Source: Thermanaerosceptrum fracticalcis (GTDB taxonomy: Bacteria > Bacillota > Peptococcia > DRI-13). From it: a DNA stretch of 64,000 nucleotides. The stretch spans positions 3,393,501-3,457,500 of the forward strand of contig NZ_CP045798.1 in assembly GCF_000746025.2 (NCBI RefSeq), written 5' to 3'. The notes beneath the pieces are model-generated. The model was not told where the DNA came from, did no database searches, and saw only the letters and a list, made by a program, of their open reading frames with translations. Both the position numbers and the translations under genes were made by a program. Below are positions 1 through 64,000 of the stretch, piece after piece (position 1 is the stretch's first letter; each line of letters starts with the position of its first letter).

Positions 1-1
1 G

Positions 2-1102
2 GAACTCTTTGGGTCTAAGGACATACTTCCTATGTGGGTTGCCGATATGGATTTTCAGAGCCCTCCTGCAGTGGTTGAAGCTATAAAACGTCGTGCGGCG
101 GAAGGTATTTACGGATATACCTTTATGGATAAGGCCTGTATAAATGCTTTTATGAACTGGTTTAGCCGCAGACATGGCTGGAAGATATCACCACAATGGA
201 TTACAGAGTGCCCGGGAGTAGTTACGGCTTTAAGTATTGCTGTTGACTGTTTCACTAAACCAGGAGACAGGATTATCATTCAGCCACCTGTGTATTATCC
301 TTTTTTTAATGTTGTAAAAATGAATGGACGAAGTGTGGTGACTAATTCCCTGGTTCTAAGAGATAATTTTTATACTATGGATTACACTCACCTCGAGACA
401 TTAATGCAGGACGGAGCAACCATGCTTATCCTATCGAACCCCCATAATCCGGGCGGCAGGGTATGGTCAAGGGAGGAACTGGAGCGACTAGGGGAGCTTT
501 GTCATAAGTATAAGGTTATGGTAATCTCTGATGAAATCCACTGTGATCTGGTTTTCCGCGACCACAAATATACTCCATTTGCCTCAGTTTCCAGTCAATT
601 TGCAGAGAATTCTATTACCTGTGTAGCCCCCACTAAGACCTTCAACCTTCCTGGTATCCAGGCATCCTTTATTGTGATACCCAACGAGGAATATAAGCGG
701 ATATTTGACTATAAACTTAAGACTCTGTCTTTGACCACACCAAACTTTTTTGTTCCCGTGGCAGTGAAGGCCTGCTATGAGCAGGGGGAAGAATGGTTAG
801 AAGAGCTCCTACAATATGTGAAGGGTAATCTAGATTTTGCATTAGGATTTATAGCCAAGAATTTGCCTCAACTGGAGGCAATCGTGCCAGAAGGAACTTA
901 CCTCCTCTGGGTTGACTGCCGTAAATTGGGTCTAGATGCTCAGGGAATGAAAGAGCTCATGTATCATAAAGCCAGGGTGGCCTTTAGCGAGGGTTCGGTG
1001 TTTGGCCCAGAGGGTGAAGGTTTTGTGCGCATTAACCTTGCCTGTCCCCAGTCAGTTTTGGAAGAAGGGCTAAAGAGGTTCTATGAGGCCGTTCGTAAAT
1101 AA
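2..1102 (+). CDS. PatB/MalY-type PLP C-S lyase / aminotransferase, 5' end cut by window
   Basis: Fold-type I PLP enzyme of the MalY/PatB cystathionine beta-lyase group. The frame is open from base 2, and the residues before the first ATG at 32 (ending ILPMWVADMDF) fit the family N-terminus, so the true start lies before the window and roughly 25-30 residues are missing. Visible are ILSNPHNPGGRVW, the SDEIHCDL motif whose Asp contacts the pyridine nitrogen, and APTKTFNLPG with the Schiff-base lysine (residue 202 counted from the ATG at 32). Members cleave cystathionine or cysteine to pyruvate, ammonia and a thiol, or act as aminotransferases; substrate cannot be read from sequence. A terminator follows, so it is probably not cotranscribed with the next gene. 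Confidence 0.88.
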   Translation, partial: ELFGSKDILPMWVADMDFQSPPAVVEAIKRRAAEGIYGYTFMDKACINAFMNWFSRRHGWKISPQWITECPGVVTALSIAVDCFTKPGDRIIIQPPVYYPFFNVVKMNGRSVVTNSLVLRDNFYTMDYTHLETLMQDGATMLILSNPHNPGGRVWSREELERLGELCHKYKVMVISDEIHCDLVFRDHKYTPFASVSSQFAENSITCVAPTKTFNLPGIQASFIVIPNEEYKRIFDYKLKTLSLTTPNFFVPVAVKACYEQGEEWLEELLQYVKGNLDFALGFIAKNLPQLEAIVPEGTYLLWVDCRKLGLDAQGMKELMYHKARVAFSEGSVFGPEGEGFVRINLACPQSVLEEGLKRFYEAVRK

Positions 1103-1169
1103 AAAATGCTTATCCATTCCAAGGTTCTTTTCATACCAGTGTTCTCTGGTCAATAGCCTATCAGAGTTG

Positions 1170-1204
1170 AGCTGGTGACAGAGATGTCGCCAGCTTTTGC
1201 ATTT
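1170..1204 (+). terminator. Intrinsic terminator after the aminotransferase gene
   Basis: AGCTGGTGAC (1170-1179) pairs with GTCGCCAGCT (1186-1195) with one G-U pair and a 6-nt loop, followed by TTTTGCATTT. It separates the aminotransferase gene from the sigma-54 activator. Confidence 0.75.
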
Positions 1205-1320
1205 AGGTTGTGAAAAAAAAATATAAAGGAATTGAGGAGCAAACATAGAATATTTCGAAAAAGAAATATCGACCTTTTTTTGTATCTCGTAAAATAACAA
1301 AAATTGATGAGGTGTTTACA

Positions 1321-2751
1321 ATGGATCTTAGTTCTTTTAAGCAAAACAATGAGATTTTTCATACTATCTTAGGAGCCTTGCGCGAAGGTGTCAATGTCGT
1401 AGATAAAGACGGTATTATACTTTACGCTAACCAGAGTTCGGCTAATTATGCTAAAGCTCATATAGAGGAAATGATAGGCAAACACATAACTGTTTATTAT
1501 CCTAAAGCTGCACTTCTCGAGGTACTAGAAACACGGAATGCGGTATTTGACAGGAAAATTATTCATGAAACGAACAGAATATTTATAGTAAATGCCATTC
1601 CCCTTTATATCAAAGGTGAATTCGCCGGAGGTGTGGCTACTTTTAGGGATATAACAGAAATCGAGAGGCTGTCCAAACGATTGGAAAGCCTGGAGATGGA
1701 ATTGGCTCTTAGTAGAATGAATGATGTATTTGAAGCCATTATCGGTAGCGATGGCAGTTTGAAAAGTGCCATAGATAAAGCCCAACGAAGCATTGCCTCC
1801 TTAGGTGGGCCACGACATAGTGTAATTGTGGGGGAAACAGGGACTGGCAAAACCATGTTAGCCAAAGCAATGTACAGTTTCGCAGAGAGAATGGGAGTAA
1901 TAAAGCATGGAGCTCCTTTTGTTGAGATAAACTGTGCCCAATTCACCAACTCGGATATAGCTGCAATGGAGGTTTTCGGAACAGAAAAAGGTTCATTTAC
2001 CGGAGCATATGATAAACCTGGCTTAATTGAAATTGCTAATGGTGGAATATTATTTTTGGATGAGGCTCAGGCTTTGGGAGCTCATCAAACTATGCTGTTA
2101 AAGGTTATTGAGTCTGGCACGGTGAGAAGAATTGGTGGAAGATCAGAACGGGAGGTAAATGTAATCATTATTACAGCCTCAAGTAAAGATTTAAAAAAGG
2201 AATTCATTCCAGAGCTTTATCAGCGGCTGGCCCAGTATCAGATTGAATTGCCTCCATTGAGAAAAAGAAGCGTCACTGAGAAAGATAGACTAATGAATTA
2301 CTTCATTGCTCTATACCAGATGGCGGCTAAAAATCGTTACAATATTACCCTGGAAATAACTTTTACAGACAAAGCAAGGGAGATTTTGTTAAACGCTGCT
2401 TACGAAAGGAATATTAGACAGTTTCGGGATGTGATTAATGCCTCAATTGATTCAGCTGCACCGTTAATAAGCAGCGTGGAAAAGAATAAGCAGGAATTGA
2501 GAATTATTGTAGATGAGTCCAATTTACCCTTTGGAATGTTTACGGATAGTACTGATAAAGACTTAATAGTGTCAGAACCTGCAGAATCACTTGAGGGATT
2601 AATTCAGCAGCTACATGAAGAGGGGTTAGGCCCAAGGAAAATTTCCAATGAATTAAAAAGAAGAGGTATAAAGCTAGAATATTATCAAATAGCGTATAGG
2701 CTTAAGAACTATAAATTAAACAGTTTTACCCTTAGGGCTAATAAAGAATAG
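1321..2751 (+). CDS. PAS-domain sigma-54 enhancer-binding protein
   Basis: Transcriptional activator that remodels sigma-54 RNA polymerase with ATP. Order: N-terminal PAS sensor (about residues 10-115), short coiled linker, AAA+ domain with Walker A VGETGTGKT (about 170-178), the sigma-54 contact loop as GSFTGA rather than GAFTGA, Walker B ILFLDEAQ, and a C-terminal helix-turn-helix (about 430-470). Length 476 aa is usual for one-component activators. ATG at 1321 is chosen because TGAGGTG lies 7 nt upstream; the in-frame GTG at 1312 lies inside that ribosome site. It precedes an operon with a clear sigma-54 promoter and is the only such activator in the window. The PAS ligand is unknown, possibly the imported acid. 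A Ser in GSFTGA occurs in some functional activators. Confidence 0.93.
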   Translation: MDLSSFKQNNEIFHTILGALREGVNVVDKDGIILYANQSSANYAKAHIEEMIGKHITVYYPKAALLEVLETRNAVFDRKIIHETNRIFIVNAIPLYIKGEFAGGVATFRDITEIERLSKRLESLEMELALSRMNDVFEAIIGSDGSLKSAIDKAQRSIASLGGPRHSVIVGETGTGKTMLAKAMYSFAERMGVIKHGAPFVEINCAQFTNSDIAAMEVFGTEKGSFTGAYDKPGLIEIANGGILFLDEAQALGAHQTMLLKVIESGTVRRIGGRSEREVNVIIITASSKDLKKEFIPELYQRLAQYQIELPPLRKRSVTEKDRLMNYFIALYQMAAKNRYNITLEITFTDKAREILLNAAYERNIRQFRDVINASIDSAAPLISSVEKNKQELRIIVDESNLPFGMFTDSTDKDLIVSEPAESLEGLIQQLHEEGLGPRKISNELKRRGIKLEYYQIAYRLKNYKLNSFTLRANKE

Positions 2752-2762
2752 TTAACTCATAT

Positions 2763-2801
2763 TATCCTGGTATGGTGGAAGCCAACCAGGATATTCTTTT
2801 T
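2763..2801 (+). terminator. Intrinsic terminator after the sigma-54 activator gene
   Basis: TATCCTGGT (2763-2771) pairs perfectly with ACCAGGATA (2785-2793), followed by TTCTTTTTCC. It isolates the activator gene from the operon it probably controls. Confidence 0.75.
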
Positions 2802-2838
2802 CCGGATTGGGCTGGATGTGGCAGAAAATAACAATAAA

Positions 2839-2887
2839 TTCTAACAAAGTACAACACGGTGTTATAGAATTATAACACTGTGTTAGA
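2839..2887 (+). promoter_or_regulatory. Activator binding region (two palindromes in helical phase)
   Basis: Two palindromes of form AACAC-N-GTGTT lie at 2853-2863 and 2874-2884, centres 21 bp apart (two helical turns). Together they form a larger near-perfect dyad. An outer inverted pair TCTAACA (2840-2846) / TGTTAGA (2881-2887) flanks them. The cluster lies about 70-110 bp upstream of a sigma-54 promoter, the expected place for an enhancer-binding protein. Assignment to the adjacent activator is inference. Confidence 0.7.
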
Positions 2888-2949
2888 TGCATAACGGGGA
2901 TATATTTTTAAAAATCAATTAAATTCAGCATATTTTGCATTATTCTTTG

Positions 2950-2967
2950 TTGGCATGAATTTTGCAT
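2950..2967 (+). promoter_or_regulatory. Sigma-54 (-24/-12) promoter of the TRAP/oxidase operon
   Basis: TTGGCATGAATTTTGCAT matches the TTGGCAC-N5-TTGCW consensus. The GG (2952-2953) and GC (2964-2965) have the invariant 12-nt offset. Transcription should start near 2977, which rules out the in-frame GTG at 2975 as the dctP start. Confidence 0.88.
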
Positions 2968-3007
2968 AATAAAAGTGGTGTCAAAAAAATTGAGGGAGGT
3001 TGTTAAT

Positions 3008-4030
3008 TTGTTCAGAAAAAAAGGAATTGCCTGGATGCTTTTGTTGGTTTTCGTTTCTGTTGTTGTTGCTGGTTGTGGTGGCGGGGGTGATAAACCGAAG
3101 GACAAACCTGCTGCTGAACAACCCAAGGTTACTACTATTAAGGTAGGACACGTTTTAGCTCCTGACCATCCCTATACTATTGGCTTGAAGAAGTTTGCTG
3201 AATTAGTTGATCAGAAAACTCAAGGTAAAGTTAAAGTAGAAGTATTCCATAGTTCCCAATTGGGTAATGAGAGGGATATGATTGAGGCACTTCAGTTAGG
3301 AACACAACAAATGGCTCTCGTATCAACAGCTCCTCTTGCTGGATTTACCAAAAAATTCCTGGTTTTCGACCTGCCCTTCATTTTTAAAGATTACCAATCA
3401 GCATATAAGGTTCTTGATGGAGAGATAGGACAAGGTATTTTAAAGACCCTTGATTCTGTGGGTATTGTTGGTCTTACTTACTGGGAGAATGGTTTCAGAC
3501 ATGTTACTAACAGCAAACGTCCCATTAATAAACCTGAGGACCTAAAAGGACTTAAGATTCGTCTCATGGAGAACCCCATTCACATGGATACCTTTAGAAC
3601 AATGGGAGCTGACCCTACCCCTATGGCATTTGGTGAACTATTCACGGCACTACAGCAAGGTACTGTAGATGGACAGGAAAACCCTGTACCCATTATCTGG
3701 ACCTCTAAATTCTATGAAGTTCAGAAGCATATGAGCTTGACAGGCCATTTCTATGCTGCGGCTCCTCTGTTAGTTTCAAAGAAATTCTTTGATGGATTAT
3801 CCCCTGAAATACAGAAGGCTTTAAAGGAAGCGGCTGTAGAAGCAAGAGATTTTGAAAGAGATTTGTTGGCACAACAGAACAAGGATTTTGTAGGCAAGCT
3901 AAAGGAAAAAGGAATGAATATTCTTGAAGTTGATAAAACTCCATTCAAAGAAGCAGTGAAGCCTGTATATGCTAAGTATGAAGCAGAAATTGGCAAGGAA
4001 TTGATTGAAAAGGTTATAAGTGCACAGTAA
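3008..4030 (+). CDS. dctP: TRAP transporter solute-binding lipoprotein DctP
   Basis: Extracytoplasmic substrate-binding subunit of a tripartite ATP-independent periplasmic transporter. TTG at 3008 is preferred: AGGGAGG lies about 9 nt upstream and the earlier GTG at 2975 sits at the predicted transcription start. From there the protein is 340 aa with a lipoprotein signal peptide ending VVVAGC, expected for a Gram-positive binding protein. Family features include the GHVLAPDHPYTIGLKKF start of the mature domain, the LGNERDMIEALQLGT segment and the conserved LKGLKIRLMENP region whose Arg normally binds the substrate carboxylate. First gene of the sigma-54 operon. Neighbouring 2-hydroxyacid oxidases suggest a hydroxy-carboxylate ligand. 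Confidence 0.93.
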   Translation: MFRKKGIAWMLLLVFVSVVVAGCGGGGDKPKDKPAAEQPKVTTIKVGHVLAPDHPYTIGLKKFAELVDQKTQGKVKVEVFHSSQLGNERDMIEALQLGTQQMALVSTAPLAGFTKKFLVFDLPFIFKDYQSAYKVLDGEIGQGILKTLDSVGIVGLTYWENGFRHVTNSKRPINKPEDLKGLKIRLMENPIHMDTFRTMGADPTPMAFGELFTALQQGTVDGQENPVPIIWTSKFYEVQKHMSLTGHFYAAAPLLVSKKFFDGLSPEIQKALKEAAVEARDFERDLLAQQNKDFVGKLKEKGMNILEVDKTPFKEAVKPVYAKYEAEIGKELIEKVISAQ

Positions 4031-4041
4031 ATTATTTAAAT

Positions 4042-4064
4042 GAGGCAGGCTTTATGCCTGCCTC
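4042..4064 (+). promoter_or_regulatory. dctP-dctQ intergenic stem-loop
   Basis: GAGGCAGGC-TTTAT-GCCTGCCTC is a perfect 9-bp stem with a 5-nt loop and no U-tract. Such a structure between the binding-protein gene and the membrane genes commonly stabilises the upstream message or attenuates read-through. It includes the ATG at 4054, arguing against that codon as the dctQ start. Confidence 0.6.
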
Positions 4065-4089
4065 GGTTTACATAAGGGGGGGAAGATAT

Positions 4090-4596
4090 TTGATTATCAA
4101 AAAGATATACGCAAATTTTGAAGAGTATATTTGTATTGCTCTACTTGCAATAATGTCAGTCGTTGTGTTTTGGCAGGTTGTCTGCAGGTTCATTTTAAAA
4201 GCCGCGCTCCCGTGGTCAGAGGAATTATCAATATATATTATGGCTTGGGTTACTTTTTTAGGAGCTAGTGTGGGTGTAAAACGTGGTGCTCACATAGGTG
4301 TTGAGGCGATGATCACCTTTCTCCCAAGGAAGATTCAAAAGTATTTTACCTTATTATCGTATGTTGCATCAGCCATCTTTTTCCTAATGCTGATTTACTT
4401 TGGGTCTCTGATTGTTCAAAAGCAGATAGCAACAGGGCAAGTATCTCCTGCCATGCGGATTCCAATTTATTATGCGTATTTATCAATACCAGTAGGGAGT
4501 GCCCTAATGTCCCTGAGGTTTTTTGAAAAAATCATCAATGAATTGAAAGTGCGAAATAGGGAAAACGCTAATGAACTTCATGTAGGGGGGAATTAA
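4090..4596 (+). CDS. dctQ: TRAP transporter small permease DctQ
   Basis: Small four-helix membrane subunit of the TRAP transporter. TTG at 4090 is preferred because AAGGGGGGG precedes it by about 8 nt, while the upstream ATG at 4054 lies in the intergenic hairpin; the protein is then 168 aa, normal for DctQ. Four hydrophobic segments and the family motif around LPWSEELSIYIMAWVTFLGA are visible. It pairs with DctM, whose gene begins 4 nt after the stop. Confidence 0.9.
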   Translation: MIIKKIYANFEEYICIALLAIMSVVVFWQVVCRFILKAALPWSEELSIYIMAWVTFLGASVGVKRGAHIGVEAMITFLPRKIQKYFTLLSYVASAIFFLMLIYFGSLIVQKQIATGQVSPAMRIPIYYAYLSIPVGSALMSLRFFEKIINELKVRNRENANELHVGGN

Positions 4597-4599
4597 CCA

Positions 4600-5877
4600 A
4601 TGGGTGGTATTCTTTTTGGGAGTTTTGCTGTATTAGCAGCTTGCGGATTACCGATAGCTGTCGTATTAGGCTTAGCCTCAGTAATTACCCTTGCAACAAT
4701 GAGTGATATACCTCTTTTGGTCGTAGCCCAGCGGATGTTTACAGCCGTATCATCCTTCCCCTTAATGGCTATACCCTTCTTTATGATAGCAGGTTCCTTA
4801 ATGGAGGGAGGAGGTATATCCCGGCGGTTAATTAATCTGGCAAATAAAATGGTAGGTTCTATTACTGGTGGTTTAGCACTAGTAGCAATAGTTACCTGTA
4901 TGTTTTTTGCCGCTATTTCCGGCTCCAGCCCGGCAACTGTAGCAGCCATTGGGTCTATTATGATTCCTGCCATGGTCAGTGCTGGTTATGATATTGCATT
5001 CGCATCTGCTGTAATGGCTGCTGCTGGTTCAATTGGCGTAATTATTCCGCCGAGCATACCTATGGTTACCTATGGTGTGGTTGGGGGTGTATCCATAGGT
5101 GCATTGTTCCTGGGAGGATTCGGTTCCGGGTTGTTAGTAGGTTTATCACTAATAATTCCCACTTATTTTATAGCGAAGAAAAGGGGTTACACAGGAACAG
5201 GAAGTTTTAATCTAAAGGAAGTAATTATTGCCGCTAAAGAGGCAGTATGGGCATTGCTGATGCCGGTGATTATCCTGGGCGGAATATACGGAGGAGTGTT
5301 TACACCCACAGAAGCAGCTGCGGTAGCCGTTATCTATGGCTTTATTGTAGGGGTATTCGTGTATAAAGAGTTAAAGATTAGTGATATGGGAAGGCTTCTT
5401 GCAAACTCTGCTGTTAGTACTTCTGTAGTCATGCTGATAATTGCTACAGCATCTGTCTTTGGCTGGATAATGACAAGCGAAAGAATTCCTGACGCAGTTG
5501 CTGAGGCTTTTGTCAGCTTTACCAACAGTAAAATAGTAATCCTGCTTCTTATTAATATCATGTTACTCATTGTGGGATGCTTTATGGAAACCAATGCGGC
5601 TATCATTATATTAGCCCCAATATTTATTCCCCTAGTTGTAAAAATGGGTGTAGATCCTATACACTTTGGTCTCATTATGGTCGTTAATACAGCCATCGGT
5701 ATGTTTACACCGCCATTAGGAGTTAATCTCTTTGTAACATGCGGTTTAACTAACATAAGAATTGAGCGACTATCAAAAGCCCTGATCCCATTCATTGTGG
5801 CCATGGTTATTGCTGTTCTGCTCATCAGCTATATTCCTGCAATTTCTATGTTTTTACCAACTATCCTTATGAAATAG
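4600..5877 (+). CDS. dctM: TRAP transporter large permease DctM
   Basis: Large transport subunit (425 aa, about 11-12 hydrophobic segments), the Na+-coupled channel component. Family signatures include FFAAISGSSPATVAAIGSI near residue 105 and IIPPSIPMVTYG near 150, and a second PP-containing repeat (FTPPLGVNLF) near 370. A strong GGGGGGAAT ribosome site precedes the ATG. dctP-dctQ-dctM is the complete transporter, followed at short distance by three oxidase genes in the same operon. Confidence 0.94.
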   Translation: MGGILFGSFAVLAACGLPIAVVLGLASVITLATMSDIPLLVVAQRMFTAVSSFPLMAIPFFMIAGSLMEGGGISRRLINLANKMVGSITGGLALVAIVTCMFFAAISGSSPATVAAIGSIMIPAMVSAGYDIAFASAVMAAAGSIGVIIPPSIPMVTYGVVGGVSIGALFLGGFGSGLLVGLSLIIPTYFIAKKRGYTGTGSFNLKEVIIAAKEAVWALLMPVIILGGIYGGVFTPTEAAAVAVIYGFIVGVFVYKELKISDMGRLLANSAVSTSVVMLIIATASVFGWIMTSERIPDAVAEAFVSFTNSKIVILLLINIMLLIVGCFMETNAAIIILAPIFIPLVVKMGVDPIHFGLIMVVNTAIGMFTPPLGVNLFVTCGLTNIRIERLSKALIPFIVAMVIAVLLISYIPAISMFLPTILMK

Positions 5878-5913
5878 AGGGGATATAAGTGAATAGAAAA
5901 GTAGGTGACACCC

Positions 5914-7290
5914 ATGCTAAACAAATCCCTAGTGAATAGTTTGAAGCAAATTGTTGGTAGTGAAAATGTAGTTACTGGCAGAATACCGCTGTTTACGTAT
6001 TCGTATGATGCCTCTCAGTTTCCTGGCAGGCCAGATGTTGTGGTTTTCCCCACCACAACTGAGATGGTTTGTGCATTGTTTCACTTTGCGGCGGAACAGG
6101 GATTAAACGTCACACCTCGGGGAGCAGGAACCTGTTTAAGCGGCGGAGCTGTGGCCTCCGAGGGTGGTATTGTAATATCAATGAATAAGATGAACCGTAT
6201 TATAGACATAAATCAAGTAAACAGAACTGTCCTGGTTGAAGCAGGAGTAATTAACAAGAGCATCCAGGCGGCCGCGGAACCCTTTGGCCTAATGTTTGCC
6301 CCAGACCCTGCTAGTCTCAATGTATCAACAATTGGTGGGAATATTGCCGAAAATGCTGGAGGAATACGCGGGGTCAAATATGGTTGTACCAAGGATCATG
6401 TGCTGGGTTTGGAGGTGGTAATTCCTTCTGGTGAAGTTGTGAAAACGGGCCAACTCCTCTCGATTTCAGAAAGTCAGATAGATTTGAGTTATTTTCTGTG
6501 CGGTTCTGAAGGTACTCTTGGTATTGTTACTAAGGCCTTATTAGCATTGACTCCCATCAATCCTGAAGTTGTGACGATGACGGCGGTTTTTAATGACCTG
6601 GGGGATGCAGGAGACTGCGTGGCTGAGATTATAGCCAGGGGTGTAACCCCTACAACAATGGAAATCATGGATAATACCCTCATCAAAGCTGTTGAGGATT
6701 ATGCTAAACTGGGCTTGCCTAAAGATGCGGAAGCCCTGCTGCTTTTGGAGGTAGACGGGTTCAGTTCCGAGCTAGAAAGCCAAGTTCCCAGTATTATTGA
6801 AGCATTTCGGAAGAACAGAGCAAAGAATTATAGTATTGCCGGTAATGAACAGGAGCGTCAGGCACTGTGGAAGGCAAGGAGATCAGCCAATGGAGCTTTA
6901 GGGAAACTAAAACCATCTATGGTTGTGCAAGATGTAGTGGTTCCTAGAGACCGGCTTGCCGCAATGTTAAGAAATGTTTCGGCCCTAGCAAAAAGATACG
7001 GCATAATAATTGCCCAGTTAGCCCATGCGGGAGATGGTAATTTACATCCCCATCTTCTTTATGACCACAGGGTTCCCCAGGAGGCAGAGGTAATAGAGCA
7101 CGTATGTGATGAAATATTCAAAGAAGCTCTTGCCCAGGGCGGGACCTTGTCAGGTGAACATGGCATCGGATTAGAAAAGGTCAAGTATATGCCGCTGGCT
7201 TTCAGCCAGGAAAGTATTTCTTATATGAAACAATTGAAGCATGCGTTTGACCCTGAGTCTCACTTTAACCCAGGCAAGCTGCTTCCCTAG
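5914..7290 (+). CDS. glcD: FAD-linked 2-hydroxyacid dehydrogenase, GlcD type
   Basis: FAD-binding type 4 oxidoreductase of the glycolate oxidase GlcD / D-lactate dehydrogenase family, oxidising a 2-hydroxyacid to the 2-oxoacid. ATG at 5914 has AGGTG about 7 nt upstream and is preferred to GTG 5905, giving 458 aa. FAD-site segments TPRGAGTCLSGGAV (about 70) and NVSTIGGNIAENAGG (about 140), the C-terminal LAHAGDGNLHPH and the closing SGEHGIGLEKV are all canonical. The next two genes encode the GlcE-like and Fe-S GlcF-like partners. Actual substrate could be glycolate, lactate or a larger hydroxyacid; transport by the upstream TRAP system is inferred from the operon. Confidence 0.92.
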   Translation: MLNKSLVNSLKQIVGSENVVTGRIPLFTYSYDASQFPGRPDVVVFPTTTEMVCALFHFAAEQGLNVTPRGAGTCLSGGAVASEGGIVISMNKMNRIIDINQVNRTVLVEAGVINKSIQAAAEPFGLMFAPDPASLNVSTIGGNIAENAGGIRGVKYGCTKDHVLGLEVVIPSGEVVKTGQLLSISESQIDLSYFLCGSEGTLGIVTKALLALTPINPEVVTMTAVFNDLGDAGDCVAEIIARGVTPTTMEIMDNTLIKAVEDYAKLGLPKDAEALLLLEVDGFSSELESQVPSIIEAFRKNRAKNYSIAGNEQERQALWKARRSANGALGKLKPSMVVQDVVVPRDRLAAMLRNVSALAKRYGIIIAQLAHAGDGNLHPHLLYDHRVPQEAEVIEHVCDEIFKEALAQGGTLSGEHGIGLEKVKYMPLAFSQESISYMKQLKHAFDPESHFNPGKLLP

Positions 7291-7307
7291 GGCGAAGGAG
7301 GAAAAAA

Positions 7308-8510
7308 ATGACACGATTAGAAATTATTGCTGCCTTGCAAAAGCTGATTGGTGATACTGGATCAGGCGGCAGCAATAGATACGAAAGAGTATTAGAAAAA
7401 AATAGACCCGAATTGATCCTTTACCCCAATACTGTGGAAGAAGTTTCGACTATTGTAAAACAGGCTAATATATATAAAATACCTGTCTATCCTGTCGGCA
7501 ATGGTACCAGGTTTTTAGAGGGAACAAGGGGCTTCCTAGAGGGGATACTGCTATCTACTAATAGGCTCAAGGGGGTAGTGGAATATCGTCCTGACAACAT
7601 GAGTGTTGAGGTAGAGTCAGGTTTAACTATCAGTGAACTTCGAGATTTTCTAGTTAAGGACAACATTTTTTTTCCTGCCGAGTCGGATCATGGACTGGAC
7701 ACAATTGGGGGACTAATAGCTACTAACGGTTATGGCAGGAAGAGATACCTTTATAAGAGCAGTCGCTTTTATGTAATGGGCATGGAGTTTGTCTCTCCTC
7801 AAGGTGAAATCGTTAGAGTGGGAGGAAGAACAGTTAAGAACGTTAGTGGTTATGATGTTAGTCAGCTTTTGGCGGGTTCATGGGGCTTATTTGGTATTAT
7901 TACAAAGGTAACACTCAGGCTAAAACCCCTACCAGAGAAGAATATTAAGTTGTCGCTTACCTGCCAGAATTTGCATGAAATTCAAGATATTACGGAATCT
8001 TTGCATAATGAGCGGATAAGTCTGGCGTCCCTTCTTGTAAAGAAAAGAGAGGCAGAAATAGTATTACAGCTGGAATTGGAAGGCTTTAAAGATGCATTAG
8101 AAATGCAGGAAAAAGAACTAAAGGCTAAATATGGATTTGATAAATCACCAGAATTGGTTGAGAAAGCTTATAACTCTCAAGTACATCTAATGGTAATGCC
8201 CGACAAATCTCTGGATATTATCAAGAGACTTGATAGTTGGGAAAAAAGGCACGGTATTAAAGTTAATATGCATGGTATTATTACTAACGGCGTATTTGAA
8301 TTAGAATTTGATGAGCTACTCTTTAATTCAAATATGCTGAATGAGTTAACCGCGGATATACAAGAGCTCCAGGGAAGGCTTGTATATAAGGGAAATGTTA
8401 TTGCTGGTATAGCCAATGATGTTACGTACAAAAGACTTCTTGCTGATATTAAAAGACAGGTTGATCCTAACGGTATATTAGTTCCTGAGAGCTTGTTTTT
8501 GAAGGAGTAG
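7308..8510 (+). CDS. glcE: FAD-binding oxidoreductase, GlcE-like subunit
   Basis: Second FAD-binding type 4 protein (400 aa), matching the GlcE role in glycolate oxidase-type complexes. Visible are PVYPVGNGTRF (about 57-67), the TIGGLIATNGYGRKRYLY segment and the VKNVSGYDVSQLLAGSWG motif that marks GlcE-type proteins. It lacks the GDGNLH/GEHGIG C-terminal motifs of GlcD, as expected for this subunit. GGCGAAGGAGG precedes the ATG at 7308, 17 nt after the upstream stop. It probably forms a membrane-associated complex with its two neighbours. Confidence 0.88.
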   Translation: MTRLEIIAALQKLIGDTGSGGSNRYERVLEKNRPELILYPNTVEEVSTIVKQANIYKIPVYPVGNGTRFLEGTRGFLEGILLSTNRLKGVVEYRPDNMSVEVESGLTISELRDFLVKDNIFFPAESDHGLDTIGGLIATNGYGRKRYLYKSSRFYVMGMEFVSPQGEIVRVGGRTVKNVSGYDVSQLLAGSWGLFGIITKVTLRLKPLPEKNIKLSLTCQNLHEIQDITESLHNERISLASLLVKKREAEIVLQLELEGFKDALEMQEKELKAKYGFDKSPELVEKAYNSQVHLMVMPDKSLDIIKRLDSWEKRHGIKVNMHGIITNGVFELEFDELLFNSNMLNELTADIQELQGRLVYKGNVIAGIANDVTYKRLLADIKRQVDPNGILVPESLFLKE

Positions 8511-8516
8511 ATATTT

Positions 8517-9758
8517 ATGAAGCATATGGAACTTGTAGAAACAATAATGAAATGTAATCGTTGTGCGGCCTGTCACGATGTTTGCCCCACATATAAAATT
8601 TCCGGTGATGAATTCTCAGTAGCACGTGGGCGGCTGCGGTTGCTCCGCATGGGTTTGGAGAACCAAATAAATCTGGACGGGGAACCAGAACTGGAGAGGT
8701 TTGTAAACGAATGTCTTCTCTGTAAGGCATGTGAGGTTAATTGTCCTTCTAACGTTCCTACAACACAAATAATAAGTGATATTAGGGCTCGTCATACTGC
8801 TAAAAAAGGACTACCTCTGCCAAAGAGATTTTTATACAGAGGATTTTTCTCTAATCCCAGAAGATTAAACCTTGCCCGCAAGTTGGCGCGGTTATATCAA
8901 AAGAGTGGCGCCCAGTGGTTAATTAAACAGGCAGGAATTATGAAGGAATCTAATAACTTAATGCCAGAGATGCCTAATTTTAGCGTAAGGGATAATTTAC
9001 CCTTTGTATTAAAGGAAATGCCTGAAGCAAAGCATAAGGTGGCTTATTTTCTCGGCTGTTCAATAAATCAGTTTTTTAGTAATGTGGGAATCGCTACAAT
9101 AAAAGTCCTTCAGGCCAATGACTGTTCTGTAATTGTACCGGAATTGCACTGTTGTGGGGCTCCTCACCAGAGTGCTGGCGATCTTGAGGAGTACAAAAAA
9201 TTGGCCCGTTATAACCTGGATAAGTTATCGGAGCTAGATGTGGAAGCAATTATTGTTGATTGTGCCACTTGTGGGGCCATCCTTAAGGAATATGTGGAAC
9301 TATTTGAAGAAGAAACTGAATATAGGGAAAAGGCAATTAAGATAAAAAACCTGCTTGCAGACATAAGTTCATACCTTTTACAGCTTGGTTATAGCCATGG
9401 AGAGAAAGAAATTGCCTGTACAGTCACTTATCATGATCCTTGTCACAGCGTAAGAGGTTTAAAAGTAAGTGACGCACCCCGGGAAATCCTAAAAAATATT
9501 CCAGGAATCTCTTTCGTGGAAATGAAAGAAGCGGATATGTGTTGTGGCGGTGCTGGTTCTTACGGTATCTTCCATCCGGACATCTCCAGGAAGATATTGC
9601 AGCGCAAAATGAACAATTACCAGGGAACTGGGGCATCTGTCCTTGTCACTTCCTGTCCTGCTTGCATGATGCAACTAAAATATGGCCTGAAAACCTACGG
9701 TATTCCTGGGCAAGTTAAACACATGGTTGAGGTTTTGGCGGAGTCCTACGGCATTTAA
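8517..9758 (+). CDS. glcF: Fe-S/CCG-domain oxidoreductase, GlcF-like subunit
   Basis: Electron-transfer subunit (413 aa) of the GlcDEF-type complex. Two 4Fe-4S sites are visible: CNRCAACHDVCP near residue 14 and CLLCKACEVNCP near 66. The C-terminal half has two CCG cysteine-rich domains (CCGAPHQ, CATCGAILK, HDPCHSVRGL, CCGGAGSYG, CPACMMQLK), as in GlcF, LutA and heterodisulfide reductase subunit B. Electrons from the two flavin subunits probably pass here to a quinone or a thiol-type acceptor. Last gene of the operon; no clear terminator follows. Confidence 0.92.
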   Translation: MKHMELVETIMKCNRCAACHDVCPTYKISGDEFSVARGRLRLLRMGLENQINLDGEPELERFVNECLLCKACEVNCPSNVPTTQIISDIRARHTAKKGLPLPKRFLYRGFFSNPRRLNLARKLARLYQKSGAQWLIKQAGIMKESNNLMPEMPNFSVRDNLPFVLKEMPEAKHKVAYFLGCSINQFFSNVGIATIKVLQANDCSVIVPELHCCGAPHQSAGDLEEYKKLARYNLDKLSELDVEAIIVDCATCGAILKEYVELFEEETEYREKAIKIKNLLADISSYLLQLGYSHGEKEIACTVTYHDPCHSVRGLKVSDAPREILKNIPGISFVEMKEADMCCGGAGSYGIFHPDISRKILQRKMNNYQGTGASVLVTSCPACMMQLKYGLKTYGIPGQVKHMVEVLAESYGI

Positions 9759-9836
9759 TACTCCCTCACAAGATCTCGCACAAAAGAATGAAATTTTTTA
9801 TACCATATTTGGTGCTATAAGAGAAGACTAAAACAC

Positions 9837-9884
9837 TCTAACATTCGAGACCATTCTAACAATAAGCGTTAGAAATACTAACAA
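9837..9884 (+). promoter_or_regulatory. Putative activator site cluster of the C1 operon
   Basis: TCTAACA occurs at 9837-9843 and 9855-9861, ACTAACA at 9877-9883, and an inverted GTTAGAA at 9868-9874 makes a dyad with TTCTAAC (9854-9860). The same TCTAACA heptamer flanks the palindromes upstream of dctP. Position is about 75-120 bp upstream of a sigma-54 promoter. The stretch 9759-9956 holds no gene. Confidence 0.5.
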
Positions 9885-9956
9885 AATATTTAGTTAAATC
9901 GTCAGGAAGACTTGATTTGTCCTTGTATTTCGGCTGTGTAATGTTATTAGGTCTCT

Positions 9957-9972
9957 TGGCATAAATCTTGCA
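9957..9972 (+). promoter_or_regulatory. Sigma-54 (-24/-12) promoter of the panB-fhs operon
   Basis: TTGGCATAAATCTTGCA, beginning at 9956-9957, has GG at 9958-9959 and GC at 9970-9971 with the invariant 12-nt offset. It resembles the dctP promoter closely (both TTGGCAT-N5-TTGCAT-like). Transcription should start near 9983, leaving a leader of about 350 nt before panB. Confidence 0.82.
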
Positions 9973-10020
9973 TTTATTTTTTCATAGATTTAGATGATTT
10001 AAGGGGGAATGTGTAATTAC

Positions 10021-10119
10021 ATGGACGTTACTATGTATGACATTAATATCAAAAAGATTGAAGTAAAAACTAATTATCTTGCACGTAGACAGGGATACAG
10101 CAGCGGTTTCGGTTTATAA
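10021..10119 (+). CDS. Possible 32-residue leader ORF, unknown
   Basis: First ORF on the transcript predicted from the sigma-54 promoter. It starts MDVTMYDINIK and ends GYSSGFGL. AAGGGGGA lies upstream but about 12 nt from the ATG, longer than ideal. No family is recognised. It may be a real small protein, a leader peptide or the remnant of a lost first gene. From 10120 to 10289 no other gene is visible. Confidence 0.3.
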   Translation: MDVTMYDINIKKIEVKTNYLARRQGYSSGFGL

Positions 10120-10289
10120 AAGACAAGGAAGTATGGAGTAAAAACAAAATATTACTTCTGTTTGACCTAAAAAATATATTAAAATATTAACAACAATGAA
10201 AATTTTGAAAACATTTTGCAGAGCCGAGGGTGGCTGATTTTTCTTTAGGAAATATCAAGAACATCGTGCGACAATAATGAACGAATTTC

Positions 10290-10311
10290 TTATAAAGCAG
10301 TTGCTTTATAA
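10290..10311 (+). promoter_or_regulatory. Hairpin/operator upstream of panB copy 1
   Basis: TTATAAAGC-AGTT-GCTTTATAA is a perfect 9-bp inverted repeat with a 4-nt loop, ending about 29 nt before the panB ATG. The same arms (different loop) occur at nearly the same distance before panB copy 2 at 57504-57525. There is no U-tract, so an operator or mRNA structure is more likely than a terminator. Confidence 0.6.
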
Positions 10312-10340
10312 AAATAGAAAAATTAAAAGGGGTGTCTATT

Positions 10341-11198
10341 ATGGCAAAGAAGACAATTCATGATTTCAATCAAATGGTAGCTAATGGTGAAAAAATTGTA
10401 TATCTAACAGCATACGACTATTTAACTGCCAAGATGCAGGAAAAAGCCGGTGTGGATATGATTCTAGTGGGCGACTCCTTAGGTATGGTAAGTCTGGGTT
10501 ATGACACAACTTTCCCTGTAACCATGGATGATATGATCCGCCACTGTCAGGCAGTACGCCGCGGTGCTCCCAATACCTTTATCGTAGGGGATATGCCCTA
10601 CATGTCATACCAGGCTTCAGATGAGCAAGCCATTGCCAATGCAGGCCGTTTCGTAAAGGAAGCCCTGGTTGATGCTATCAAGCTGGAAGGCGGCGGGCCC
10701 ATGATCGCCAGCCGCATTAAGGCCATCCAGCAGGCAGGTATTCTCGTAATGGGTCATATCGGTTTAACACCCCAATTTATGGGTCAGATTGGCGGCTATA
10801 AAGCCCAGGGCCGCAGTGCTGGAGATGCTTTAAAGCTTGTTAATCAAGCTAAACTGGTAGAAGAAGCGGGAGCTTTCAGTATTCTGGTGGAAGGCGTACC
10901 CTCCGCTGTAGGTAAAGCTATAACTGAAAGGGCAGGCATACCTATCCTTGGTATTGGTGCAGGACCTTACACCCACGGCCAGCTCCTGATCTATGCGGAC
11001 ATGGTAGGCTTTTATGATAACTTCACCCCCAAGTTTGTTAAGAAGTATGCCAATGTAGGCGAGATATTAACAAACGCCTTTAAGGCCTATGCCGATGAGG
11101 TCCGTCAAGGCCAGTTTCCCATCGATGGTGAACACACCTACAAGATGAAGGAAGAGGAAGTAAAAGAATTTTTAACACTGCTTGAGAGTCAGAAATAA
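10341..11198 (+). CDS. panB: Ketopantoate hydroxymethyltransferase family protein PanB, copy 1
   Basis: Mg2+-dependent aldol-type enzyme moving a hydroxymethyl group between 5,10-methylene-tetrahydrofolate and a 2-oxoacid (2-oxoisovalerate to ketopantoate in pantothenate synthesis). ATG at 10341 has AAAAGGGGTG upstream and gives 285 aa, slightly longer than E. coli PanB at the C-terminus. Active-site residues are intact: D45 in VGDSLGM, D84 in GDMPYM, K114/E116 in KLEGG and E184 in LVEGVP. No panC, panD or ilv gene is nearby; instead fhs-fchA-folD, a formate channel and a folate transporter follow, pointing to a C1 role, perhaps in reverse. A paralogue lies at 57557-58414. Confidence 0.9.
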   Translation: MAKKTIHDFNQMVANGEKIVYLTAYDYLTAKMQEKAGVDMILVGDSLGMVSLGYDTTFPVTMDDMIRHCQAVRRGAPNTFIVGDMPYMSYQASDEQAIANAGRFVKEALVDAIKLEGGGPMIASRIKAIQQAGILVMGHIGLTPQFMGQIGGYKAQGRSAGDALKLVNQAKLVEEAGAFSILVEGVPSAVGKAITERAGIPILGIGAGPYTHGQLLIYADMVGFYDNFTPKFVKKYANVGEILTNAFKAYADEVRQGQFPIDGEHTYKMKEEEVKEFLTLLESQK

Positions 11199-11229
11199 CT
11201 TTTTAAGACTTTCCCACCCCATCTATATA

Positions 11230-11256
11230 GGCCATCGCCCGCAATGAGCGATGGCC
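11230..11256 (+). promoter_or_regulatory. panB-fhs intergenic stem-loop
   Basis: GGCCATCGC (11230-11238) and GCGATGGCC (11248-11256) form a perfect 9-bp GC-rich stem without a following U-run. It probably acts as an mRNA processing, stabilising or partial attenuation element. A related hairpin containing CATCGCCCG follows panB copy 2, where it does have a U-run. Confidence 0.55.
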
Positions 11257-11319
11257 CAAAATAATGGATAAAAGACAGAACGATGTGCGGTAATAAAGAA
11301 CAAAGAGGAGTGAGTTTTA

Positions 11320-12999
11320 ATGACTTTTAAAAGTGACATCGAAATTGCTCAGGAAGCAAAACCCCAGGTTATCAATGAGATTGCAGAAAAATTGAACATT
11401 AACCCGGAGTATGTTGAAAACTACGGCAAATACAAAGCAAAAATAGACTACAATATTTTGAGTCAAATGAAGGATAAACCCGATGCCAAGCTTATCTTAG
11501 TTACTGCTATTAACCCTACCCCTGCAGGTGAAGGCAAAACAACAACAACAGTGGGTCTTGGTGATGCCCTTTCTTACATAGGTAAGAAGACCGTTATTGC
11601 TTTAAGGGAGCCATCCCTGGGCCCAGTATTTGGTGTAAAGGGAGGAGCCGCAGGTGGTGGCTATGCCCAGGTAATACCTATGGAAGACATAAACCTCCAT
11701 TTTACCGGTGACCTGCATGCTATCGGGGCTGCAAACAACCTCATTGCCGCTATGCTTGATAACCATATTTACCAAGGAAATGAACTGGATATTGATGTAA
11801 GAAGAATAACCTGGAAGCGCTGCCTGGATATGAATGATCGCCAGTTAAGATTCCTTGTAAACGGTCTAGGCGGTAAGGCTAACGGAGTACCCAGAGAAGA
11901 TGGCTTCGATATAACCGTGGCATCAGAAATAATGGCCATACTCTGTCTCTCCAATGACTTAGAAGATCTTAAAAAGCGAGTGGAAAAAATAATAATCGGC
12001 TACAACCGTAAGGGTGAGCCAGTCACCGCCGGTGACATCAAGGCTCAGGGTGCTGTAGCCGCCCTTCTGAAGGATGCCTTAAAGCCTAACTTGGTTCAGA
12101 CCTTAGAGCATACCCCCGCCTTCATTCATGGCGGTCCCTTTGCCAACATCGCTCACGGTTGTAACAGTGTTATGGCCACCAAGATGGCTATGAAGCTGGG
12201 TGACTATGTGGTAACAGAAGCCGGATTCGGTGCAGACTTAGGTGCAGAGAAATTCGTAGATATCAAGTGCCGCTTAAGTGGCCTCAAACCAAATGCTGTA
12301 GTAATAGTAGCCACAGTGAGAGCACTAAAATCCCATGGGGGCGTCGCTAAAGCTGATCTAAACCAGGAAAATCTGGAAGCACTGAAAAAAGGCGTGCCCA
12401 ACCTCTTAAAGCACGTAGAAAACGTAACCCAAAACTATGGTCTACCAGCAGTGGTAGCCATTAACCGATTCCCCACCGACACGGAAGCCGAGCTTATGTT
12501 CATAGAGGAAGAGTGCAAGAAGCTAGGAGTAAATGTAGCTCTATCGGAAGTATGGGGCAAAGGCGGAGCCGGCGGTGTTAAACTTGCCGAGGAAGTATTA
12601 AAGCTTATTGACAAAGGTGACAACAACTTTAAGTTTGTCTATGATGTAAACCTGCCAGTAAAGGAAAAAATCAAAGCCATTGCCACCAAAATTTACGGAG
12701 CCGAGGGTGTGGACTTTGTCGGTTCAAGTACTCAAGATATAGAGAACATTGAAAAAATCGGTTATGGCAATCTCCCTATCTGTATGGCCAAAACCCAGTA
12801 TTCCTTATCCGATGATCCTAAGAAATTAGGGAGACCGGAAGGATTCAGAATATCTATTCGCGCTGCTAAGGTTTCAGCAGGTGCGGGCTTTATCGTAGCC
12901 CTAACTGGAGATATTATGACTTTACCTGGTTTACCCAAAGTGCCTGCCGCAGAGAAAATTGATGTGGATAATACCGGAAAGATTTCCGGGCTGTTTTAA
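11320..12999 (+). CDS. fhs: Formate-tetrahydrofolate ligase
   Basis: ATP-dependent formate + THF to 10-formyl-THF ligase (559 aa, normal length), reversible and ATP-yielding in purine-degrading clostridia. The nucleotide loop [11 protein letters not shown] is at residues 67-77; [18 protein letters not shown] and the [10 protein letters not shown] region are typical. AGAGGAGTGAG precedes the ATG. It forms with fchA and folD the complete interconversion of formate and methylene-THF. The panB gene upstream, which uses methylene-THF, suggests the module runs between formate and a hydroxymethyl donor or acceptor. Confidence 0.97.
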
Positions 13000-13116
13000 A
13001 GATATGAAAAAATACATCATCACAATACCTCTCCATTATAAGATAGTATGGCAGCCGGGAGGTTGCCATACTATCAAACCTTTTTCGAAAAAGAAGGATA
13101 AAAAGGAGGAGACAAG

Positions 13117-13752
13117 ATGCTTGAAAAAAGCGCCCGTGAATTCTTAGAACTCCTTGCATCAAAGGAACCTGTACCAGGCGGCGGTTCGGCCTGTGCTTAT
13201 GTCGGCGCCTTAGGCATGGCTTTAGGCTGTATGGTAGGTAACCTCACCGTTGGTAAGAAGAAATACGTCCACGTAGAAGAAGATATTAAAGCCCTTTTAG
13301 AAAAGGGATATGCAATAATTTCTGATCTGACAGAACTTGTTCAGAAAGATATTGAGGCCTTTTATCCACTTTCACGGGCTTATGGTTTGCCCGGCAATAC
13401 CGATGAGGAAAAGAAATATAAAGAAGAAAAGCTGCAGACGGCTTTAGAAGGAGCAAGTTTAGTGCCTTTAGATATTGCCCGCTTGTGTACTAGAGCAATA
13501 GACCTACAGGCTGAGTTTTGTGAAAAGGGTACTCGTATAGCCATTAGTGATGTAGGGGTTGGTGTGGCCTTCTGCGAGGCGGCTCTTAAGGGAGCTAAAC
13601 TCAATGTATTAATCAATACAAAGATAATGAAAAATCTAGCACTTAAAGAAAAAATAGAAAGTGAATTGAAACAAATAGAGGATGAATATATCAAAAAGGC
13701 CCAAGTCATATTCGCGAAAGTCGAAAACATGATTACAGGAGGGGGCAACTAA
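13117..13752 (+). CDS. fchA: Methenyl-THF cyclohydrolase / formimino-THF cyclodeaminase family
   Basis: FTCD-C family protein of 211 aa. The folate-binding segment PVPGGGSACAYVGALG lies at about 18-33, and the remainder is helical as in the family. In clostridia FchA performs the 5,10-methenyl-THF / 10-formyl-THF (or formimino) step. It is needed here because the adjacent FolD appears to lack cyclohydrolase residues. AAAGGAGGAG precedes the ATG; the stop overlaps the folD start by one base (TAATG), implying translational coupling. Confidence 0.9.
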   Translation: MLEKSAREFLELLASKEPVPGGGSACAYVGALGMALGCMVGNLTVGKKKYVHVEEDIKALLEKGYAIISDLTELVQKDIEAFYPLSRAYGLPGNTDEEKKYKEEKLQTALEGASLVPLDIARLCTRAIDLQAEFCEKGTRIAISDVGVGVAFCEAALKGAKLNVLINTKIMKNLALKEKIESELKQIEDEYIKKAQVIFAKVENMITGGGN

Positions 13753-14603
13753 TGACTGCTATTCTCCAGGCCAAACCTGTTGTGCAGGCCCTGAAAGAAA
13801 AAATCCAGGAAGAAGTAAAAGGCCTGAAAGACAAAGGCATAACCCCTACCATGGGAATTATTCGGGTTGGTCAGCGACCTGATGATGTATACTACGAGAA
13901 CAGCATCATCAAGAACTGCCAGTCAGTGGGCATTGAGGCAAAGGTTTATGCTGTGCCTGAAACCATCAGTATGGAAGAATTCGTACGCCTGATAAATCAG
14001 GCAAACAGGGATTCGGATATCCACGGTATTCTCATCTTTAGACCCTTTCCTGCCCATTTGGACGAGGATATTGTAAAACACTTAATTGATCCTGAAAAAG
14101 ATATCGACTGTATGAATCCTGTTAATTTAGAAAAAGTATTTGAGGGTGAAACAGAAGGACTGGTACCATGTACTCCCGCTGCTGTGATTGAGACCTTAAA
14201 ATATTATGGATATCCCTTACAGGGTGCCAATGTGGCCGTAATCGGTCGAAGCCTGGTGGTAGGAAAACCCCTGGCTATGATGTTCCTGAAGGAAAACTCC
14301 ACGGTAACCATCTGTCATTCCAGAACCAAAAACATGCCCGACATTACTAAGCAGGCGGATATCGTAGTGGCTGCTATTGGGAAAGCAAAGGCTATAGATG
14401 AGAAATATTTCACAGAGAAGTCTGTGGTTATTGATGTAGGTATTAATGATGCCGGAGACGGCAAAATATGCGGTGATGTGGACTATGAGGGAGTAATTAA
14501 CAAGGTAGCAGCAATAACACCCGTACCTGGCGGTGTAGGTACAGTCACCACCACCATCCTGTTAAAACATGTATTAATAGCCTGCAAGAAGCAAACAAGG
14601 TAG
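13752..14603 (+). CDS. folD: Methylene-THF dehydrogenase FolD, cyclohydrolase site altered
   Basis: 283-aa FolD family protein oxidising 5,10-methylene-THF to methenyl-THF with NAD(P)+. Rossmann and family motifs are present: GRSLVVGKPLA, then PGGVGTVTTT near the C-terminus. Aligned without gaps to E. coli FolD from memory, the catalytic Lys56 (Y-x3-K) is Ile52 here (YENSIIKNC), and Gln98 in VQLPLP is Phe (IFRPFP), while the Asp of KDID remains. Both missing residues are needed for cyclohydrolase, not dehydrogenase, activity, so this is probably a monofunctional dehydrogenase working with FchA. Cofactor preference is not assigned. Confidence 0.94.
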   Translation: MTAILQAKPVVQALKEKIQEEVKGLKDKGITPTMGIIRVGQRPDDVYYENSIIKNCQSVGIEAKVYAVPETISMEEFVRLINQANRDSDIHGILIFRPFPAHLDEDIVKHLIDPEKDIDCMNPVNLEKVFEGETEGLVPCTPAAVIETLKYYGYPLQGANVAVIGRSLVVGKPLAMMFLKENSTVTICHSRTKNMPDITKQADIVVAAIGKAKAIDEKYFTEKSVVIDVGINDAGDGKICGDVDYEGVINKVAAITPVPGGVGTVTTTILLKHVLIACKKQTR

Positions 14604-14624
14604 TGGGCTTTAGGAGGTATTACC

Positions 14625-15488
14625 ATGCAGGATAAAAGATATCTTACACCTCAGGAAATTAGTGACACTTGCACAAATATAGGTATAAAAAAATGTAGCA
14701 TATGTAATAAAAAGCTTTTCGTTCTGGCCATTCTGGGAGGGATGTACATTGCCTTCGGAGCCTCTAGCGCCAACATGGCAATTCATAATTTGCCAGCCTC
14801 AGCAGTAGGTATCAAAAAGCTCATTGCCGGCACCATCTTTCCTGTGGGCTTGATGATGATTATTATTGCTGGGGGAGAGCTTTTTACCGGAAATAACCTG
14901 ATAACAGTGGCTGCCCTACAGAAAAAAGTGTCGTGGAAAGCGCTCTTGAATAATTGGATTATTGTGTACTTAGGAAACTTTATTGGGGCTTTCCTGTTAG
15001 CGTGGCTTTTGTTTAACAGTGGCATCTTTAATACAAGTCAGGGGCTTTTGGGTGAATTACATATCAAAATTGCCCAGGAAAAATTAAACTTAACTTTTTC
15101 TCAGGCCTTTATCCGAGGTATTCTTTGTAATGTTCTGGTAGCCTTAGCAGTTTGGATGAGTTATGCTGCAACGGGAATAGTTGATAAGATTTTTGCCATC
15201 TGGTTTCCGGTGATGGTTTTTATCATAGGTGGTTATGAGCACTGTATCGCTAACATGTATTACATTCCTGCAGGTATGATTACCGCCGGTAGTAACGCAG
15301 CCAGTTTGGGGTTGACCTGGCCAGCTTTTATTGTAAAGAATCTTATACCCGTTACCCTTGGTAACATCGTGGGCGGTGCCGTAGTAGTAGGCGGTTTCTA
15401 CTGGTTTATCTACTGTAACGAAGCTTCCTCCGTGGTTAAGGAGACTGTACCTGGTTTTATGAAACCTCAATTGACAGTAAAGGAATGA
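14625..15488 (+). CDS. focA: Formate/nitrite transporter (FocA/FdhC family)
   Basis: Integral membrane formate channel of the FNT family, 287 aa with six predicted helices after a cysteine-bearing N-terminal tail (CTNIGIKKCSICNKK). Typical segments include GGMYIAFGASSANMA, GGELFTGNN and YEHCIANMYYIPAGM. GGAGG precedes the ATG. Its position after fhs-fchA-folD indicates formate rather than nitrite: uptake if the pathway is assimilatory, export if it runs toward formate. Confidence 0.92.
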   Translation: MQDKRYLTPQEISDTCTNIGIKKCSICNKKLFVLAILGGMYIAFGASSANMAIHNLPASAVGIKKLIAGTIFPVGLMMIIIAGGELFTGNNLITVAALQKKVSWKALLNNWIIVYLGNFIGAFLLAWLLFNSGIFNTSQGLLGELHIKIAQEKLNLTFSQAFIRGILCNVLVALAVWMSYAATGIVDKIFAIWFPVMVFIIGGYEHCIANMYYIPAGMITAGSNAASLGLTWPAFIVKNLIPVTLGNIVGGAVVVGGFYWFIYCNEASSVVKETVPGFMKPQLTVKE

Positions 15489-15494
15489 GTAAAA

Positions 15495-16022
15495 ATGCAA
15501 AAAAACCGTAAGCTGGTGGAAGGTGCCCTTTTAATAGCTATCAGTGTCATTCTTACACGATATATGAGTATTAAAATATCTGTATTGGGTGTGGATGGGG
15601 TAAGAATCGGTCTTGGTGTTATGCCTATCATTATTGCTGGTTTGAGAAATGGGGCATTTGAGGGAGCTAAAGTCGGCGCCTTGGCTGATATTATTGGTTA
15701 TGCTCTAAGCCCTGGCGGCGCCTACATGCCTCATTTCACCTTAACTAGCGCCTTAAACGGCATACTACCCCCATTATTAATAGGGAAGAAAGAAAACATT
15801 AACTCTGGGCGGATTATCTTTTCTGTGGGTCTCACATTCCTAATAACCAGTATGATTTTGGTGCCATATTTTTTGAATATACTTTTTGGTATTCCCTATA
15901 AGGTAATCTTTCTACCCCGACTCATCTCTTTCATCCTTAATGTGTTTTTAATGAATACAACCCTGATTGTTTTGGAAAAGAGAGTTAACATTCTTTCCTT
16001 TGATAAGGCTTTGGCCCATTAG
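15495..16022 (+). CDS. folT: ECF transporter S component, folate type (FolT)
   Basis: 175-aa hydrophobic protein with about five to six membrane segments, matching the FolT-type substrate-binding subunit of energy-coupling factor transporters. It has RIGLGVMPIIIAG and the GALADIIGY segment with PGGAYMPHFT following. The energising EcfA/EcfT units are not in the window. Location 6 nt after the formate channel gene ties folate uptake to the C1 module. A remnant of a second copy follows panB copy 2. Confidence 0.85.
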   Translation: MQKNRKLVEGALLIAISVILTRYMSIKISVLGVDGVRIGLGVMPIIIAGLRNGAFEGAKVGALADIIGYALSPGGAYMPHFTLTSALNGILPPLLIGKKENINSGRIIFSVGLTFLITSMILVPYFLNILFGIPYKVIFLPRLISFILNVFLMNTTLIVLEKRVNILSFDKALAH

Positions 16023-16061
16023 AGAGAAGGGCAAAAGTCTATGGAATGCATTAGGTATGCT

Positions 16062-16097
16062 TTCATCGTCTACTTAGAGGATGACTTTCTTTTTTTA
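16062..16097 (+). terminator. Intrinsic terminator of the C1 operon
   Basis: TCATC-G-TCTA pairs with TAGA-G-GATGA around a short loop (16062-16083), with one internal mismatch, followed by CTTTCTTTTTTT. It closes the panB-to-folT operon. Confidence 0.7.
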
Positions 16098-16272
16098 GAA
16101 GGTTTATTCTTGTAATAAGACGAATTAGGTTAGAAGACTAATTTTGGGAGCTTATATGAAAATGTTAAAACGTAACAGGCCAAGCCTTGCAGGAGCGATT
16201 AATAGATCTCTCCGCGGGCAGGGTAGACTTAAGAAAAGTTGGAGAAATATATTTATAAAGAGGCGTGATGTA

Positions 16273-16407
16273 TTGGATAAGAACTTGTGGGAAAGATGTG
16301 TGCAGTTTCATGGTCATGAGTGCCCGGATCTGGCCATAGGATATAAAGCAGTAGAAGCGGTTAGAGAACAATTAGGGATTCGTTTCTCCACCGATAAAGC
16401 TATATGA
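16273..16407 (+). pseudogene. FmdE-family N-terminal fragment
   Basis: About 44 residues beginning near TTG 16273 contain CVQFHGHECPDLAIGYKA, the N-terminal metal-binding signature of FmdE (formylmethanofuran dehydrogenase subunit E-like) proteins. The family is normally around 200 aa, so this is a 5' fragment ending shortly before a recD2 relic. A matching C-terminal FmdE fragment lies at 59411-59618 beyond panB copy 2. The in-frame extension upstream to 16144 is not family-like. Confidence 0.75.
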
Positions 16408-16457
16408 TTGGAAGGAGTAAAATGCTGTGCTTTATCGAACTCAACAATTCTTATGAA

Positions 16458-16720
16458 GATTGGCAGGACTTGGTATGGAATATTTAAGCGGTGTTGTTGA
16501 ACGAATCACCTATGAAAACGAAGAAAACGGTTTCAGCGTAATAAAAATAAAATCCAAGGGTTTTTCTGACCTTGTTACGGTGGTGGGGAATCTTGCTGCT
16601 GTAAATGTCGGGTCCATTGTTCCAAAGTAATGGGGTTTCTACAGCTTATGCAGTAAAAATATATAAAACCTATGGCAATGAGAGTATCGATATCGTGAAA
16701 GCTAATCCTTACAGGCTGGC
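16458..16720 (+). repeat. 263-bp dispersed direct repeat (unit 1)
   Basis: Bases 16458-16720 match 55175-55437 almost base for base with no length difference. The match includes the recD2 N-terminus, the same TAA stop and the same deletion joint. Therefore the duplication occurred after the helicase gene had already decayed. Confidence 0.85.
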
Positions 16721-17310
16721 AGATGATATTTGGGGCATTGGCTTCAAAACTGCCGATAAAATCGCAGGGCAGATGGGATTTGAAAGGAATTCCTTTGAGC
16801 GCTGCCGCTCAGGGATTATTTATGTATTAAATGAGTTGGCCAACGAAGGCCATTGCTACGCAACAAGGGAGCAGCTTTTAGATGAGGCAGAGAAGATGCT
16901 GGAGCTTGAAAAACCTTTGATTGGTGAGACCCTTGAAAGAATGATTGCAGAAAAGACAGCCATAGCCGATGAAGATAACGCTATTTTTCTTCCCCCCTTT
17001 TATCATAGTGAATGGGTGCAGCCAAAAGAATTAAAGAAATCCTTGTGGTTAAAAGCCCTTATCAAACATTAGATGTTCAGGACGTAATAGAGGCAGTGGA
17101 GCGGGAAGAAGGCATCAAGATTGTGGTTGCCCAATTCACAATACAGCAATTACATGATGCTTAGAGAAATCTGCTTTATACCTGCATTACAAGGGCTAAA
17201 AAACTGATGATTCTTGTAGGAACAAAAAAAGCAGTGGGAATGGCTGTAAGCAATAACAATAGTATAAGACGCAATACCAAGCTTACAGAAAGGCTTTGTA
17301 ATAGCAGATG
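16475..17310 (+). pseudogene. RecD2-type helicase gene, decayed, copy 1
   Basis: Pieces of the ATP-dependent RecD-like helicase in order. The N-terminal domain (GVVERITYENEENGF) ends at a TAA at 16628-16630. After an internal deletion comes the helix-hairpin region (YKTYGNESID, PYRLADDIWGIGFKTADKIA) to about 17072. A short linker and then the C-terminal motif ITRAKKLMILVGTKKA (about 17165-17310) follow. The ATPase core is missing and frames are broken, so it is nonfunctional. Its first part is repeated at 55175. Confidence 0.85.
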
Positions 17311-17565
17311 ACTGACGTTGTCTGAAACCGACTATTATAACAGCTGTTGGAATTAATGTTACCCTTCAATTTATTTGTCCGCGACGAACTGGACATCACC
17401 TGCGGTTGGAGTGAGATATGTATAGCCATTAGGATATAGTATGAGTAAACATATCACACGGGCTATACGCAGTTAAAGGCGATAATCTACATAAAATAAC
17501 ATCCTGTCCAATTGCTGGTGCAAACCTATTCGGAAAACTGAAAAGGAATTTCCCGTCTTTATCGC

Positions 17566-17607
17566 CCGACCGGCATCTCAGATAATAAATCCCGGTCGGT
17601 TATTTTT
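17566..17607 (+). terminator. Hairpin with plus-strand U-run at the lysR 3' end
   Basis: CCGACCGG (17566-17573) pairs with CCGGTCGG (17592-17599), then TTATTTTT on the plus strand. It abuts the stop codon of the minus-strand lysR gene. The stretch 17311-17565 shows no recognisable gene. Confidence 0.55.
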
Positions 17608-18484
17608 CTGAGGATAGGAGTTTTTCCATGAATATCTCTACCGCTTTGGAGGTTGTTGGCTCTTTTGGCCTTAAGATAGACAGGGAGCGGAAGAGGTGTT
17701 TTTCTTTGATGTGTAGAGCGGTTAGTTCCTCTGCATCTAACTCTTTGCGTATGATTAAACAGGAAACTAGGGCGATGCCCAGGCCTGCAATAACCGCCTG
17801 TTTCACTCCTTCATTGCTTCCAAAAACAAAAGACCGCTTAACTCGTAGTCCCAAATCCTCAATCAGAAGATCGGAAAAAGCACGGGTACCGGATCCGCTT
17901 TCCCTGAGAATCCATACCTGATCTTGCAAATCTTCAGTTGTGACAACGGGCAGACGGGCCAAGGGATGATTGTTTGACACCACTAAAATCATTTCATCTT
18001 TGGCGAACGTTTGGATATTCAAATCCACATGACTAACGTTCCCTTCCACCAGTCCAATGTCAAGGTGATTGGAGTGGATTTTCTGGGCAATCTCCTCCGT
18101 GTTGTCAATAGCAACCTCTATATCAACTTTGGGATACTGGACGGCCAACTCCGCCAGGAGTGCTGGAAGGATGTATTCCCCGATGGTAAAACTGGCACCA
18201 ATTTTTAAAGAACCTGTGACCTCATTTTTCAACAGGTTGATCTTCTGTTTGGCTTCTTCATAAAGCAAGAGAATCTTTTTGGCGTGCTGATAGAGGATAT
18301 CGCCAGACTGGGTTGGCTCTACATGTTTCGATGATCGATGAAGGAGTTTTGTTCCCAGTTCATTTTCGAGGTTCCGGATGTGTAAGCTTACACTGGGTTG
18401 AGATATATATAGGATGTCGGCTGCACGTGAAAAACTTTTTTGTTCGATGACGGTAACGAATACTTTGAGTGTGTCAACAATCAT
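17600..18484 (-). CDS. LysR-family regulator, CysL/YeiE-like
   Basis: 294-aa LysR-type regulator: winged helix at about 1-60 (SFSRAADILYISQPSVSLHIRNLE) and a type 2 periplasmic-binding effector domain from about 90. It lies divergent to a DsrE-like gene and a YeiH-family exporter gene. LysR proteins next to YeiH are common and several respond to sulfur compounds (CysL, YeiE). A role in sulfite or sulfur regulation is inference. An interrupted GGAATT/AATTCC dyad at 18738-18755 in the divergent region could be an operator. No other gene is seen in 18485-18873. Confidence 0.9.
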   Translation of the reverse strand: MIVDTLKVFVTVIEQKSFSRAADILYISQPSVSLHIRNLENELGTKLLHRSSKHVEPTQSGDILYQHAKKILLLYEEAKQKINLLKNEVTGSLKIGASFTIGEYILPALLAELAVQYPKVDIEVAIDNTEEIAQKIHSNHLDIGLVEGNVSHVDLNIQTFAKDEMILVVSNNHPLARLPVVTTEDLQDQVWILRESGSGTRAFSDLLIEDLGLRVKRSFVFGSNEGVKQAVIAGLGIALVSCLIIRKELDAEELTALHIKEKHLFRSLSILRPKEPTTSKAVEIFMEKLLSSEK

Positions 18485-18873
18485 TAGGTGTCCTCCTTCC
18501 TTAAAAGGACCATTACCTTAGATTATAAATCAAAATTTAAGTGGATAGCACAGAATACGCCGACGAAAAGATTCGATTTCTTAATACTACGAATAAGGTC
18601 TTTCGATTGCTCGACAAATCACTACAATTTATAGTTTTAACTATGAAGAACGGTTTATTAGATATTGAGGAGGAGACACTAGTATTGCATGAACTAAAAG
18701 TCAGTTTGTCAAGTGTCGCATGATAACGTGATTCCCAGGAATTATGGGAAATTCCTCGAATAATCGCCCTATAGAACGAAAAGTCCTTATAAATTAGAAG
18801 ATTTTTGCTTTATTGTATCCGTCTCCCCATTCAAGTTACAATGTTGAAAAAACTACTGGAAGGAGGTTTTTAG

Positions 18874-19263
18874 ATGTTGCCCTACAAGATTCTGTTTCAC
18901 GTTAATGAGCTTAATCGTTGGCCTGTCGCTTTGCTTAACCTGCGCAACTTAATTAAAGACACCGGATCAGAAAACATCCAAGCTGAGGTCGTCGCCAACG
19001 GCCCTGCGGTTCTTCTCTATGCTACTTCCCCGGAGATCGGGGAAAAACTGCCGCCAACCTGGAACAATGAATTCCGTCAACAGCTCCTGCGGGACATGCA
19101 GGAGCTTCGGGAGCTGGGCATTCCTTTTCTTGCCTGCGCTAATGCCTTGAAGATGAATGCCTTGGAAGAGAAGTCTCTCCACCCCTTCGTGACCGTCATC
19201 CCGGCAGGTATTACGGAGATCGTCAAGAAACAGGCTGAGGGTTACGGTTATGTCAAACCCTGA
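18874..19263 (+). CDS. DsrE/DsrF-like family protein
   Basis: 129-aa soluble protein with a DsrE-like alpha/beta fold pattern: ILFHVNELNRW at the start, VVANGPAVLLY in the middle and GIPFLACANALKM, carrying the one conserved-position cysteine, followed by VIPAGITEIVKKQAEGYGYVKP. Members carry or sense persulfide sulfur. GGAAGGAGG precedes the ATG. The divergent LysR and downstream YeiH genes support a sulfur link. Higher GC than the flanks suggests acquisition together with the next relic. Confidence 0.85.
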   Translation: MLPYKILFHVNELNRWPVALLNLRNLIKDTGSENIQAEVVANGPAVLLYATSPEIGEKLPPTWNNEFRQQLLRDMQELRELGIPFLACANALKMNALEEKSLHPFVTVIPAGITEIVKKQAEGYGYVKP

Positions 19264-19623
19264 ACGAGCCGACACGACCATGGTGCATCTTCTTCTTGGC
19301 CTTGACCCTATGTCCCTCAGCCGTTCCCCGTATATCCCGGTCGTCAACAACCCTGGCATCCTCACCGCCCAGGACATCGGGCTCCATATCAACCCCCTGG
19401 CACCTGTCCGTCTGGGCAACAGCTCCGGCGAAGGAGCCCGGCAGGTGCTTTTGTCCCAGCCCAAGCGCAGGGAAGCGGAAGCACTTGCCGCCAGGATCAC
19501 TTATTTCGAGCTTAACACCACTTTATGGACAAATTCAAAAGCAGCAAATTTCTACCCCACACAGACATCGATCGCTACCCAAGCGTCAAAGCGCGCCTGC
19601 AGGCCCGCCGCCAGGCGCTCTAG
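19262..19623 (+). pseudogene. Relic of an ASKHA-domain (corrinoid-activation type, DUF4445) protein
   Basis: The frame overlapping the dsrE stop reads TTMVHLLLGLDP then SPYIPVVNNPG, and after an internal deletion LGNSSGEGARQVLLSQ and EAEALAARITYFEL. These are conserved blocks of the C-terminal ASKHA domain of reductive activators of corrinoid proteins. After a frameshift the frame continues FMDKFKSS..LPHTDIDRYPSV to TAG at 19621-19623. The central ATPase part and the N-terminal ferredoxin are absent. GC-rich relative to neighbours. No gene is seen in 19624-19913. Confidence 0.7.
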
Positions 19624-19913
19624 CATCCGGTACAATCCCATATTTGGCCCCTTTAGAAAAACCGGATGAATCTCCCCGGCTTTGCTTGTATTCGCCCCTC
19701 TTTACCACTCTGCATACAACATTCATCCTTTTGCGGCTCTAACGTGATAAGCTTCGTCCAACATCGAAGCATCATGAGCCAACCCGCTTTCTGTATCATA
19801 AGTCTTCCTTATTGTCTGTATAGGATATCGATATTGACTGCTTAGTCCTGGGTCATTTATAGTGATTCATGTCAAACCTGCAGGGAGTATAAGACAATGA
19901 AGGAGGACGTTGA

Positions 19914-20984
19914 ATGTTACAACAAGAAAGAGAGAGTTCACTTCGCAAACAGGATGTGTTGCGACAAGTGAGGAAAGGAGTGTCTTTTTCAGCACCTGCA
20001 GCGGAACAAACAAACTGGGGTCCGTTTACGTTAGGCATTCTGTTTACCCTGACCATTGCCGCAGCAGGGACTGCCTTGGCTTATCTTCCAGGGCTAAATC
20101 GTGTCGGGGCGATGTTAACTTCGATCCTGCTTGCTGTCGTTTACCGAAATATCAAGGGATATCCCGAGTCCTTGAGGGAAGGAATCCGCTTTTCGGGGCA
20201 CAAAATACTGCGTTTTGCCATCATCCTTTACGGCTTTAAATTAAATATTGATGTTGTTTTGCATAAGGGGATGACTCTACTGCTCTATGATGCGCTGAGC
20301 ATTGTTTTGGCCATTGGAGTAACGATGCTGGTTGCCAGGTTGATAGGGGCCGAAAAACAGCTGTCCCTTCTTTTGGGGATCGGAACAGGGGTCTGCGGAG
20401 CGGCAGCCATTGCCGCGGTTGCTCCGATTCTGAATACGGATGATGAAGAGACCGCCATCGGGGTGGGCATCGTTGCACTCATGGGCACCGTTTTTACCCT
20501 CACTTACACTTTCTTGCGCGGCTACCTTCCCTTGAGTCCTGTGGAATACGGAGTATGGAGCGGTGTCAGTCTGCATGAGATTGCTCATGTCGCCGCTGCG
20601 GCGGCACCTGCCGGCACGGAGGCTTTGGCAGAAGGACTGCTTGCAAAGTTGGGGCGTGTCTTCCTCATGCTTCCCTTGAGCTTTATTCTGGCTTCCTGGA
20701 TGCGCCGGAAAGGAAATGCAGAAGTAAAACAAAGCACACCGTTCCCTTGGTTTCTTGTCGGGTTCATGCTGACCAGCCTCATGGGAACATACTTGCCGAT
20801 CCCGCAAGCCGTTTTGAATACCATTTCCACCGTGGCCTCCTTTTTCCTGGCTGCAGCTATGGTCGGTTTAGGATTGAATGTACATCTTGCTAACCTGAGA
20901 ACGCGGGCCTTGCGTCCCTTAACGGCTATGTTTGCCGCTTCGCTCGTGGTGTCCGTCGTTTCTTACTTTATTTTGCAGTTCTGA
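19914..20984 (+). CDS. YeiH-family (UPF0324) putative sulfate/sulfite exporter
   Basis: 356-aa polytopic protein of the UPF0324/YeiH family with about ten membrane helices. Typical segments are GIRFSGHKILRFAIILYGF (about 83-101), GIGTGVCGAAAIAAVAP (about 155-171) and SGVSLHEIAHVAAAA (about 220). AAGGAGGACG precedes the ATG. Members are annotated as sulfate exporters on limited evidence, and some appear to protect against sulfite or taurine-derived sulfur. The LysR and DsrE neighbours fit this. Confidence 0.9.
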   Translation: MLQQERESSLRKQDVLRQVRKGVSFSAPAAEQTNWGPFTLGILFTLTIAAAGTALAYLPGLNRVGAMLTSILLAVVYRNIKGYPESLREGIRFSGHKILRFAIILYGFKLNIDVVLHKGMTLLLYDALSIVLAIGVTMLVARLIGAEKQLSLLLGIGTGVCGAAAIAAVAPILNTDDEETAIGVGIVALMGTVFTLTYTFLRGYLPLSPVEYGVWSGVSLHEIAHVAAAAAPAGTEALAEGLLAKLGRVFLMLPLSFILASWMRRKGNAEVKQSTPFPWFLVGFMLTSLMGTYLPIPQAVLNTISTVASFFLAAAMVGLGLNVHLANLRTRALRPLTAMFAASLVVSVVSYFILQF

Positions 20985-21159
20985 ACAGTAACCTGTACGT
21001 AGCGCCTGCTAAAAAAGTTCTTTTTGCCGCGTTTGTTTCTCCTGTGGAATCCATTGCCGTCCATGGCAGGTTGGATACTCATAAATGTTCGTCGCTCATC
21101 CCGCAGGTGTGAAAGAGAAATGTGCTTACTTAGTTCAGCGCTGACACGGGTAGGTGTTT

Positions 21160-21188
21160 TTGACAGAATCGACGTGGCTTTAGATACT
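21160..21188 (+). promoter_or_regulatory. Sigma-A-like promoter of the usp gene
   Basis: TTGACA at 21160-21165, a 17-bp spacer and GATACT at 21183-21188 lie just upstream of the universal stress gene. The rest of 20985-21159 shows no gene. Confidence 0.55.
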
Positions 21189-21219
21189 GTAACATGAAAA
21201 TAAAAGGGGGTTTTTCTTA

Positions 21220-21642
21220 ATGGATATTCGCAGCATTCTTGTTGGTCTTGACGGTTCAAAAAGCAGCAGAAAAGCCTTGCAAGCTGCCGTGGATTTAAGC
21301 CGGAAACTCAATGCCAAGGTCACAACGTTGACGGTTGTGCATTTGCCGGATTTCAGCCCAGGCGGAGGCGAAGTGAAGGAACTTGAGCAGGCAGAGAAAT
21401 ACTATCAGCCTTTGCTGCAGGAGGTACAGGCTTATGGTTCAACGCTCGGGTGTGACATTACTACGGTGATCCTGAAGGGCCATCCGACAGAACGGTTGCT
21501 CCAATATGCTGAGGATAACCAGGTGGATCTAATAGTCATCGGGACCCGCGGCTTAGGGGGATTCAAAAAGCTGCTTATGGGCAGTGTAGCGCAAAAAGTT
21601 GTAAGCTATTCCAAGATTCCGGTTATGGTCATCCGGGAGTGA
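21220..21642 (+). CDS. Universal stress protein UspA family
   Basis: 140-aa single-domain UspA-fold protein starting MDIRSILVGLDGSKSSRKAL. The ATP-binding signature G-x2-G-x9-GS is present near the C-terminus (GTRGLGGFKKLLMGS), so it is probably the ATP-binding subclass. AAAAGGGGG precedes the ATG. It has its own promoter and a strong terminator, and is likely monocistronic. Confidence 0.95.
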   Translation: MDIRSILVGLDGSKSSRKALQAAVDLSRKLNAKVTTLTVVHLPDFSPGGGEVKELEQAEKYYQPLLQEVQAYGSTLGCDITTVILKGHPTERLLQYAEDNQVDLIVIGTRGLGGFKKLLMGSVAQKVVSYSKIPVMVIRE

Positions 21643-21697
21643 CAGCAGGGGATTTTCTCTAGAAAAGTGTCTGGGCATAATACTTTGCTGAAAAGAG

Positions 21698-21762
21698 AAC
21701 GCGAAATGGGCGTTGTCCTTTATGTAGACGACACCCATTTCGCGTTTAAATTTTTGTTTTTT
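21698..21762 (+). terminator. Strong intrinsic terminator after usp
   Basis: Twenty bases at 21698-21717 pair with 21727-21746 with two mismatches, including 13 uninterrupted pairs (AACGCGAAATGGG). A TTTTTGTTTTTTTG run follows. The stretch 21763-22340 is AT-rich and carries only broken frames. Confidence 0.8.
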
Positions 21763-22035
21763 TGTTCTTCTTTCTGTCGCACTTTTGGTGTATCAGGTAA
21801 GTGCCAGAGATGCAAATTTTGCCGCAGACAAGCAATAAATACGACAGTGATAGAAAAAATATCAGAAGAATTTATTCTGGAAACACTGCCAATTAAGTTG
21901 TGTAGATTCAAGGAAAGTAGCGAAATAGATAGAAATAGGATATTGGGGAGTTAAAAAAACACTATAAATGCTCTGGAAAGAGAATTAACAGAAATGCACA
22001 GTCAAGTAAGGATGTAATTTATAGCGGCATAAAAT

Positions 22036-22062
22036 GCGACAGGAGAACCGTCCCCGTGTCGC
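22036..22062 (+). repeat. Short GCGACA/TGTCGC inverted repeat element
   Basis: GCGACA (22036-22041) and TGTCGC (22057-22062) enclose GGAGAACCGTCCCCG. Elements of this form are recurrent in intergenic DNA of related clostridia, from memory. Only one copy was noticed here. Confidence 0.4.
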
Positions 22063-22344
22063 GTTAGAATGGATATTTGAAGATATACGTGTCATGGCCG
22101 GAGATGCTGAACTGTCCCAGATAACTTTGTTTTCAGTGTTTATGGAACTGGTGGAGTGTATTAGGGTCAAGTCACTGGTAGAGGTGGTGTTTGTCTTGAA
22201 GGCGGGGGTAGAGATAGGAGAAATGTTATAAATTTGAGTATGGTAGTGAGATGAATTTTAAAAAATATAGAAAAAGAAGGATTTTAGAAAATTATGCAGA
22301 ATATACATGCGTTTATAGCGTTTAGAGGCGATTTTGTGATTGGA

Positions 22345-22658
22345 TTGAAGGAGCTATTCTGTTGTGATGTTTGTGGCAATATTTTGGAAGCAGTTTATGT
22401 TGGTGCTCCAGCACTGGTTTGCTGCAATAAACTAGTGAAAAAGCTGATTGCTAATACCGAAGATTTGGGAAAAAAAACATGTTCCGGTGGTTGAGAGTTT
22501 GGACGGAGGCATTGTAATAAAAGTGGGAAGCATTGAACACCCCATGGTAAGCATTATATAGCATTTATCGAGGTTCTTACCAAGGATTACGTAATAAGAA
22601 AAGATAAAGATGTGTTTGACATTACCTGCAAAACAAAAGAGGTGATGGTATGTTTATA
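22345..22658 (+). pseudogene. Desulfoferrodoxin (superoxide reductase) relic with two frameshifts
   Basis: Reads ELFCCDVCGNILEAVYVG..ALVCCNKL, the desulforedoxin-like CxxC...CC iron site. A frameshift at an A8 run follows, then KHVPVVESLDGGIVIKVGS..HPM of the superoxide reductase domain, another frameshift, then KHYIAFIEVL. All domain blocks are recognisable but no single frame spans them, so superoxide reduction is lost unless the shifts are sequencing errors in homopolymers. The last codons overlap the FIST gene start. Confidence 0.75.
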
Positions 22659-23783
22659 AATTTAGACAGGAAAGGTACTGTGGAAAGGTTGCAGTACCTG
22701 CTAAAACAGGCAGCTGATGATGAGAATACATCGGGAGTTCTCATTCTGGCTTGTGATGCCAACGGTTTTACCCCTGAAAAGGTTGATGAGGTTTTAAAAC
22801 AGTGTAAAAAACCAGTATTTGGAGGAATTTTTCCTCAGATTTTATTTAACAAAGAAATACTCGACAAGGGAACCGTTGTTGCTGGTATCAGTCAACCTGT
22901 AAGCACTGCGGTGATTAGAGGTGTCAGTGACATGTCTACAGATCTGGACGCAATCATAGAACATACTTTTGAAGGGCAATCTCTTAAAAATAAAACGATG
23001 TTTGTCTTTGTGGACGGACTCAGCCAACATATCTCTGCCCTAATTGAGAGCATGTTTAATTGTTGGGGACTTCTCCCGAATTATATTGGTGGGGGTGCCG
23101 GTTCATTGACATTTGAAAGGAAGCCCTGTATGTTTACCGGGGAAGGATTATTAGGAGATTCGGCAGTTTTTGCCCTGACAGATATAAAAAGCGGGGTAGG
23201 GGTTGCCCATGGCTGGAAGCCTGTGGCAGGTCCACTGAAAGTAACGGAAGCAGACCGCAATACAGTAATTTCACTGAACTGGCGACCGGCATTTGAAGTA
23301 TATCGGGAAACGGTAGAAAAAATATCCGGGAAATCTTTTGACAATACTGATTTCTTCCAGCTGGCAAAAGGGTTTCCCTTTGGGATTGTAAAAATGGCAG
23401 AAGAAATGGTGGTTCGAGATCCTATTGCGCTGGATGGCAGCAGGTTGATTTGTGTCGGAGAAGTTCCTTTGAATTCTTTTGTCTATATATTAAAAGGAGA
23501 TAAAGACTCTTTGATTGCTGGTGCAGCCAAAGCCCGTCAATTGGCCGAAGCATCCTATTGGAAAACAGTCAATGGGGAAAAAGAAAAACCACTAACTACC
23601 TTTTTTGCGGACTGTGTTTCCAGGGTTCTCTTTCTCCAGTCTGATTTTAATGAAGAACTGGAAGCGGTGTATGCAGGATACCCGCTTTTGGGGGCGTTGA
23701 CTATGGGGGAGATTGCTAATACGGGAAAAAATTATCTTGAATTTTATAATAAGACTTCAGTCATCGGATTGTTGGAGGATTAA
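22650..23783 (+). CDS. FIST-domain sensory protein
   Basis: 377-aa protein with FIST N and FIST C domains, small-ligand sensors often linked to GGDEF or kinase genes. FIST N covers about residues 20-210 (CKKPVFGGIFPQILF; YIGGGAGSLTF) and FIST C the rest (YPLLGALTMGEIAN near the end). AAAGAGGTGATG lies before the ATG, which is inside the desulfoferrodoxin relic's last codons. The next gene, a PAS-GGDEF-HD-GYP protein, starts 2 nt after the stop, so the sensor probably feeds directly into cyclic-di-GMP turnover. Confidence 0.9.
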   Translation: MFINLDRKGTVERLQYLLKQAADDENTSGVLILACDANGFTPEKVDEVLKQCKKPVFGGIFPQILFNKEILDKGTVVAGISQPVSTAVIRGVSDMSTDLDAIIEHTFEGQSLKNKTMFVFVDGLSQHISALIESMFNCWGLLPNYIGGGAGSLTFERKPCMFTGEGLLGDSAVFALTDIKSGVGVAHGWKPVAGPLKVTEADRNTVISLNWRPAFEVYRETVEKISGKSFDNTDFFQLAKGFPFGIVKMAEEMVVRDPIALDGSRLICVGEVPLNSFVYILKGDKDSLIAGAAKARQLAEASYWKTVNGEKEKPLTTFFADCVSRVLFLQSDFNEELEAVYAGYPLLGALTMGEIANTGKNYLEFYNKTSVIGLLED

Positions 23784-23785
23784 AA

Positions 23786-26038
23786 ATGGATTATACAATA
23801 TGGAGTCATATTCTGCTCGAATTAGCTCTTTCTGTCAGTGGCGAGCAGGAACTGGACAAGCTTGTGAAAAAGGCCACATCTGCATTCTCGAGGAAACTGG
23901 ACTGCACCCATGGCAGTGTTTTACAATACAAAAGCAATCGTTTGGAAGTTATCTATGCTGTTCCACGGGTAATCCTTAAGAATCCTGTTTATCATGAGGT
24001 TATTGGAGAATTTGAAAGGAAATTGTTGCAAGACGAGGACAAAAACGTCATCGTAATAGAGAAGGATTTAAATTACTATGGGTTTCCACTGAGAAACTTC
24101 GGACTGCTTCTGTTGGGAAGGAACGTTCCTATTGAAGAAGTGTTTTTAAAAGAGCTTCTACCTATTACCAATATGCTGGCACAAAACTGTTTTGCTAATC
24201 TCGATGCCGCTATGAAACGTCAAACTATAGAGGCCGAATTGAAGAAGGAGCGTCATTTACTGAGAGTAATTATAGACACCATTCCGGATCTGATTTTTTA
24301 CAAGGACCAAAATGGGGTTTATAAAGTAGTAAATGAAGCCGTGGGAAAGTTTCTATCTCTTTTACCGGAAGAAATAAACGGGCGTACTGATTGGGATATT
24401 CATAATGAAGCGGAAGCAAGTAAATACAGGGAACTTGATCATAGGATTATGGAATCAGGTAGCGTTCAACGCTATGAAGAATGGATTAAACGTCATGATG
24501 GTAGTCTGGTTCCTTTTGAAACAATTAAGGTTCCTGTTTATGATGCGGAAAGCAGATGCGTAGGTACAGTTGCTGTTTCAAGAGACATCTCAGAACGCAT
24601 GGAAGCCGATAAAAAAATTCAAACTGAAAAGAAATGGCTGGAAGTTTTGTTTAAAAACTCAACAGATGCCATAGTTCGCATTGACCATAATTATTGTGTA
24701 GAGGAAATCAATTATAGTTTTTATAAGCTTTTTGGGTATAAATTGGAAGAAATAAGAGGAAAAGATCTTGACTACGTCCTTGATATGGGAAAAGAAAACA
24801 CCGCCAACAGATATTATACAAAAGCTTTATTATCGGGAAAGAAAATTGTAGTGGAAGGCACACACTATACTAAAGAAGGATTACCTGTTGAAGTTATAAT
24901 AAGAGGCCTTCCCATTATTATTGATGGTGAATTACTTGGTGCTTATGTGATTTATAACGACATCACAGAGCACAAACGTTATGAGGAACAGTTGAAATAC
25001 TTGAGTTCGTACGATCAACTGACCGGCCTTTACAACCGCAGGTTTTTGGAAGAAGAGATAAAGAGGCTGGATACGCCGCGTCAACTGCCTGTATCCATAA
25101 TCATGGGCGACCTCAACGGCCTGAAGCTGGCTAATGACGTATTCGGGCACCAGGAGGGCGACAGGCTGCTGATAAAGGCTGCGGAAATCATTAGAGAGTC
25201 CTGCCGCCGGGAAGACCTTATTGCTCGGTGGGGCGGGGATGAATTCGTTATCCTTTTGCCTCAGACCGACATAAAAACGGCTGAGGAAATCAACCGGCGG
25301 ATCAAAGAAAAATGCGATTCCCAGAAGGACGGGCCCGTACAGGTGAGCATTGCCCTTGGCTATGCCGCAAAAAGCAGAGCCGAAGAAAACATCTGGCAGG
25401 TATTGAAAGAAGCCGAGGACTGGATGTACCGCAATAAGCTTTTGCATGCCAAAAGCTACAGAAATGCCGTTATATCCTCCCTGAAGGCTACTCTTTTTGA
25501 AAAGAGCATGGAAACGAAAGAACACGCAGAACGGTTGAAAGAAATGTGCAGAAAGATCGGTGAGAGTATGGGCCTGAACCCCCAACAAATGGACGAGCTG
25601 GAACTTCTGGCGATACTCCACGACATCGGTAAGGTGGTGATTCAGGAAAGCATATTGATGAAGCCGGGGCCTTTAACTGAGGAAGAATGGGTACAAATGA
25701 GAAAACACCCTGAAATAGGGTACAGGATCGCCCAGGCGGCGCCGGAACTGGCCCCTATTGCAGAATACATCCTCTCCCATCATGAGCGATGGGACGGCAA
25801 AGGCTATCCCCAGGGGATAAAAGGGGAAGAAATCCCACTGTTATCACGAATTTTGGCGGTTGCTGACGCCTTTGATGCTATGACCAATGACAGGACATAT
25901 CGGAAAGCAATGAGCAGGGAGGAAGCAATAGCTGAAATAAAAAGGAATGCGGGGACGCAGTTTGACCCGGAGGTAGTAAGTGCTTTTATTGAAAGCTGCT
26001 GCAAAAGTGATAAAAATTTTCATGAAGGTCAGTATTAG
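23786..26038 (+). CDS. PAS-PAS-GGDEF-HD-GYP cyclic-di-GMP turnover protein
   Basis: 750-aa cytoplasmic protein with an N-terminal region of GAF-like length (1-150), two PAS domains (about 155-275 and 285-405) and GGDEF at about 410-570. The GGDEF domain has RWGGDEF and an RRED inhibitory site five residues before it. An HD-GYP phosphodiesterase domain follows (about 580-740: LHDIGKV, HHERWDGKGYPQG). Both catalytic motifs are intact, so it could both make and degrade c-di-GMP. It is translationally close to the FIST gene. GC content rises sharply at the PAS-GGDEF boundary near 25015, suggesting domain recombination. Confidence 0.93.
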   Translation: MDYTIWSHILLELALSVSGEQELDKLVKKATSAFSRKLDCTHGSVLQYKSNRLEVIYAVPRVILKNPVYHEVIGEFERKLLQDEDKNVIVIEKDLNYYGFPLRNFGLLLLGRNVPIEEVFLKELLPITNMLAQNCFANLDAAMKRQTIEAELKKERHLLRVIIDTIPDLIFYKDQNGVYKVVNEAVGKFLSLLPEEINGRTDWDIHNEAEASKYRELDHRIMESGSVQRYEEWIKRHDGSLVPFETIKVPVYDAESRCVGTVAVSRDISERMEADKKIQTEKKWLEVLFKNSTDAIVRIDHNYCVEEINYSFYKLFGYKLEEIRGKDLDYVLDMGKENTANRYYTKALLSGKKIVVEGTHYTKEGLPVEVIIRGLPIIIDGELLGAYVIYNDITEHKRYEEQLKYLSSYDQLTGLYNRRFLEEEIKRLDTPRQLPVSIIMGDLNGLKLANDVFGHQEGDRLLIKAAEIIRESCRREDLIARWGGDEFVILLPQTDIKTAEEINRRIKEKCDSQKDGPVQVSIALGYAAKSRAEENIWQVLKEAEDWMYRNKLLHAKSYRNAVISSLKATLFEKSMETKEHAERLKEMCRKIGESMGLNPQQMDELELLAILHDIGKVVIQESILMKPGPLTEEEWVQMRKHPEIGYRIAQAAPELAPIAEYILSHHERWDGKGYPQGIKGEEIPLLSRILAVADAFDAMTNDRTYRKAMSREEAIAEIKRNAGTQFDPEVVSAFIESCCKSDKNFHEGQY

Positions 26039-26155
26039 ACAAGACCTTAGATTACTGAAGCAAGTTATTGTCACAACCGATGAAATAAGCGATTCCAGCG
26101 AAAAACTTACCGTTGCCGCGGAAGAAATAAATGCTCAGGGGTTGGTTTATCGGTG
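26037..26155 (+). pseudogene. Chemotaxis-receptor-like fragment
   Basis: A short open stretch reads VTTDEISDSSEKLTVAAEEIN, the heptad pattern of the methyl-accepting receptor signalling helix. It has no start and no remaining domains; it ends at TGA 26153-26155. Confidence 0.5.
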
Positions 26156-26490
26156 AACGCATTTAAAGGCAAGAGGATTCTTATTGTAGAAGACAGCAGG
26201 TTCCTTGCACAAATAACAGCAAATACCATGATTAAGTACGGGTATATGACCGAAATTGCACAGTTGAACTGGCACTGCAGCTTTATGAAGCAAATGCCTA
26301 TGCAAACATGCACCGGCAGATATTTGAAAATTCATTGAATGAGATCTATGTTTTTCCACCTTTGACCTCAAGCCCGAATTTCCCATTTAAAGCTTCTTCA
26401 GGGCACTGCTTGAACCTCTGGTCAGGGGGACGTACGAGGATCTGCACCGGCTGGTGGTGCCTGATGAAAGTTTTTTACTGTTATAGCTTG
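26153..26490 (+). pseudogene. Truncated response-regulator relic
   Basis: From GTG 26153 the frame reads KGKRILIVEDSRFLAQITAN, the first beta strand and acidic pair of a receiver domain, but stops resembling one after about 35 residues. Another frame then gives NAYANMHRQIFENSLNEIYV, like the helix ahead of a PAS domain. The phosphorylation Asp region is gone. An internal deletion of a receiver-PAS protein is the likely origin. Confidence 0.55.
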
Positions 26491-26689
26491 TAGCAATTTA
26501 GGACAACTGTCAAATTCAAGCAGGAAATTTTGTATACTCCCAACTATAAGCTATAAGCTCGACGAAAGCCTTCGTGAATGGCATCTATAATCTTTCGTGG
26601 TTTAATGCAATCCCCAATAGCATAAAAGAAGGCAGGGGAGAATGCCCGGGAAGAAGGCTGAACATTATGGGAAGCGGCATTTGAAAAGG

Positions 26690-26826
26690 GAGAAATATCA
26701 GAAGGGAAGCGAGCGGTAGAGATATTATACTTAGAAGCCGATGGAGTATTTATTGGACAACAAAGGAGCGAGCAAAGGAAAGCCGAAGTTAAGCTGGTAA
26801 CCTGCTATGTAGTGCACCAGGCCTAA
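26690..26826 (+). pseudogene. ISLre2-type transposase fragment
   Basis: The translated stretch AVEILYLEADGVFIGQQRSE..KAEVKL matches the conserved IEADGVW/E-IKL block of ISLre2 (UPF0236) transposases. About 45 codons remain; no ends or inverted repeats were found. The rest of 26491-26867 has no gene. Confidence 0.55.
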
Positions 26827-26867
26827 AACTTCGTACAGTGACTAGACACAATCAGACTCAATTCTAT

Positions 26868-26896
26868 TTGACAGCGTTTTAATTTGCTGTACTATT
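26868..26896 (+). promoter_or_regulatory. Sigma-A-like promoter of the membrane GGDEF gene
   Basis: TTGACA at 26868-26873, a 17-bp spacer and ACTATT at 26891-26896, with a TG two bases before the -10. Transcript start would be near 26903. An AAAGGAGGTG at about 26929-26938 heads only a 17-codon frame ending before 26995. Confidence 0.5.
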
Positions 26897-26994
26897 GATA
26901 TAGTAGATAATTTGGTAAATAGGTACCAAAAGGAGGTGTTGCCGCGCCTTTTATCTGTATGTAAATTTCAAGGCTATGGGGCGCGGGAGTAAGA

Positions 26995-29196
26995 GTGGGG
27001 GTTTCACCAAAAAAGCTTTTTGAAGTACCTGTGAACGACCTTTTAGGGTTCATATTCGCGTTAGTGTCTACGGCGGCTATTTGGCTTTTTTTATTTAAGC
27101 TCCATACCTTCCAGAAGCTTGATATCCAAGACATATTAATTGAGGGGGTCACGCTGTTAATTCTTATTTGCGGATTTGCGTACATAGCGAGGTTACATAT
27201 CAGGTATTTAAAGAGGGGCTGGTTATTAATAGCGCTGGCCCAGCTGGTTAATTTTCTTGATGAATTCACCTCGGAGCCTGAGTTTTTTAATACCACGCTA
27301 GAAGGTATAGTACTGGTAACTGGTCTGGCCCTTGTGGTGAAGGGATTTTCTGTGGCTTACCGGAGTTTACAAGAGGAAAACGGATTGCTGAAAAACTTGC
27401 GCCAGGAGCTCATGCTCACATTCGATGCCAGCCCTGTAGGCTTGATAAAAATCGACGATAAATTCCGTATTGAATACATGAATCTCGCCATGAAAAAAAT
27501 CCTTGGGTTAAAAGAAGACGAAGAACCTGTAACAGTGAGGAGGGATATACGGGAAATCCCCTCTGTTAAGGAGCTTGGGCTGGATGCCCTGTTTGACCGC
27601 AAAGGAGAATGTAAAACGCTCTCCATAGAAACACCTTTCTGGTCGCTTTATGGGAGGGAGTGCTATATATCTGTTGCAGCCAATCCTTTAGTTGAAAAAG
27701 GCAGGTTTTTAGGGGGAATTATTGCAGTTACAGATATCACGGAACGCATAAAAGATGAACAGCGGATATTGTACCTTGAAGGTATTCGACGTTGCATACT
27801 GGAGGTTTTACAGACTATAGTTGTTGAAAAGGATCGAAATAAGTTGTTGGAAAAAGTTTGCGAGACTTTAACCAAAAGCAGGGGGTATATTTTTGCCTGG
27901 TTCGGAACTATTGAAGAAGATAATCGCAGGGTAATGCCGGCAGCATGGTCCGGGGAGGAGAACGGTTACCTCAAGGCTGTAACAATAACATGGGATGAGA
28001 CACAAACAGGCCAGGGTCCCACTGGCAGGGCCATAAAAACCCGAAAACCAGCGGTGGTGAGAAATATTGCTGAAGACCCTTCGTACGAACCATGGCGCAG
28101 TGAGGCAAAAAAGCGGGGCTATGCTTCCGCAGCGGCGGTACCCATAATTTACGAAAACAGGTCTTTCGGGGTTTTGAATATCTATTCTGGCCATCCGGAC
28201 GCATTTCACGAAGAAGAAATTGAGCTCTTGAAAATGCTGGCCACGAGTTTGGCCTACGGGCTGTATAGCCTGGATACGGAAGAGAAGCGCCGTGAAATAG
28301 CCAGGGCGTTGAAAAGGTCGGAAAAACATTACCGGACTTTAGTACAAACTCTTGGTGAAGGTGTGATACTGACGGACTTTGACTTAAATATAAAATACGC
28401 AAATCCTGCTTTTTGTTCTCTTATCGATTGTAAAGAAGAAAACCTGGTTGGCAAAAACCTGCTGAAATTTATAATTGTTTCAGACCAGCCTAAAGTTAAA
28501 AGCCAGGTCAGGGGAGAGGAAAGAGAGAAGGCATCGTGCTGTGAACTGCAAGTTAAAACCTCAAGTGGAGAACTTAAATCCGTTAGAGCTACCTGCACCC
28601 TGATGACGGATGGCGAACAAGAAGAGTCGAAAATACTGTATATATTTGTTGATATAACCGAACTTAAACAGTTGGAAGAAAAACTCAGGAAACGTGCAAT
28701 AATAGATGGGCTTACGGGCCTGTACAACCGCACTTACTTTAATGAGAGAATAAAGGAGGAAGTTGAGCGGGCCAGGCGTTATAATCATCCCCTCTCTTTT
28801 GTGATGGTGGACGTAGATAAATTTAAAGAAATCAATGATTGCTATTCTCATATAGAGGGAGACGAAGTGCTTAAGGAAGTGGCCCGGCAATTGCTGGCAT
28901 CAATCCGCAAGAGCGATATAGCCTTCCGTTATGGTGGCGACGAGTTCCTGCTTGTCCTGCCAGAAACTGATGAAAAAGGAGTTCAAATGGTGGTGCAAAG
29001 GATTTACCAGGAGATTGAAGCTGTTAACGGCGTAAGGGAGAAGGCGCAAAGACCCGGTATATCGCTGAGTATCGGTTGGGCCACGTGGGAAGCGCAGGGG
29101 AATAGTAAATGGCAAGATACCCTTAAGGAGAGCGACATGAAGATGTACCAAGATAAGATGAGAAAGTGTAGTGCGCCCCGAAGTCCTGTGGAGTAA
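26995..29196 (+). CDS. Membrane PAS-GAF-PAS-GGDEF diguanylate cyclase
   Basis: 733-aa sensor with three to four N-terminal membrane helices (about 15-125), a PAS domain (about 135-255), GAF (about 265-430), a second PAS (about 440-555) and GGDEF (about 565-725). The active-site motif is RYGGDEF with an RKSD inhibitory site five residues ahead, so it is a product-inhibited cyclase. GTG 26995 is the first in-frame start; its ribosome site is weak and the best AGGAGG lies about 60 nt earlier, so the start is uncertain. Domain order indicates sensing of a membrane-proximal or small-molecule signal. Confidence 0.9.
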   Translation: MGVSPKKLFEVPVNDLLGFIFALVSTAAIWLFLFKLHTFQKLDIQDILIEGVTLLILICGFAYIARLHIRYLKRGWLLIALAQLVNFLDEFTSEPEFFNTTLEGIVLVTGLALVVKGFSVAYRSLQEENGLLKNLRQELMLTFDASPVGLIKIDDKFRIEYMNLAMKKILGLKEDEEPVTVRRDIREIPSVKELGLDALFDRKGECKTLSIETPFWSLYGRECYISVAANPLVEKGRFLGGIIAVTDITERIKDEQRILYLEGIRRCILEVLQTIVVEKDRNKLLEKVCETLTKSRGYIFAWFGTIEEDNRRVMPAAWSGEENGYLKAVTITWDETQTGQGPTGRAIKTRKPAVVRNIAEDPSYEPWRSEAKKRGYASAAAVPIIYENRSFGVLNIYSGHPDAFHEEEIELLKMLATSLAYGLYSLDTEEKRREIARALKRSEKHYRTLVQTLGEGVILTDFDLNIKYANPAFCSLIDCKEENLVGKNLLKFIIVSDQPKVKSQVRGEEREKASCCELQVKTSSGELKSVRATCTLMTDGEQEESKILYIFVDITELKQLEEKLRKRAIIDGLTGLYNRTYFNERIKEEVERARRYNHPLSFVMVDVDKFKEINDCYSHIEGDEVLKEVARQLLASIRKSDIAFRYGGDEFLLVLPETDEKGVQMVVQRIYQEIEAVNGVREKAQRPGISLSIGWATWEAQGNSKWQDTLKESDMKMYQDKMRKCSAPRSPVE

Positions 29197-29490
29197 GGCA
29201 GCCTAAGGCTGAATGAACCCGAGCTGTGGTGCAAAACTGGAGGTAGCCCGCTATCGCCTGTTTTGCCTCTTCCACAGTGTCATAGATATGCAGTTAAAGA
29301 TAATGTTATGAGTGACAGGTAAGCGGCCGCTCAACAAAAACGAACCGCAGCCGGAGAAAAAAAGCGCCCAAGTGGCCCGTATCAACATAGTATAGGATAG
29401 ATTTTTCATTAAAAAAAGGAGATTGAGCAGAAAAAAGAGAATTACATTAAATTATTTTCAGATTCGCATACCCCTGTGGGAGGATAAGTG

Positions 29491-30381
29491 ATGAAGATTC
29501 TTGTCGCGGAGGACAGTAAATATTATCGAAAGATTCTGGTTGATACCCTGCGTGCCTGGAAGTATGATGTTGTTATAGCTTCTGACGGTATTGAAGCATT
29601 GGAAATCATTAAGCAGGAAGACGGGCCCAGGCTGGCCATTATCAACTGGATTATGCCGGGGCTGGATGGTTTGGAATTATGCAGAAAAGTCAGGGCTTGG
29701 GAGAAAGAGGGCTATGTCTATTTAATTCTTCTTACGGCCAATGCCGGCAAAGAGAATATTGTTAAGGGTCTGGAAGCAGGAGCCGATGATTATATCATCA
29801 AGCCTTTTGACGAAGAGGTTTTAAAATGCCGCCTGAAGATAGGGGAAAGGATAATAAACCTTGAGAACGAGATCAGGCGGTTGGCAAATTTGGACCATCT
29901 CACAGGAGTCCTTAACCGGCGTGCTTTTATGGAGAGGCTGGACAGTGAGATAGCAAGGTGCCAGAGGACCAAAATACCACTGGCTTTAATTATGAGTGAC
30001 ATAGATAATTTTAAGAGCATCAATGACAATTACGGACACCAGACAGGAGACGAGGTTCTTCGTATGGTGGCTGGTAAGACAAAAAATTTGGTAAGAAAAT
30101 ATGATTTTATAGGCCGCTATGGCGGGGAGGAGTTTATCATCTGCACTCCGGGAGCATCTTTATTGACAGCTAAGGAGATAGCAGAAAGGCTGCGGCGGGA
30201 AATTGAGGAATCGGTTATCCCTGTTGAGAAGGGTGCATGTTATATAAAGGTTACGGCCAGTTTCGGGATTAGTTTTCTGGAGGAAGATTCTTCCACTGAT
30301 ATTGATTCGCTGATTAAAAGGGCCGATGATGCCCTGTACTTGGCTAAAAAGCAGGGTAAGAACCAAATCGTTATCAAGTGA
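29491..30381 (+). CDS. Receiver-GGDEF response regulator (PleD/WspR-like)
   Basis: 296-aa protein: receiver domain 1-120 (acidic pair AEDS, phosphoacceptor Asp in IINWIMPGLDGLE, Lys in YIIKPF) joined to GGDEF about 130-295 with RYGGEEF and an RKYD inhibitory site. In IINWIMPGLDG the usual Asp at the strand 3 end appears as Asn, so phosphorylation may be altered. ATG at 29491 follows GGGAGGATAAG. No cognate kinase is adjacent. The preceding 29197-29490 holds no gene. Confidence 0.9.
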   Translation: MKILVAEDSKYYRKILVDTLRAWKYDVVIASDGIEALEIIKQEDGPRLAIINWIMPGLDGLELCRKVRAWEKEGYVYLILLTANAGKENIVKGLEAGADDYIIKPFDEEVLKCRLKIGERIINLENEIRRLANLDHLTGVLNRRAFMERLDSEIARCQRTKIPLALIMSDIDNFKSINDNYGHQTGDEVLRMVAGKTKNLVRKYDFIGRYGGEEFIICTPGASLLTAKEIAERLRREIEESVIPVEKGACYIKVTASFGISFLEEDSSTDIDSLIKRADDALYLAKKQGKNQIVIK

Positions 30382-30489
30382 TGGGGGATAACATATTAGG
30401 TTTATCCTCTTGTTCTATTTTAGCTTTCTTACACCGGGATTACCCGATTAATGACAATGGCAAATTGACAACTTGCTAAAATAAGAATA

Positions 30490-30565
30490 GAGAGACGGTG
30501 TTGAGGACAGGTTGTGGCAGGAGAACCAGCACTTCAGGGCACTTGTTGACTCTACCGATGATATT
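30490..30565 (+). pseudogene. PAS-domain N-terminal fragment
   Basis: The stretch reads WQENQHFRALVDSTDDI and then TAG, the usual entry helix and first strand of a PAS domain. It is probably the lost front of the following GGDEF-EAL gene. Nothing else is seen in 30382-30793. Confidence 0.45.
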
Positions 30566-30793
30566 AAGTAGCGCGTTCTAACGTTGCTTCAATTTCAAGC
30601 CTTCTAGCATGAGTATCCAATGTGGTAAGATGGTATTGGTGATTCACCATAAGGTGCTCTTTTCTGTTAAATTTGGTTGTGTCTTCAACTGCCATTTTTC
30701 CAGATTTGGCGCACCTTTTCAATTTATTTTGATGAATTATAAGCTATATGGGTTCGAAATTCAGGTTTATATGCCAACGATTTAATATTTGCA

Positions 30794-32200
30794 GTGGTGG
30801 TAGACATAGATATGCTTGAACAGTTAAAAAATGAAAGGACAGAAATGGAGAATGAGCTTAAGAAATTGATTATAAAAGATAGCCTAACGGGTTTATACAA
30901 CAAAGCATTTTTTATAGAACAACTGGACAGGTTCATTCAAAAGTCTGACAGGGAAAAGGACCGGTTTGGTTTATTGTTCATTGATTTTAACAAGTTCAAG
31001 GAAATCAACGATACATTAGGCCATCATACGGGGGATAGGGTTATTTTTGAAGCGGCCAGGAGACTGGAGAGTGCTGTCTCTGAAAACTGCCTTCTTGCCA
31101 GGTACGGCGGAGATGAATTTGTGATGCTGGTTTGTGACGTACATTCAAGAGCTGAGCTGTATAATATAGCGAAAGAAATACTGCAAAGCTTTGACAGTGC
31201 ATGTTATATTGATGGACATGAATTTTATTTATCGGCCAGCATCGGCATTGCCCTTTATCCCTTTGACGGAAGAGATTCGGATAACTTGATCAAAAATGCA
31301 GACATTGCCATGTATAAGGCGAAGGAAGATAAAGATGAGGAATATAACATAAGGTTTTTTACATCGGAGATGGAAAAAGAAGTCCAGGAACGGTTTATGA
31401 TTGAAACCCAGTTAAGAAAGGCCCTGGAAAATCAGGAGCTTAGCCTTTGTTTTCAGCCCATTGTCGAAATAAGTAAGAATAAATTAGAAGGGGCAGAAGC
31501 CCTGTTAAGGTGGAAGAATGTAAAACTGGGCTTTGTGCCGCCGGAAAAATTCATTTCCATAGCAGAAGAAACCGGGCTGATCCACAGCATCGGAAAATAT
31601 GTCCTGGAAAATGTGTGTAATTTTATAAAAAGCATGGAGAGGAAAGGACTGCCCCTGATTCCCGTTGCTGTCAATATATCAGCAAAACAGTTGGAAAACA
31701 GGAATTTTGCAGAAACAGTTAAAAGCATCATCGAGTATTATCAGATCGATACAAGATACTTAGAATTTGAAATTACCGAGAGCGTTTCAGCGGGAAACAT
31801 GAAAAGGATAAAGGAAAACATTGAAAAAATAAAGGATTTGGGCATCAAATTATCCATGGATGATTTCGGAACGGGTTATTCCTCCTTTGCCATGCTTTTA
31901 AACCTTCAAATCGATAAATTAAAGATCGATAAAATGTTTATTGATAACATAGGGAAGATGAGGGAAGAAAAAATTATCAGAACCATTCTGTCCATGGCCA
32001 AAGAATTAGGGTTAAAAGTTGTGGCGGAAGGAATTGAAACAGAGAAACAGTTAAAATTCTTAAAAGATGTGAGTTGTGATTACGGGCAGGGCTACCTGTT
32101 TAACAGGCCTATGGATATAAATATGTTTGAAGAGTATTTAAAAATAAGATGCTACAGCAAGGGAAAATCACCGGATAATTTTTCAGGCTCTGTTTGTTGA
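30794..32200 (+). CDS. GGDEF-EAL protein, N-terminus probably truncated
   Basis: 468 aa: GGDEF at about 25-190 (RYGGDEF, inhibitory-site RxxD replaced by SENC) and EAL at about 205-450. EAL catalytic residues are present: EALLRW, VNISAKQL, FEITES, MDDFGTGYSS, KIDK, AEGIETEKQ. Hence likely a c-di-GMP phosphodiesterase, with cyclase activity uncertain. GTG 30794 lacks a good ribosome site, and the codons before it (LIFAVVVDIDML) look like a PAS tail, so the N-terminal sensor seems lost; start may be ATG 30812. Confidence 0.85.
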   Translation: MVVDIDMLEQLKNERTEMENELKKLIIKDSLTGLYNKAFFIEQLDRFIQKSDREKDRFGLLFIDFNKFKEINDTLGHHTGDRVIFEAARRLESAVSENCLLARYGGDEFVMLVCDVHSRAELYNIAKEILQSFDSACYIDGHEFYLSASIGIALYPFDGRDSDNLIKNADIAMYKAKEDKDEEYNIRFFTSEMEKEVQERFMIETQLRKALENQELSLCFQPIVEISKNKLEGAEALLRWKNVKLGFVPPEKFISIAEETGLIHSIGKYVLENVCNFIKSMERKGLPLIPVAVNISAKQLENRNFAETVKSIIEYYQIDTRYLEFEITESVSAGNMKRIKENIEKIKDLGIKLSMDDFGTGYSSFAMLLNLQIDKLKIDKMFIDNIGKMREEKIIRTILSMAKELGLKVVAEGIETEKQLKFLKDVSCDYGQGYLFNRPMDINMFEEYLKIRCYSKGKSPDNFSGSVC

Positions 32201-32263
32201 AGTTTGTTGGGCCTTAATTTTTGGGCGGTTATTAACATGCATATAGTGTTATATTGACATTGG

Positions 32264-33130
32264 TTAAAGGTTTTTGACGAATTCTATAAACACCTGAGAT
32301 GCTTTGGATAAATATTTATCTTTCTTCCAGGCAAGCCCAATTTCGATGAAAAGAGGTTCAGATAATGGAAGGCTTATAACGTCAGCACTTTTACGAGCGA
32401 TTACATCAAGTAAGAAGGAAATACCAACTCCTTTTGCCACTAAACCTCGTATTGTTTCTATCTGGCTGGAAGAGAGGATGATGTTAGGTGTAAACTTATT
32501 TTTTGAACATTCTTCCATGATAATCTGACGGTGATACGTATCCTCCTTCAGTAAGATAAATGATTCACCGCGTAGTTGGAAAAAGGGTACAGAGGAACAA
32601 TGGACTAAGGGGTGATTGGGGGGCAGGCATAAAAGAATCTCCCCTTTGGTTATCGGTAATGTTTCTAATAACGGCGAAGGGTGCGAAATAATGACAATGC
32701 CAAGGTCAAGCTCTCCTTTTTCAAGGAGTTTCCTAATAGCTATAGAGCCCTCTTCGATTATACATAATTCTAAATGGGGATATAGTGTCTTAAAGTTGGC
32801 GAATATTTCCGGAAAAAGGAATGAGCCAATCATAGGCGGTATCCCTATTTTTATTGAGCCTTTTTGAAGGTCTCTATAGTCATTCATTTCTAGCATAGCA
32901 TCTTGGATGCTGCGCAGGATATTTTCAACGCGTTGCAAAAAGACTTGGCCTTCTGCCGTTAGAGTAATCTGTTTTTGGCTACGGTCAAAGAGCGTGACAC
33001 CCAACTCATCCTCTAGCTTCTGGATAGCTATTGTGATAGAGGGCTGGGTAACATGTAAACGTTCCGCGGCCCTTGTGATATTGTTTAAACGGCTGACCAT
33101 CTGAAAGTATTCAAGCTGGCGTAGTTCCAT
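32264..33130 (-). CDS. LysR-family transcriptional regulator
   Basis: 288-aa LysR regulator: helix-turn-helix 1-60 (NITRAAERLHVTQPSITIAIQ), effector domain about 90-285. The start ATG at 33130 has GGAGG-like sequence upstream on the minus strand. It lies convergent to the GGDEF-EAL gene and divergent from the riboswitch leader. No obvious target operon is adjacent, so its ligand is unassigned. Confidence 0.9.
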   Translation of the reverse strand: MELRQLEYFQMVSRLNNITRAAERLHVTQPSITIAIQKLEDELGVTLFDRSQKQITLTAEGQVFLQRVENILRSIQDAMLEMNDYRDLQKGSIKIGIPPMIGSFLFPEIFANFKTLYPHLELCIIEEGSIAIRKLLEKGELDLGIVIISHPSPLLETLPITKGEILLCLPPNHPLVHCSSVPFFQLRGESFILLKEDTYHRQIIMEECSKNKFTPNIILSSSQIETIRGLVAKGVGISFLLDVIARKSADVISLPLSEPLFIEIGLAWKKDKYLSKASQVFIEFVKNL

Positions 33131-33383
33131 AGAAAACCTCCGAAGAATAGTTTTAAACTATTATAACACAGAAAATCTATATTTTTATTTTATGCAATCA
33201 GGGATTATACTCGTATTTTTGACACATCCTGTTGCTAAAAGGAGGAAAAACTAATTTTTTGTAGAATATTGTAGAATAATTGAAGCAGGTAACTCGGACA
33301 TCAAACTAACAATTTTATTTGTAACAGCGAAGTGGTAAGAAACGATTTGACAGACATCTAATGCAGTTTCTTTTCAAGCATAA

Positions 33384-33476
33384 ACCGATAAAGGTAAACC
33401 TATCGAAAGGTAGGGGCACAAAGCCAAGGACCTAAGGCTTTATATAGAGCTATGGTAGCCGGTTGCCGAAGGAGAT
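33384..33476 (+). ncRNA. GEMM-I cyclic-di-GMP riboswitch 1
   Basis: GGTAAACC..TCGAAAGG (GNRA tetraloop arm), then GGCACAAAGCCAAGGACCTAAGG and a closing GCCGGTTGCCGAAGG (33460-33473) follow the GEMM-I layout of two helices docked by a GAAA loop. Aligned to the Vibrio Vc2 aptamer from memory, the base equivalent to G20 is G and A47 is kept, indicating c-di-GMP rather than cGAMP. A TTGACA box lies at 33347-33352. The region 33131-33383 has no gene. A weak hairpin (about 33531-33599) between the two aptamers could be its own platform. Confidence 0.82.
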
Positions 33477-33616
33477 GTTATTTTTTTCTATGGATTCTTA
33501 CCTAATCAGAATTTCCCATAAAAAGATCTACAAAGGGTTGAACTTTTCACTAGCTGAAAAAAATGCATGCACCAGTAGTGTTAAATCAGCCCTTTAACTT
33601 TTAATTATTAAAATTT

Positions 33617-33710
33617 ATTGTGCTAAAGGCAAACCATCCGAAAGGTTGGGACGCAAAGCCATGGGTCTGTAGCCCTTGAGGTATGACTGCCAGGTTGCCG
33701 CAATCAAGGT
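33617..33710 (+). ncRNA. GEMM-I cyclic-di-GMP riboswitch 2
   Basis: Closer to consensus than the first: GGCAAACCATCCGAAAGG, GGGACGCAAAGCCATGGGTC and TGCCAGGTTGCCGCAATC (last part 33687-33704), with GC-AAT able to close a basal stem with ATTG. G20 and A47 equivalents are retained. It is on the same strand as riboswitch 1, about 140 nt later, and 33 nt ahead of an intrinsic terminator. Confidence 0.9.
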
Positions 33711-33742
33711 TCACTATTTATTTTAAAATAATGTTCTCTATT

Positions 33743-33768
33743 ACGGCAGCTACTTGGCTGCCGTTTTT
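33743..33768 (+). terminator. Riboswitch-linked intrinsic terminator
   Basis: ACGGCAG (33743-33749) and CTGCCGT (33757-33763) form a 7-bp stem followed by TTTTTGC. It sits between riboswitch 2 and the first codon of the downstream operon and is the likely expression platform. Confidence 0.75.
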
Positions 33769-33799
33769 GCTTAATAAGTAAATCTACCCGCAAATACTC

Positions 33800-34111
33800 A
33801 TGGAAGGGGGCGACAATAAAGGAATACGAGGGGCTGAGGGGGCAAAAGCGCTGGAAGAAGTTTATCAGGGTGCCGGTTCCCAGTTCGACCCGAAGATGGT
33901 AGCGGCTTTGGCGGAAGAGCCCTTTTGGCAAATCGCTACATACCGCGACCCGGCCAGGCTGGAAAGGCAGATAGAAGAGGAAAAGCAATGGCTTGTACAA
34001 TTGGCGGATTTGTTACATCCGCTGGTATACGCCCAGAGCCAATGGCTGTACCGTTTGCTGGTAATATTGTGGCAATTGAAAGAAAATGCAGCCGGCAGGG
34101 CTGACAGGTAG
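33800..34111 (+). CDS. Small protein with an HD-GYP C-terminal tail
   Basis: 103-aa ORF, first after the riboswitches. Residues about 15-40 (ALEEVYQGAGSQFDPKMVAAL) match the last helix and QFDP motif of HD-GYP phosphodiesterases; the catalytic HD and GYP parts are missing. The remainder is a charged helical stretch with no known family. No convincing ribosome site precedes ATG 33800. It may be a relic or a small adaptor retaining that fold element. Confidence 0.5.
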   Translation: MEGGDNKGIRGAEGAKALEEVYQGAGSQFDPKMVAALAEEPFWQIATYRDPARLERQIEEEKQWLVQLADLLHPLVYAQSQWLYRLLVILWQLKENAAGRADR

Positions 34112-34126
34112 AAAGGTGGTGAAAAA

Positions 34127-35389
34127 ATGCGACGGTGTCTTGAATGTGCAAAGAAAGAACCAGACTGTCCTTGTTTAGAGTGCAAGTATTTTATTCAGCA
34201 GGGCCCCCTTCGTCGGGTGCCTTCGCCACCTATCAGAATATTACTGGAAGATGAGCAGGGCAAGAAGTATCCGGCAGACATTCTGGCGTTAAATACCACG
34301 GAATTTGGGCTGCAAACGGAAGCTCCCGTTCCGGGTCGGTACGTAATTAAGCTACAGGAAAGTCTGTGGGTCGAGGTTGCCGGAGTACCATTCAAGGGGA
34401 AAAATAACGTCCATGTGTTTGACATCCTCTGTGTACATCGGAGGCAGGAGACTGCCAGCCGCCTTAACAACGAGGAGTACCAATTGCTGATCGGAAGCAA
34501 TGGGGAATTAGTGGCAGAGATTTCTCGACATTTACCGGAGCACCTTCAGGACTTGGTCAGGGAGAAATTATTGGCTGAATTGGAGAAATCCGAATTAATT
34601 AGCGCTCTCAGGGTAGGGAAGGTGCTGAAATATGAAGGTGGGCGCTTCCGCTACCTTTCAGGTCAGGCCGACCTGGACCTGCCTATGGAAGAAGCGGAGA
34701 AGCTGATGCGTCAGGCCACCCGACATGCTGAACACCGGCGCGAGGTAATTATTAGCGCTAACGGCCAAAAGGTATTCGACCTTCATGGGGTACCGTTCGA
34801 CCACAGGAGCGGTGGACTGTTAGCCTTCGATATCACAGAGGTGATTGAAAAGGAAAGAAAGATTCACCGTCAGGAGATGGAGGCTTACCGGGAGGCTATA
34901 TCGGCGGTAACGGGAGGCCGGCTACACCTGGTGAACGGTGAAGAGGCGAAAAGGTTGCTATCAGAAGGAGTGGAAATAGCAAAAGGTGAGGCCAGGCAAG
35001 CCCATGACATTCCAGAAGCCCGCCGGGCCCTGCGGGGATCTCTGCCTGGTATAGATAGTCGGAGGCAGCACGCGATTGTCTTGTGCTTTTCAGAGGCACT
35101 AACCAACGCTCTCAAACATGCAGGGGGCGGTTGCTGGCAAGTTAGACGGGTTGGGGATGCTGTTAGGATTATCGTGCAGGATCGGGGCCCGGGAATCAAA
35201 ACCAGTGAATTGGCCCGGGCCACGCTGATGCAGCATTATTCTACCAAGAATTCCATGGGGTGTGGATTTACCTTGATGCTTTACTACGCGGACTACCTTT
35301 ATCTTAATACAGGACCGTCAGGTACCACTTTGGCCCTTGATTTTGGCAATGTGCTCACAGATAAGTTAAACATTGAAAAAACTGACTGA
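34127..35389 (+). CDS. PAS-linked RsbT/RsbW-type serine kinase (anti-sigma family ATPase)
   Basis: 420-aa protein. The N-terminus carries a cysteine cluster (C4, C7, C14, C16, C19), followed by about 100 residues of beta-rich unknown sequence and a PAS-like segment at about 120-250. A GHKL ATPase of the switch-kinase type closes it at about 310-410, with N box EALTNALKHA, DRGPGI and GCGFTLMLYYAD. It probably phosphorylates the STAS proteins next to it. AAAGGTGGTG precedes the ATG. The Cys cluster could bind zinc or an Fe-S centre as an input. Confidence 0.82.
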   Translation: MRRCLECAKKEPDCPCLECKYFIQQGPLRRVPSPPIRILLEDEQGKKYPADILALNTTEFGLQTEAPVPGRYVIKLQESLWVEVAGVPFKGKNNVHVFDILCVHRRQETASRLNNEEYQLLIGSNGELVAEISRHLPEHLQDLVREKLLAELEKSELISALRVGKVLKYEGGRFRYLSGQADLDLPMEEAEKLMRQATRHAEHRREVIISANGQKVFDLHGVPFDHRSGGLLAFDITEVIEKERKIHRQEMEAYREAISAVTGGRLHLVNGEEAKRLLSEGVEIAKGEARQAHDIPEARRALRGSLPGIDSRRQHAIVLCFSEALTNALKHAGGGCWQVRRVGDAVRIIVQDRGPGIKTSELARATLMQHYSTKNSMGCGFTLMLYYADYLYLNTGPSGTTLALDFGNVLTDKLNIEKTD

Positions 35390-35404
35390 AAGAAGGTGAT
35401 GTTA

Positions 35405-35725
35405 TTGCTGAAAGTAGCGGTAGATGCTGTTCCGGGGGTACGCCGGGTAATGCTAAACGGCGAATTAGATATGGAAACAGTATCGCTTTTGCACGAGGTT
35501 GTTAGGGAAGGGGATGAACACACACTGGAACTTGACCTCTCGGGGTTGTCTTTTGTTGATTCAACTGGTCTGAAAGGTTTGCTGGACATCAACAACAACT
35601 GGCAGCAAAAAGGTGGCCAGTTGTTAATTTTACATCCGCAACCCGATGTAGCGGAAGTGATGCGGCTGGTAGGTCTGGACAGGCTCCTGGCACAAAACGG
35701 CGCTCTGGCTGGAGAAGAGAGGTAG
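35405..35725 (+). CDS. STAS-domain anti-sigma factor antagonist (1)
   Basis: 106-aa single STAS domain. The phosphorylatable serine is in FVDSTGLKGLL. TTG 35405 is preferred because AGAAGGTGA lies 7-8 nt upstream; ATG 35399 would be too close. It follows the kinase gene by 15 nt and precedes the phosphatase gene, the classic partner-switching order. Its binding partner is probably the upstream kinase. Confidence 0.88.
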   Translation: MLKVAVDAVPGVRRVMLNGELDMETVSLLHEVVREGDEHTLELDLSGLSFVDSTGLKGLLDINNNWQQKGGQLLILHPQPDVAEVMRLVGLDRLLAQNGALAGEER

Positions 35726-35732
35726 GAATGGG

Positions 35733-36458
35733 ATGAGAGAAGTGGTTGAAGAAAATGGGAAAATCCTAAGGGGCTACGGATTGGAAGGTAGTGGCTGCAG
35801 CCTGCCAGCCGGACAAGAGGGTGGAGATTTTTTTGAATTTATCTCCTGCAACGAAGGCAGCGTGTTTATCGTGATCGGGGATGTAATGGGTAAAGGATTC
35901 CAGGCGGCGCGGCAGATGGAAGCAATCCGCCAATTGGTCAGGGAGTGTATTAGGATCAACCCCCATCCCCTGGAAGTAGTGCGCCGGTTAAACAAGCTGG
36001 GAGGATATGAACTACGAAAATGTGGCTCTTTTGCCACCCTTTGCCTGTTGTGTTATGACGGAATAACTGGCCGCCTTACCTGCGTCAATGCAGGACACCA
36101 CCCCCCCCTCCTTCTATCTAATGGTCAAGTGAGGGTAGTACAGTGCTGGGGAGTCGCTATAGGCCTTTTGGAGGATTATCTTGGGTCAGGGGCAGAGGAA
36201 TTTTTTCTTGCCGACGGAGATGCGGTAGTGCTGTACACCGATGGACTAGTTGAAGCCTGCGGCCCTGGCGAACAGAGGTACGGACAAGAACGATTGAAGA
36301 GAGTAGTACGTTTGCAGAATGGCGCTGATGCTGAGTGCATGAAAGAAAACATTTTGGCTGATTTGGATACATTTACTCGCGGGATTTCTCAAAAGGATGA
36401 CGTGACCCTGGTTGTTATGAAAGTAACGCGAAAGGCGGGTGATATGGGTGGAGATTAG
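35733..36458 (+). CDS. SpoIIE/RsbU-type PP2C serine phosphatase
   Basis: 241-aa stand-alone phosphatase domain with all metal-binding aspartates: GGDFFEF, GDVMGKG, YTDGLVEA and DDVTLVV. It should dephosphorylate a STAS antagonist. No sensor domain is attached, so its input may be its expression level, which is riboswitch-controlled in this operon. Its stop overlaps the next STAS gene. Confidence 0.92.
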   Translation: MREVVEENGKILRGYGLEGSGCSLPAGQEGGDFFEFISCNEGSVFIVIGDVMGKGFQAARQMEAIRQLVRECIRINPHPLEVVRRLNKLGGYELRKCGSFATLCLLCYDGITGRLTCVNAGHHPPLLLSNGQVRVVQCWGVAIGLLEDYLGSGAEEFFLADGDAVVLYTDGLVEACGPGEQRYGQERLKRVVRLQNGADAECMKENILADLDTFTRGISQKDDVTLVVMKVTRKAGDMGGD

Positions 36459-36759
36459 AGTCCGGCAAGAGAAGGGGATGGCATCCCTGGAAGTTGAAGG
36501 TGAACTGGATTTTAGCAATGTGGAACTGTTGCAACGGGAAATTCAGCGCCTCCCGGAGGAAGTGGTGGAGGTAGATCTGCAAGGACTTCAGTTTATAGAC
36601 TCTTCAGGGGTGGGTATGCTTCTGAGCCAGGCCAGAATTTTCTACAAGCAGGGCCGCACCCTGAGAATTGTTCGCATACCCAGTCATATTCAAGAAGACC
36701 TGGAAGTGATAGGTTTTTTCCGAGTGCTTGAAGTACTAGAGACAAAGCCCAACGCTTAA
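36439..36759 (+). CDS. STAS-domain anti-sigma factor antagonist (2)
   Basis: 106-aa STAS domain from GTG 36439 (GTG 36448 is an alternative with better ribosome spacing). The phosphorylation site is FIDSSGVGMLL. The gene overlaps the phosphatase gene by 20 nt. Two different antagonists on either side of one phosphatase suggest either two kinases or a branched switch; only one kinase is encoded here. Confidence 0.88.
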   Translation: MIWVEIRVRQEKGMASLEVEGELDFSNVELLQREIQRLPEEVVEVDLQGLQFIDSSGVGMLLSQARIFYKQGRTLRIVRIPSHIQEDLEVIGFFRVLEVLETKPNA

Positions 36760-36776
36760 CAGGAGGTGAGGTTCTA

Positions 36777-38633
36777 ATGAAGGAAGAGGCTAATCAGGGC
36801 TCCCTAGCCATAACAGCGAGTGGAACCGATAATGCTTGTCCGGACGGGGAAGTGAACAGTTCGTATGCATTTATGAAAGAGGGGTGCCTTGTTGTCCAGT
36901 ACCAGCCGGAGGGACCCTACCCAGTGGTGATTCCTTGCCCGGGGGTAAGACTGATTGTGAACGGCCAGGAGCGCACTCAACCCACCCCCGTATCTATGCA
37001 GGATACGGTGCGGGTGGATGCGGTGAATGAACGAAGAGAAGGGGAATGGTCTGTTACCATTTCTTCTGATGGTTTACAAGCAATACTGCGGATTCGCCCA
37101 ACTGTAGTAATTCACCGGGAGGTGGCGGAACTCCCGGCTGCCAGTAAACTGCAACTGGCGGTAGTGGAGCGGGAAGAACGTCTTCCACCCCTTACATGGC
37201 ACGAATTATTGCAGGAGTTGTCCCGGCTGGGTATTAAATATGGGGTAGACTGGGAAGCATGCTCTCGTGGTGTTACATCCTGTGCTGAAGAGGAGGTGGT
37301 TATTGCCCGGGGAATCCCTGCGGAACCAGGAAAAGACGGCCGGGTGGAATTGCTTTTTCCTTCCGATTCCAAACTGCCTGTACTGGCAGAGGAAGAGGAA
37401 ACGGTGGATTTCCGAAAACGGTATGTTTTTACTTCGGTAGTGGAGGGGGAAATCTTAGCTGTCAAACACTTGCCGGGGCTGGGTCGTCCTGGTACCAGCG
37501 TTAAAGGAGAAGTAATTGTACCGCCCGCGCCCCGGGATTTTATCCTTTCTGCAGGTGAAGGAGCGGTGCTCACTAGGGATGGTGAACGGGCCGTAGCGGC
37601 CCGGGCTGGACGTCCTGTGGCTTTCCGCCAGGCCAACTTGGTGAGGGTAAGTGTATTACCTGAACTAGTACATACGGGTAATGTGGATCTTGCTTCCGGA
37701 AACATTTCCTTTAAAGGTGATGTGGTAATTGCCGGTAATGTGGAAGAAGGAATGACGGTAGAAGCGGGCGGAAATGTTAGGGTAGGTGGGTTAGTCTCTG
37801 GGGCGAGAATTCAAGCAACAGGATCTATCCTGATCAGGGGAAATATTCTGGCATCGGCAGTAACCGCAGGAGGAACTCCTGACTTTATGCAAGAAATCCT
37901 TCCACAGGTTCGCGCTTTAGCAATTGGTTTGCGAGAGATGATCATGGCTATCTATCAGCTACTTGGTCACCCAGCATTCAAACAAGGTGATCTCAAACGC
38001 GGTATCGGTCCTTTGTTAAGATTGCTGTTGGAGGGGAAGTTTCGGCATCTTCCTGCTGCTGCAGAAGTCTTCAAGAAGCAAGTTGAAACTCTTCCATCAG
38101 GATTAGCCGGTGAAGGCCTGGACGAGTTTATTAAGGAAGTCGAACGGGTAGTGGTTCACTCCCCTTTGATGGTACGTAACCTTCAGGAGGTAGAAAAACT
38201 AGCCCAACGAGCTTCGGAATGGGAACAAGCCTTTGTGTCTCCGCCGTCTGCGGAAAGTGATGTGGTAGTGTCAAATATCCTCAATTCCACCGTTATAGCA
38301 AGCGGTGATGTCAGGGTGGTGGGTGGCGGTTGTTATAATTCGCGAATTCATGCTGGTAAAAAAGTGACTGTAGCCGGGGTATTTCGCGGGGGTGAGATTC
38401 AGGCTGGGGAAGATGTGCATGTGGGAGAACTGGGATCCAGAGGCGGGTCTATTACTAAGGTGGTGGCTGGCCCAAGAGCTATGGTTACCGTAAAATACGC
38501 CTTTGAGAATGCTTTGGTATTGGTGGGTGGCCGGGTTTATCGTTTTGATAGGAAGGAAAAAGATGTCAGATTGTGGTTGGATAAAGAAGGGAATCTGAGA
38601 TCCTGCGTAATGTCAAGGGGACGGTTCTGTTAA
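36777..38633 (+). CDS. FapA/DUF342 family polymer-scaffold protein
   Basis: 618-aa protein with the DUF342 (FapA) layout: variable N-terminal half, then repeated beta-helix turns from about 290 (GNVDLASGNISFKGDVVIAG, GNVRVGGLVSGARIQA) interrupted by a helical insert, and a second set of turns near 500-580 (GDVRVVGGGCYNSRIHAGK). FapA proteins bind or organise envelope or flagellar components and influence sporulation kinases in some Firmicutes. AACAGGAGGTG precedes the ATG. It ends the riboswitch operon and is the probable structural output gene; no flagellar gene is adjacent. Confidence 0.85.
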   Translation: MKEEANQGSLAITASGTDNACPDGEVNSSYAFMKEGCLVVQYQPEGPYPVVIPCPGVRLIVNGQERTQPTPVSMQDTVRVDAVNERREGEWSVTISSDGLQAILRIRPTVVIHREVAELPAASKLQLAVVEREERLPPLTWHELLQELSRLGIKYGVDWEACSRGVTSCAEEEVVIARGIPAEPGKDGRVELLFPSDSKLPVLAEEEETVDFRKRYVFTSVVEGEILAVKHLPGLGRPGTSVKGEVIVPPAPRDFILSAGEGAVLTRDGERAVAARAGRPVAFRQANLVRVSVLPELVHTGNVDLASGNISFKGDVVIAGNVEEGMTVEAGGNVRVGGLVSGARIQATGSILIRGNILASAVTAGGTPDFMQEILPQVRALAIGLREMIMAIYQLLGHPAFKQGDLKRGIGPLLRLLLEGKFRHLPAAAEVFKKQVETLPSGLAGEGLDEFIKEVERVVVHSPLMVRNLQEVEKLAQRASEWEQAFVSPPSAESDVVVSNILNSTVIASGDVRVVGGGCYNSRIHAGKKVTVAGVFRGGEIQAGEDVHVGELGSRGGSITKVVAGPRAMVTVKYAFENALVLVGGRVYRFDRKEKDVRLWLDKEGNLRSCVMSRGRFC

Positions 38634-38854
38634 CACAATACATGAATAGAACTATCCCGTTATTATGCCCAAAAAGGGGTTATCTGACTTGTCTTCGGAA
38701 TTGAAGGAGCGTAAACTTGTAATATAGTGTTTTATGACTGGGAAAACTGTATATGTCTTTTCTGGAACCAGGCCTGAAGAAGCTCCTAAACATTCCTGCG
38801 GGGAAAAGGATAGAACTATTTTAAGTAATTAAAAGCGGGCAAGGCGTTAAAGGG

Positions 38855-38957
38855 AGTGTAATACATACTCCCGGACATACAGCGGGTTAGTTTCTGTCAT
38901 GCTTCACGGAGGTGAAGCGATTGTAGGAGACATTAATGGACAGATTCATAATTAAAG
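38855..38957 (+). pseudogene. Metallo-beta-lactamase-fold hydrolase fragment
   Basis: VIHTPGHTAG, the zinc-binding block of metallo-beta-lactamase-fold hydrolases, is followed one frame away by MLHGGEAIVGDINGQ. Only about 30 codons remain with a frameshift. The stretch 38634-38854 shows no gene. Confidence 0.6.
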
Positions 38958-39066
38958 GCCGACAATGCGGTAATAGGTCAGCTTGGCCTCGTACGCGGGA
39001 AAAGATTTTTGTACCTGTTCGACTTTGGCGACGAGTGGAAGTTTGATGTGCAGGATTAAAGTTGGT
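38957..39066 (+). pseudogene. pRiA4b ORF-3-like fragment, copy A
   Basis: Nearly identical to 55612-55706 plus the tail at 55794: DNAVIGQLGLVRGK, FLYLFDFGDEWKFDV, then an internal deletion and a stop. The family (pRiA4b ORF-3 / IS1096 passenger-like) is common beside mobile elements. Only the middle third survives. Confidence 0.7.
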
Positions 39067-39099
39067 CAAGCGTTACTAATTATAACCATATAACACAAT

Positions 39100-39145
39100 A
39101 AAACGTGGGTATTAGATTGATTGTTTACCCACGTTTTATATTTGA
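39100..39145 (+). terminator. Bidirectional terminator-like hairpin
   Basis: AAAACGTGGGTA (39100-39111) pairs with TACCCACGTTTT (39126-39137), with A/T tracts on both sides, so it could end transcription in either direction. Confidence 0.65.
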
Positions 39146-39284
39146 CATTCCTTCCTTCTCGGCTTTCTCGCGTTTATGTTTGACCTCAACTTTGACAGCA
39201 TAAAAAAACAAAACCGCGCCACCACTGGTTTTGAAGGACACGGCAAATAGGTGTACTACTACACCTGTAATTAACTGGATAATT

Positions 39285-39600
39285 CTATAACATGAGCCGG
39301 TATTTGTTTACCCACAATTTTAAAAGCCAGGCGGCAGCCAATCCCCGTATTTCCGTACGTACCAGATACTTCTTCTTAGCTATTTCCAGCTGAACTACAG
39401 CTACCCGGGCAAGTTCCTTTATAATATCGTAATAACTGGTTTTTGGTTCTTTTTCCCTTAGCACTTTGCGAAAAAGGGTCTGTAAATAAACGCCAGAAAA
39501 CATACCATAATATGACCCCTGATGCGTTATTCGTTCCAATAATACATGGGTCTTAATTCCAAATTAGTCTTGATTTTACGGAAGACATGTTCAACTTGCT
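39285..39600 (-). pseudogene. IS1634-like transposase C-terminal relic
   Basis: Read on the minus strand, one frame gives VEHVFRKIKTNLELRPMYYW and then RIRGHIMVCFLAF, the conserved Y-R-E-like block of IS1634 family transposases. After a frameshift the other frame continues IIKELARVAVVQLE and YLVRTEIRGLAAAWLLKL to the stop at 39285. The DDE catalytic front is missing. No terminal inverted repeats were seen in 39146-39823. Confidence 0.6.
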
Positions 39601-39823
39601 AAAAAATCAAGGGCACGATAAATGTTTTTTACTCCGATATGCATAAATAGCGGTGTAAGAGTAAGAATAAATATTCAGCAAGGGCGATACGAAACTTTTA
39701 GACCAGATACATTATCGCCGCTGCTATCTGTAAATGCGTTTCTTCTAAAATTCGCTGGATATTCGCAGCCGGCATAATGGTGGCTGAAGAAAATCCAGGT
39801 TAGGTTCAGGGGAAGTGAAACCG

Positions 39824-40927
39824 ATGCGGGAGGAAGGAAAAATTTCAGCCTACCAGGCTATGGTATATCAGGTGAGCATTGTTTTGGCTACAGCCATCTT
39901 GTTCGTCCCGGCTATTACAACAAAGCATGCAAAGCAGGATGCCTGGCTATCCGTAATCATAGCCTGTTTTTTTGGTAGTCTTCAGGTTTATACAGCCGTC
40001 AGCCTGGCCCGGCGTTTTCCGAATGCGTCGGTTGTGCAGTATGCACCACTCATTCTCGGTAAGGTGCCGGGCAAGGTGGTGGGATTTGTTTATCTCTTCT
40101 ATTTCTTCTACGTTGGTTATTTCATATTGCAAGAATTTGCCGCCCTGATGTCCTCCTCCTATATGCCGCGTACGCCTTCTGTTGTTTTTATGCTTGTTCT
40201 TTCTCTGCTTGCTGCTTATGCGGCTTATGGCGGGCTTGAGGTGATCTGCCGAACGAGTTCTATTGTTTTGACGGTTGCAATGGCAACGCTGGTATTAACA
40301 GAAGCCTTAATTGTCAAAGATATTAAAATATGGAACTTCTTACCTGTTCTGGAGAACGGGTTTAACCCAGTATTACTGGGAGCAATTTCACCAGGTGCAT
40401 GGTTTGGGGAAACCGCCGTGATCCTGATGCTCTACCCATTTATAAATAATAAAGAAAAAGTGGTTAAGACCAGCCTCCTGGCCATTCTAACCCTTTTTAT
40501 AGCCATGGAGGTGGTAGTTACCGGAGCAATTGGACTACTCGGCCCGACGGAAACAGCCTCTTTTCTTTTCCCCACCTTCAATATGGCCCGTCGGATTAAA
40601 TTAGAGGCGCTACCGTTTTTGGAACGGCTGGATGCTCTTTTCATGATGGTCTGGGTGGCGGCTATGCTGATTAAGTTAACCACTTTCTTTTTCGCCGGGG
40701 TGCTTGCCCTGTCGCAGTGGCTCAACGTCAAAGACTATCGTCCGTTAATCTTACCCTCCATGGCCATAATGATGGCGCTGGCGGTACAGGCATGGAAGAA
40801 TATTACCGAGTTATTCGCTTTTTCCGGAGAAGTATTCCCCATAACCATTATCTTTGTCAATTTTATAATCACCATTTTTCTTTTAATCATCGCCGGCATT
40901 CGCAATATTTCCACCAGGAAAACATGA
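39824..40927 (+). CDS. gerAB: Spore germination permease, GerAB family
   Basis: 367-aa polytopic (about ten helices) APC-fold protein of the GerAB/GerKB family, the ligand-binding subunit of a nutrient germinant receptor in the spore inner membrane. It starts EGKISAYQAMVYQVSIVLAT, typical of the family. ATG 39824 has AGGGGA at a suitable distance; GTG 39815 is an alternative. Next come GerAA and GerAC; together a complete receptor. Confidence 0.93.
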   Translation: MREEGKISAYQAMVYQVSIVLATAILFVPAITTKHAKQDAWLSVIIACFFGSLQVYTAVSLARRFPNASVVQYAPLILGKVPGKVVGFVYLFYFFYVGYFILQEFAALMSSSYMPRTPSVVFMLVLSLLAAYAAYGGLEVICRTSSIVLTVAMATLVLTEALIVKDIKIWNFLPVLENGFNPVLLGAISPGAWFGETAVILMLYPFINNKEKVVKTSLLAILTLFIAMEVVVTGAIGLLGPTETASFLFPTFNMARRIKLEALPFLERLDALFMMVWVAAMLIKLTTFFFAGVLALSQWLNVKDYRPLILPSMAIMMALAVQAWKNITELFAFSGEVFPITIIFVNFIITIFLLIIAGIRNISTRKT

Positions 40928-40970
40928 CCATTACTTGTGGCACTATAATAAAAAGGAAGGTGTTTTTTCT

Positions 40971-42620
40971 GTGCGAAAGCGTATTGTAAAAAAGCTGCAC
41001 CATTTGATCGGGAATTATGCATGTAAGACCACAGGAAAAAACACCTGCCCGGATGACATGGACTGGCTTCATCAAACTACTGTGGAAAAGTACGATCTGG
41101 AGCGTATTCCCATCGAGGCGGACCTGGCGACCAACATTAAGCGCCTGAAGGAAATATCCGGTGTTTGTCCTGATTTTATTATCCGGCAGTTTGAAATAGG
41201 AGGCGGCATCGCGGAAGCAGCGGTAATTTTCCTGGAGGGTATGGTAGAACGGGTGCTTTTAAACGAAAACCTGCTCAAACCATTAATGATCTATTACAGG
41301 CCACTTAAATCAGCGCAGGGTTCCTTCCTGGAGCAAATTTTACGTGTTGCCCTTCCCGTGGACGTGGTCAGAAAGTGCGTCAACCTGCACGACGTAATGG
41401 ATCATGTTCTGGAAGGCTCTGTTGTTCTTTTAGTGGATGGTGAATCAAGGGGCCTGGCGCTGGAAGCCGCCGGGTTTAAAACCCGTGTTCCGGAAGAACC
41501 GATGACAGAAGCGGTGGTACGGGGGTCTCGTGAGGGATTTACCGAAGCTATACATACCAATATTACCCTTCTGCGACGGCGGCTCAAGACGCCAAACCTG
41601 ATACTGGAAAACATGGTCCTCGGCCGGATCAGCCACTCGCAGGTTGTGGTGGGATACGTCAGGGGCCTGGCTGCGCCGGAACTGGTTGCCGAAGTCAGGG
41701 AGAGGCTTCAGCGTATCGATATCGACGGTATTCTTGAATCAAATTACCTGGAGGAAATGCTGCGGGATCATCCTCTTTCCTTTTTCCCGCAGGCCATTAC
41801 TACCGAACGGCCGGACCGGGTGGCAGCCAACCTGCTTGAAGGACGGGTAGCCATACTCACTGAAAACACACCTCATGTCCTCATTTTGCCAGGTGAATTT
41901 GTAGCCCACATGCAGAGCCCGGAGGATTTTTACCACCACTTTGTCCTGGGCGTTTCTATTCGCCTTTTGCGCTGGAGCGCTTTCGCCGTTTCCCTTCTCC
42001 TCCCGTCCGTGTATGTGGCTGTGACCACCTTCCATCAGGAAATGATTCCCACCAGGCTTCTTTTAAGCATCGTTGCCGCACGTGAGGGAGTACCTTTCCC
42101 TGCCGTGGTGGAAGCACTGGTGATGGAAATTGCCTTCGAAATTTTAAGGGAAGCCGGTGTGCGTCTGCCCCGGGCGGTAGGTCAGGCAGTAAGCATTGTC
42201 GGGGCGCTGGTAATTGGTGAAGCAGCGGTAATGGCAGGTGTAGTATCGCCGCTGATGGTAATTGTGGTGGCCTTAACAGGGATTTCCTCCTTTCTCTCAC
42301 CTTCCTTTGATCTGGCCATTTCCATCCGCATTTTGCGCTTTCCAATGATGTTCCTGGCCGGCTTGCTAGGCCTTTTCGGCGTGGCCGCGGGAGTGCTTGC
42401 CATCTTGATCCATTTCGCCGGGATGCGTTCCTTTGGATTACCGTACCTGGCCGGATTAACCCCTTTTCACCCTGACGACTGGAAAGATGTTTTTATCAGA
42501 GCGCCGATATGGATGATGCGCAGGCGGCCCACAGAACTTTCCAAAAGCAACCGGAAACGGCAGGTGCCCGGTCTTAAGCCTGAACCGCCAGACCGGCACC
42601 CGCAGGGGGGAACAACATGA
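40971..42620 (+). CDS. gerAA: Spore germination receptor subunit GerAA family
   Basis: 549-aa GerA-type subunit. A soluble N-terminal domain (about 1-300) is followed by four to five membrane helices (FAVSLLLPSVYVAVTTFHQE; GQAVSIVGALVIGEAAV; the conserved PRAVG and FLSPSFDL). GTG 40971 with AAAAGGAAGG 10 nt upstream is preferred to the earlier in-frame start at 40935. The stop overlaps gerAC by 4 nt (ATGA). Confidence 0.95.
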   Translation: MRKRIVKKLHHLIGNYACKTTGKNTCPDDMDWLHQTTVEKYDLERIPIEADLATNIKRLKEISGVCPDFIIRQFEIGGGIAEAAVIFLEGMVERVLLNENLLKPLMIYYRPLKSAQGSFLEQILRVALPVDVVRKCVNLHDVMDHVLEGSVVLLVDGESRGLALEAAGFKTRVPEEPMTEAVVRGSREGFTEAIHTNITLLRRRLKTPNLILENMVLGRISHSQVVVGYVRGLAAPELVAEVRERLQRIDIDGILESNYLEEMLRDHPLSFFPQAITTERPDRVAANLLEGRVAILTENTPHVLILPGEFVAHMQSPEDFYHHFVLGVSIRLLRWSAFAVSLLLPSVYVAVTTFHQEMIPTRLLLSIVAAREGVPFPAVVEALVMEIAFEILREAGVRLPRAVGQAVSIVGALVIGEAAVMAGVVSPLMVIVVALTGISSFLSPSFDLAISIRILRFPMMFLAGLLGLFGVAAGVLAILIHFAGMRSFGLPYLAGLTPFHPDDWKDVFIRAPIWMMRRRPTELSKSNRKRQVPGLKPEPPDRHPQGGTT

Positions 42621-43831
42621 AATGCCGCATCAGGTTGATTATACTGGTTTTACTTATTTGCTTAACCGCCGGTTGCTGGGACATGCGGGAAGTAGAGGTT
42701 CTCGGTTATGTTATGGCTATGGCCATCGATAGGGGCCCTCAGGAGCAAATCCGGATCATTGCCCAGGTACCTAATCCGCGTGTACTTGGAGGTGGAGAGC
42801 GGGGAGGAGTTACACCCGGGGCCAGTATTGCTGCCAAGCCTTACCGCAACTATGAGGGAACCGGCCCCACCGTTTTTGATGCACTGCGGGAGATTTCCCA
42901 TGAATCATCCCGGCGGCTGTTTTTTGCCCAGAATCGTACCCTTATCTTCAGTAAAACAATGGCTGAAAAAGGTGTGTATGATGTACTCGACTTTTTAAAA
43001 CGCAGCGTAGAGATCCGGCGTGGTTTAACAATGGTCTTCGTTGCCCGCGGAGAACCGGTAAAAATACTTGATACTCCTAACCCCCATGCTATTTTACCGG
43101 CGCTCCGTATAGATGACATCGTACGCTGGCGAGGACAAACTTCCAGGTTTGCACCTGTTCCTCTATCACGGTTTCTGGAAGCTCTTAGCCTGGAAGGACA
43201 GGAACCTTATGCAGGTGTAATCGAAGTGGCTTCTAACCCTACGGCACAAGTCAAGGAGGGTGAAAAGGCAGCTCCCGAACCGTCCTCAACCATCCGGCTT
43301 ACCGGGGCCGCCCTCTTCCGCAATGACCGTATGGTGGGGTTTCTCGATGAAACCGAAACTCGCGGACTTTTGTGGGTACTCAACGAGGTAAGAGGAGGGC
43401 AAATTGTTTTCCCTTGCCCCGGCCAGGAGGGTAAAAAGGTTACCATAGAAATTATACGTGCCAATGCTAAGATTGAACCGGAAATAACAGAAGATGGAAT
43501 TATTATGACGGTAAAAATCCAGGAAGAAGGTAACCTTGTTGAAGTGGAAGGCCCCCTTGATGTCTCTAAACCGGAAGTAATTAAAGAACTGGACCGTTTG
43601 CACGCTGCAGCTATCGGTAATGAAGTAAAGACTGCCGTGTACAAAGCACAGGAATTGGGCTCCGATGCCTTCGGTTTCGGAGAAGCGTTTCGACGTAAAT
43701 TCCCCCGGGAATGGAAGAAAATTAAGAAAGACTGGCCGGAAATTTTTCCGGGCATAGAGGTACGTGTCCAGGTAGTTGCCCACATTCGACGTATAGGAAT
43801 GGTTGGCAAGCCACCGCTTTTGACTCATTAA
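42617..43831 (+). CDS. gerAC: Spore germination lipoprotein GerAC family
   Basis: 404-aa Ger(x)C family lipoprotein with signal peptide ending LTAGCWD, lipidated at the Cys, the third germinant receptor subunit on the outer face of the inner membrane. VMAMAIDRG and the C-terminal FGFGEAFRRKFPREWKKI block are typical. Translationally coupled to gerAA. Confidence 0.95.
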   Translation: MKCRIRLIILVLLICLTAGCWDMREVEVLGYVMAMAIDRGPQEQIRIIAQVPNPRVLGGGERGGVTPGASIAAKPYRNYEGTGPTVFDALREISHESSRRLFFAQNRTLIFSKTMAEKGVYDVLDFLKRSVEIRRGLTMVFVARGEPVKILDTPNPHAILPALRIDDIVRWRGQTSRFAPVPLSRFLEALSLEGQEPYAGVIEVASNPTAQVKEGEKAAPEPSSTIRLTGAALFRNDRMVGFLDETETRGLLWVLNEVRGGQIVFPCPGQEGKKVTIEIIRANAKIEPEITEDGIIMTVKIQEEGNLVEVEGPLDVSKPEVIKELDRLHAAAIGNEVKTAVYKAQELGSDAFGFGEAFRRKFPREWKKIKKDWPEIFPGIEVRVQVVAHIRRIGMVGKPPLLTH

Positions 43832-43877
43832 ATAATTGCATTTTAAACTCAAGCCCTTTGAGACAGGATGGTTGATA

Positions 43878-44117
43878 ATGCTGTTAGATGTTTTGCTGAT
43901 TTTAACCGGCTTTGCGGTTATCGTCGCCATAGAGCTACCCCGGTTAATTAAACAAAAAATTTACCGCGAAATAGTAATTTTCTTTGTTTTGATTGCCATT
44001 GGAATCACTTTAAGTCTGGGCCAAGTTTTGCAACTGCCCATACCGAACATTACAAAGGGCATTGAAACAGTTACTCGCCCGATATTTAAGACCGTGGAAA
44101 GAATCCTTTCACCATGA
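43878..44117 (+). CDS. Small membrane protein of the ger operon
   Basis: About 79-aa protein with two hydrophobic helices (LLDVLLILTGFAVIVAIELP and IVIFFVLIAIGITLSLG) and a basic C-terminus. ATG 43878 with AGGATGG upstream is preferred; the frame can extend to TTG 43836. Small two-helix proteins often follow gerABC and may be receptor accessory subunits (compare GerD-independent small subunits), but the function is unknown. Confidence 0.75.
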   Translation: MLLDVLLILTGFAVIVAIELPRLIKQKIYREIVIFFVLIAIGITLSLGQVLQLPIPNITKGIETVTRPIFKTVERILSP

Positions 44118-44467
44118 ATAAAAACCAGTTTTCTTCTACGACCCTCCACAAATTCAGTAATGCATTAACAAATTTTTCCTTAACAGGCATGGCTTTTTAG
44201 AACGTAATTACCTATGTCGGTTCTTTTTTTCTCAATTATAGAACCTATCGGGTTCATTGCATAAAATTTAAGACAATCAATTCCAGGTAAATACTGGCAT
44301 GTCATTGAATATGACATCTTGGATTATCAGTTGACGAATTTAAGAAAAAATATCTAAGAAAAACGGATAAAGGAGGGTTATAAGTACAAAAGGCACTGTC
44401 CTTTCCCGGATGAGTTTGAAGCATATAAACGTGAGATGTTTACTTATTGGAAATAAATCAGACATTA

Positions 44468-44500
44468 CGTCAAGCTAATCAGTTTGGCGATTTTTTGTTA
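44468..44500 (+). terminator. Intrinsic terminator upstream of the two-component genes
   Basis: CGTCAAGC and GTTTGGCG form an 8-bp stem with G-U pairs around a TAATCA loop, followed by ATTTTTTG. In 44118-44648 no complete gene is seen. A frame at about 44376-44450 reads YKRHCPFPDEFEAYKREMF to a stop without a start codon and may be a gene remnant. Confidence 0.55.
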
Positions 44501-44648
44501 GTTTAACAGGAAATCCAGAAGCTTATATAGAAGTAAAAATATAAATGCAAAAAAACATAAAAGGCGGGTTGAGACCCCTTGAGCCGTGAGCTTTATCTAC
44601 GTGAAACTGCGGCATAATAAACCGCAACGAGAAGGCACGGGATGCTAT

Positions 44649-46232
44649 ATGAGATTACGCCTACAAACAAAAATATTTTTACTAATTTTTCTGGTAGTTT
44701 TATTCTCCCTTATGATTGCCGGATATTTTATCACTGACTATGTCAGTGTGGAAATAGAAAGCCAGATATCCCAGCTAGCCCTGGACTTAGCCCGTGCAGT
44801 AGCTGAAATACCTGATATAAAAAATAATGTTGGGAAAAAAGACGGGCACTTAATAATTAACCCCATCGCCGAGGAGATCAGGAAAAAAAGCAAGGCAGAA
44901 TTTATTGTGGTAATAGATATGGAGAGCATCCGTTATTCACACCCGGTAGCAGAAAGAATTGGCCAGAAGTTTGTCGGCGGGGATGAGAGGGAGGTTTTTA
45001 CAGGCAAGGAATATGTCTCACGTTCCGTGGGAACCCTTGGTCCATCTCTGCGTGCCTTTGTGCCCATTTACAGGGATAAACGCCAGGTGGGGGCCGTTTC
45101 GGTGGGGGTTTTATCCAATGATGTTCAGAAATCAATCGATTTTGTGCAAAAGAAGATCAAGAGGGCATTAATCTGGGGTCTGGCCATAGGTTTTATCGGA
45201 GCCGTGCTTCTGGCCCGCAATGTTAAAAAGGCCATGTTTGGCTTGGAGCCTATCGAAATTGCGACTTTGGTGGAGGAGAAACAGGCCATTTTGAGTTCTA
45301 TCAGGGAAGGAATTATAGCCATTAATAAACAAGGTATAATAACCGTGATGAATGATGGGGCTAAAAAGCTTCTAGGTTTAAAGGAAGATGTGATAGGGAG
45401 GCCCGTAGTTGACATAGTACCGAATACGCGGCTGCCGGAGATCCTGGCAACGGGCAAGGCTGAATTTGACCAGGACCAGTTGCTCCATGAGAACAGGGTA
45501 CTCACCAACAGGGTGCCCATAGTATTGAATAATCAGGTTATGGGGGCTGTAGCTAGCTTTCGTGATATGACGGAGATACAAAAACTTGCCGAAGAGTTGA
45601 CGGGTGTTAAAAAATATGTGGATGCCCTTCGGGCCCAGAGCCATGAGTTTAAGAATAATATCCACACCATTGCCGGACTGCTGCAATTGGGGCAGTATGA
45701 AAAAGCCATTGATTTTATCATGAATACCAGTGAAAAACAACAGGACAAGATAGATATCCTGGTAAAAAAAGTCAAGGACAGCCTCATTGGGGGATTGTTG
45801 ATAGGCAAACTGGCCCTGGCTAATGAACTTGGTATAGAATTCATTTTAGATGAGGAAAGCTCCCTGGAACATGTTTCTTCAAAATCTTCCTGTATCCAGT
45901 TAATCACTGTTATCGGTAATTTGATCGATAACGCTTTTGATGCTGTTAAGAACCTGGAAGACAGCAGGCGACGGGTAAGGGTTTTGATAAGGGATGACGA
46001 GGAAAAGTTGTATATTGAAGTAGAAGATTGGGGCAAGGGAATTGCCGGGGAGATTAACGACAAGATATATCAACAGGGATTTACAACAAAAGGTGAAGAA
46101 AACAAAGGGATAGGTTTAACCCTGGTAAAACACTTTGTGGAAGAGAAGGACGGAAATATATCCTGGTATAATAAATCCACAGGTGGTGTTGTTTTTCAAA
46201 TCGCCATACCGAAAGGAAGGATAACAGGGTGA
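44649..46232 (+). CDS. CitA/DcuS-type sensor histidine kinase
   Basis: 527-aa membrane kinase with helix about 8-28, a periplasmic PDC sensor (about 35-170), a second helix near 178-198, PAS (about 215-320) and an HPK7-type dimerisation segment SHEFKNNIHTIAGLL carrying the phospho-His. A GHKL ATPase ends it (NLIDNAFDAVK, DWGKGI, GIGLTLVK). Such kinases sense citrate, malate, fumarate or related acids. ATG 44649 is preferred over GTG 44586, as it leads straight to the first helix. Stop overlaps the regulator gene. Confidence 0.93.
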   Translation: MRLRLQTKIFLLIFLVVLFSLMIAGYFITDYVSVEIESQISQLALDLARAVAEIPDIKNNVGKKDGHLIINPIAEEIRKKSKAEFIVVIDMESIRYSHPVAERIGQKFVGGDEREVFTGKEYVSRSVGTLGPSLRAFVPIYRDKRQVGAVSVGVLSNDVQKSIDFVQKKIKRALIWGLAIGFIGAVLLARNVKKAMFGLEPIEIATLVEEKQAILSSIREGIIAINKQGIITVMNDGAKKLLGLKEDVIGRPVVDIVPNTRLPEILATGKAEFDQDQLLHENRVLTNRVPIVLNNQVMGAVASFRDMTEIQKLAEELTGVKKYVDALRAQSHEFKNNIHTIAGLLQLGQYEKAIDFIMNTSEKQQDKIDILVKKVKDSLIGGLLIGKLALANELGIEFILDEESSLEHVSSKSSCIQLITVIGNLIDNAFDAVKNLEDSRRRVRVLIRDDEEKLYIEVEDWGKGIAGEINDKIYQQGFTTKGEENKGIGLTLVKHFVEEKDGNISWYNKSTGGVVFQIAIPKGRITG

Positions 46233-46900
46233 AAGAAATCCGGGTGTTGATAATCGAAGACGACCCCATGGTTATTGATATTAACAGGAAAGTTGTACAG
46301 GATATCCCCGGGTTTACTGTTGTAGGCACAGCAAGGAGCGGTACCGAAGGGTTGGAGGCCATCAACCAGTACAAGCCAAACCTTGTAATTCTGGATATTT
46401 TTATGCCTCAGTTAAACGGGCTGGAATTTTTGAAAGAGATGCGCAAAAACGGTCAGGACATGGATGTGATTATGGTTACGGCATCCCAGGACCCCCTTTA
46501 TTTGAAAGAAGGGATGAGATATGGAGTTGTTGATTATCTCATAAAGCCCTTTCGTCTGGACAGGTTGAAAGCCTCTCTGGAAAACTATCTGAATATGGCC
46601 CGCAGGCTGCACGGGAAAAAAAGCATATCCCAGGAGGACATCGATTCCATGGTAAAAAAGACTAAAGTTGAGGAAGATATACCCAAGGGACTTAGTTTAT
46701 ATACACTAAACATCATCAAAGAATTTATCAAGGAAAAAAAACAATCTTTTACCGCCGATGAGATCGCCGATAATCTCGGGTTGGCCCGAGTTACGGCCAG
46801 AAGATACCTGGAATACCTGGTCATGACTCAGGAGGTGGAAATAAGCCTGGAGTACGGCAGCATCGGGCGGCCCGTGAAAAAATACAAAGAGAAAGCCTGA
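46229..46900 (+). CDS. CitB/DcuR-type response regulator
   Basis: 223-aa regulator: receiver 1-120 (EDDPMV, phospho-Asp in LVILDIFMPQ, YLIKPF) and a C-terminal winged helix with DEIADNLGLARVTARRYLEY, the family hallmark. Pairs with the preceding kinase (4-nt overlap) and probably activates the 2-hydroxycarboxylate carrier and malate genes immediately downstream. Confidence 0.94.
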   Translation: MKEIRVLIIEDDPMVIDINRKVVQDIPGFTVVGTARSGTEGLEAINQYKPNLVILDIFMPQLNGLEFLKEMRKNGQDMDVIMVTASQDPLYLKEGMRYGVVDYLIKPFRLDRLKASLENYLNMARRLHGKKSISQEDIDSMVKKTKVEEDIPKGLSLYTLNIIKEFIKEKKQSFTADEIADNLGLARVTARRYLEYLVMTQEVEISLEYGSIGRPVKKYKEKA

Positions 46901-46937
46901 GACCACAAAGACCAAAAAGACCGATATTTACGAAAAA

Positions 46938-46966
46938 TTGTTAATTAAAAAAACCTCCTGTAAAAT
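46938..46966 (+). promoter_or_regulatory. Sigma-A promoter of the carboxylate carrier gene
   Basis: TTGTTA (46938-46943), 17-bp spacer, TAAAAT (46961-46966), 40 nt before the start codon. The A/T-rich DNA just upstream could hold the CitB-like regulator site. Confidence 0.7.
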
Positions 46967-47006
46967 GCAGATGGATCAAAATTATCTATAGAAAAGGAGG
47001 TTTTAT

Positions 47007-48296
47007 ATGTCGGTCGAGATCAAGGCTTCTGCAGCAAAAAAGTACACTGTTATGGGAGTGCCCGTGGTTTATTTTGCAATCATTACCGTGATAGTACTCG
47101 CGGCATCCCACATGAATCTTTTACCCAAAAACATGATTGGTGCTTTTGCTTACATGATGGTCTTGGGCGCCATAGCCGGTCTGCTGGGCGATAACCTGCC
47201 CATTATCAAGGATTATCTGGGCGGGGGCCCTATTGTCGCCATCTTTGGGAGCGCCTTTTTGGTGTATGGTGGTTTGATGCCGAAAGATACCATCAAGACT
47301 GTTAGTGACTTTATGCAAAGTATGGGATTTCTTGATTTTTACATCGCTGCTCTAATTTGCGGTAGTATACTGGGTATGGACCCCAAACTTCTGGTTAAGG
47401 CCGGCGCGCGTTATGCCATACCTCTAGTCGGCGGGTTGATCATCAGTTTTGGGTTGGCAGCAATTGTGGGGCTCATCATAGGCTATGGCTGGAGAGAAGC
47501 CATGCTGCAGATTGCCATGCCTATCATGGGCGGAGGTATGGGAGCCGGCGCCGTTCCCATGTCCCAGATTTATGCCAAGACCCTGGGTGGCGGCGATGCC
47601 AAGCATTACCTATCCATCCTGGTCCCGGCTGTGGCTCTTGGTAACGCTGCATCCATTGTGGCCGCAGGGCTGCTGGATAAAATAGGGAAGAGAAAACCCG
47701 AGTGGACTGGCAACGGTGTTATTATGCATGGTTTTTCTTTAAAGACCGATAGCGGTTCGAAAATTGACCTTGGTCAGATGGGTATAGGAGTTTTGACCGC
47801 TACAACCTTCTTTACCGGGGGTGTACTACTGGCTAAGTTTATTCCCCTGCATTCCTATGCCTTAATGATCATTACTGTCGCCATTTGCAAGGTCTTTAAA
47901 CTGATGCCCCAGGTCATCGAAGATGGTGCAAGCCAGTGGTACCAGTTCGTGGCCAAAAACTTTACACTGGCCCTGCTGATCGGTATCGGCGTTGCCTATA
48001 CAGATCTGAAGGCAGTTCTGGATGCCTTTACCGGCGCCTATGTTCTTATTATCCTCATGACCGTAATTGGCGCTATTATCGGCGCCGGCATCTTCGGCAA
48101 ATTTGTTGGCTTCTATCCTATAGAGTCGGCGCTTACCGCAGGTCTGTGTATGGCAAACATGGGTGGAACCGGCGACGTGGCGGTCCTTTCTGCAGCCAAG
48201 CGTATGGAATTGATGCCTTTCGCCCAGATATCATCCCGCCTGGGCGGCGCTCTGATACTGATTATCGCTGGACTACTCGTGCCCTTGCTGAAATAA
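47007..48296 (+). CDS. 2-hydroxycarboxylate (malate/citrate) transporter, CitS/MaeN family
   Basis: 429-aa carrier of the 2HCT family with about eleven membrane segments. The two family reentrant-loop motifs are present: MPIMGGGMGAGAVPMSQIY and MANMGGTGDVAVLSAAKRM. AAAAGGAGG precedes the ATG. Neighbouring malic enzyme, fumarase and fumarate reductase genes favour malate, by Na+ symport or malate/product exchange. Confidence 0.93.
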   Translation: MSVEIKASAAKKYTVMGVPVVYFAIITVIVLAASHMNLLPKNMIGAFAYMMVLGAIAGLLGDNLPIIKDYLGGGPIVAIFGSAFLVYGGLMPKDTIKTVSDFMQSMGFLDFYIAALICGSILGMDPKLLVKAGARYAIPLVGGLIISFGLAAIVGLIIGYGWREAMLQIAMPIMGGGMGAGAVPMSQIYAKTLGGGDAKHYLSILVPAVALGNAASIVAAGLLDKIGKRKPEWTGNGVIMHGFSLKTDSGSKIDLGQMGIGVLTATTFFTGGVLLAKFIPLHSYALMIITVAICKVFKLMPQVIEDGASQWYQFVAKNFTLALLIGIGVAYTDLKAVLDAFTGAYVLIILMTVIGAIIGAGIFGKFVGFYPIESALTAGLCMANMGGTGDVAVLSAAKRMELMPFAQISSRLGGALILIIAGLLVPLLK

Positions 48297-48315
48297 TGAT
48301 GAAAGTTAACATACT

Positions 48316-48350
48316 TTTTAAGAAGGGGCTGGTTTGGCCCCTTCTTAAAA
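48316..48350 (+). terminator. Hairpin terminator after the carrier gene
   Basis: TTTTAAGAAGGGGC (48316-48329) pairs perfectly with GCCCCTTCTTAAAA (48337-48350); A/T tracts on both arms let it work on either strand. Confidence 0.75.
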
Positions 48351-48506
48351 TATAAAGCGGACATTATAGTTTATATCTATGATAACATATATATTTTATA
48401 TTATATTTCTATATAATTCTTAGATATTATTAACTCAATAAAACAATTGGTGGCGATTCAAGTGAAAAAATTTTTTCGGCAGCAGAAAGGAAGGAGGGTT
48501 TATTAA

Positions 48507-49685
48507 ATGGATTATAATGCTTTGGCTTTGCAATTGCATGAGGAAAAACGCGGCAAAATCGAAATTATCAGCAAGGTACCACTTAAAACCAGGGAAGATT
48601 TAAGTGTTGCCTATACTCCGGGAGTGGCTGAACCCTGCTTAAAGATTCAAGCGAATAAGGAAGACGTATATAAGTATACATGTAAAGGCAACATGGTTGC
48701 CGTAGTTTCAGACGGGTCTGCCGTACTGGGGCTAGGCAACATCGGACCGGAGGCAGGGTTACCCGTTATGGAAGGAAAAGCTATTCTGTTTAAGGCTTTT
48801 GCCAATGTCGATGCTTTCCCCATTTGTCTGGATACCCAGGATGTAGAGGAGATAATCAGGACAGTCAAACACATAGCTCCTGTCTTTGGAGGGATTAACC
48901 TTGAGGATATCGGCGCTCCCCGCTGTTTTGAAATTGAGGACCGTCTAAAAAAAGAACTGGATATACCTGTTTTCCATGACGACCAGCACGGTACTGCTGT
49001 CTGTGTTCTGGCCGGTTTGATAAATGCTTTCAAGGTTGTAAAAAAGGACCTTAAGGAAAGTGTAATAGTCATTAACGGCATAGGAGCGGCGGGAACCGCC
49101 ATTGGCAAGATTTTACTGGCCTATGGGGTAAAGAAACTCTATATGGTCGACAGAAACGGCATCATAAACCGGAATCAACCGGAAACCATGCTGAACTGGT
49201 CTCATGAGGAGCTGGCCAAAGTGACCAACCCGGATCTGAAGACAGGAACTCTGGCCCATGCCCTTGTGGGAGCCGATGCCTTTATCGGTGTTTCCAAGCC
49301 TGGCCTTGTAACCAAAGAAATGGTAAAAACCATGAATAAGGATGCTGTTATCTTTGCCATGGCCAACCCTGTACCGGAAATTTTGCCAGATGAAGCGAAG
49401 GCCGGAGGAGCAGCTATTATAGGTACAGGGCGTTCTGATTTTCCCAACCAGGTGAACAATGTGCTTGTTTTCCCGGGAGTCTTCAAAGGAGCACTGTCTG
49501 TGCGCGCAAAGGAGATAAACGAAGAAATGAAACTTGCAGCGGCCGTGGCCCTGGCCGGCATTATACCTGATGCTGAACTCAGTGAGACCAATGTGTTGCC
49601 TTATGCTCTGGATCCCAGAGTGGCTGATGCTGTGGCTGATGCTGTGGCCAAGACGGCAAGAGATACCGGAGTAGCCCGGTTATAA
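48507..49685 (+). CDS. NAD(P)-dependent malic enzyme (oxaloacetate-decarboxylating)
   Basis: 392-aa short-form bacterial malic enzyme converting malate to pyruvate and CO2. SVAYTPGVAEPC with the catalytic Tyr is at about 35-46, the metal-binding FHDDQHGTA near 160, and the NAD(P) loop VINGIGAAGTAIGK near 190. GGAAGGAGGG precedes the ATG. It starts the oxidative arm of malate fermentation; the next genes form the reductive arm. Confidence 0.95.
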   Translation: MDYNALALQLHEEKRGKIEIISKVPLKTREDLSVAYTPGVAEPCLKIQANKEDVYKYTCKGNMVAVVSDGSAVLGLGNIGPEAGLPVMEGKAILFKAFANVDAFPICLDTQDVEEIIRTVKHIAPVFGGINLEDIGAPRCFEIEDRLKKELDIPVFHDDQHGTAVCVLAGLINAFKVVKKDLKESVIVINGIGAAGTAIGKILLAYGVKKLYMVDRNGIINRNQPETMLNWSHEELAKVTNPDLKTGTLAHALVGADAFIGVSKPGLVTKEMVKTMNKDAVIFAMANPVPEILPDEAKAGGAAIIGTGRSDFPNQVNNVLVFPGVFKGALSVRAKEINEEMKLAAAVALAGIIPDAELSETNVLPYALDPRVADAVADAVAKTARDTGVARL

Positions 49686-49697
49686 GGAGGTTTAGGG

Positions 49698-50543
49698 ATG
49701 AAAGAGATATCTGTTGATAAAATAATAGATGTTGTAAAAAATTTATGTATCCAGGCATCCTGTAACCTGGGAGAGGATGTGGAGGAACTTATTCGCCTGG
49801 GACTTGACAGGGAAGAATCAGAATTTGGTCAGTACTGCCTGTCACAAATTCTCGACAACATCGCTTTATCCCGGCAGGAAAACATGGCCATGTGCCAGGA
49901 TACAGGAGTGGCCGTGGTCTTTGTGGAGCTAGGCCAGGATGTTCATATTGTGGGTGGTGATTTACAGGCTGCCATCAACGAAGGAGTACGCCGGGGCTAT
50001 GAGGAAGGATATTTGCGCAAGTCCGTAGTACAAGACCCCCTCTTTCTGCGCAAAAATACAGGAGATAATACACCTGCTGTGATCCATACGGAAATTGTAC
50101 CCGGTGACCGCTTGAAAATCAGCGTGGTACCCAAAGGAGCCGGCAGTGAAAATATGGGAGCTCTAAAAATGCTCAAGCCGGCCGAAGGAATTCAAGGGGT
50201 AAAAGAATTTGTCTTAAAGACCGTCCGGGAAGCGGGAGGAAACCCTTGTCCTCCTGTTATCGTTGGCGTGGGCATAGGCGGAACTATGGAAAAGGCTACT
50301 TTGCTGGCTAAGAAGGCCTTAGCCCGCAAGATCGGTGAGCCCCATCCTGATCCTAACTACCAGGCCCTGGAAGAAGAACTCTTGGAGAAAATCAACCGTT
50401 TAGGAATAGGCCCGCAAGGTCTGGGCGGTCGCATTACGGCCTTGGCTGTTCACATTGAAGATTACCCCACCCATATTGCCACCCTGCCCGTGGCTGTAAA
50501 TTTAAACTGCCATGCCGCACGGCATGCAGAAGCAATTCTCTGA
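49698..50543 (+). CDS. Class I fumarase / tartrate dehydratase alpha subunit
   Basis: 281-aa Fe-S hydro-lyase alpha subunit. MCQDTGVAVVFVELG provides one cluster Cys, GAGSENMGALKML the substrate region. Two-subunit class I fumarase (FumA split) is the best reading given the fumarate reductase downstream; L-tartrate dehydratase is the alternative. TAAGGAGG precedes the ATG, 12 nt after the malic enzyme stop. Confidence 0.92.
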   Translation: MKEISVDKIIDVVKNLCIQASCNLGEDVEELIRLGLDREESEFGQYCLSQILDNIALSRQENMAMCQDTGVAVVFVELGQDVHIVGGDLQAAINEGVRRGYEEGYLRKSVVQDPLFLRKNTGDNTPAVIHTEIVPGDRLKISVVPKGAGSENMGALKMLKPAEGIQGVKEFVLKTVREAGGNPCPPVIVGVGIGGTMEKATLLAKKALARKIGEPHPDPNYQALEEELLEKINRLGIGPQGLGGRITALAVHIEDYPTHIATLPVAVNLNCHAARHAEAIL

Positions 50544-50690
50544 GGGTAACGACATCAGACTTCCGACTTCCGACATCCGATATTTTCATCGCCTCCCGCC
50601 ACCCGTACCCGCTACCCCAAAATATTTTAAGTCGGGAGTCGGGAAGCATCCAATTACTACCAACTACCATCTACCAACTATCAACTATGA
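50544..50690 (+). repeat. Repeat-rich spacer between fumarase subunit genes
   Basis: Contains tandem CGACTTC/CGACATC units (about 50560-50582), an approximate inverted copy (AAGTCGGGAGTCGGG, about 50629-50643) and then tandem CCAACTA-like units (about 50650-50690). It looks like an inserted short repeat rather than regulatory DNA. The separation of subunits that normally abut supports insertion. Confidence 0.5.
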
Positions 50691-50705
50691 AAGGACGTGA
50701 AGGAA

Positions 50706-51266
50706 ATGGCACAGGTAAAAAAGATTACCACCCCTTTAAAACCTGAGCAGATACAGGACTTAAAAGCAGGAGACCGGGTGACCATTACCGGAGTTATCTA
50801 TACCGGACGTGATGCAGCCCATAAATATCTGGCCAAAACCCTGCAGGAAGGCCAGCTCCTGCCGGTAGATTTCACGGACCAGATCATCTATTACGTAGGG
50901 CCCTGTCCCGCTAAGCCTGGACAGGCTATTGGTTCCTGCGGTCCTACCACCAGCGGGCGTATGGATGCCTATGCTCCTCTCCTGATTGAAAAAGGATTAA
51001 AGGGTATGATCGGTAAAGGCCCCCGCAGTCCCCAGGTGATAGATGCCATGAAAAAATACGGCGCCGTATATTTTGCCGCTATTGGCGGCGCAGGGGCAAC
51101 CATCGCCCGTTCCGTAAAAAAAGCCGATGTAGTAGCTTACCCGGAATTGGGGCCTGAAGCTATTTACCGCCTGGAGGTAGAAGATTTCCCGTGTATTGTG
51201 GTCATCGATGCCCAGGGCAATGACCAGTATAAAATCGGCGTAGAAGCTTATCGTCTGGCTGACTAA
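50706..51266 (+). CDS. Class I fumarase / tartrate dehydratase beta subunit
   Basis: 186-aa beta subunit. YYVGPCPAKPG and GSCGPTTSGRMD with the conserved Cys and the catalytic-loop residues, then IGKGPRSPQ and FAAIGGAGA, are typical. ATG 50706 with GAAGG just upstream is preferred to GTG 50697. Acts with the alpha subunit to dehydrate malate to fumarate. Confidence 0.92.
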   Translation: MAQVKKITTPLKPEQIQDLKAGDRVTITGVIYTGRDAAHKYLAKTLQEGQLLPVDFTDQIIYYVGPCPAKPGQAIGSCGPTTSGRMDAYAPLLIEKGLKGMIGKGPRSPQVIDAMKKYGAVYFAAIGGAGATIARSVKKADVVAYPELGPEAIYRLEVEDFPCIVVIDAQGNDQYKIGVEAYRLAD

Positions 51267-51274
51267 ATGATTTC

Positions 51275-51375
51275 CTGAACAAAGTGCACGCAAGCGCCTT
51301 TGTTCGGGAAATAAGAAAGTACTTTTAATTTTATCTTTTTATTTTTTTCTCACATTTAGTGAAATAAGGTACAAT
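51275..51375 (+). promoter_or_regulatory. Hairpin and promoter between fumarase and fumarate reductase genes
   Basis: CCTGAACAAAG (51275-51285) pairs with CTTTGTTCGGG (51299-51309) as a long stem lacking a strong U-run. A possible promoter has TTCTCA at 51347-51352 and TACAAT at 51370-51375 with a 17-bp spacer, so the reductase genes may also be transcribed on their own. Confidence 0.5.
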
Positions 51376-51412
51376 TATATATGTACTATTAATCACAAAC
51401 CGGAGGTGGAGT

Positions 51413-53122
51413 ATGCTCAATTTTGATGTGGTTATTGTAGGCGGCGGCGGCGCCGGCATACGGGCAGCCCTGGAAGCCAGCAAAGAACCGGGTTTGAACG
51501 TGGTAGTTTTAAGCAAAACCTTTCCCACCCGTTCCCATACCGGGGCAGCCCAGGGTGGAATTAACGCCGCCCTGGCCTATAAGGACCCTACAGATTCCGT
51601 AGAAAAACATTTTCTCGATACGGTAAAAGGCAGTGATTTCCTGGGCGACCAGGATGCCATCGAATTCTTTGTCAGCAATATGCCCGAATGTATCTGGGAA
51701 CTGGACTCTTTTGGCGTACCTTTTTCCCGGGACGAAAAAGGGCGTATCGCCCAGCGTCCCTTTGGGGGCGCTTCTTCGCCCCGTACCTGCTATTCGGCGG
51801 ATAAAACAGGTCATGTGATATTGCATACCCTCTATGAACAGTGTCTCAAACAGGGGGTCAAGTTCTTAAACGAATGGTTTCTCCTGGAACTTGTTGTAGA
51901 AAAAGAGGAATTCCAGGGTCTCGTGGCTATGAATATCAGAAACGGGGAAATTCATGCAATTTGCGCCAGAGCGGTGGTTATTGCCACCGGCGGCTTTGGC
52001 CGCATGTACTGGAACCGGACCACCAATGCCTTTAATATGACGGGTGATGGTACAGCTGCTGCCTTTGAAGCGGGAATTCCTGTGAAAGACCCGGAATTTG
52101 TCCAGTTCCATCCCACGGGATTGGCCAGCACTGGCATTCTCATGTCTGAGGCCTGCCGGGGTGAAGGTGGTTATCTCCTGAATAAGGACGGGGAAAGATT
52201 CATGGCCCGCTATGCCCCGGAAAAAATGGAACTGGGCCCTCGAGACCTGGTCTCCCGGGCCATTGAAACGGAAATCAAGGAGGGCCGTGGTATCGGTCAG
52301 GGGATTAATGCCTATGTTCTCCTGGATTTAAGACATCTGGGAGAAAAGAAAATTCTCGAACGTCTTCCCCAGATTCGCGAGCTGGCCATGGATTTTGAAA
52401 ACCTTGATCCTATTAAAGACCCCATCCCTATTCGCCCCAGCTGTCATTATATGATGGGTGGCATTCACATTACGGACTTTAGGACATCCAGTACCCCTGT
52501 CCAGGGTGTCCATGCAGCAGGGGAATGTGCCTGTGTCTCCATTCATGGGGCCAATCGCTTAGGGGGCAACTCCATGGCTGACATTATTGTCTTTGGTAAA
52601 CATGCAGGATTGGGGGTAGCTGAGAGCGCCATGAACCGGGCTCCCGGCGATCCCGCCAAACTGGAAAAGCGAGCCCAGTACTGGCAGGAACATTTTGAGA
52701 CCATGCGCCGAAAAACCACAGGAAAGAAAGTTGTTACCATCCGTGATACCATGGCGGAAACTTTGTGGTATAATGTGGGAATCTTCCGTACGGAAAAAGA
52801 AATGGTCCATGCTTTAGAGGTAATTAATCAACTTCTGGAGGATTACCAGGACTGTTATATAGGTGACTCCAGCCAGCGTTACAACATGGCCTTTATCAAC
52901 TATATAGAAATCGGCAATTTACTGAAACTGGCCAAAGCTGTAACCATGGGGGCCATTGCCAGAAAAGAAAGCCGCGGTTCCCATGCCCGTGAGGATTATC
53001 CCGAAAGAGATGACCGTAACTTCCTGAAACATACCCTCATCACCAAAACAGGCAGCCAGTACAAACTGGATTATTTACCGGTGACAATCACCAAGTATCA
53101 ACCTGAAGAAAGGAGATACTGA
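51413..53122 (+). CDS. sdhA: Fumarate reductase / succinate dehydrogenase flavoprotein subunit
   Basis: 569-aa catalytic flavoprotein. The Rossmann start is VVIVGGGGAGIRAALEAS; RSHTGAAQGG contains the His for covalent FAD, and HPTGLASTGILMSEACRGEGG and the catalytic Arg region are present. CGGAGGTGG precedes the ATG. Direction is probably fumarate reduction given the malate-to-fumarate genes upstream. The complex partners are the next two genes, with no membrane anchor genes. Confidence 0.95.
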   Translation: MLNFDVVIVGGGGAGIRAALEASKEPGLNVVVLSKTFPTRSHTGAAQGGINAALAYKDPTDSVEKHFLDTVKGSDFLGDQDAIEFFVSNMPECIWELDSFGVPFSRDEKGRIAQRPFGGASSPRTCYSADKTGHVILHTLYEQCLKQGVKFLNEWFLLELVVEKEEFQGLVAMNIRNGEIHAICARAVVIATGGFGRMYWNRTTNAFNMTGDGTAAAFEAGIPVKDPEFVQFHPTGLASTGILMSEACRGEGGYLLNKDGERFMARYAPEKMELGPRDLVSRAIETEIKEGRGIGQGINAYVLLDLRHLGEKKILERLPQIRELAMDFENLDPIKDPIPIRPSCHYMMGGIHITDFRTSSTPVQGVHAAGECACVSIHGANRLGGNSMADIIVFGKHAGLGVAESAMNRAPGDPAKLEKRAQYWQEHFETMRRKTTGKKVVTIRDTMAETLWYNVGIFRTEKEMVHALEVINQLLEDYQDCYIGDSSQRYNMAFINYIEIGNLLKLAKAVTMGAIARKESRGSHAREDYPERDDRNFLKHTLITKTGSQYKLDYLPVTITKYQPEERRY

Positions 53123-54078
53123 TGGATACAATCACTTATCGCATTAAACGCTTTGACGGCACTAAAGAGTGGTTTCAGCAATATACCTTTCCTTACGAAA
53201 AAAACAAAACCCTCCTTTGGGGACTCATCAAAATCCGGGACGAACAGGACCCCACCCTTAACTTTACCTCCGCCTGCCGTCACGCCATCTGCGGGAGCTG
53301 TGGCGTGAGAGTCAATGGCAATGCTGTCCTGGCCTGCAAGACTTCTCTGGATGAACTTTTGGAAGTTTATCAAACTTCTGTCCTTACCGTCGAACCCCTT
53401 AGCAATTTCCCTGTGGTCCGTGACTTGGTTGTCGATTGGGACCCCAAGCTGGAGAGAATGAAAGAGGTTAGACCCTGGCTTATTGTCGATGAAAAAAAAG
53501 ACTGTACTCGTGGGTTTAGCCAGTCGGAAGAAGAATTCCACAAAATTTCCAATCCTACAGACTGTATCCTCTGCGGCTGTTGCACTTCCGAATGTACCCA
53601 GCATACTACCAATTCCCAAGGTTTTTATGAGCCCTTCATTTTTACCAAGTCTTATCGTTTTACCGTGGATTCCCGGGATGGCGCTCCTGCCCAACACCTT
53701 ACCCCTGCCCTGGAAAAGGGCGGCCTCTGGAAATGCGTGCGCTGCATGCAGTGTATTACCAAATGTCCCAAAGGTGTGAGACCTGCCGACCATATCAGCG
53801 GCCTCCGCCAGGAGAGCATGAACATGGGTTATACCCGGAACAAGGGGGCTCGTCATGCCTATGCCTTCTATGATGATGTAAAAAATTCCGGTCGTCTTAA
53901 TGAAATGACCTTGCCCATCAAGACCGAAGGTTTCTTTAATACCCTCCATCGCCTTCCCTTTGCTCTGCGTCTCTTGAAAAAAGGTAAAATCAACCCTTTA
54001 CACATTCCTAAACCGGTCCCAGGCATTGAAGGTGTCAGGAAAATCTACAGGCTGGTCCGAAAGGGGGAAGCTAAATGA
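53122..54078 (+). CDS. sdhB: Fumarate reductase Fe-S subunit
   Basis: 318-aa Fe-S subunit. The 2Fe-2S site is [13 protein letters not shown] with a distal Cys (LACK), then [11 protein letters not shown] (4Fe-4S) and [14 protein letters not shown]. The last site keeps four cysteines where classical SdhB has a 3Fe-4S pattern, as in SdhE-linked enzymes. About 60 residues longer at the C-terminus than typical SdhB. ATG overlaps the sdhA stop by one base. Confidence 0.94.
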
Positions 54079-54956
54079 GATACGGATTTTTTCCTGGTTG
54101 TACCCTGGAGGCTGCAGCCGGTGAGGCCATGCTGGCTACTAAGAAAGTGGCGGAAATACTGGGTATAGAACTTCTGGAGTTAGAAGGCTGGACCTGCTGC
54201 GGGGCCAGTCACATCCAAGATATAGACCATTCTTTAGCCCTGGCTATTAATGCCCGTAACATCTCTCTGGCCGAAAAATTAGGTCTCCCCCTCCTCACCG
54301 TCTGTAACACTTGTACCCTCATGCTGCGCAAGGCTAAACAGCAACTGGACCAGGACCCTAAAGAAAAAGAGAAAGTCAATAAGGTCTTGAAAGAAGCAGG
54401 ACTCACTTATACCGGTTCTTCCCAGGTCACTCATCTTCTCTGGGCGCTCCTTAAGGATTACGGCTTGGATAAATTAAAGAAAAAAGTAAAAAAACCTTTG
54501 AAAGGCCTTAAAGTAGCCAATTTCTACGGCTGTCATATCTTGCGTCCCCCTGATATCATGGGTTTTGAAAACCCCTTAAATCCCCAGTCCCTGGAACTCC
54601 TGGCCCAGGCCCTGGGCGCTGAAGCAGTGGATTTTGGGCGTAAACTGGACTGCTGCGGTTTTCACGCCGTATTCCCCGCGGAAAAAGAAGTCCTGAAACT
54701 CACCGGCTTGACCTGTCAATCAGCCAGGGAAGCAGGAGCCCACTGCCTGGTCACCCCCTGCCCCCTCTGTCAAATGCAGTTAGATATGTATCAGCCTGAC
54801 AGTCAAAAGCATTTCAGTGAGAAAATTACCATGCCTGTTCTTCATCTACCCCAGTTGGTGGGATTAGCCTTAGGTATCAGCCCGGAAGAACTGGGACTTA
54901 AACGGCATATTGTTGATTTTAACCCTGTCTTGACCAGCTTGCAGTTAAGTAAATAA
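54075..54956 (+). CDS. CCG-domain subunit of fumarate reductase (SdhE / HdrB-like)
   Basis: 293-aa cysteine-rich protein with two CCG domains: [24 protein letters not shown], then [25 protein letters not shown]. This is the HdrB-like subunit that replaces membrane anchors in SdhABE or thiol:fumarate-reductase-type complexes, probably holding a noncubane cluster and taking electrons from a thiol or quinone donor. Four-nt overlap with sdhB. Confidence 0.92.
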
Positions 54957-54968
54957 GTTGCTGTATTC

Positions 54969-55010
54969 AGGTGGCCTGCCTTACAAAGAAGGCCGCCTTT
55001 TTTCCTTTAG
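54969..55010 (+). terminator. Intrinsic terminator of the fumarate reductase operon
   Basis: AGGTGGCCT (54969-54977) and AGGCCGCCT (54990-54998) form a stem with one G-U pair, followed by TTTTTTCCTTT. The stretch 55011-55174 shows no gene. Confidence 0.75.
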
Positions 55011-55174
55011 AAGTCAATATAAATAATGCCATCCCCTTGCGACAAGGGACGGCAGACCGTGTAAAAAGTCATTTTGCTAAATGCTATTGCAGCGGTTAAA
55101 TCAGTAGTGACAAAGGATGTGCCGCCTTATACAATTGTAGGTGGAAATCCAGCTGGAATATTACTTATTAGACC

Positions 55175-55437
55175 GATTGGCAGGATTTGGTATGGAATAT
55201 ATAAGCGGTGTTGTTGAACGAATCACCTATGAAAACGAAGAAAACGGTTTCTGCGTCATAAAAATAAAATCCAAGGGTTTTTCTGACCTTGTTACGGTGG
55301 TCGGGAATCTTGCTGCTGTAGATGTCGGGTCCATTGTTCCAAAGTAATGGGGTTTCTACAGCTTATGCAATAAAAATATATAAAACCTATGGCAATGAGA
55401 GTATCAATATCGTGAAGGCCAATCCTTACAGGCTGGC
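55175..55437 (+). pseudogene. RecD2 helicase relic, copy 2
   Basis: Second copy of the 263-bp repeat at 16458-16720: MEYISGVVERITYENEENGF to the stop at 55346-55348, then SNGVSTAYAIKIYKTYG..PYRLA. It ends abruptly where pRiA4b-like sequence begins, while copy 1 continues into further helicase sequence. Same stop and same internal deletion as copy 1. Confidence 0.85.
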
Positions 55438-55800
55438 GAGCGTACCTGGCGGCGCATCAAAATTTCCGCATTTCATACCCTGCAACATCTCCATGAGGCC
55501 ATACAGGAGGCATTTAGATTTAATGACGACCATCTTTTCGCCTTCTTCATGGATGGAAAACCTTGGTCGCGTAACGCTTACTGGAGCAAAGAGGACAACC
55601 ATCCGCCGTATGTCGACAATGCGGTAATAGGGCAGCTTGGCCTCGTACGCGGGAAAAGTTTTTTGTACCTGTTCGACTTTGGCGACGAGTGGAAGTTTGA
55701 TGTGTAGGTTGAGGAGATACTTCAATCCGACGTGCCGCCCATAAGGCCGGTAGTTATCGAGGGTAAAGGGGGAGCCCCTGAACAATATCCGGATTATTAA
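55436..55800 (+). pseudogene. pRiA4b ORF-3-like protein relic, copy B
   Basis: Reads TWRRIKISAFHTLQHLHEAI, HLFAFFMDGKPW, NAVIGQLGLVRGK and FLYLFDFGDEWKFDV, then TAG (55705-55707), and continues in frame VEEILQSDVPPIRPVVIEG to TAA. Copy A at 38957 has CAG at the stop position, so the TAG is probably a CAG-to-TAG mutation. The N-terminus is replaced by the recD2 relic. The family is usually carried on mobile DNA. Confidence 0.75.
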
Positions 55801-55884
55801 AGTTGGTTCAGCAGCGCCAGTCCATAGTTCTCATGCGGTACGGTTCTAATTTGTTATAAACAGGATAAGTGGTGATTGTGTAAG

Positions 55885-56235
55885 ATGGGACATTATTGTA
55901 AGATCTGTGGCAGGATAAGGGCCGATGAAAAATTTTCCGGCAAAGGGCACAGAAATCATGTTTGTAAGGACTGTTCAAAAAAACCTGCTGCCGAGCGGGA
56001 TAAGTTGACAGCAATGAATAGAATGTACATGTTGTACCAATACTCAAACCTTTCAAAAAACAATAGGAAAATGCTGCAAAAGTACCTTCAAAGCGATTCT
56101 GAGGAAATAAGGAACGTAACCAAAGAAATTTTGGATCATTTCCACAAACTCCGTGAAGGCAGTTTAGAGTATGGTGAAGATACTGAAAATGTATATAATG
56201 AACAATGTGATGACTTGTTGGAGGCAGCCCCTTGA
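55885..56235 (+). CDS. Small zinc-ribbon-like protein, unknown function
   Basis: 116-aa protein starting MGHYCKICGRIRADEKFSGKG, followed by HVCKDCS, giving a CxxC...CxxC pair likely to bind zinc. The rest is charged and helical. ATG 55885 is preferred over GTG 55876; the ribosome site is weak. Its stop overlaps the TTG start of the DUF1848 gene by 4 nt, so the two are translationally coupled. Confidence 0.75.
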   Translation: MGHYCKICGRIRADEKFSGKGHRNHVCKDCSKKPAAERDKLTAMNRMYMLYQYSNLSKNNRKMLQKYLQSDSEEIRNVTKEILDHFHKLREGSLEYGEDTENVYNEQCDDLLEAAP

Positions 56236-57203
56236 TTATTAGCGCTAGTCGCCGGACAGATATTCCGGCCTTTTTTGGTGACTGGTTTATCAAAAGAATA
56301 GAAGAAGGATTTTTTTACAATATCAATCCCTTTAACCCCCGGCAGGTAAAGGGTTATAGTTTGTTACCCGAAGATGTGGATGCCATTGTTTTCTGGACGA
56401 AAAATCCCCAACCCTTTATCAAGCATCTGGACTATCTTGATCAAAGGGGCTATCACTATTATTTTCAATATACCCTAAACGATTACCCCAAGATTTTTGA
56501 GCCCCATGTTCCACCGGTTCACGAAAGAATAGAAACATTTGTAGAATTGAGCAAACGGATTGGTAAAGGAAAAGTCATTTGGCGGTATGATCCTATCGTG
56601 ATCAGCTCTCTCACACCTGTGGAATACCACCTGGAGAAAATAGCTTATATTTCCTCGTGTTTAAAGGGGCAGGCCCAACGTGCAATGATCAGCTTTTTGG
56701 AGTTTTATAGTAAAGTAAACAATAGGCTTAAGAAACTTGAAACCCAATATGGCATACAGTTTACTGACTTTACTGCTAACGAGCATCGTAAGGAACTACT
56801 GGAACTGGCGGAAAAATTCAAAGAAATTGCCCATAAAAATGGTTTACAGATATTTTCGTGTACCGAGACTGTGGATTTAGATCAAATTGGTATTGAGCCT
56901 GGCAGTTGCATTGACGGAAAGCTCATACAGAAGCTGTTCGGCATTCAAAAAAGGTATCGAAAAGACCCAAACCAAAGGAAGGAATGTTTATGTGTGGAGT
57001 CCGTTGATATGGGTGTCTACAATACTTGTCAATTCCAATGCAGCTATTGCTATGCCAATTTTAGTGAGAAGATGGTTCATAACAACCTGAATAAGCATTT
57101 TAAAGATAGCTCTTCCTTAATTAATAGATATACTGAAGATATAATCATATTGAAAGATAAAACCCCAAGAGTTAAATCCGGGCAATTATCTTTATTCGAT
57201 TAA
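56232..57203 (+). CDS. DUF1848 family Fe-S protein
   Basis: 323-aa DUF1848 protein starting (TTG) MIISASRRTDIPAFFGDWF. It has VFWTKNPQPF near 55 and a C-terminal cysteine cluster: CLCVESVDMG and CQFQCSYCYANF, reminiscent of a radical-SAM cluster site placed at the C-terminus. The biochemical role of the family is unknown. The overlap with the zinc-ribbon gene implies cooperation. Confidence 0.85.
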   Translation: MIISASRRTDIPAFFGDWFIKRIEEGFFYNINPFNPRQVKGYSLLPEDVDAIVFWTKNPQPFIKHLDYLDQRGYHYYFQYTLNDYPKIFEPHVPPVHERIETFVELSKRIGKGKVIWRYDPIVISSLTPVEYHLEKIAYISSCLKGQAQRAMISFLEFYSKVNNRLKKLETQYGIQFTDFTANEHRKELLELAEKFKEIAHKNGLQIFSCTETVDLDQIGIEPGSCIDGKLIQKLFGIQKRYRKDPNQRKECLCVESVDMGVYNTCQFQCSYCYANFSEKMVHNNLNKHFKDSSSLINRYTEDIIILKDKTPRVKSGQLSLFD

Positions 57204-57503
57204 GCGGTTTATGCAGACCCCAAAATACATACTTCCTGATTGGTAAAACAAAAAACTCCTCATGTTTGTTTATGAAAAGTTTTAGATTGTTTTTTGGGTT
57301 TTTTAGCTACTGATTTTAAAATAAAAAATAGTTAGAAAAAAGCAAAATTTTTTGCTTAAATGTAAGACTGTACTATGCTAAAATATAGCTAAGCAGGAAA
57401 ATATTTTCCAATACCTGATATTTGATACCGGTAGCTAGTAGCCGCTTTTTATTTTATGTTATACCGTGAACGATGTATGATAATATCGCACAATAGTTTT
57501 TGT

Positions 57504-57525
57504 TTATAAAGCGCTAGCTTTATAA
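57504..57525 (+). promoter_or_regulatory. Hairpin/operator upstream of panB copy 2
   Basis: TTATAAAGC-GCTA-GCTTTATAA, the same 9-bp arms as before panB copy 1, ending 31 nt before the ATG. Upstream, TG-C-TAAAAT at 57376-57384 is a possible extended -10 promoter. No sigma-54 element was found in 57204-57556, which otherwise holds no gene. Confidence 0.6.
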
Positions 57526-57556
57526 TACATAAAATTCTAATAAGGCGGGTGTTATT

Positions 57557-58414
57557 ATGGCTAAAAAAACTATTCATGATTTTAATCAAATGGTGGCGAA
57601 CGGGGAGAAAATCGTCTATCTCACTGCTTATGACTATTTGACAGCCAAAATGCAGGAGAAAGCCGGAGTAGACATGATACTGGTAGGTGACTCCCTGGGT
57701 ATGGTAAGCCTGGGTTACGACACCACTTTCCCGGTGACAATGGATGACATGATTCGCCACTGCCAGGCTGTACGCCGTGGTGCGCCCAACACCTTCATTG
57801 TAGGGGATATGCCGTACATGTCTTATCAGGCCTCTGATGAACAGGCAATTGCCAATGCGGGACGGTTCGTTAAAGAAGCTCTGGTTGACGCCATCAAACT
57901 GGAAGGCGGCGGACCCATGATTGCCAGCCGCATCAAAGCTATCCAGCAGGCCGGAATCTTAGTTATGGGCCACATTGGTCTAACTCCCCAGTTCATGGGA
58001 CAGTTGGGCGGTTATAAGGCCCAGGGCCGTACCGGTCAGGCGGCCTTAAGCCTGGTACAGCAAGCCAAACTCGTCGAAGAAGCGGGGGCATTCAGTATTC
58101 TGGTGGAAGGCGTACCTTCAGCTGTAGGTAAAGCTATTACCGAAAGAGCTAATATTCCCATATTAGGCATTGGAGCCGGTCCTTACACCCACGGACAGCT
58201 GCTCATTTATGCCGACATGGTAGGGTTCTATGATAATTTCACACCCAAGTTTGTTAAGAAGTATGCCAACGTAGGAGAAGTTCTCACCAACGCCTTTAAG
58301 GAATATGCCCAGGATGTACGGGAAGGCAAATTCCCAGTGGACGGGGAGCATACCTACAAGATGAAAGAGGAAGAGGTCAAAGAATTCTTAGCTCTCCTGG
58401 AAAAGGAAAAGTAA
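57557..58414 (+). CDS. panB: Ketopantoate hydroxymethyltransferase family protein PanB, copy 2
   Basis: 285-aa paralogue of the protein at 10341. Compared by eye, residues 1-149 are identical and about 18 of 285 positions differ, all in the second half (around 150-168, 202 and the C-terminal 40). The DNA differs at many synonymous sites. Active-site D45, D84, K114, E116 and E184 are intact. AAGGCGGGTG precedes the ATG. It stands without fhs or panC/panD; a folT remnant follows. Function presumably matches copy 1 under different control. Confidence 0.9.
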   Translation: MAKKTIHDFNQMVANGEKIVYLTAYDYLTAKMQEKAGVDMILVGDSLGMVSLGYDTTFPVTMDDMIRHCQAVRRGAPNTFIVGDMPYMSYQASDEQAIANAGRFVKEALVDAIKLEGGGPMIASRIKAIQQAGILVMGHIGLTPQFMGQLGGYKAQGRTGQAALSLVQQAKLVEEAGAFSILVEGVPSAVGKAITERANIPILGIGAGPYTHGQLLIYADMVGFYDNFTPKFVKKYANVGEVLTNAFKEYAQDVREGKFPVDGEHTYKMKEEEVKEFLALLEKEK

Positions 58415-58446
58415 TATAATTCCTGGCTTACACTACCTCCCTTTTT

Positions 58447-58490
58447 AAGGGTCATCGCCCGGAAAGGACGGTGCCCCTTACCCTATTTTT
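58447..58490 (+). terminator. Hairpin terminator after panB copy 2
   Basis: AAGGG-T-CATCG (58447-58457) pairs with CGGTG-C-CCCTT (58469-58479) with one internal mismatch, then ACCCTATTTTT. It resembles the hairpin after panB copy 1 (shared CATCGCCCG), showing that the 3' flank was also duplicated. Confidence 0.65.
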
Positions 58491-58491
58491 A

Positions 58492-58587
58492 GAGGATAGA
58501 AATGTCGTATTCCTAATGAATCTGATTTTACTGGTGCTCCAGAGAAAAATAAATATTTTAACCGTAGACAGCGCTTTAGCCCACTAA
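58492..58587 (+). pseudogene. FolT C-terminal relic
   Basis: Reads VVFLMNLILLVLQRKINIL then TVDSALAH and TAA, matching the last residues of the intact folT product (VFLMNTTLIVLEKRVNIL, then SFDKALAH). Only about 30 codons remain. It shows the second panB locus once contained a folT gene. Confidence 0.8.
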
Positions 58588-58598
58588 ACAAAGCAATT

Positions 58599-58638
58599 AA
58601 AAGGCCGGTGACGGGATTTTGTCACCGGCCTTTTAATT
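58599..58638 (+). terminator. Strong intrinsic terminator after the folT relic
   Basis: AAAAGGCCGGTGAC (58599-58612) pairs perfectly with GTCACCGGCCTTTT (58621-58634) across an 8-nt loop, with AATTT following. Confidence 0.85.
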
Positions 58639-58733
58639 TAGGAAACTAAAAAGGAAAAATGAAGATATATGCATAATTAGATAAGTAAATAAGTGTATTG
58701 TTAACTGAAACAAGATTAAGGAGGAATTTATTT

Positions 58734-59276
58734 ATGCGGATACTAAAAGAGAATACGGCGGGGGTTGTCATTGACATGCAGGAAGGGCTCCTTCCCCATA
58801 TAGCTGGAAAAGAAGAACTTACAAGAAATCTCATTATATTAATCAAGGGTTTAAAACAGTGCAATATTCCTATGCTGGTGACCCAGCAGTACACCAAAGG
58901 ATTAGGAACTACGGTATATCCCGTCAAGGAAGCCCTAGGTGAATATACACACATAGAAAAAAATTCTTTCAGTTGTTGCGACGAAGCGGTTTTTAAAGAG
59001 CGTATCGCCAGCCTGGGCAAAAGAATTATCATTATTGCAGGGATAGAGACCCATGTCTGTGTATTACAGACGGTGATTGATTTGCTGGAGCAAAACTATT
59101 TTCCGGTTGTGATCGAGGATTGTGTCTCCTCCCGGAAAGAGAGTGACAGGAGAGTGGCTCTGGAAAGAATGAAGCAGGAAGGGGCCATTGTTTCCACTTA
59201 TGAGTCTATCTTGTTTGAACTATGCCGTTTTGCGGGAACAGACACTTTCAAAGCTATATCCCGCCTGGTTAAATAA
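58734..59276 (+). CDS. Isochorismatase-family cysteine hydrolase
   Basis: 180-aa isochorismatase-like hydrolase (nicotinamidase/ureidoacrylate amidohydrolase superfamily). Catalytic triad elements are visible: Asp in GVVIDMQEG (about 14), Lys in IEKNSFSC (about 83) and Cys in GIETHVCVLQT (about 118). AAGGAGGAATT precedes ATG 58734. Single-gene unit; substrate unknown. Confidence 0.9.
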   Translation: MRILKENTAGVVIDMQEGLLPHIAGKEELTRNLIILIKGLKQCNIPMLVTQQYTKGLGTTVYPVKEALGEYTHIEKNSFSCCDEAVFKERIASLGKRIIIIAGIETHVCVLQTVIDLLEQNYFPVVIEDCVSSRKESDRRVALERMKQEGAIVSTYESILFELCRFAGTDTFKAISRLVK

Positions 59277-59410
59277 AAAGGTACAAGTCACGACTTTCTC
59301 TCACCAGGAATATCAACAAGCGATACAGGGATGCTACCCATAATGTTTTTGCCTACCGCTTATTGGACGGACAGGAAAGGTGCAGCGATGATGGCGAACT
59401 AAGCGGTACA

Positions 59411-59618
59411 GCAGGAAAGCAGACTTTCACCTTTTTTAATCGTAAGACCGGCGTTTGATATTAAAAAACCAAGTTTTAAGTTACCAGAAAGGGCTAAAAT
59501 CTTTACCAGAGTAATCTGCGGAGAATGTGGGGACGGCGCGCCTGAACACAAGATAAGATTAAAGGAAGGCAGGAAAGTCTGCCTTGATTGTGCTCAGGAG
59601 TATCCGAGGGGATGGTGA
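59411..59618 (+). pseudogene. FmdE-family C-terminal fragment
   Basis: AGKQTFTFFNRKTGV (59411-59455) is followed by a +1 shift and then KIFTRVICGECGDGAPEH and VCLDCAQEYPRGW to TGA. This is the distal part and the CxxC...CxxC zinc finger of FmdE proteins. The N-terminal half of an fmdE gene lies at 16273-16407. Elsewhere in 59277-59762 no gene is seen; a TATAAT box lies at 59667-59672. Confidence 0.75.
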
Positions 59619-59762
59619 AAGCTATCTCTTTTTGTAATCTGTTCTAAAAAATACATATATTTTTTTTATAATATACTAGGAACGCAAGCAGGAAAAAGCT
59701 CATTTTTAGAGGAAGTTAAATATAGCATTATGAAATACGAACCGCTCTGAACGGGGGAAGGA

Positions 59763-60473
59763 ATGGCAAAGGAAATAATTATCCAGATTAGAGATTTAAT
59801 TAAAAGCTATAGTAGAAAAGTTGCCATTAACGGTGTAAACCTGGATATTTACAAAAGTGAGATTTTTGGTCTGTTGGGTCCTAATGGGGCGGGTAAATCC
59901 ACTCTTTTATCGATGATGGCTACTGTTTCCAAACCTACAAGCGGAGACATCTATATAAAAGATATAAGTTTGGTTAAACAGGCTCACCTTGTCAAAAAGC
60001 TTATTGGCTTTGTACCTCAGGAAATAGCCCTTTACACAAAACTAAGCGGGATAGATAACCTTAAATTTTGGGGTCAGGTTTATGGCTTACGGGGAAGAGT
60101 ACTGCAGGAACGTATTGAGTATGTCTTATTCGTTGTTGCCTTGCAAGACCGTATAAAAGATCCTGTAGACCATTATTCCGGCGGTATGAAACGACGGTTG
60201 AACATAGCCGCTTCACTGTTGCATAATCCCCAAATACTCATTATGGATGAGCCTACAGCAGGGGTAGATGTAGAATCCCGACGGTGTATTTTGTCTGCGG
60301 TGAAAAAATTAAGTGAAGAGGGAACTACTGTTATTTATACCAGTCACTATCTGGAAGAAGTAGACGGGATATGCCACAGGCTTGCCTTTTTAAAGGAAGG
60401 CCGGATAGAGACTGTTGGCACTATGGCTGAACTGGAAGGTTACTTCGCTACTTCAAATAAAAAAACTAAATAA
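59763..60473 (+). CDS. ABC transporter ATP-binding protein
   Basis: 236-aa ATPase of an ABC-2 type exporter. Walker A is LLGPNGAGKSTLLS (about 35-48), signature YSGGMKRRLNIAAS (about 140), Walker B ILIMDEPTAGVD. Followed by a membrane-anchored protein gene and two ABC-2 permease genes, forming one operon. Drug, lipid or peptide export is possible; the substrate is unknown. Confidence 0.94.
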   Translation: MAKEIIIQIRDLIKSYSRKVAINGVNLDIYKSEIFGLLGPNGAGKSTLLSMMATVSKPTSGDIYIKDISLVKQAHLVKKLIGFVPQEIALYTKLSGIDNLKFWGQVYGLRGRVLQERIEYVLFVVALQDRIKDPVDHYSGGMKRRLNIAASLLHNPQILIMDEPTAGVDVESRRCILSAVKKLSEEGTTVIYTSHYLEEVDGICHRLAFLKEGRIETVGTMAELEGYFATSNKKTK

Positions 60474-60497
60474 AGCCAAAAAGATGGAGGGGAAATA

Positions 60498-62180
60498 ATG
60501 GAGACGAATATGACCTCACGCGAAGAATTGATTGCGCCACAGCCAACAAATAGCAGTAAAAAAAGGAACATACTGATCGCCGTTCTCTTAGCGGTGTTTC
60601 TTTTTGCTGGCAGCGCTTACGGTTATTTTGTTCATGACTTATTCAAGAGTCCCAAGCAAATTTATCTTGAGGCCGAGGGTAAACATCTCTCCCAACTGGT
60701 CAAGACCTGGGGAGAATCTTATGACTGGTACTATAAGGAATATGTAAAGCCTTATCTGGAAAACCCTGTGCGCAGTACTGTGGAAATATCAGCCGGTATC
60801 AAAGGTTTAGAATTGCCCGACCCTAACCTGTGGATCCTTCTAGATATTTTAGAAAAAAGCAAAATTATCGCTGAGAGTTTTGTTGACGAGAAAAACCAGC
60901 AGTACTATACAAAGTTTGATGTTGCCTTGGAAGGCAATAAACTCATTGGCTTCGAAACTTTTGTAGATAAGACTAAGTTTGGTTTTGGTGTTCCGCTCAT
61001 TTACAACAAGTATGCTGTCGTAGATTTAAAAGACAGGGATAAGCTCAAGGAAAAATTTGGTGTGACTGCCCTGCCCAAGAAAATCCTAACCTACAATGAT
61101 GTGCTCGATGCTTTTCGTATTCCTAAAGAAGAGAGAGAAGCCCTTTTTGAAGATTACGCTAAGCTATACGTGGATAGCTTGAAGAAAACACAGGTTACCA
61201 TGCAGAAGGGGACTTTCCCCGAGGGAAATATGAAAATTAATACCCGGATTTTGACAATATCATTTACGGAAGCTGAAATTGCAGATTTAATGAAAAAAAT
61301 GGCTGACAAGATGGCGGAAGACGAGAAGCTTTTAAACCTGGTCTACACCAAACAGAAAAGTATCATAAAATTAATGGATGATGCCGGTTATGACCTGGCA
61401 GCCCTGGGTATCAAGGAAAAAGAAAAGTCGGAAATAAAAGGGATGCTGCAGGAGTTTAGCAAGAATATTCACGACGGTCTCAAGGATCTTAAATTAGCCG
61501 ACGGAGTAAAAATGGTTCTTTATATTGACGGTAAAGACAATATCCTGGAACGGGAAGTTACCTTTGGTAATGCCAATGATAAAACAGTAATCAAGACAGC
61601 CCGGTGGGTGGATGCAAGCAAACAGGAGAACGGACTTTTTGTTGTTTCAGGTGGAGAACAGGGTAAAAGTGGTGAGCTAAAGGCAGCTTATACCAAGAAG
61701 CCCATAGACAGCAAGACCAAAAAAGGAACCTTCTCCTTCTCCCTGAAGGATGACAAAGAGGATTTTTCGCTGCTTCTGGAGAGCGATTTCTCTGAAGTAA
61801 AAGACGGGGCAAAACAAGACGATGAGGTAAAATTCACCGTTACGGCCAAAGATCAGGAGGGAACAGGCAAATTCTCCGGAGAATTGAAAACCAACATGGC
61901 CGTAAATGAGAAGGATAAGAACAGGGAAATGGACTCCACTTTAAAGCTGACCTTTGATGTACCCTCGGAAGGTATTCAGGGGGCTAACTTGAATGTAACA
62001 GTGAAGCAAAAAGATGAATTTGGCGCAGAAGTCAAACTTCCTAAGCTCGAGGCCGGCAATACTGTGGATGTAGTCAATATATCCGAAGAAGAAATGTTTA
62101 AGCTCCAGCAGGAACTGATGGCCGCAGTCCAGCAGTTTGTTGAGAAAAATATGGCCCTGTTCCAGCCCTACATGCAATAA
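60498..62180 (+). CDS. Large membrane-anchored extracellular protein, unknown
   Basis: 560 aa: a short cytoplasmic tail, one helix (about 24-46, NILIAVLLAVFLFAGSAYGY) and a large hydrophilic, lysine/glutamate-rich extracellular region starting SPKQIYLEAEGK. It has the look of Bacillus-type secreted proteins encoded with ABC-2 exporters (DUF6583-like from memory, not verified). GATGGAGGGG precedes the ATG. It may be a substrate, chaperone or extracellular partner of the exporter. A hairpin follows the stop. Confidence 0.75.
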   Translation: METNMTSREELIAPQPTNSSKKRNILIAVLLAVFLFAGSAYGYFVHDLFKSPKQIYLEAEGKHLSQLVKTWGESYDWYYKEYVKPYLENPVRSTVEISAGIKGLELPDPNLWILLDILEKSKIIAESFVDEKNQQYYTKFDVALEGNKLIGFETFVDKTKFGFGVPLIYNKYAVVDLKDRDKLKEKFGVTALPKKILTYNDVLDAFRIPKEEREALFEDYAKLYVDSLKKTQVTMQKGTFPEGNMKINTRILTISFTEAEIADLMKKMADKMAEDEKLLNLVYTKQKSIIKLMDDAGYDLAALGIKEKEKSEIKGMLQEFSKNIHDGLKDLKLADGVKMVLYIDGKDNILEREVTFGNANDKTVIKTARWVDASKQENGLFVVSGGEQGKSGELKAAYTKKPIDSKTKKGTFSFSLKDDKEDFSLLLESDFSEVKDGAKQDDEVKFTVTAKDQEGTGKFSGELKTNMAVNEKDKNREMDSTLKLTFDVPSEGIQGANLNVTVKQKDEFGAEVKLPKLEAGNTVDVVNISEEEMFKLQQELMAAVQQFVEKNMALFQPYMQ

Positions 62181-62188
62181 ACTATCAT

Positions 62189-62214
62189 GGGGAAGAGGTG
62201 GAAGCCTCTTCCCC
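62189..62214 (+). promoter_or_regulatory. Intergenic stem-loop in the ABC operon
   Basis: GGGGAAGAGG and CCTCTTCCCC pair perfectly (10 bp, 6-nt loop) with no U-run, between the anchored-protein gene and the first permease gene. Likely a partial attenuator or mRNA processing element. Confidence 0.55.
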
Positions 62215-62238
62215 AAACTTATATCGGGTGACTAGAAT

Positions 62239-63453
62239 ATGATCATTTATTGCCTTATCAAAAATGAACTGAAGATGTTATGGAAAGACAGGGTTGCCCT
62301 AATCTCCCTGTTTTTGCTGCCCTGTTTCTTTATCTGGTTTTTTGTACAGGTTTTCACTCCTTATCTTGACAATAAACGCTTTAGTGAAAAATTCCAGATT
62401 GCCTTAGTAAATGAAGATAAAACGGCCTATTCTAAAATGCTCTTAAGCCAGTTTGAGACGGCCAGTCATTTGAAAGAATTAGTAAAAATACAGGAGACTG
62501 AGGAAAGAAAAGCCCTGGAGATGCTGGAAAAGAATGAGGTGGCAGGTATTATCCTTTTACCTGCTGGGTTTATGGACAGTATTTACACAGGCGAGAATAA
62601 GCCCTTTGTCTTTATCGGCAATAAGGAAAAAAGAGCTGCAGCAAACCTTATGAAGCATCAACTGCTGAGTGCTGCCAACCTTATTTCGGCGGGGCAAAGC
62701 GGAATTATCACTGCCTGGCGCTACGCTTACTGGGGCGGGGCAGGGGAGGACTTGCTGGCTAAGCTGGAAAAACAGCTGACCTATAGTTTCACCATGAATT
62801 CCCTGGGAAGAAACCGGGTTTTTCGGGAAGAAACGGTTTCCTTTTTGCCCAAAATAACGGCGGCTGAATATTTCACAGCCTCACTTCTGGCGGTTTTTGC
62901 CTCTTTTTTGGGTTTTATGGGAATGAAGTCTCTCGTATATGAGAAAGCCCCCGGTCTGAGAGACAGGTTAAGGGCCTCACCTCTCAAAATGTGGCAAATC
63001 TTGCTTGGTAAGTTCACAGCTTCTTTTGTCTTGGTTTTGGTTCAATTAGTGTTTATTTTGCTCCTAACCAGCGCCTTTTTTAAAACATATCTGGGAAGTC
63101 CGGTGGTTAGTATCCTTGTGCTTCTGGCCGCTTCGTCCTTTGCTGTAGCGGCCTGGGCTACATTTATTGCGGCTGTTTCCTCCACAGTACAAATCGCCGA
63201 TTTGCTTGGCTATCTAGGTACTCCCTTACTTGCCATTATCGGGGGGAATATCTACCCCCTCATTGCCCTGCCCGATACCATCAAAAGGGTGAGTGACTTT
63301 ACTTTTAATAAGTGGATGGCTAGCGGCTTTACAAAGATTTTTGCTGCCGATCCTACCCTCTCTCTGACACCGGATGTCTGGCATCTTATGATGATTGGCA
63401 GTGTACTTCTTATCATCTCTCTAGGAATTCTGGCATGGCCGAGGAGGAAATAG
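62239..63453 (+). CDS. ABC-2 type permease (1)
   Basis: 404-aa permease with one N-terminal helix (about 20-40), a long extracytoplasmic loop to about 205 and five to six C-terminal helices, the ABC-2/YhaP layout. The segment RASPLKMWQILLGKF before helix 3 is the usual coupling region. It partners with the ATPase at 59763. Confidence 0.9.
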   Translation: MIIYCLIKNELKMLWKDRVALISLFLLPCFFIWFFVQVFTPYLDNKRFSEKFQIALVNEDKTAYSKMLLSQFETASHLKELVKIQETEERKALEMLEKNEVAGIILLPAGFMDSIYTGENKPFVFIGNKEKRAAANLMKHQLLSAANLISAGQSGIITAWRYAYWGGAGEDLLAKLEKQLTYSFTMNSLGRNRVFREETVSFLPKITAAEYFTASLLAVFASFLGFMGMKSLVYEKAPGLRDRLRASPLKMWQILLGKFTASFVLVLVQLVFILLLTSAFFKTYLGSPVVSILVLLAASSFAVAAWATFIAAVSSTVQIADLLGYLGTPLLAIIGGNIYPLIALPDTIKRVSDFTFNKWMASGFTKIFAADPTLSLTPDVWHLMMIGSVLLIISLGILAWPRRK

Positions 63454-64000
63454 ATGAGCCAGCTGTTAATCATAACTTTCTATAAAATAAAAATACTTGC
63501 TAAAGATAAGGGCTTTCTTATAGTGATGGTCCTGGTTCCCCTGCTCTTTGCTTTCCTTGTTAGTGGGGTACAGAGTTATGAGAAGCAAAATCTTATTCCT
63601 GTGGTGATCGCTGATGAAGATAACAGCGACTATTCCCGCTTGCTTATAGAGCGTTTGGCGGGAAAAGAAGGAATTCAGCTTATTGTTACCGATAAAACCA
63701 AAGCTGAAAATCTGGTAAAAAATTATCAGGCAGAAGTGGCTTTTATTATTAAAAGGGGGTTCAAAGAAGCCATTCTCCAGGAGAATATCAATGAGTCCAT
63801 AACTTTGCTGAAATCACCTGTCTCTCTATCTTACGGGATAATCCAGGAGATGCTGGCCAGTGAAGTGATGAGGCTAGCTTCCAATGCTTCAGCGGCTAAC
63901 TGGGTTACGAAAATCTATAAACAGTTTCAGCTCCAAATGACCGGGCAGCCATCTGACTTATGGGGAAGCGCCTGGAAATACGCTGATTCTTTATGGGAAC
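63454..64000 (+). CDS. ABC-2 type permease (2), 3' end outside window
   Basis: At least 182 codons from ATG 63454 (GAGGAGGAAATAG upstream), open to the window end. N-terminal helix FLIVMVLVPLLFAFLVSGV and an extracytoplasmic loop resembling permease 1. The ATG follows the previous stop directly, so the two permeases probably form a heterodimer. Confidence 0.88.
   Translation, partial: MSQLLIITFYKIKILAKDKGFLIVMVLVPLLFAFLVSGVQSYEKQNLIPVVIADEDNSDYSRLLIERLAGKEGIQLIVTDKTKAENLVKNYQAEVAFIIKRGFKEAILQENINESITLLKSPVSLSYGIIQEMLASEVMRLASNASAANWVTKIYKQFQLQMTGQPSDLWGSAWKYADSLWE

Follow-up and report, generated by a model that had tools for sequence, protein, structure and literature searches.

The window, a 64,000-nucleotide stretch of the Thermanaerosceptrum fracticalcis genome, contains an operon that is probably switched off by cyclic di-GMP (c-di-GMP) and that would encode a partner-switching phosphorylation relay. 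GEMM-I control of this relay is supported by the aptamers, by the operon and by its recurrence in relatives. The arrangement is a conserved new combination of known parts, and the signalling unit is apparently undescribed so far: as originally predicted, the literature searched yielded no description of a partner switch governed by a c-di-GMP riboswitch. The leader contains the following elements.

33347..33352, forward strand: TTGACA, candidate -35 box 5' of aptamer 1 with a weak -10 (consensus match only)
33383..33470, forward strand: GEMM-I aptamer 1 (c-di-GMP-I; RF01051, 81.3 bits, E 2e-14, GA 35)
33461..33468, forward strand: GGUUGCCG in aptamer 1, which may serve as a second antiterminator strand (computed folding)
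33532..33595, forward strand: inter-aptamer hairpin, also conserved in relatives on the 5' side of aptamer 2 (comparable hairpin-forming sequence 5' of the aptamer in L005, L006, L045, L046, L053, L064 and L080)
33619..33703, forward strand: GEMM-I aptamer 2 (c-di-GMP-I-GGC subfamily; RF03167, 71.5 bits, GA 59)
33693..33700, forward strand: putative antiterminator strand GGUUGCCG in aptamer 2 (P3/P1 3' strand; 8 bp with 33744-33751)
33743..33764, forward strand: intrinsic terminator ACGGCAGCTACTTGGCTGCCGT followed by a T run (stem of 9 pairs, U tail; same stem family in relatives)

The two GEMM-I aptamers in series were confirmed by an Rfam covariance-model search, both lying above the gathering cut-offs and far above chance, in an arrangement that is recurrent in relatives. 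Aptamer 2, which scores 74 bits with RF01051 and 91 bits with R1, is the one common to relatives, and P2/P3 covariation was detected (10 pairs changed on both sides, 0/500 shuffles, 91.7% of cells paired). The tandem as a core design was not borne out; it is a lineage-specific addition that came about independently in two lineages, a lone aptamer being the rule among relatives. The steep or two-input response suggested for such tandems would be hypothetical here. Aptamer 1 has a short P1 and is followed by a U-tract with no strong hairpin, so that its use as a terminator of its own is possible but weak; a clear terminator/antiterminator is seen at aptamer 2 only. A sigma-70 promoter scan gave no strong site, the number found being that in shuffles. 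The D. putei locus (L008) has an identical TTGACA equally far 5' of its aptamer 1.

The positions that contact c-di-GMP, G20, A47 and C92 (numbering of PMC11218506), are invariant across 22 aptamers. Because both window aptamers keep all three, c-di-GMP, and not cGAMP, would be the expected ligand. Variants of GEMM-I that bind 3',3'-cGAMP are known, tandems among them (PMC6456294), and cGAMP had been named as a candidate ligand here; however, the change that admits it is G20A (PMC7288161), and both aptamers have G20 in place of the A at position 20 of the cGAMP-type GEMM-Ib, which makes cGAMP sensing extremely unlikely. The intrinsic terminator expected 5' of the genes is present, and its relation to the aptamers was analysed by folding. 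The antiterminator becomes the minimum free energy structure once the transcript reaches 33751, whereas the terminator forms with the aptamer forced; at full length the two differ by only 0.2 kcal/mol. With the whole tandem leader folded, the terminator 5' strand prefers 33461-33468 of aptamer 1 (P about 0.90). Complementarity between aptamer and terminator is not above dinucleotide shuffles in the window (p 0.165) but is above them in many relatives. Relatives with a GGCAGC-type terminator again show pairing potential between the aptamer 3' strand and the 5' strand of the terminator, and the longest aptamer/terminator complementarity reaches up to 11 contiguous pairs (L053). The antiterminator core pairs are nearly invariant, and therefore provide no compensatory proof of the antiterminator. 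The earlier reading gave no switch polarity. Folding and complementarity suggest that it is most likely OFF, with the operon on at low c-di-GMP: since 33693-33700 lies inside the closed aptamer, the aptamer and the antiterminator, rather than the aptamer and the terminator, would be mutually exclusive. The same placement of the strand that pairs with the terminator 5' half argues against an ON switch, in which c-di-GMP binding would block termination and the operon would be made at high c-di-GMP; such switches are known among GEMM-I RNAs, as for pilM in Geobacter (PMC9262584), and pilA1 expression in C. difficile is raised by a c-di-GMP riboswitch (PMC8653836), but we consider this polarity unlikely for the present leader. 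With an OFF switch, low c-di-GMP would leave the 3' strand of aptamer 2 free to pair with the terminator 5' strand, and read-through would yield the kinase, two STAS proteins, the phosphatase and FapA; at high c-di-GMP the aptamer would close, the terminator would form and the operon would be off. The identical 8-nt strand in aptamer 1 could likewise keep the terminator from forming, in which case complete shut-off may require c-di-GMP on both aptamers.

The genes downstream of the terminator are as follows.

33800..34111, forward strand: first-gene stub of 103 aa that has lost the HD-GYP domain and keeps a Spo0E-like tail (SQWLD changed to SQWLY)
34127..35389, forward strand: sensor serine kinase (Cys4 N-terminus, PilZ-like barrel, PAS-like region, SpoIIAB/RsbW-type ATPase)
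35396..35725, forward strand: STAS protein 1, DSTG phospho-site (Pfam, conserved DS[TS]G)
35733..36458, forward strand: PP2C/SpoIIE-type phosphatase (PF07228, E 6.8e-42)
36439..36759, forward strand: STAS protein 2, DSSG phospho-site (Pfam, conserved DS[TS]G)
36777..38633, forward strand: FapA/DUF342 protein, 618 aa (FapA_N E 3e-34, FapA E 2e-32)

The five switch genes are tightly packed in the order kinase-STAS-PP2C-STAS-FapA, with kinase-to-FapA spacings of 6, 7, -20 and 17 nt, as in one operon. Their proposed identities agree with this spacing and with Pfam, all domains (HATPase_c_2 in the kinase, STAS, SpoIIE/PP2C, STAS, FapA_N+FapA) scoring above the curated cut-offs; the original prediction had overlooked the first gene, which sits between the terminator and the kinase. 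The kinase belongs to the GHKL family of SpoIIAB/RsbW type, has no HisKA and conserves the N, G1 and G2 box residues, and its profile matches SpoIIAB (1e-10) and RsbW (2e-5) in the PDB. The metal-site motifs of the phosphatase are conserved (GGD, DVMGKG, YTDG and DD(V/I)). As judged from sequence, the predicted phosphorylation chemistry (kinase, STAS phospho-sites, SpoIIE-type phosphatase) is intact: the kinase, with its Cys4/PilZ-like/PAS sensor part, would phosphorylate the STAS proteins and the phosphatase would reverse this. The description of the partner switch as complete holds for the kinase, antagonists and phosphatase but not for a sigma factor, none being encoded in the operon. The N-terminal domain of the kinase was modelled separately (AF2 pLDDT 92), matches of the full-length model to the PDB being dominated by kinase cores. 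In fold comparison with the PDB this domain comes closest to PilZ domains (prob 1.00, TM about 0.6, E only 0.03). Pfam gave no PilZ match in this region, the RxxxR motif is absent and (D/N)xSxxG is loosely kept as NTTEFG; with motifs missing, a role as c-di-GMP receptor is not claimed.

In relatives the product of the first gene is a fusion of an HD-GYP (c-di-GMP phosphodiesterase) and a Spo0E-like domain. L006 has this HD-GYP-Spo0E protein intact at 261 aa, and the stub in the window shares 72% identity with its C-terminal part. The HD and HHExxxGxGY motifs are absent from the window first gene, lost with the HD-GYP domain; they are present in L006, L045, L046, L056, L057 and others, with GYE, GYA or GYV, not GYP. 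The stub matches Spo0E-like PF09388 weakly (E 0.003, 18 bits, below the cut-off of 23) and lacks SQxLD (SQWLY), whereas six relatives reach the cut-off. A role as an independent Spo0A phosphatase was rejected, since the ORF represents the remaining 3' part of a truncated HD-GYP-Spo0E gene. In L074, HD-GYP is fused to the kinase domain. Because the ancestral first gene was the HD-GYP-Spo0E fusion, the unit would ancestrally have been a c-di-GMP feedback loop, broken in the window genome, which thus offers a natural variant with the feedback gene lost and the switch kept. In relatives the fusion would act as a latch by lowering c-di-GMP further, and it may also bear on the phosphorelay of sporulation. 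The loss could also mean that regulation is decaying here, the leader being a relic and the operon transcribed independently of c-di-GMP. The first gene is likewise broken in the 98%-identical L005, the D. putei operon is mostly deleted, and Bc1 of B. thuringiensis provides a precedent of an aptamer whose downstream genes are unresponsive to c-di-GMP (PMC11218506). However, nothing is broken in the two aptamers, whose scores far exceed the family cut-off, in the terminator or in any of the five switch genes, and we regard decay as quite unlikely.

Across the phylum, 32 operon loci could be tested, and in 28 of them (21/25 loci plus 7/7 new held-out loci) a GEMM-I aptamer lies directly upstream, compared with 0.22% expected by chance; the operon occurs without GEMM in four relatives (L047, L050, L051 and L074). 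The riboswitch and partner-switch operon is thus, from its sequence, a widespread putative signalling unit, with about 27 other related loci. The spread of the unit is patchy, and plasmid carriage as its explanation found no match among 72,556 plasmid records. Many relatives have a slippery poly-G tract.

FapA as the output was not supported as stated in the original prediction; what connects it with the relay is conserved gene linkage. Which partner a STAS protein binds would depend on the phosphorylation state; the partner is probably either FapA or a protein encoded elsewhere. It is quite conceivable, if somewhat short of probable, that a sigma factor, the sporulation machinery or some other unlinked target is what the switch acts on, with FapA merely co-expressed: the operon is without a sigma factor, the kinase and STAS proteins are closest to SpoIIAB/SpoIIAA/RsbW types, Spo0A is present in the genome, and the ancestral first gene had a Spo0E-like domain. 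On the other hand, FapA, STAS, PP2C and kinase remain together even in the distant L066-L070, where the order is rearranged and kinase identity is only 35-40%. All that D. putei retains after deletion of the switch genes is aptamer 1 and FapA, so FapA can persist without the relay. A more far-reaching proposal is a mobile (horizontally transferred) decision module that would read c-di-GMP twice, by RNA (the OFF riboswitch) and by protein (the PilZ-like fold on the partner-switch kinase), with feedback by HD-GYP-Spo0E lowering c-di-GMP and dephosphorylating Spo0A, a FapA scaffold as output and poly-G phase variation in many relatives, such that c-di-GMP would decide, via one operon, whether the cell is motile/vegetative or sporulating; we consider it improbable.

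Compared with known systems, the Cd1 c-di-GMP-I riboswitch of the C. difficile flagellar operon, a GEMM-I transcriptional OFF switch (PMC9262584), shares the aptamer class and the OFF logic predicted for the window, but has a single aptamer and controls flagellar genes rather than a phosphorylation relay; phosphorylation relays would thereby be added to the range of GEMM-I targets. A survey of tandem and triple c-di-GMP-I riboswitches cites a natural triple tandem, and the Bacillota tandems in its table precede the transglutaminase-like gene yebA (PMC12452182); these also have several GEMM-I units per leader, whereas most relatives here have one and a clear expression platform occurs only at aptamer 2. 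Like SpoIIAB-SpoIIAA-SpoIIE and RsbW-RsbV-RsbU, the window system has a GHKL serine kinase, STAS antagonists with DS(S/T)G and a SpoIIE/PP2C phosphatase, but it adds the N-terminal Cys4/PilZ-like/PAS-like sensor part, two STAS proteins, FapA in place of a sigma factor, and the GEMM-I leader. HsbR-HsbA-HsbD of Pseudomonas aeruginosa is also a partner switch tied to c-di-GMP, whose synthesis by the diguanylate cyclase HsbD is its output (PMC6482189), whereas in the window c-di-GMP would be the input, via RNA. In C. difficile, c-di-GMP represses early sporulation, yet sporulation-related genes do not appear to be among those controlled by its c-di-GMP riboswitches (PMC8653836); a riboswitch over SpoIIAB/SpoIIAA/SpoIIE-like proteins, often with HD-GYP-Spo0E first, would be a testable route from c-di-GMP to sporulation. 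The FapA/DUF342 family would gain a candidate regulator; with flagellar assembly protein A the window protein has the FapA_N and FapA domains in common, which indicates family membership only. A second FapA in the genome, with no GEMM in its neighbourhood, is separately located at 976 kb and is higher-scoring.

Two Rfam matches were found within the 64-kb window, both GEMM-I aptamers, and they lie in series ahead of a terminator and the genes for a kinase, STAS1, a PP2C phosphatase, STAS2 and FapA (34127-38633, forward strand):

33383-33470, forward strand: aptamer 1, GEMM-I (RF01051, 81.3 bits)
33619-33703, forward strand: aptamer 2, GEMM-I (RF03167, 71.5 bits; RF01051, 74 bits)
33743-33764, forward strand: terminator 3' of aptamer 2, 9 pairs and a U tail

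The covariance-model search proposed in the original prediction thus recovered both aptamers. All five proteins exceed their Pfam cut-offs and the gene spacings are 6, 7, -20 and 17 nt, so that the predicted layout of tandem GEMM-I, terminator and kinase-STAS-PP2C-STAS-FapA genes is correct. A hairpin occupies 33532-33595 between the aptamers; a comparable one lies 5' of the aptamer in several relatives, some of which lack aptamer 1.

To identify relatives of the operon, 398 genomes of the phylum were scanned with the kinase (threshold 1e-15), giving matches in 44, of which more than 20 contain near full-length homologues (49-84% identity) from several families. Horizontal transfer is suggested by these sequences, since homologues of 79-84% identity occur in distant families and none as close was found elsewhere in the class that includes the window's host. 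The conserved order is first gene, kinase, STAS, PP2C, STAS, FapA. A search of 39 sources used a covariance model built from the aptamers of this operon; only loci with sufficient upstream sequence were counted. GEMM lies directly upstream in 21 of 25 loci (the window, L006, L045, L046, L048, L049, L052-L065 and L075) and is absent there from L047, L050, L051 and L074; per genus, the figure is about 11 of 14. In a held-out set of newly collected kinase loci, GEMM was present in 8 of 9, the ninth (L082) ending at a contig edge; L077 shares a contig with L006, and the new testable loci gave 7 of 7. With a chance expectation of 0.22% per locus (at ~8.3 GEMMs per genome), the association exceeds chance by an overwhelming margin, the loci not being independent. 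No GEMM was found near the host's other FapA gene (976 kb), or directly upstream of the linked FapA, STAS, PP2C and kinase genes of distant relatives L066-L070. The host has two other GEMM-I aptamers (L001 1501-1589 and L004 1501-1587); by eye, one precedes two ORFs, one short and one transposase-like, and the other, degenerate (38 bits), is followed by CheW-like and chemoreceptor-like ORFs.

Rfam position 11 corresponds to Vc2 G20, and Bc1 G11/A38/C81 to Vc2 G20/A47/C92 (PMC11218506). Across 22 aptamers from this operon and its relatives, G20, A47 and the 3' CC containing C92 are invariant, and helices P2 and P3 covary well above shuffles. Because G20 is invariant and the change G20A is what admits cGAMP (PMC7288161), c-di-GMP is the expected ligand of both aptamers. 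We consider c-di-GMP-I control of the operon very likely.

The terminator 5' strand CGGCAGCU (33744-33751) can form 8 bp with the aptamer-2 strand GGUUGCCG (33693-33700). For a transcript ending at 33751, folding gives the antiterminator as the lowest-energy structure (-37.2 kcal/mol); in the full-length transcript, 0.2 kcal/mol separates it from the terminator, which forms when the aptamer is forced. Relatives with GGCAGC-type terminators show the same complementarity between the aptamer 3' strand and the terminator 5' strand, and most of their duplexes score above shuffles (p ≤ 0.03), the longest noted being 11 contiguous pairs (L053); in the window alone it is no better than shuffles (p 0.165). 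Since aptamer and antiterminator are mutually exclusive, the riboswitch is probably an OFF switch, the same polarity as Cd1 (PMC9262584). When the whole tandem leader is folded, the terminator 5' strand favours pairing with aptamer 1, which carries the identical strand (P 0.90, against 0.02 for aptamer 2); this suggests that either free aptamer could hold the terminator open.

Most relatives have only one aptamer, and it is of the aptamer-2 type. The window shares aptamer 1 with L005 and with Desulforamulus putei (L008, 7201-9831). In D. putei, aptamer 2, the terminator and the relay genes have been deleted; aptamer 1 and FapA are left, and remnants of HD-GYP and STAS2 persist at the joint. 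A second tandem leader, in L080 (2895-3210), has a first aptamer (44 bits) unrelated to aptamer 1, so tandems arose at least twice. A strong promoter-like TTGACA-18-TATACT lies upstream of the L080 tandem. A TTGACA also stands 5' of aptamer 1 in the window, at 33347, and is conserved in L008; a promoter may lie between the aptamers, because aptamer 2 works alone in relatives.

The first gene of L006 encodes 261 aa, an HD-GYP-type HD domain (PF13487, E 6e-27; motif HHERWDGKGYE) with a C-terminal Spo0E-like domain (PF09388, 31.6 bits against a cut-off of 23). The fusion also exceeds cut-off in L045, L046, L047, L056 and L059, and its tail occurs in 17 of 398 genomes (12 genera). Other HD-GYP genes take this position in L050, L051, L052 and L064, and L074 (5541-7454) carries REC-PAS-HD-GYP-HATPase, a phosphodiesterase and a kinase domain in one chain, before STAS-PP2C-STAS-FapA. 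The window has lost the HD-GYP part together with the original start codon by deletion, and a stub remains (33800-34111) with SQWLY where SQWLD is expected; L005 (98% identical) carries a frameshift in this gene. In this genus the feedback arm has thus gone and the switch has been kept. HD-GYP together with Spo0E is not mentioned in the mostly open-access literature searched.

A poly-G tract (11-22 G), absent from the window, lies in the operon's regulatory region at 18 loci (L045, L046, L052, L056-L062, L064, L075, L082-L085, L006 at 4162 and L008 at 7541), often immediately after the LexA-box-like GAACATATGTTC. It varies in length between close relatives and looks like a phase-variation tract. 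Genomes G274, G342 and G226 contain no other run of at least 11 G; G297 and G250 have more, upstream of other GEMMs by a few hundred bp.

A profile built from 26 kinases matched SpoIIAB (1e-10) and RsbW (2e-5) in the PDB. Four N-terminal cysteines are invariant, as are the key residues of the ATPase boxes. Phospho-site motifs (DSTG in STAS1, DSSG/DSTG in STAS2) and PP2C metal-site motifs are kept. A kinase/STAS/phosphatase cycle is highly probable. Kinase residues 28-112 are predicted to form a barrel (pLDDT 92). Compared with the PDB, this model most resembles PilZ domains (prob 1.00, TM about 0.6, E 0.03), so that a PilZ fold is likely; c-di-GMP binding is not claimed, because the c-di-GMP motif RxxxR is absent and Pfam detects no PilZ there. 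FapA is a candidate output by gene linkage, a role we put at slightly under even chances. The host genome has Spo0A and flagellins.

The riboswitch-relay operon is a real, conserved combination of known parts. Partner switches have been linked to c-di-GMP in HsbR-HsbA-HsbD, with a cyclase as output (PMC6482189), and through RmdB, a phosphodiesterase acting on a sigma factor (PMC13232838). The original prediction knew of no c-di-GMP riboswitch over a complete partner-switching module; our search, of mostly open-access papers, likewise found none, and the combination is apparently undescribed. Around the operon, three consecutive genes just upstream (26995-32200) read as GGDEF or GGDEF-EAL enzymes, followed by a divergent LysR-type gene (32264-33130); downstream of FapA, three genes (39815-43831) resemble by eye a GerAB-GerAA-GerAC spore germination operon.
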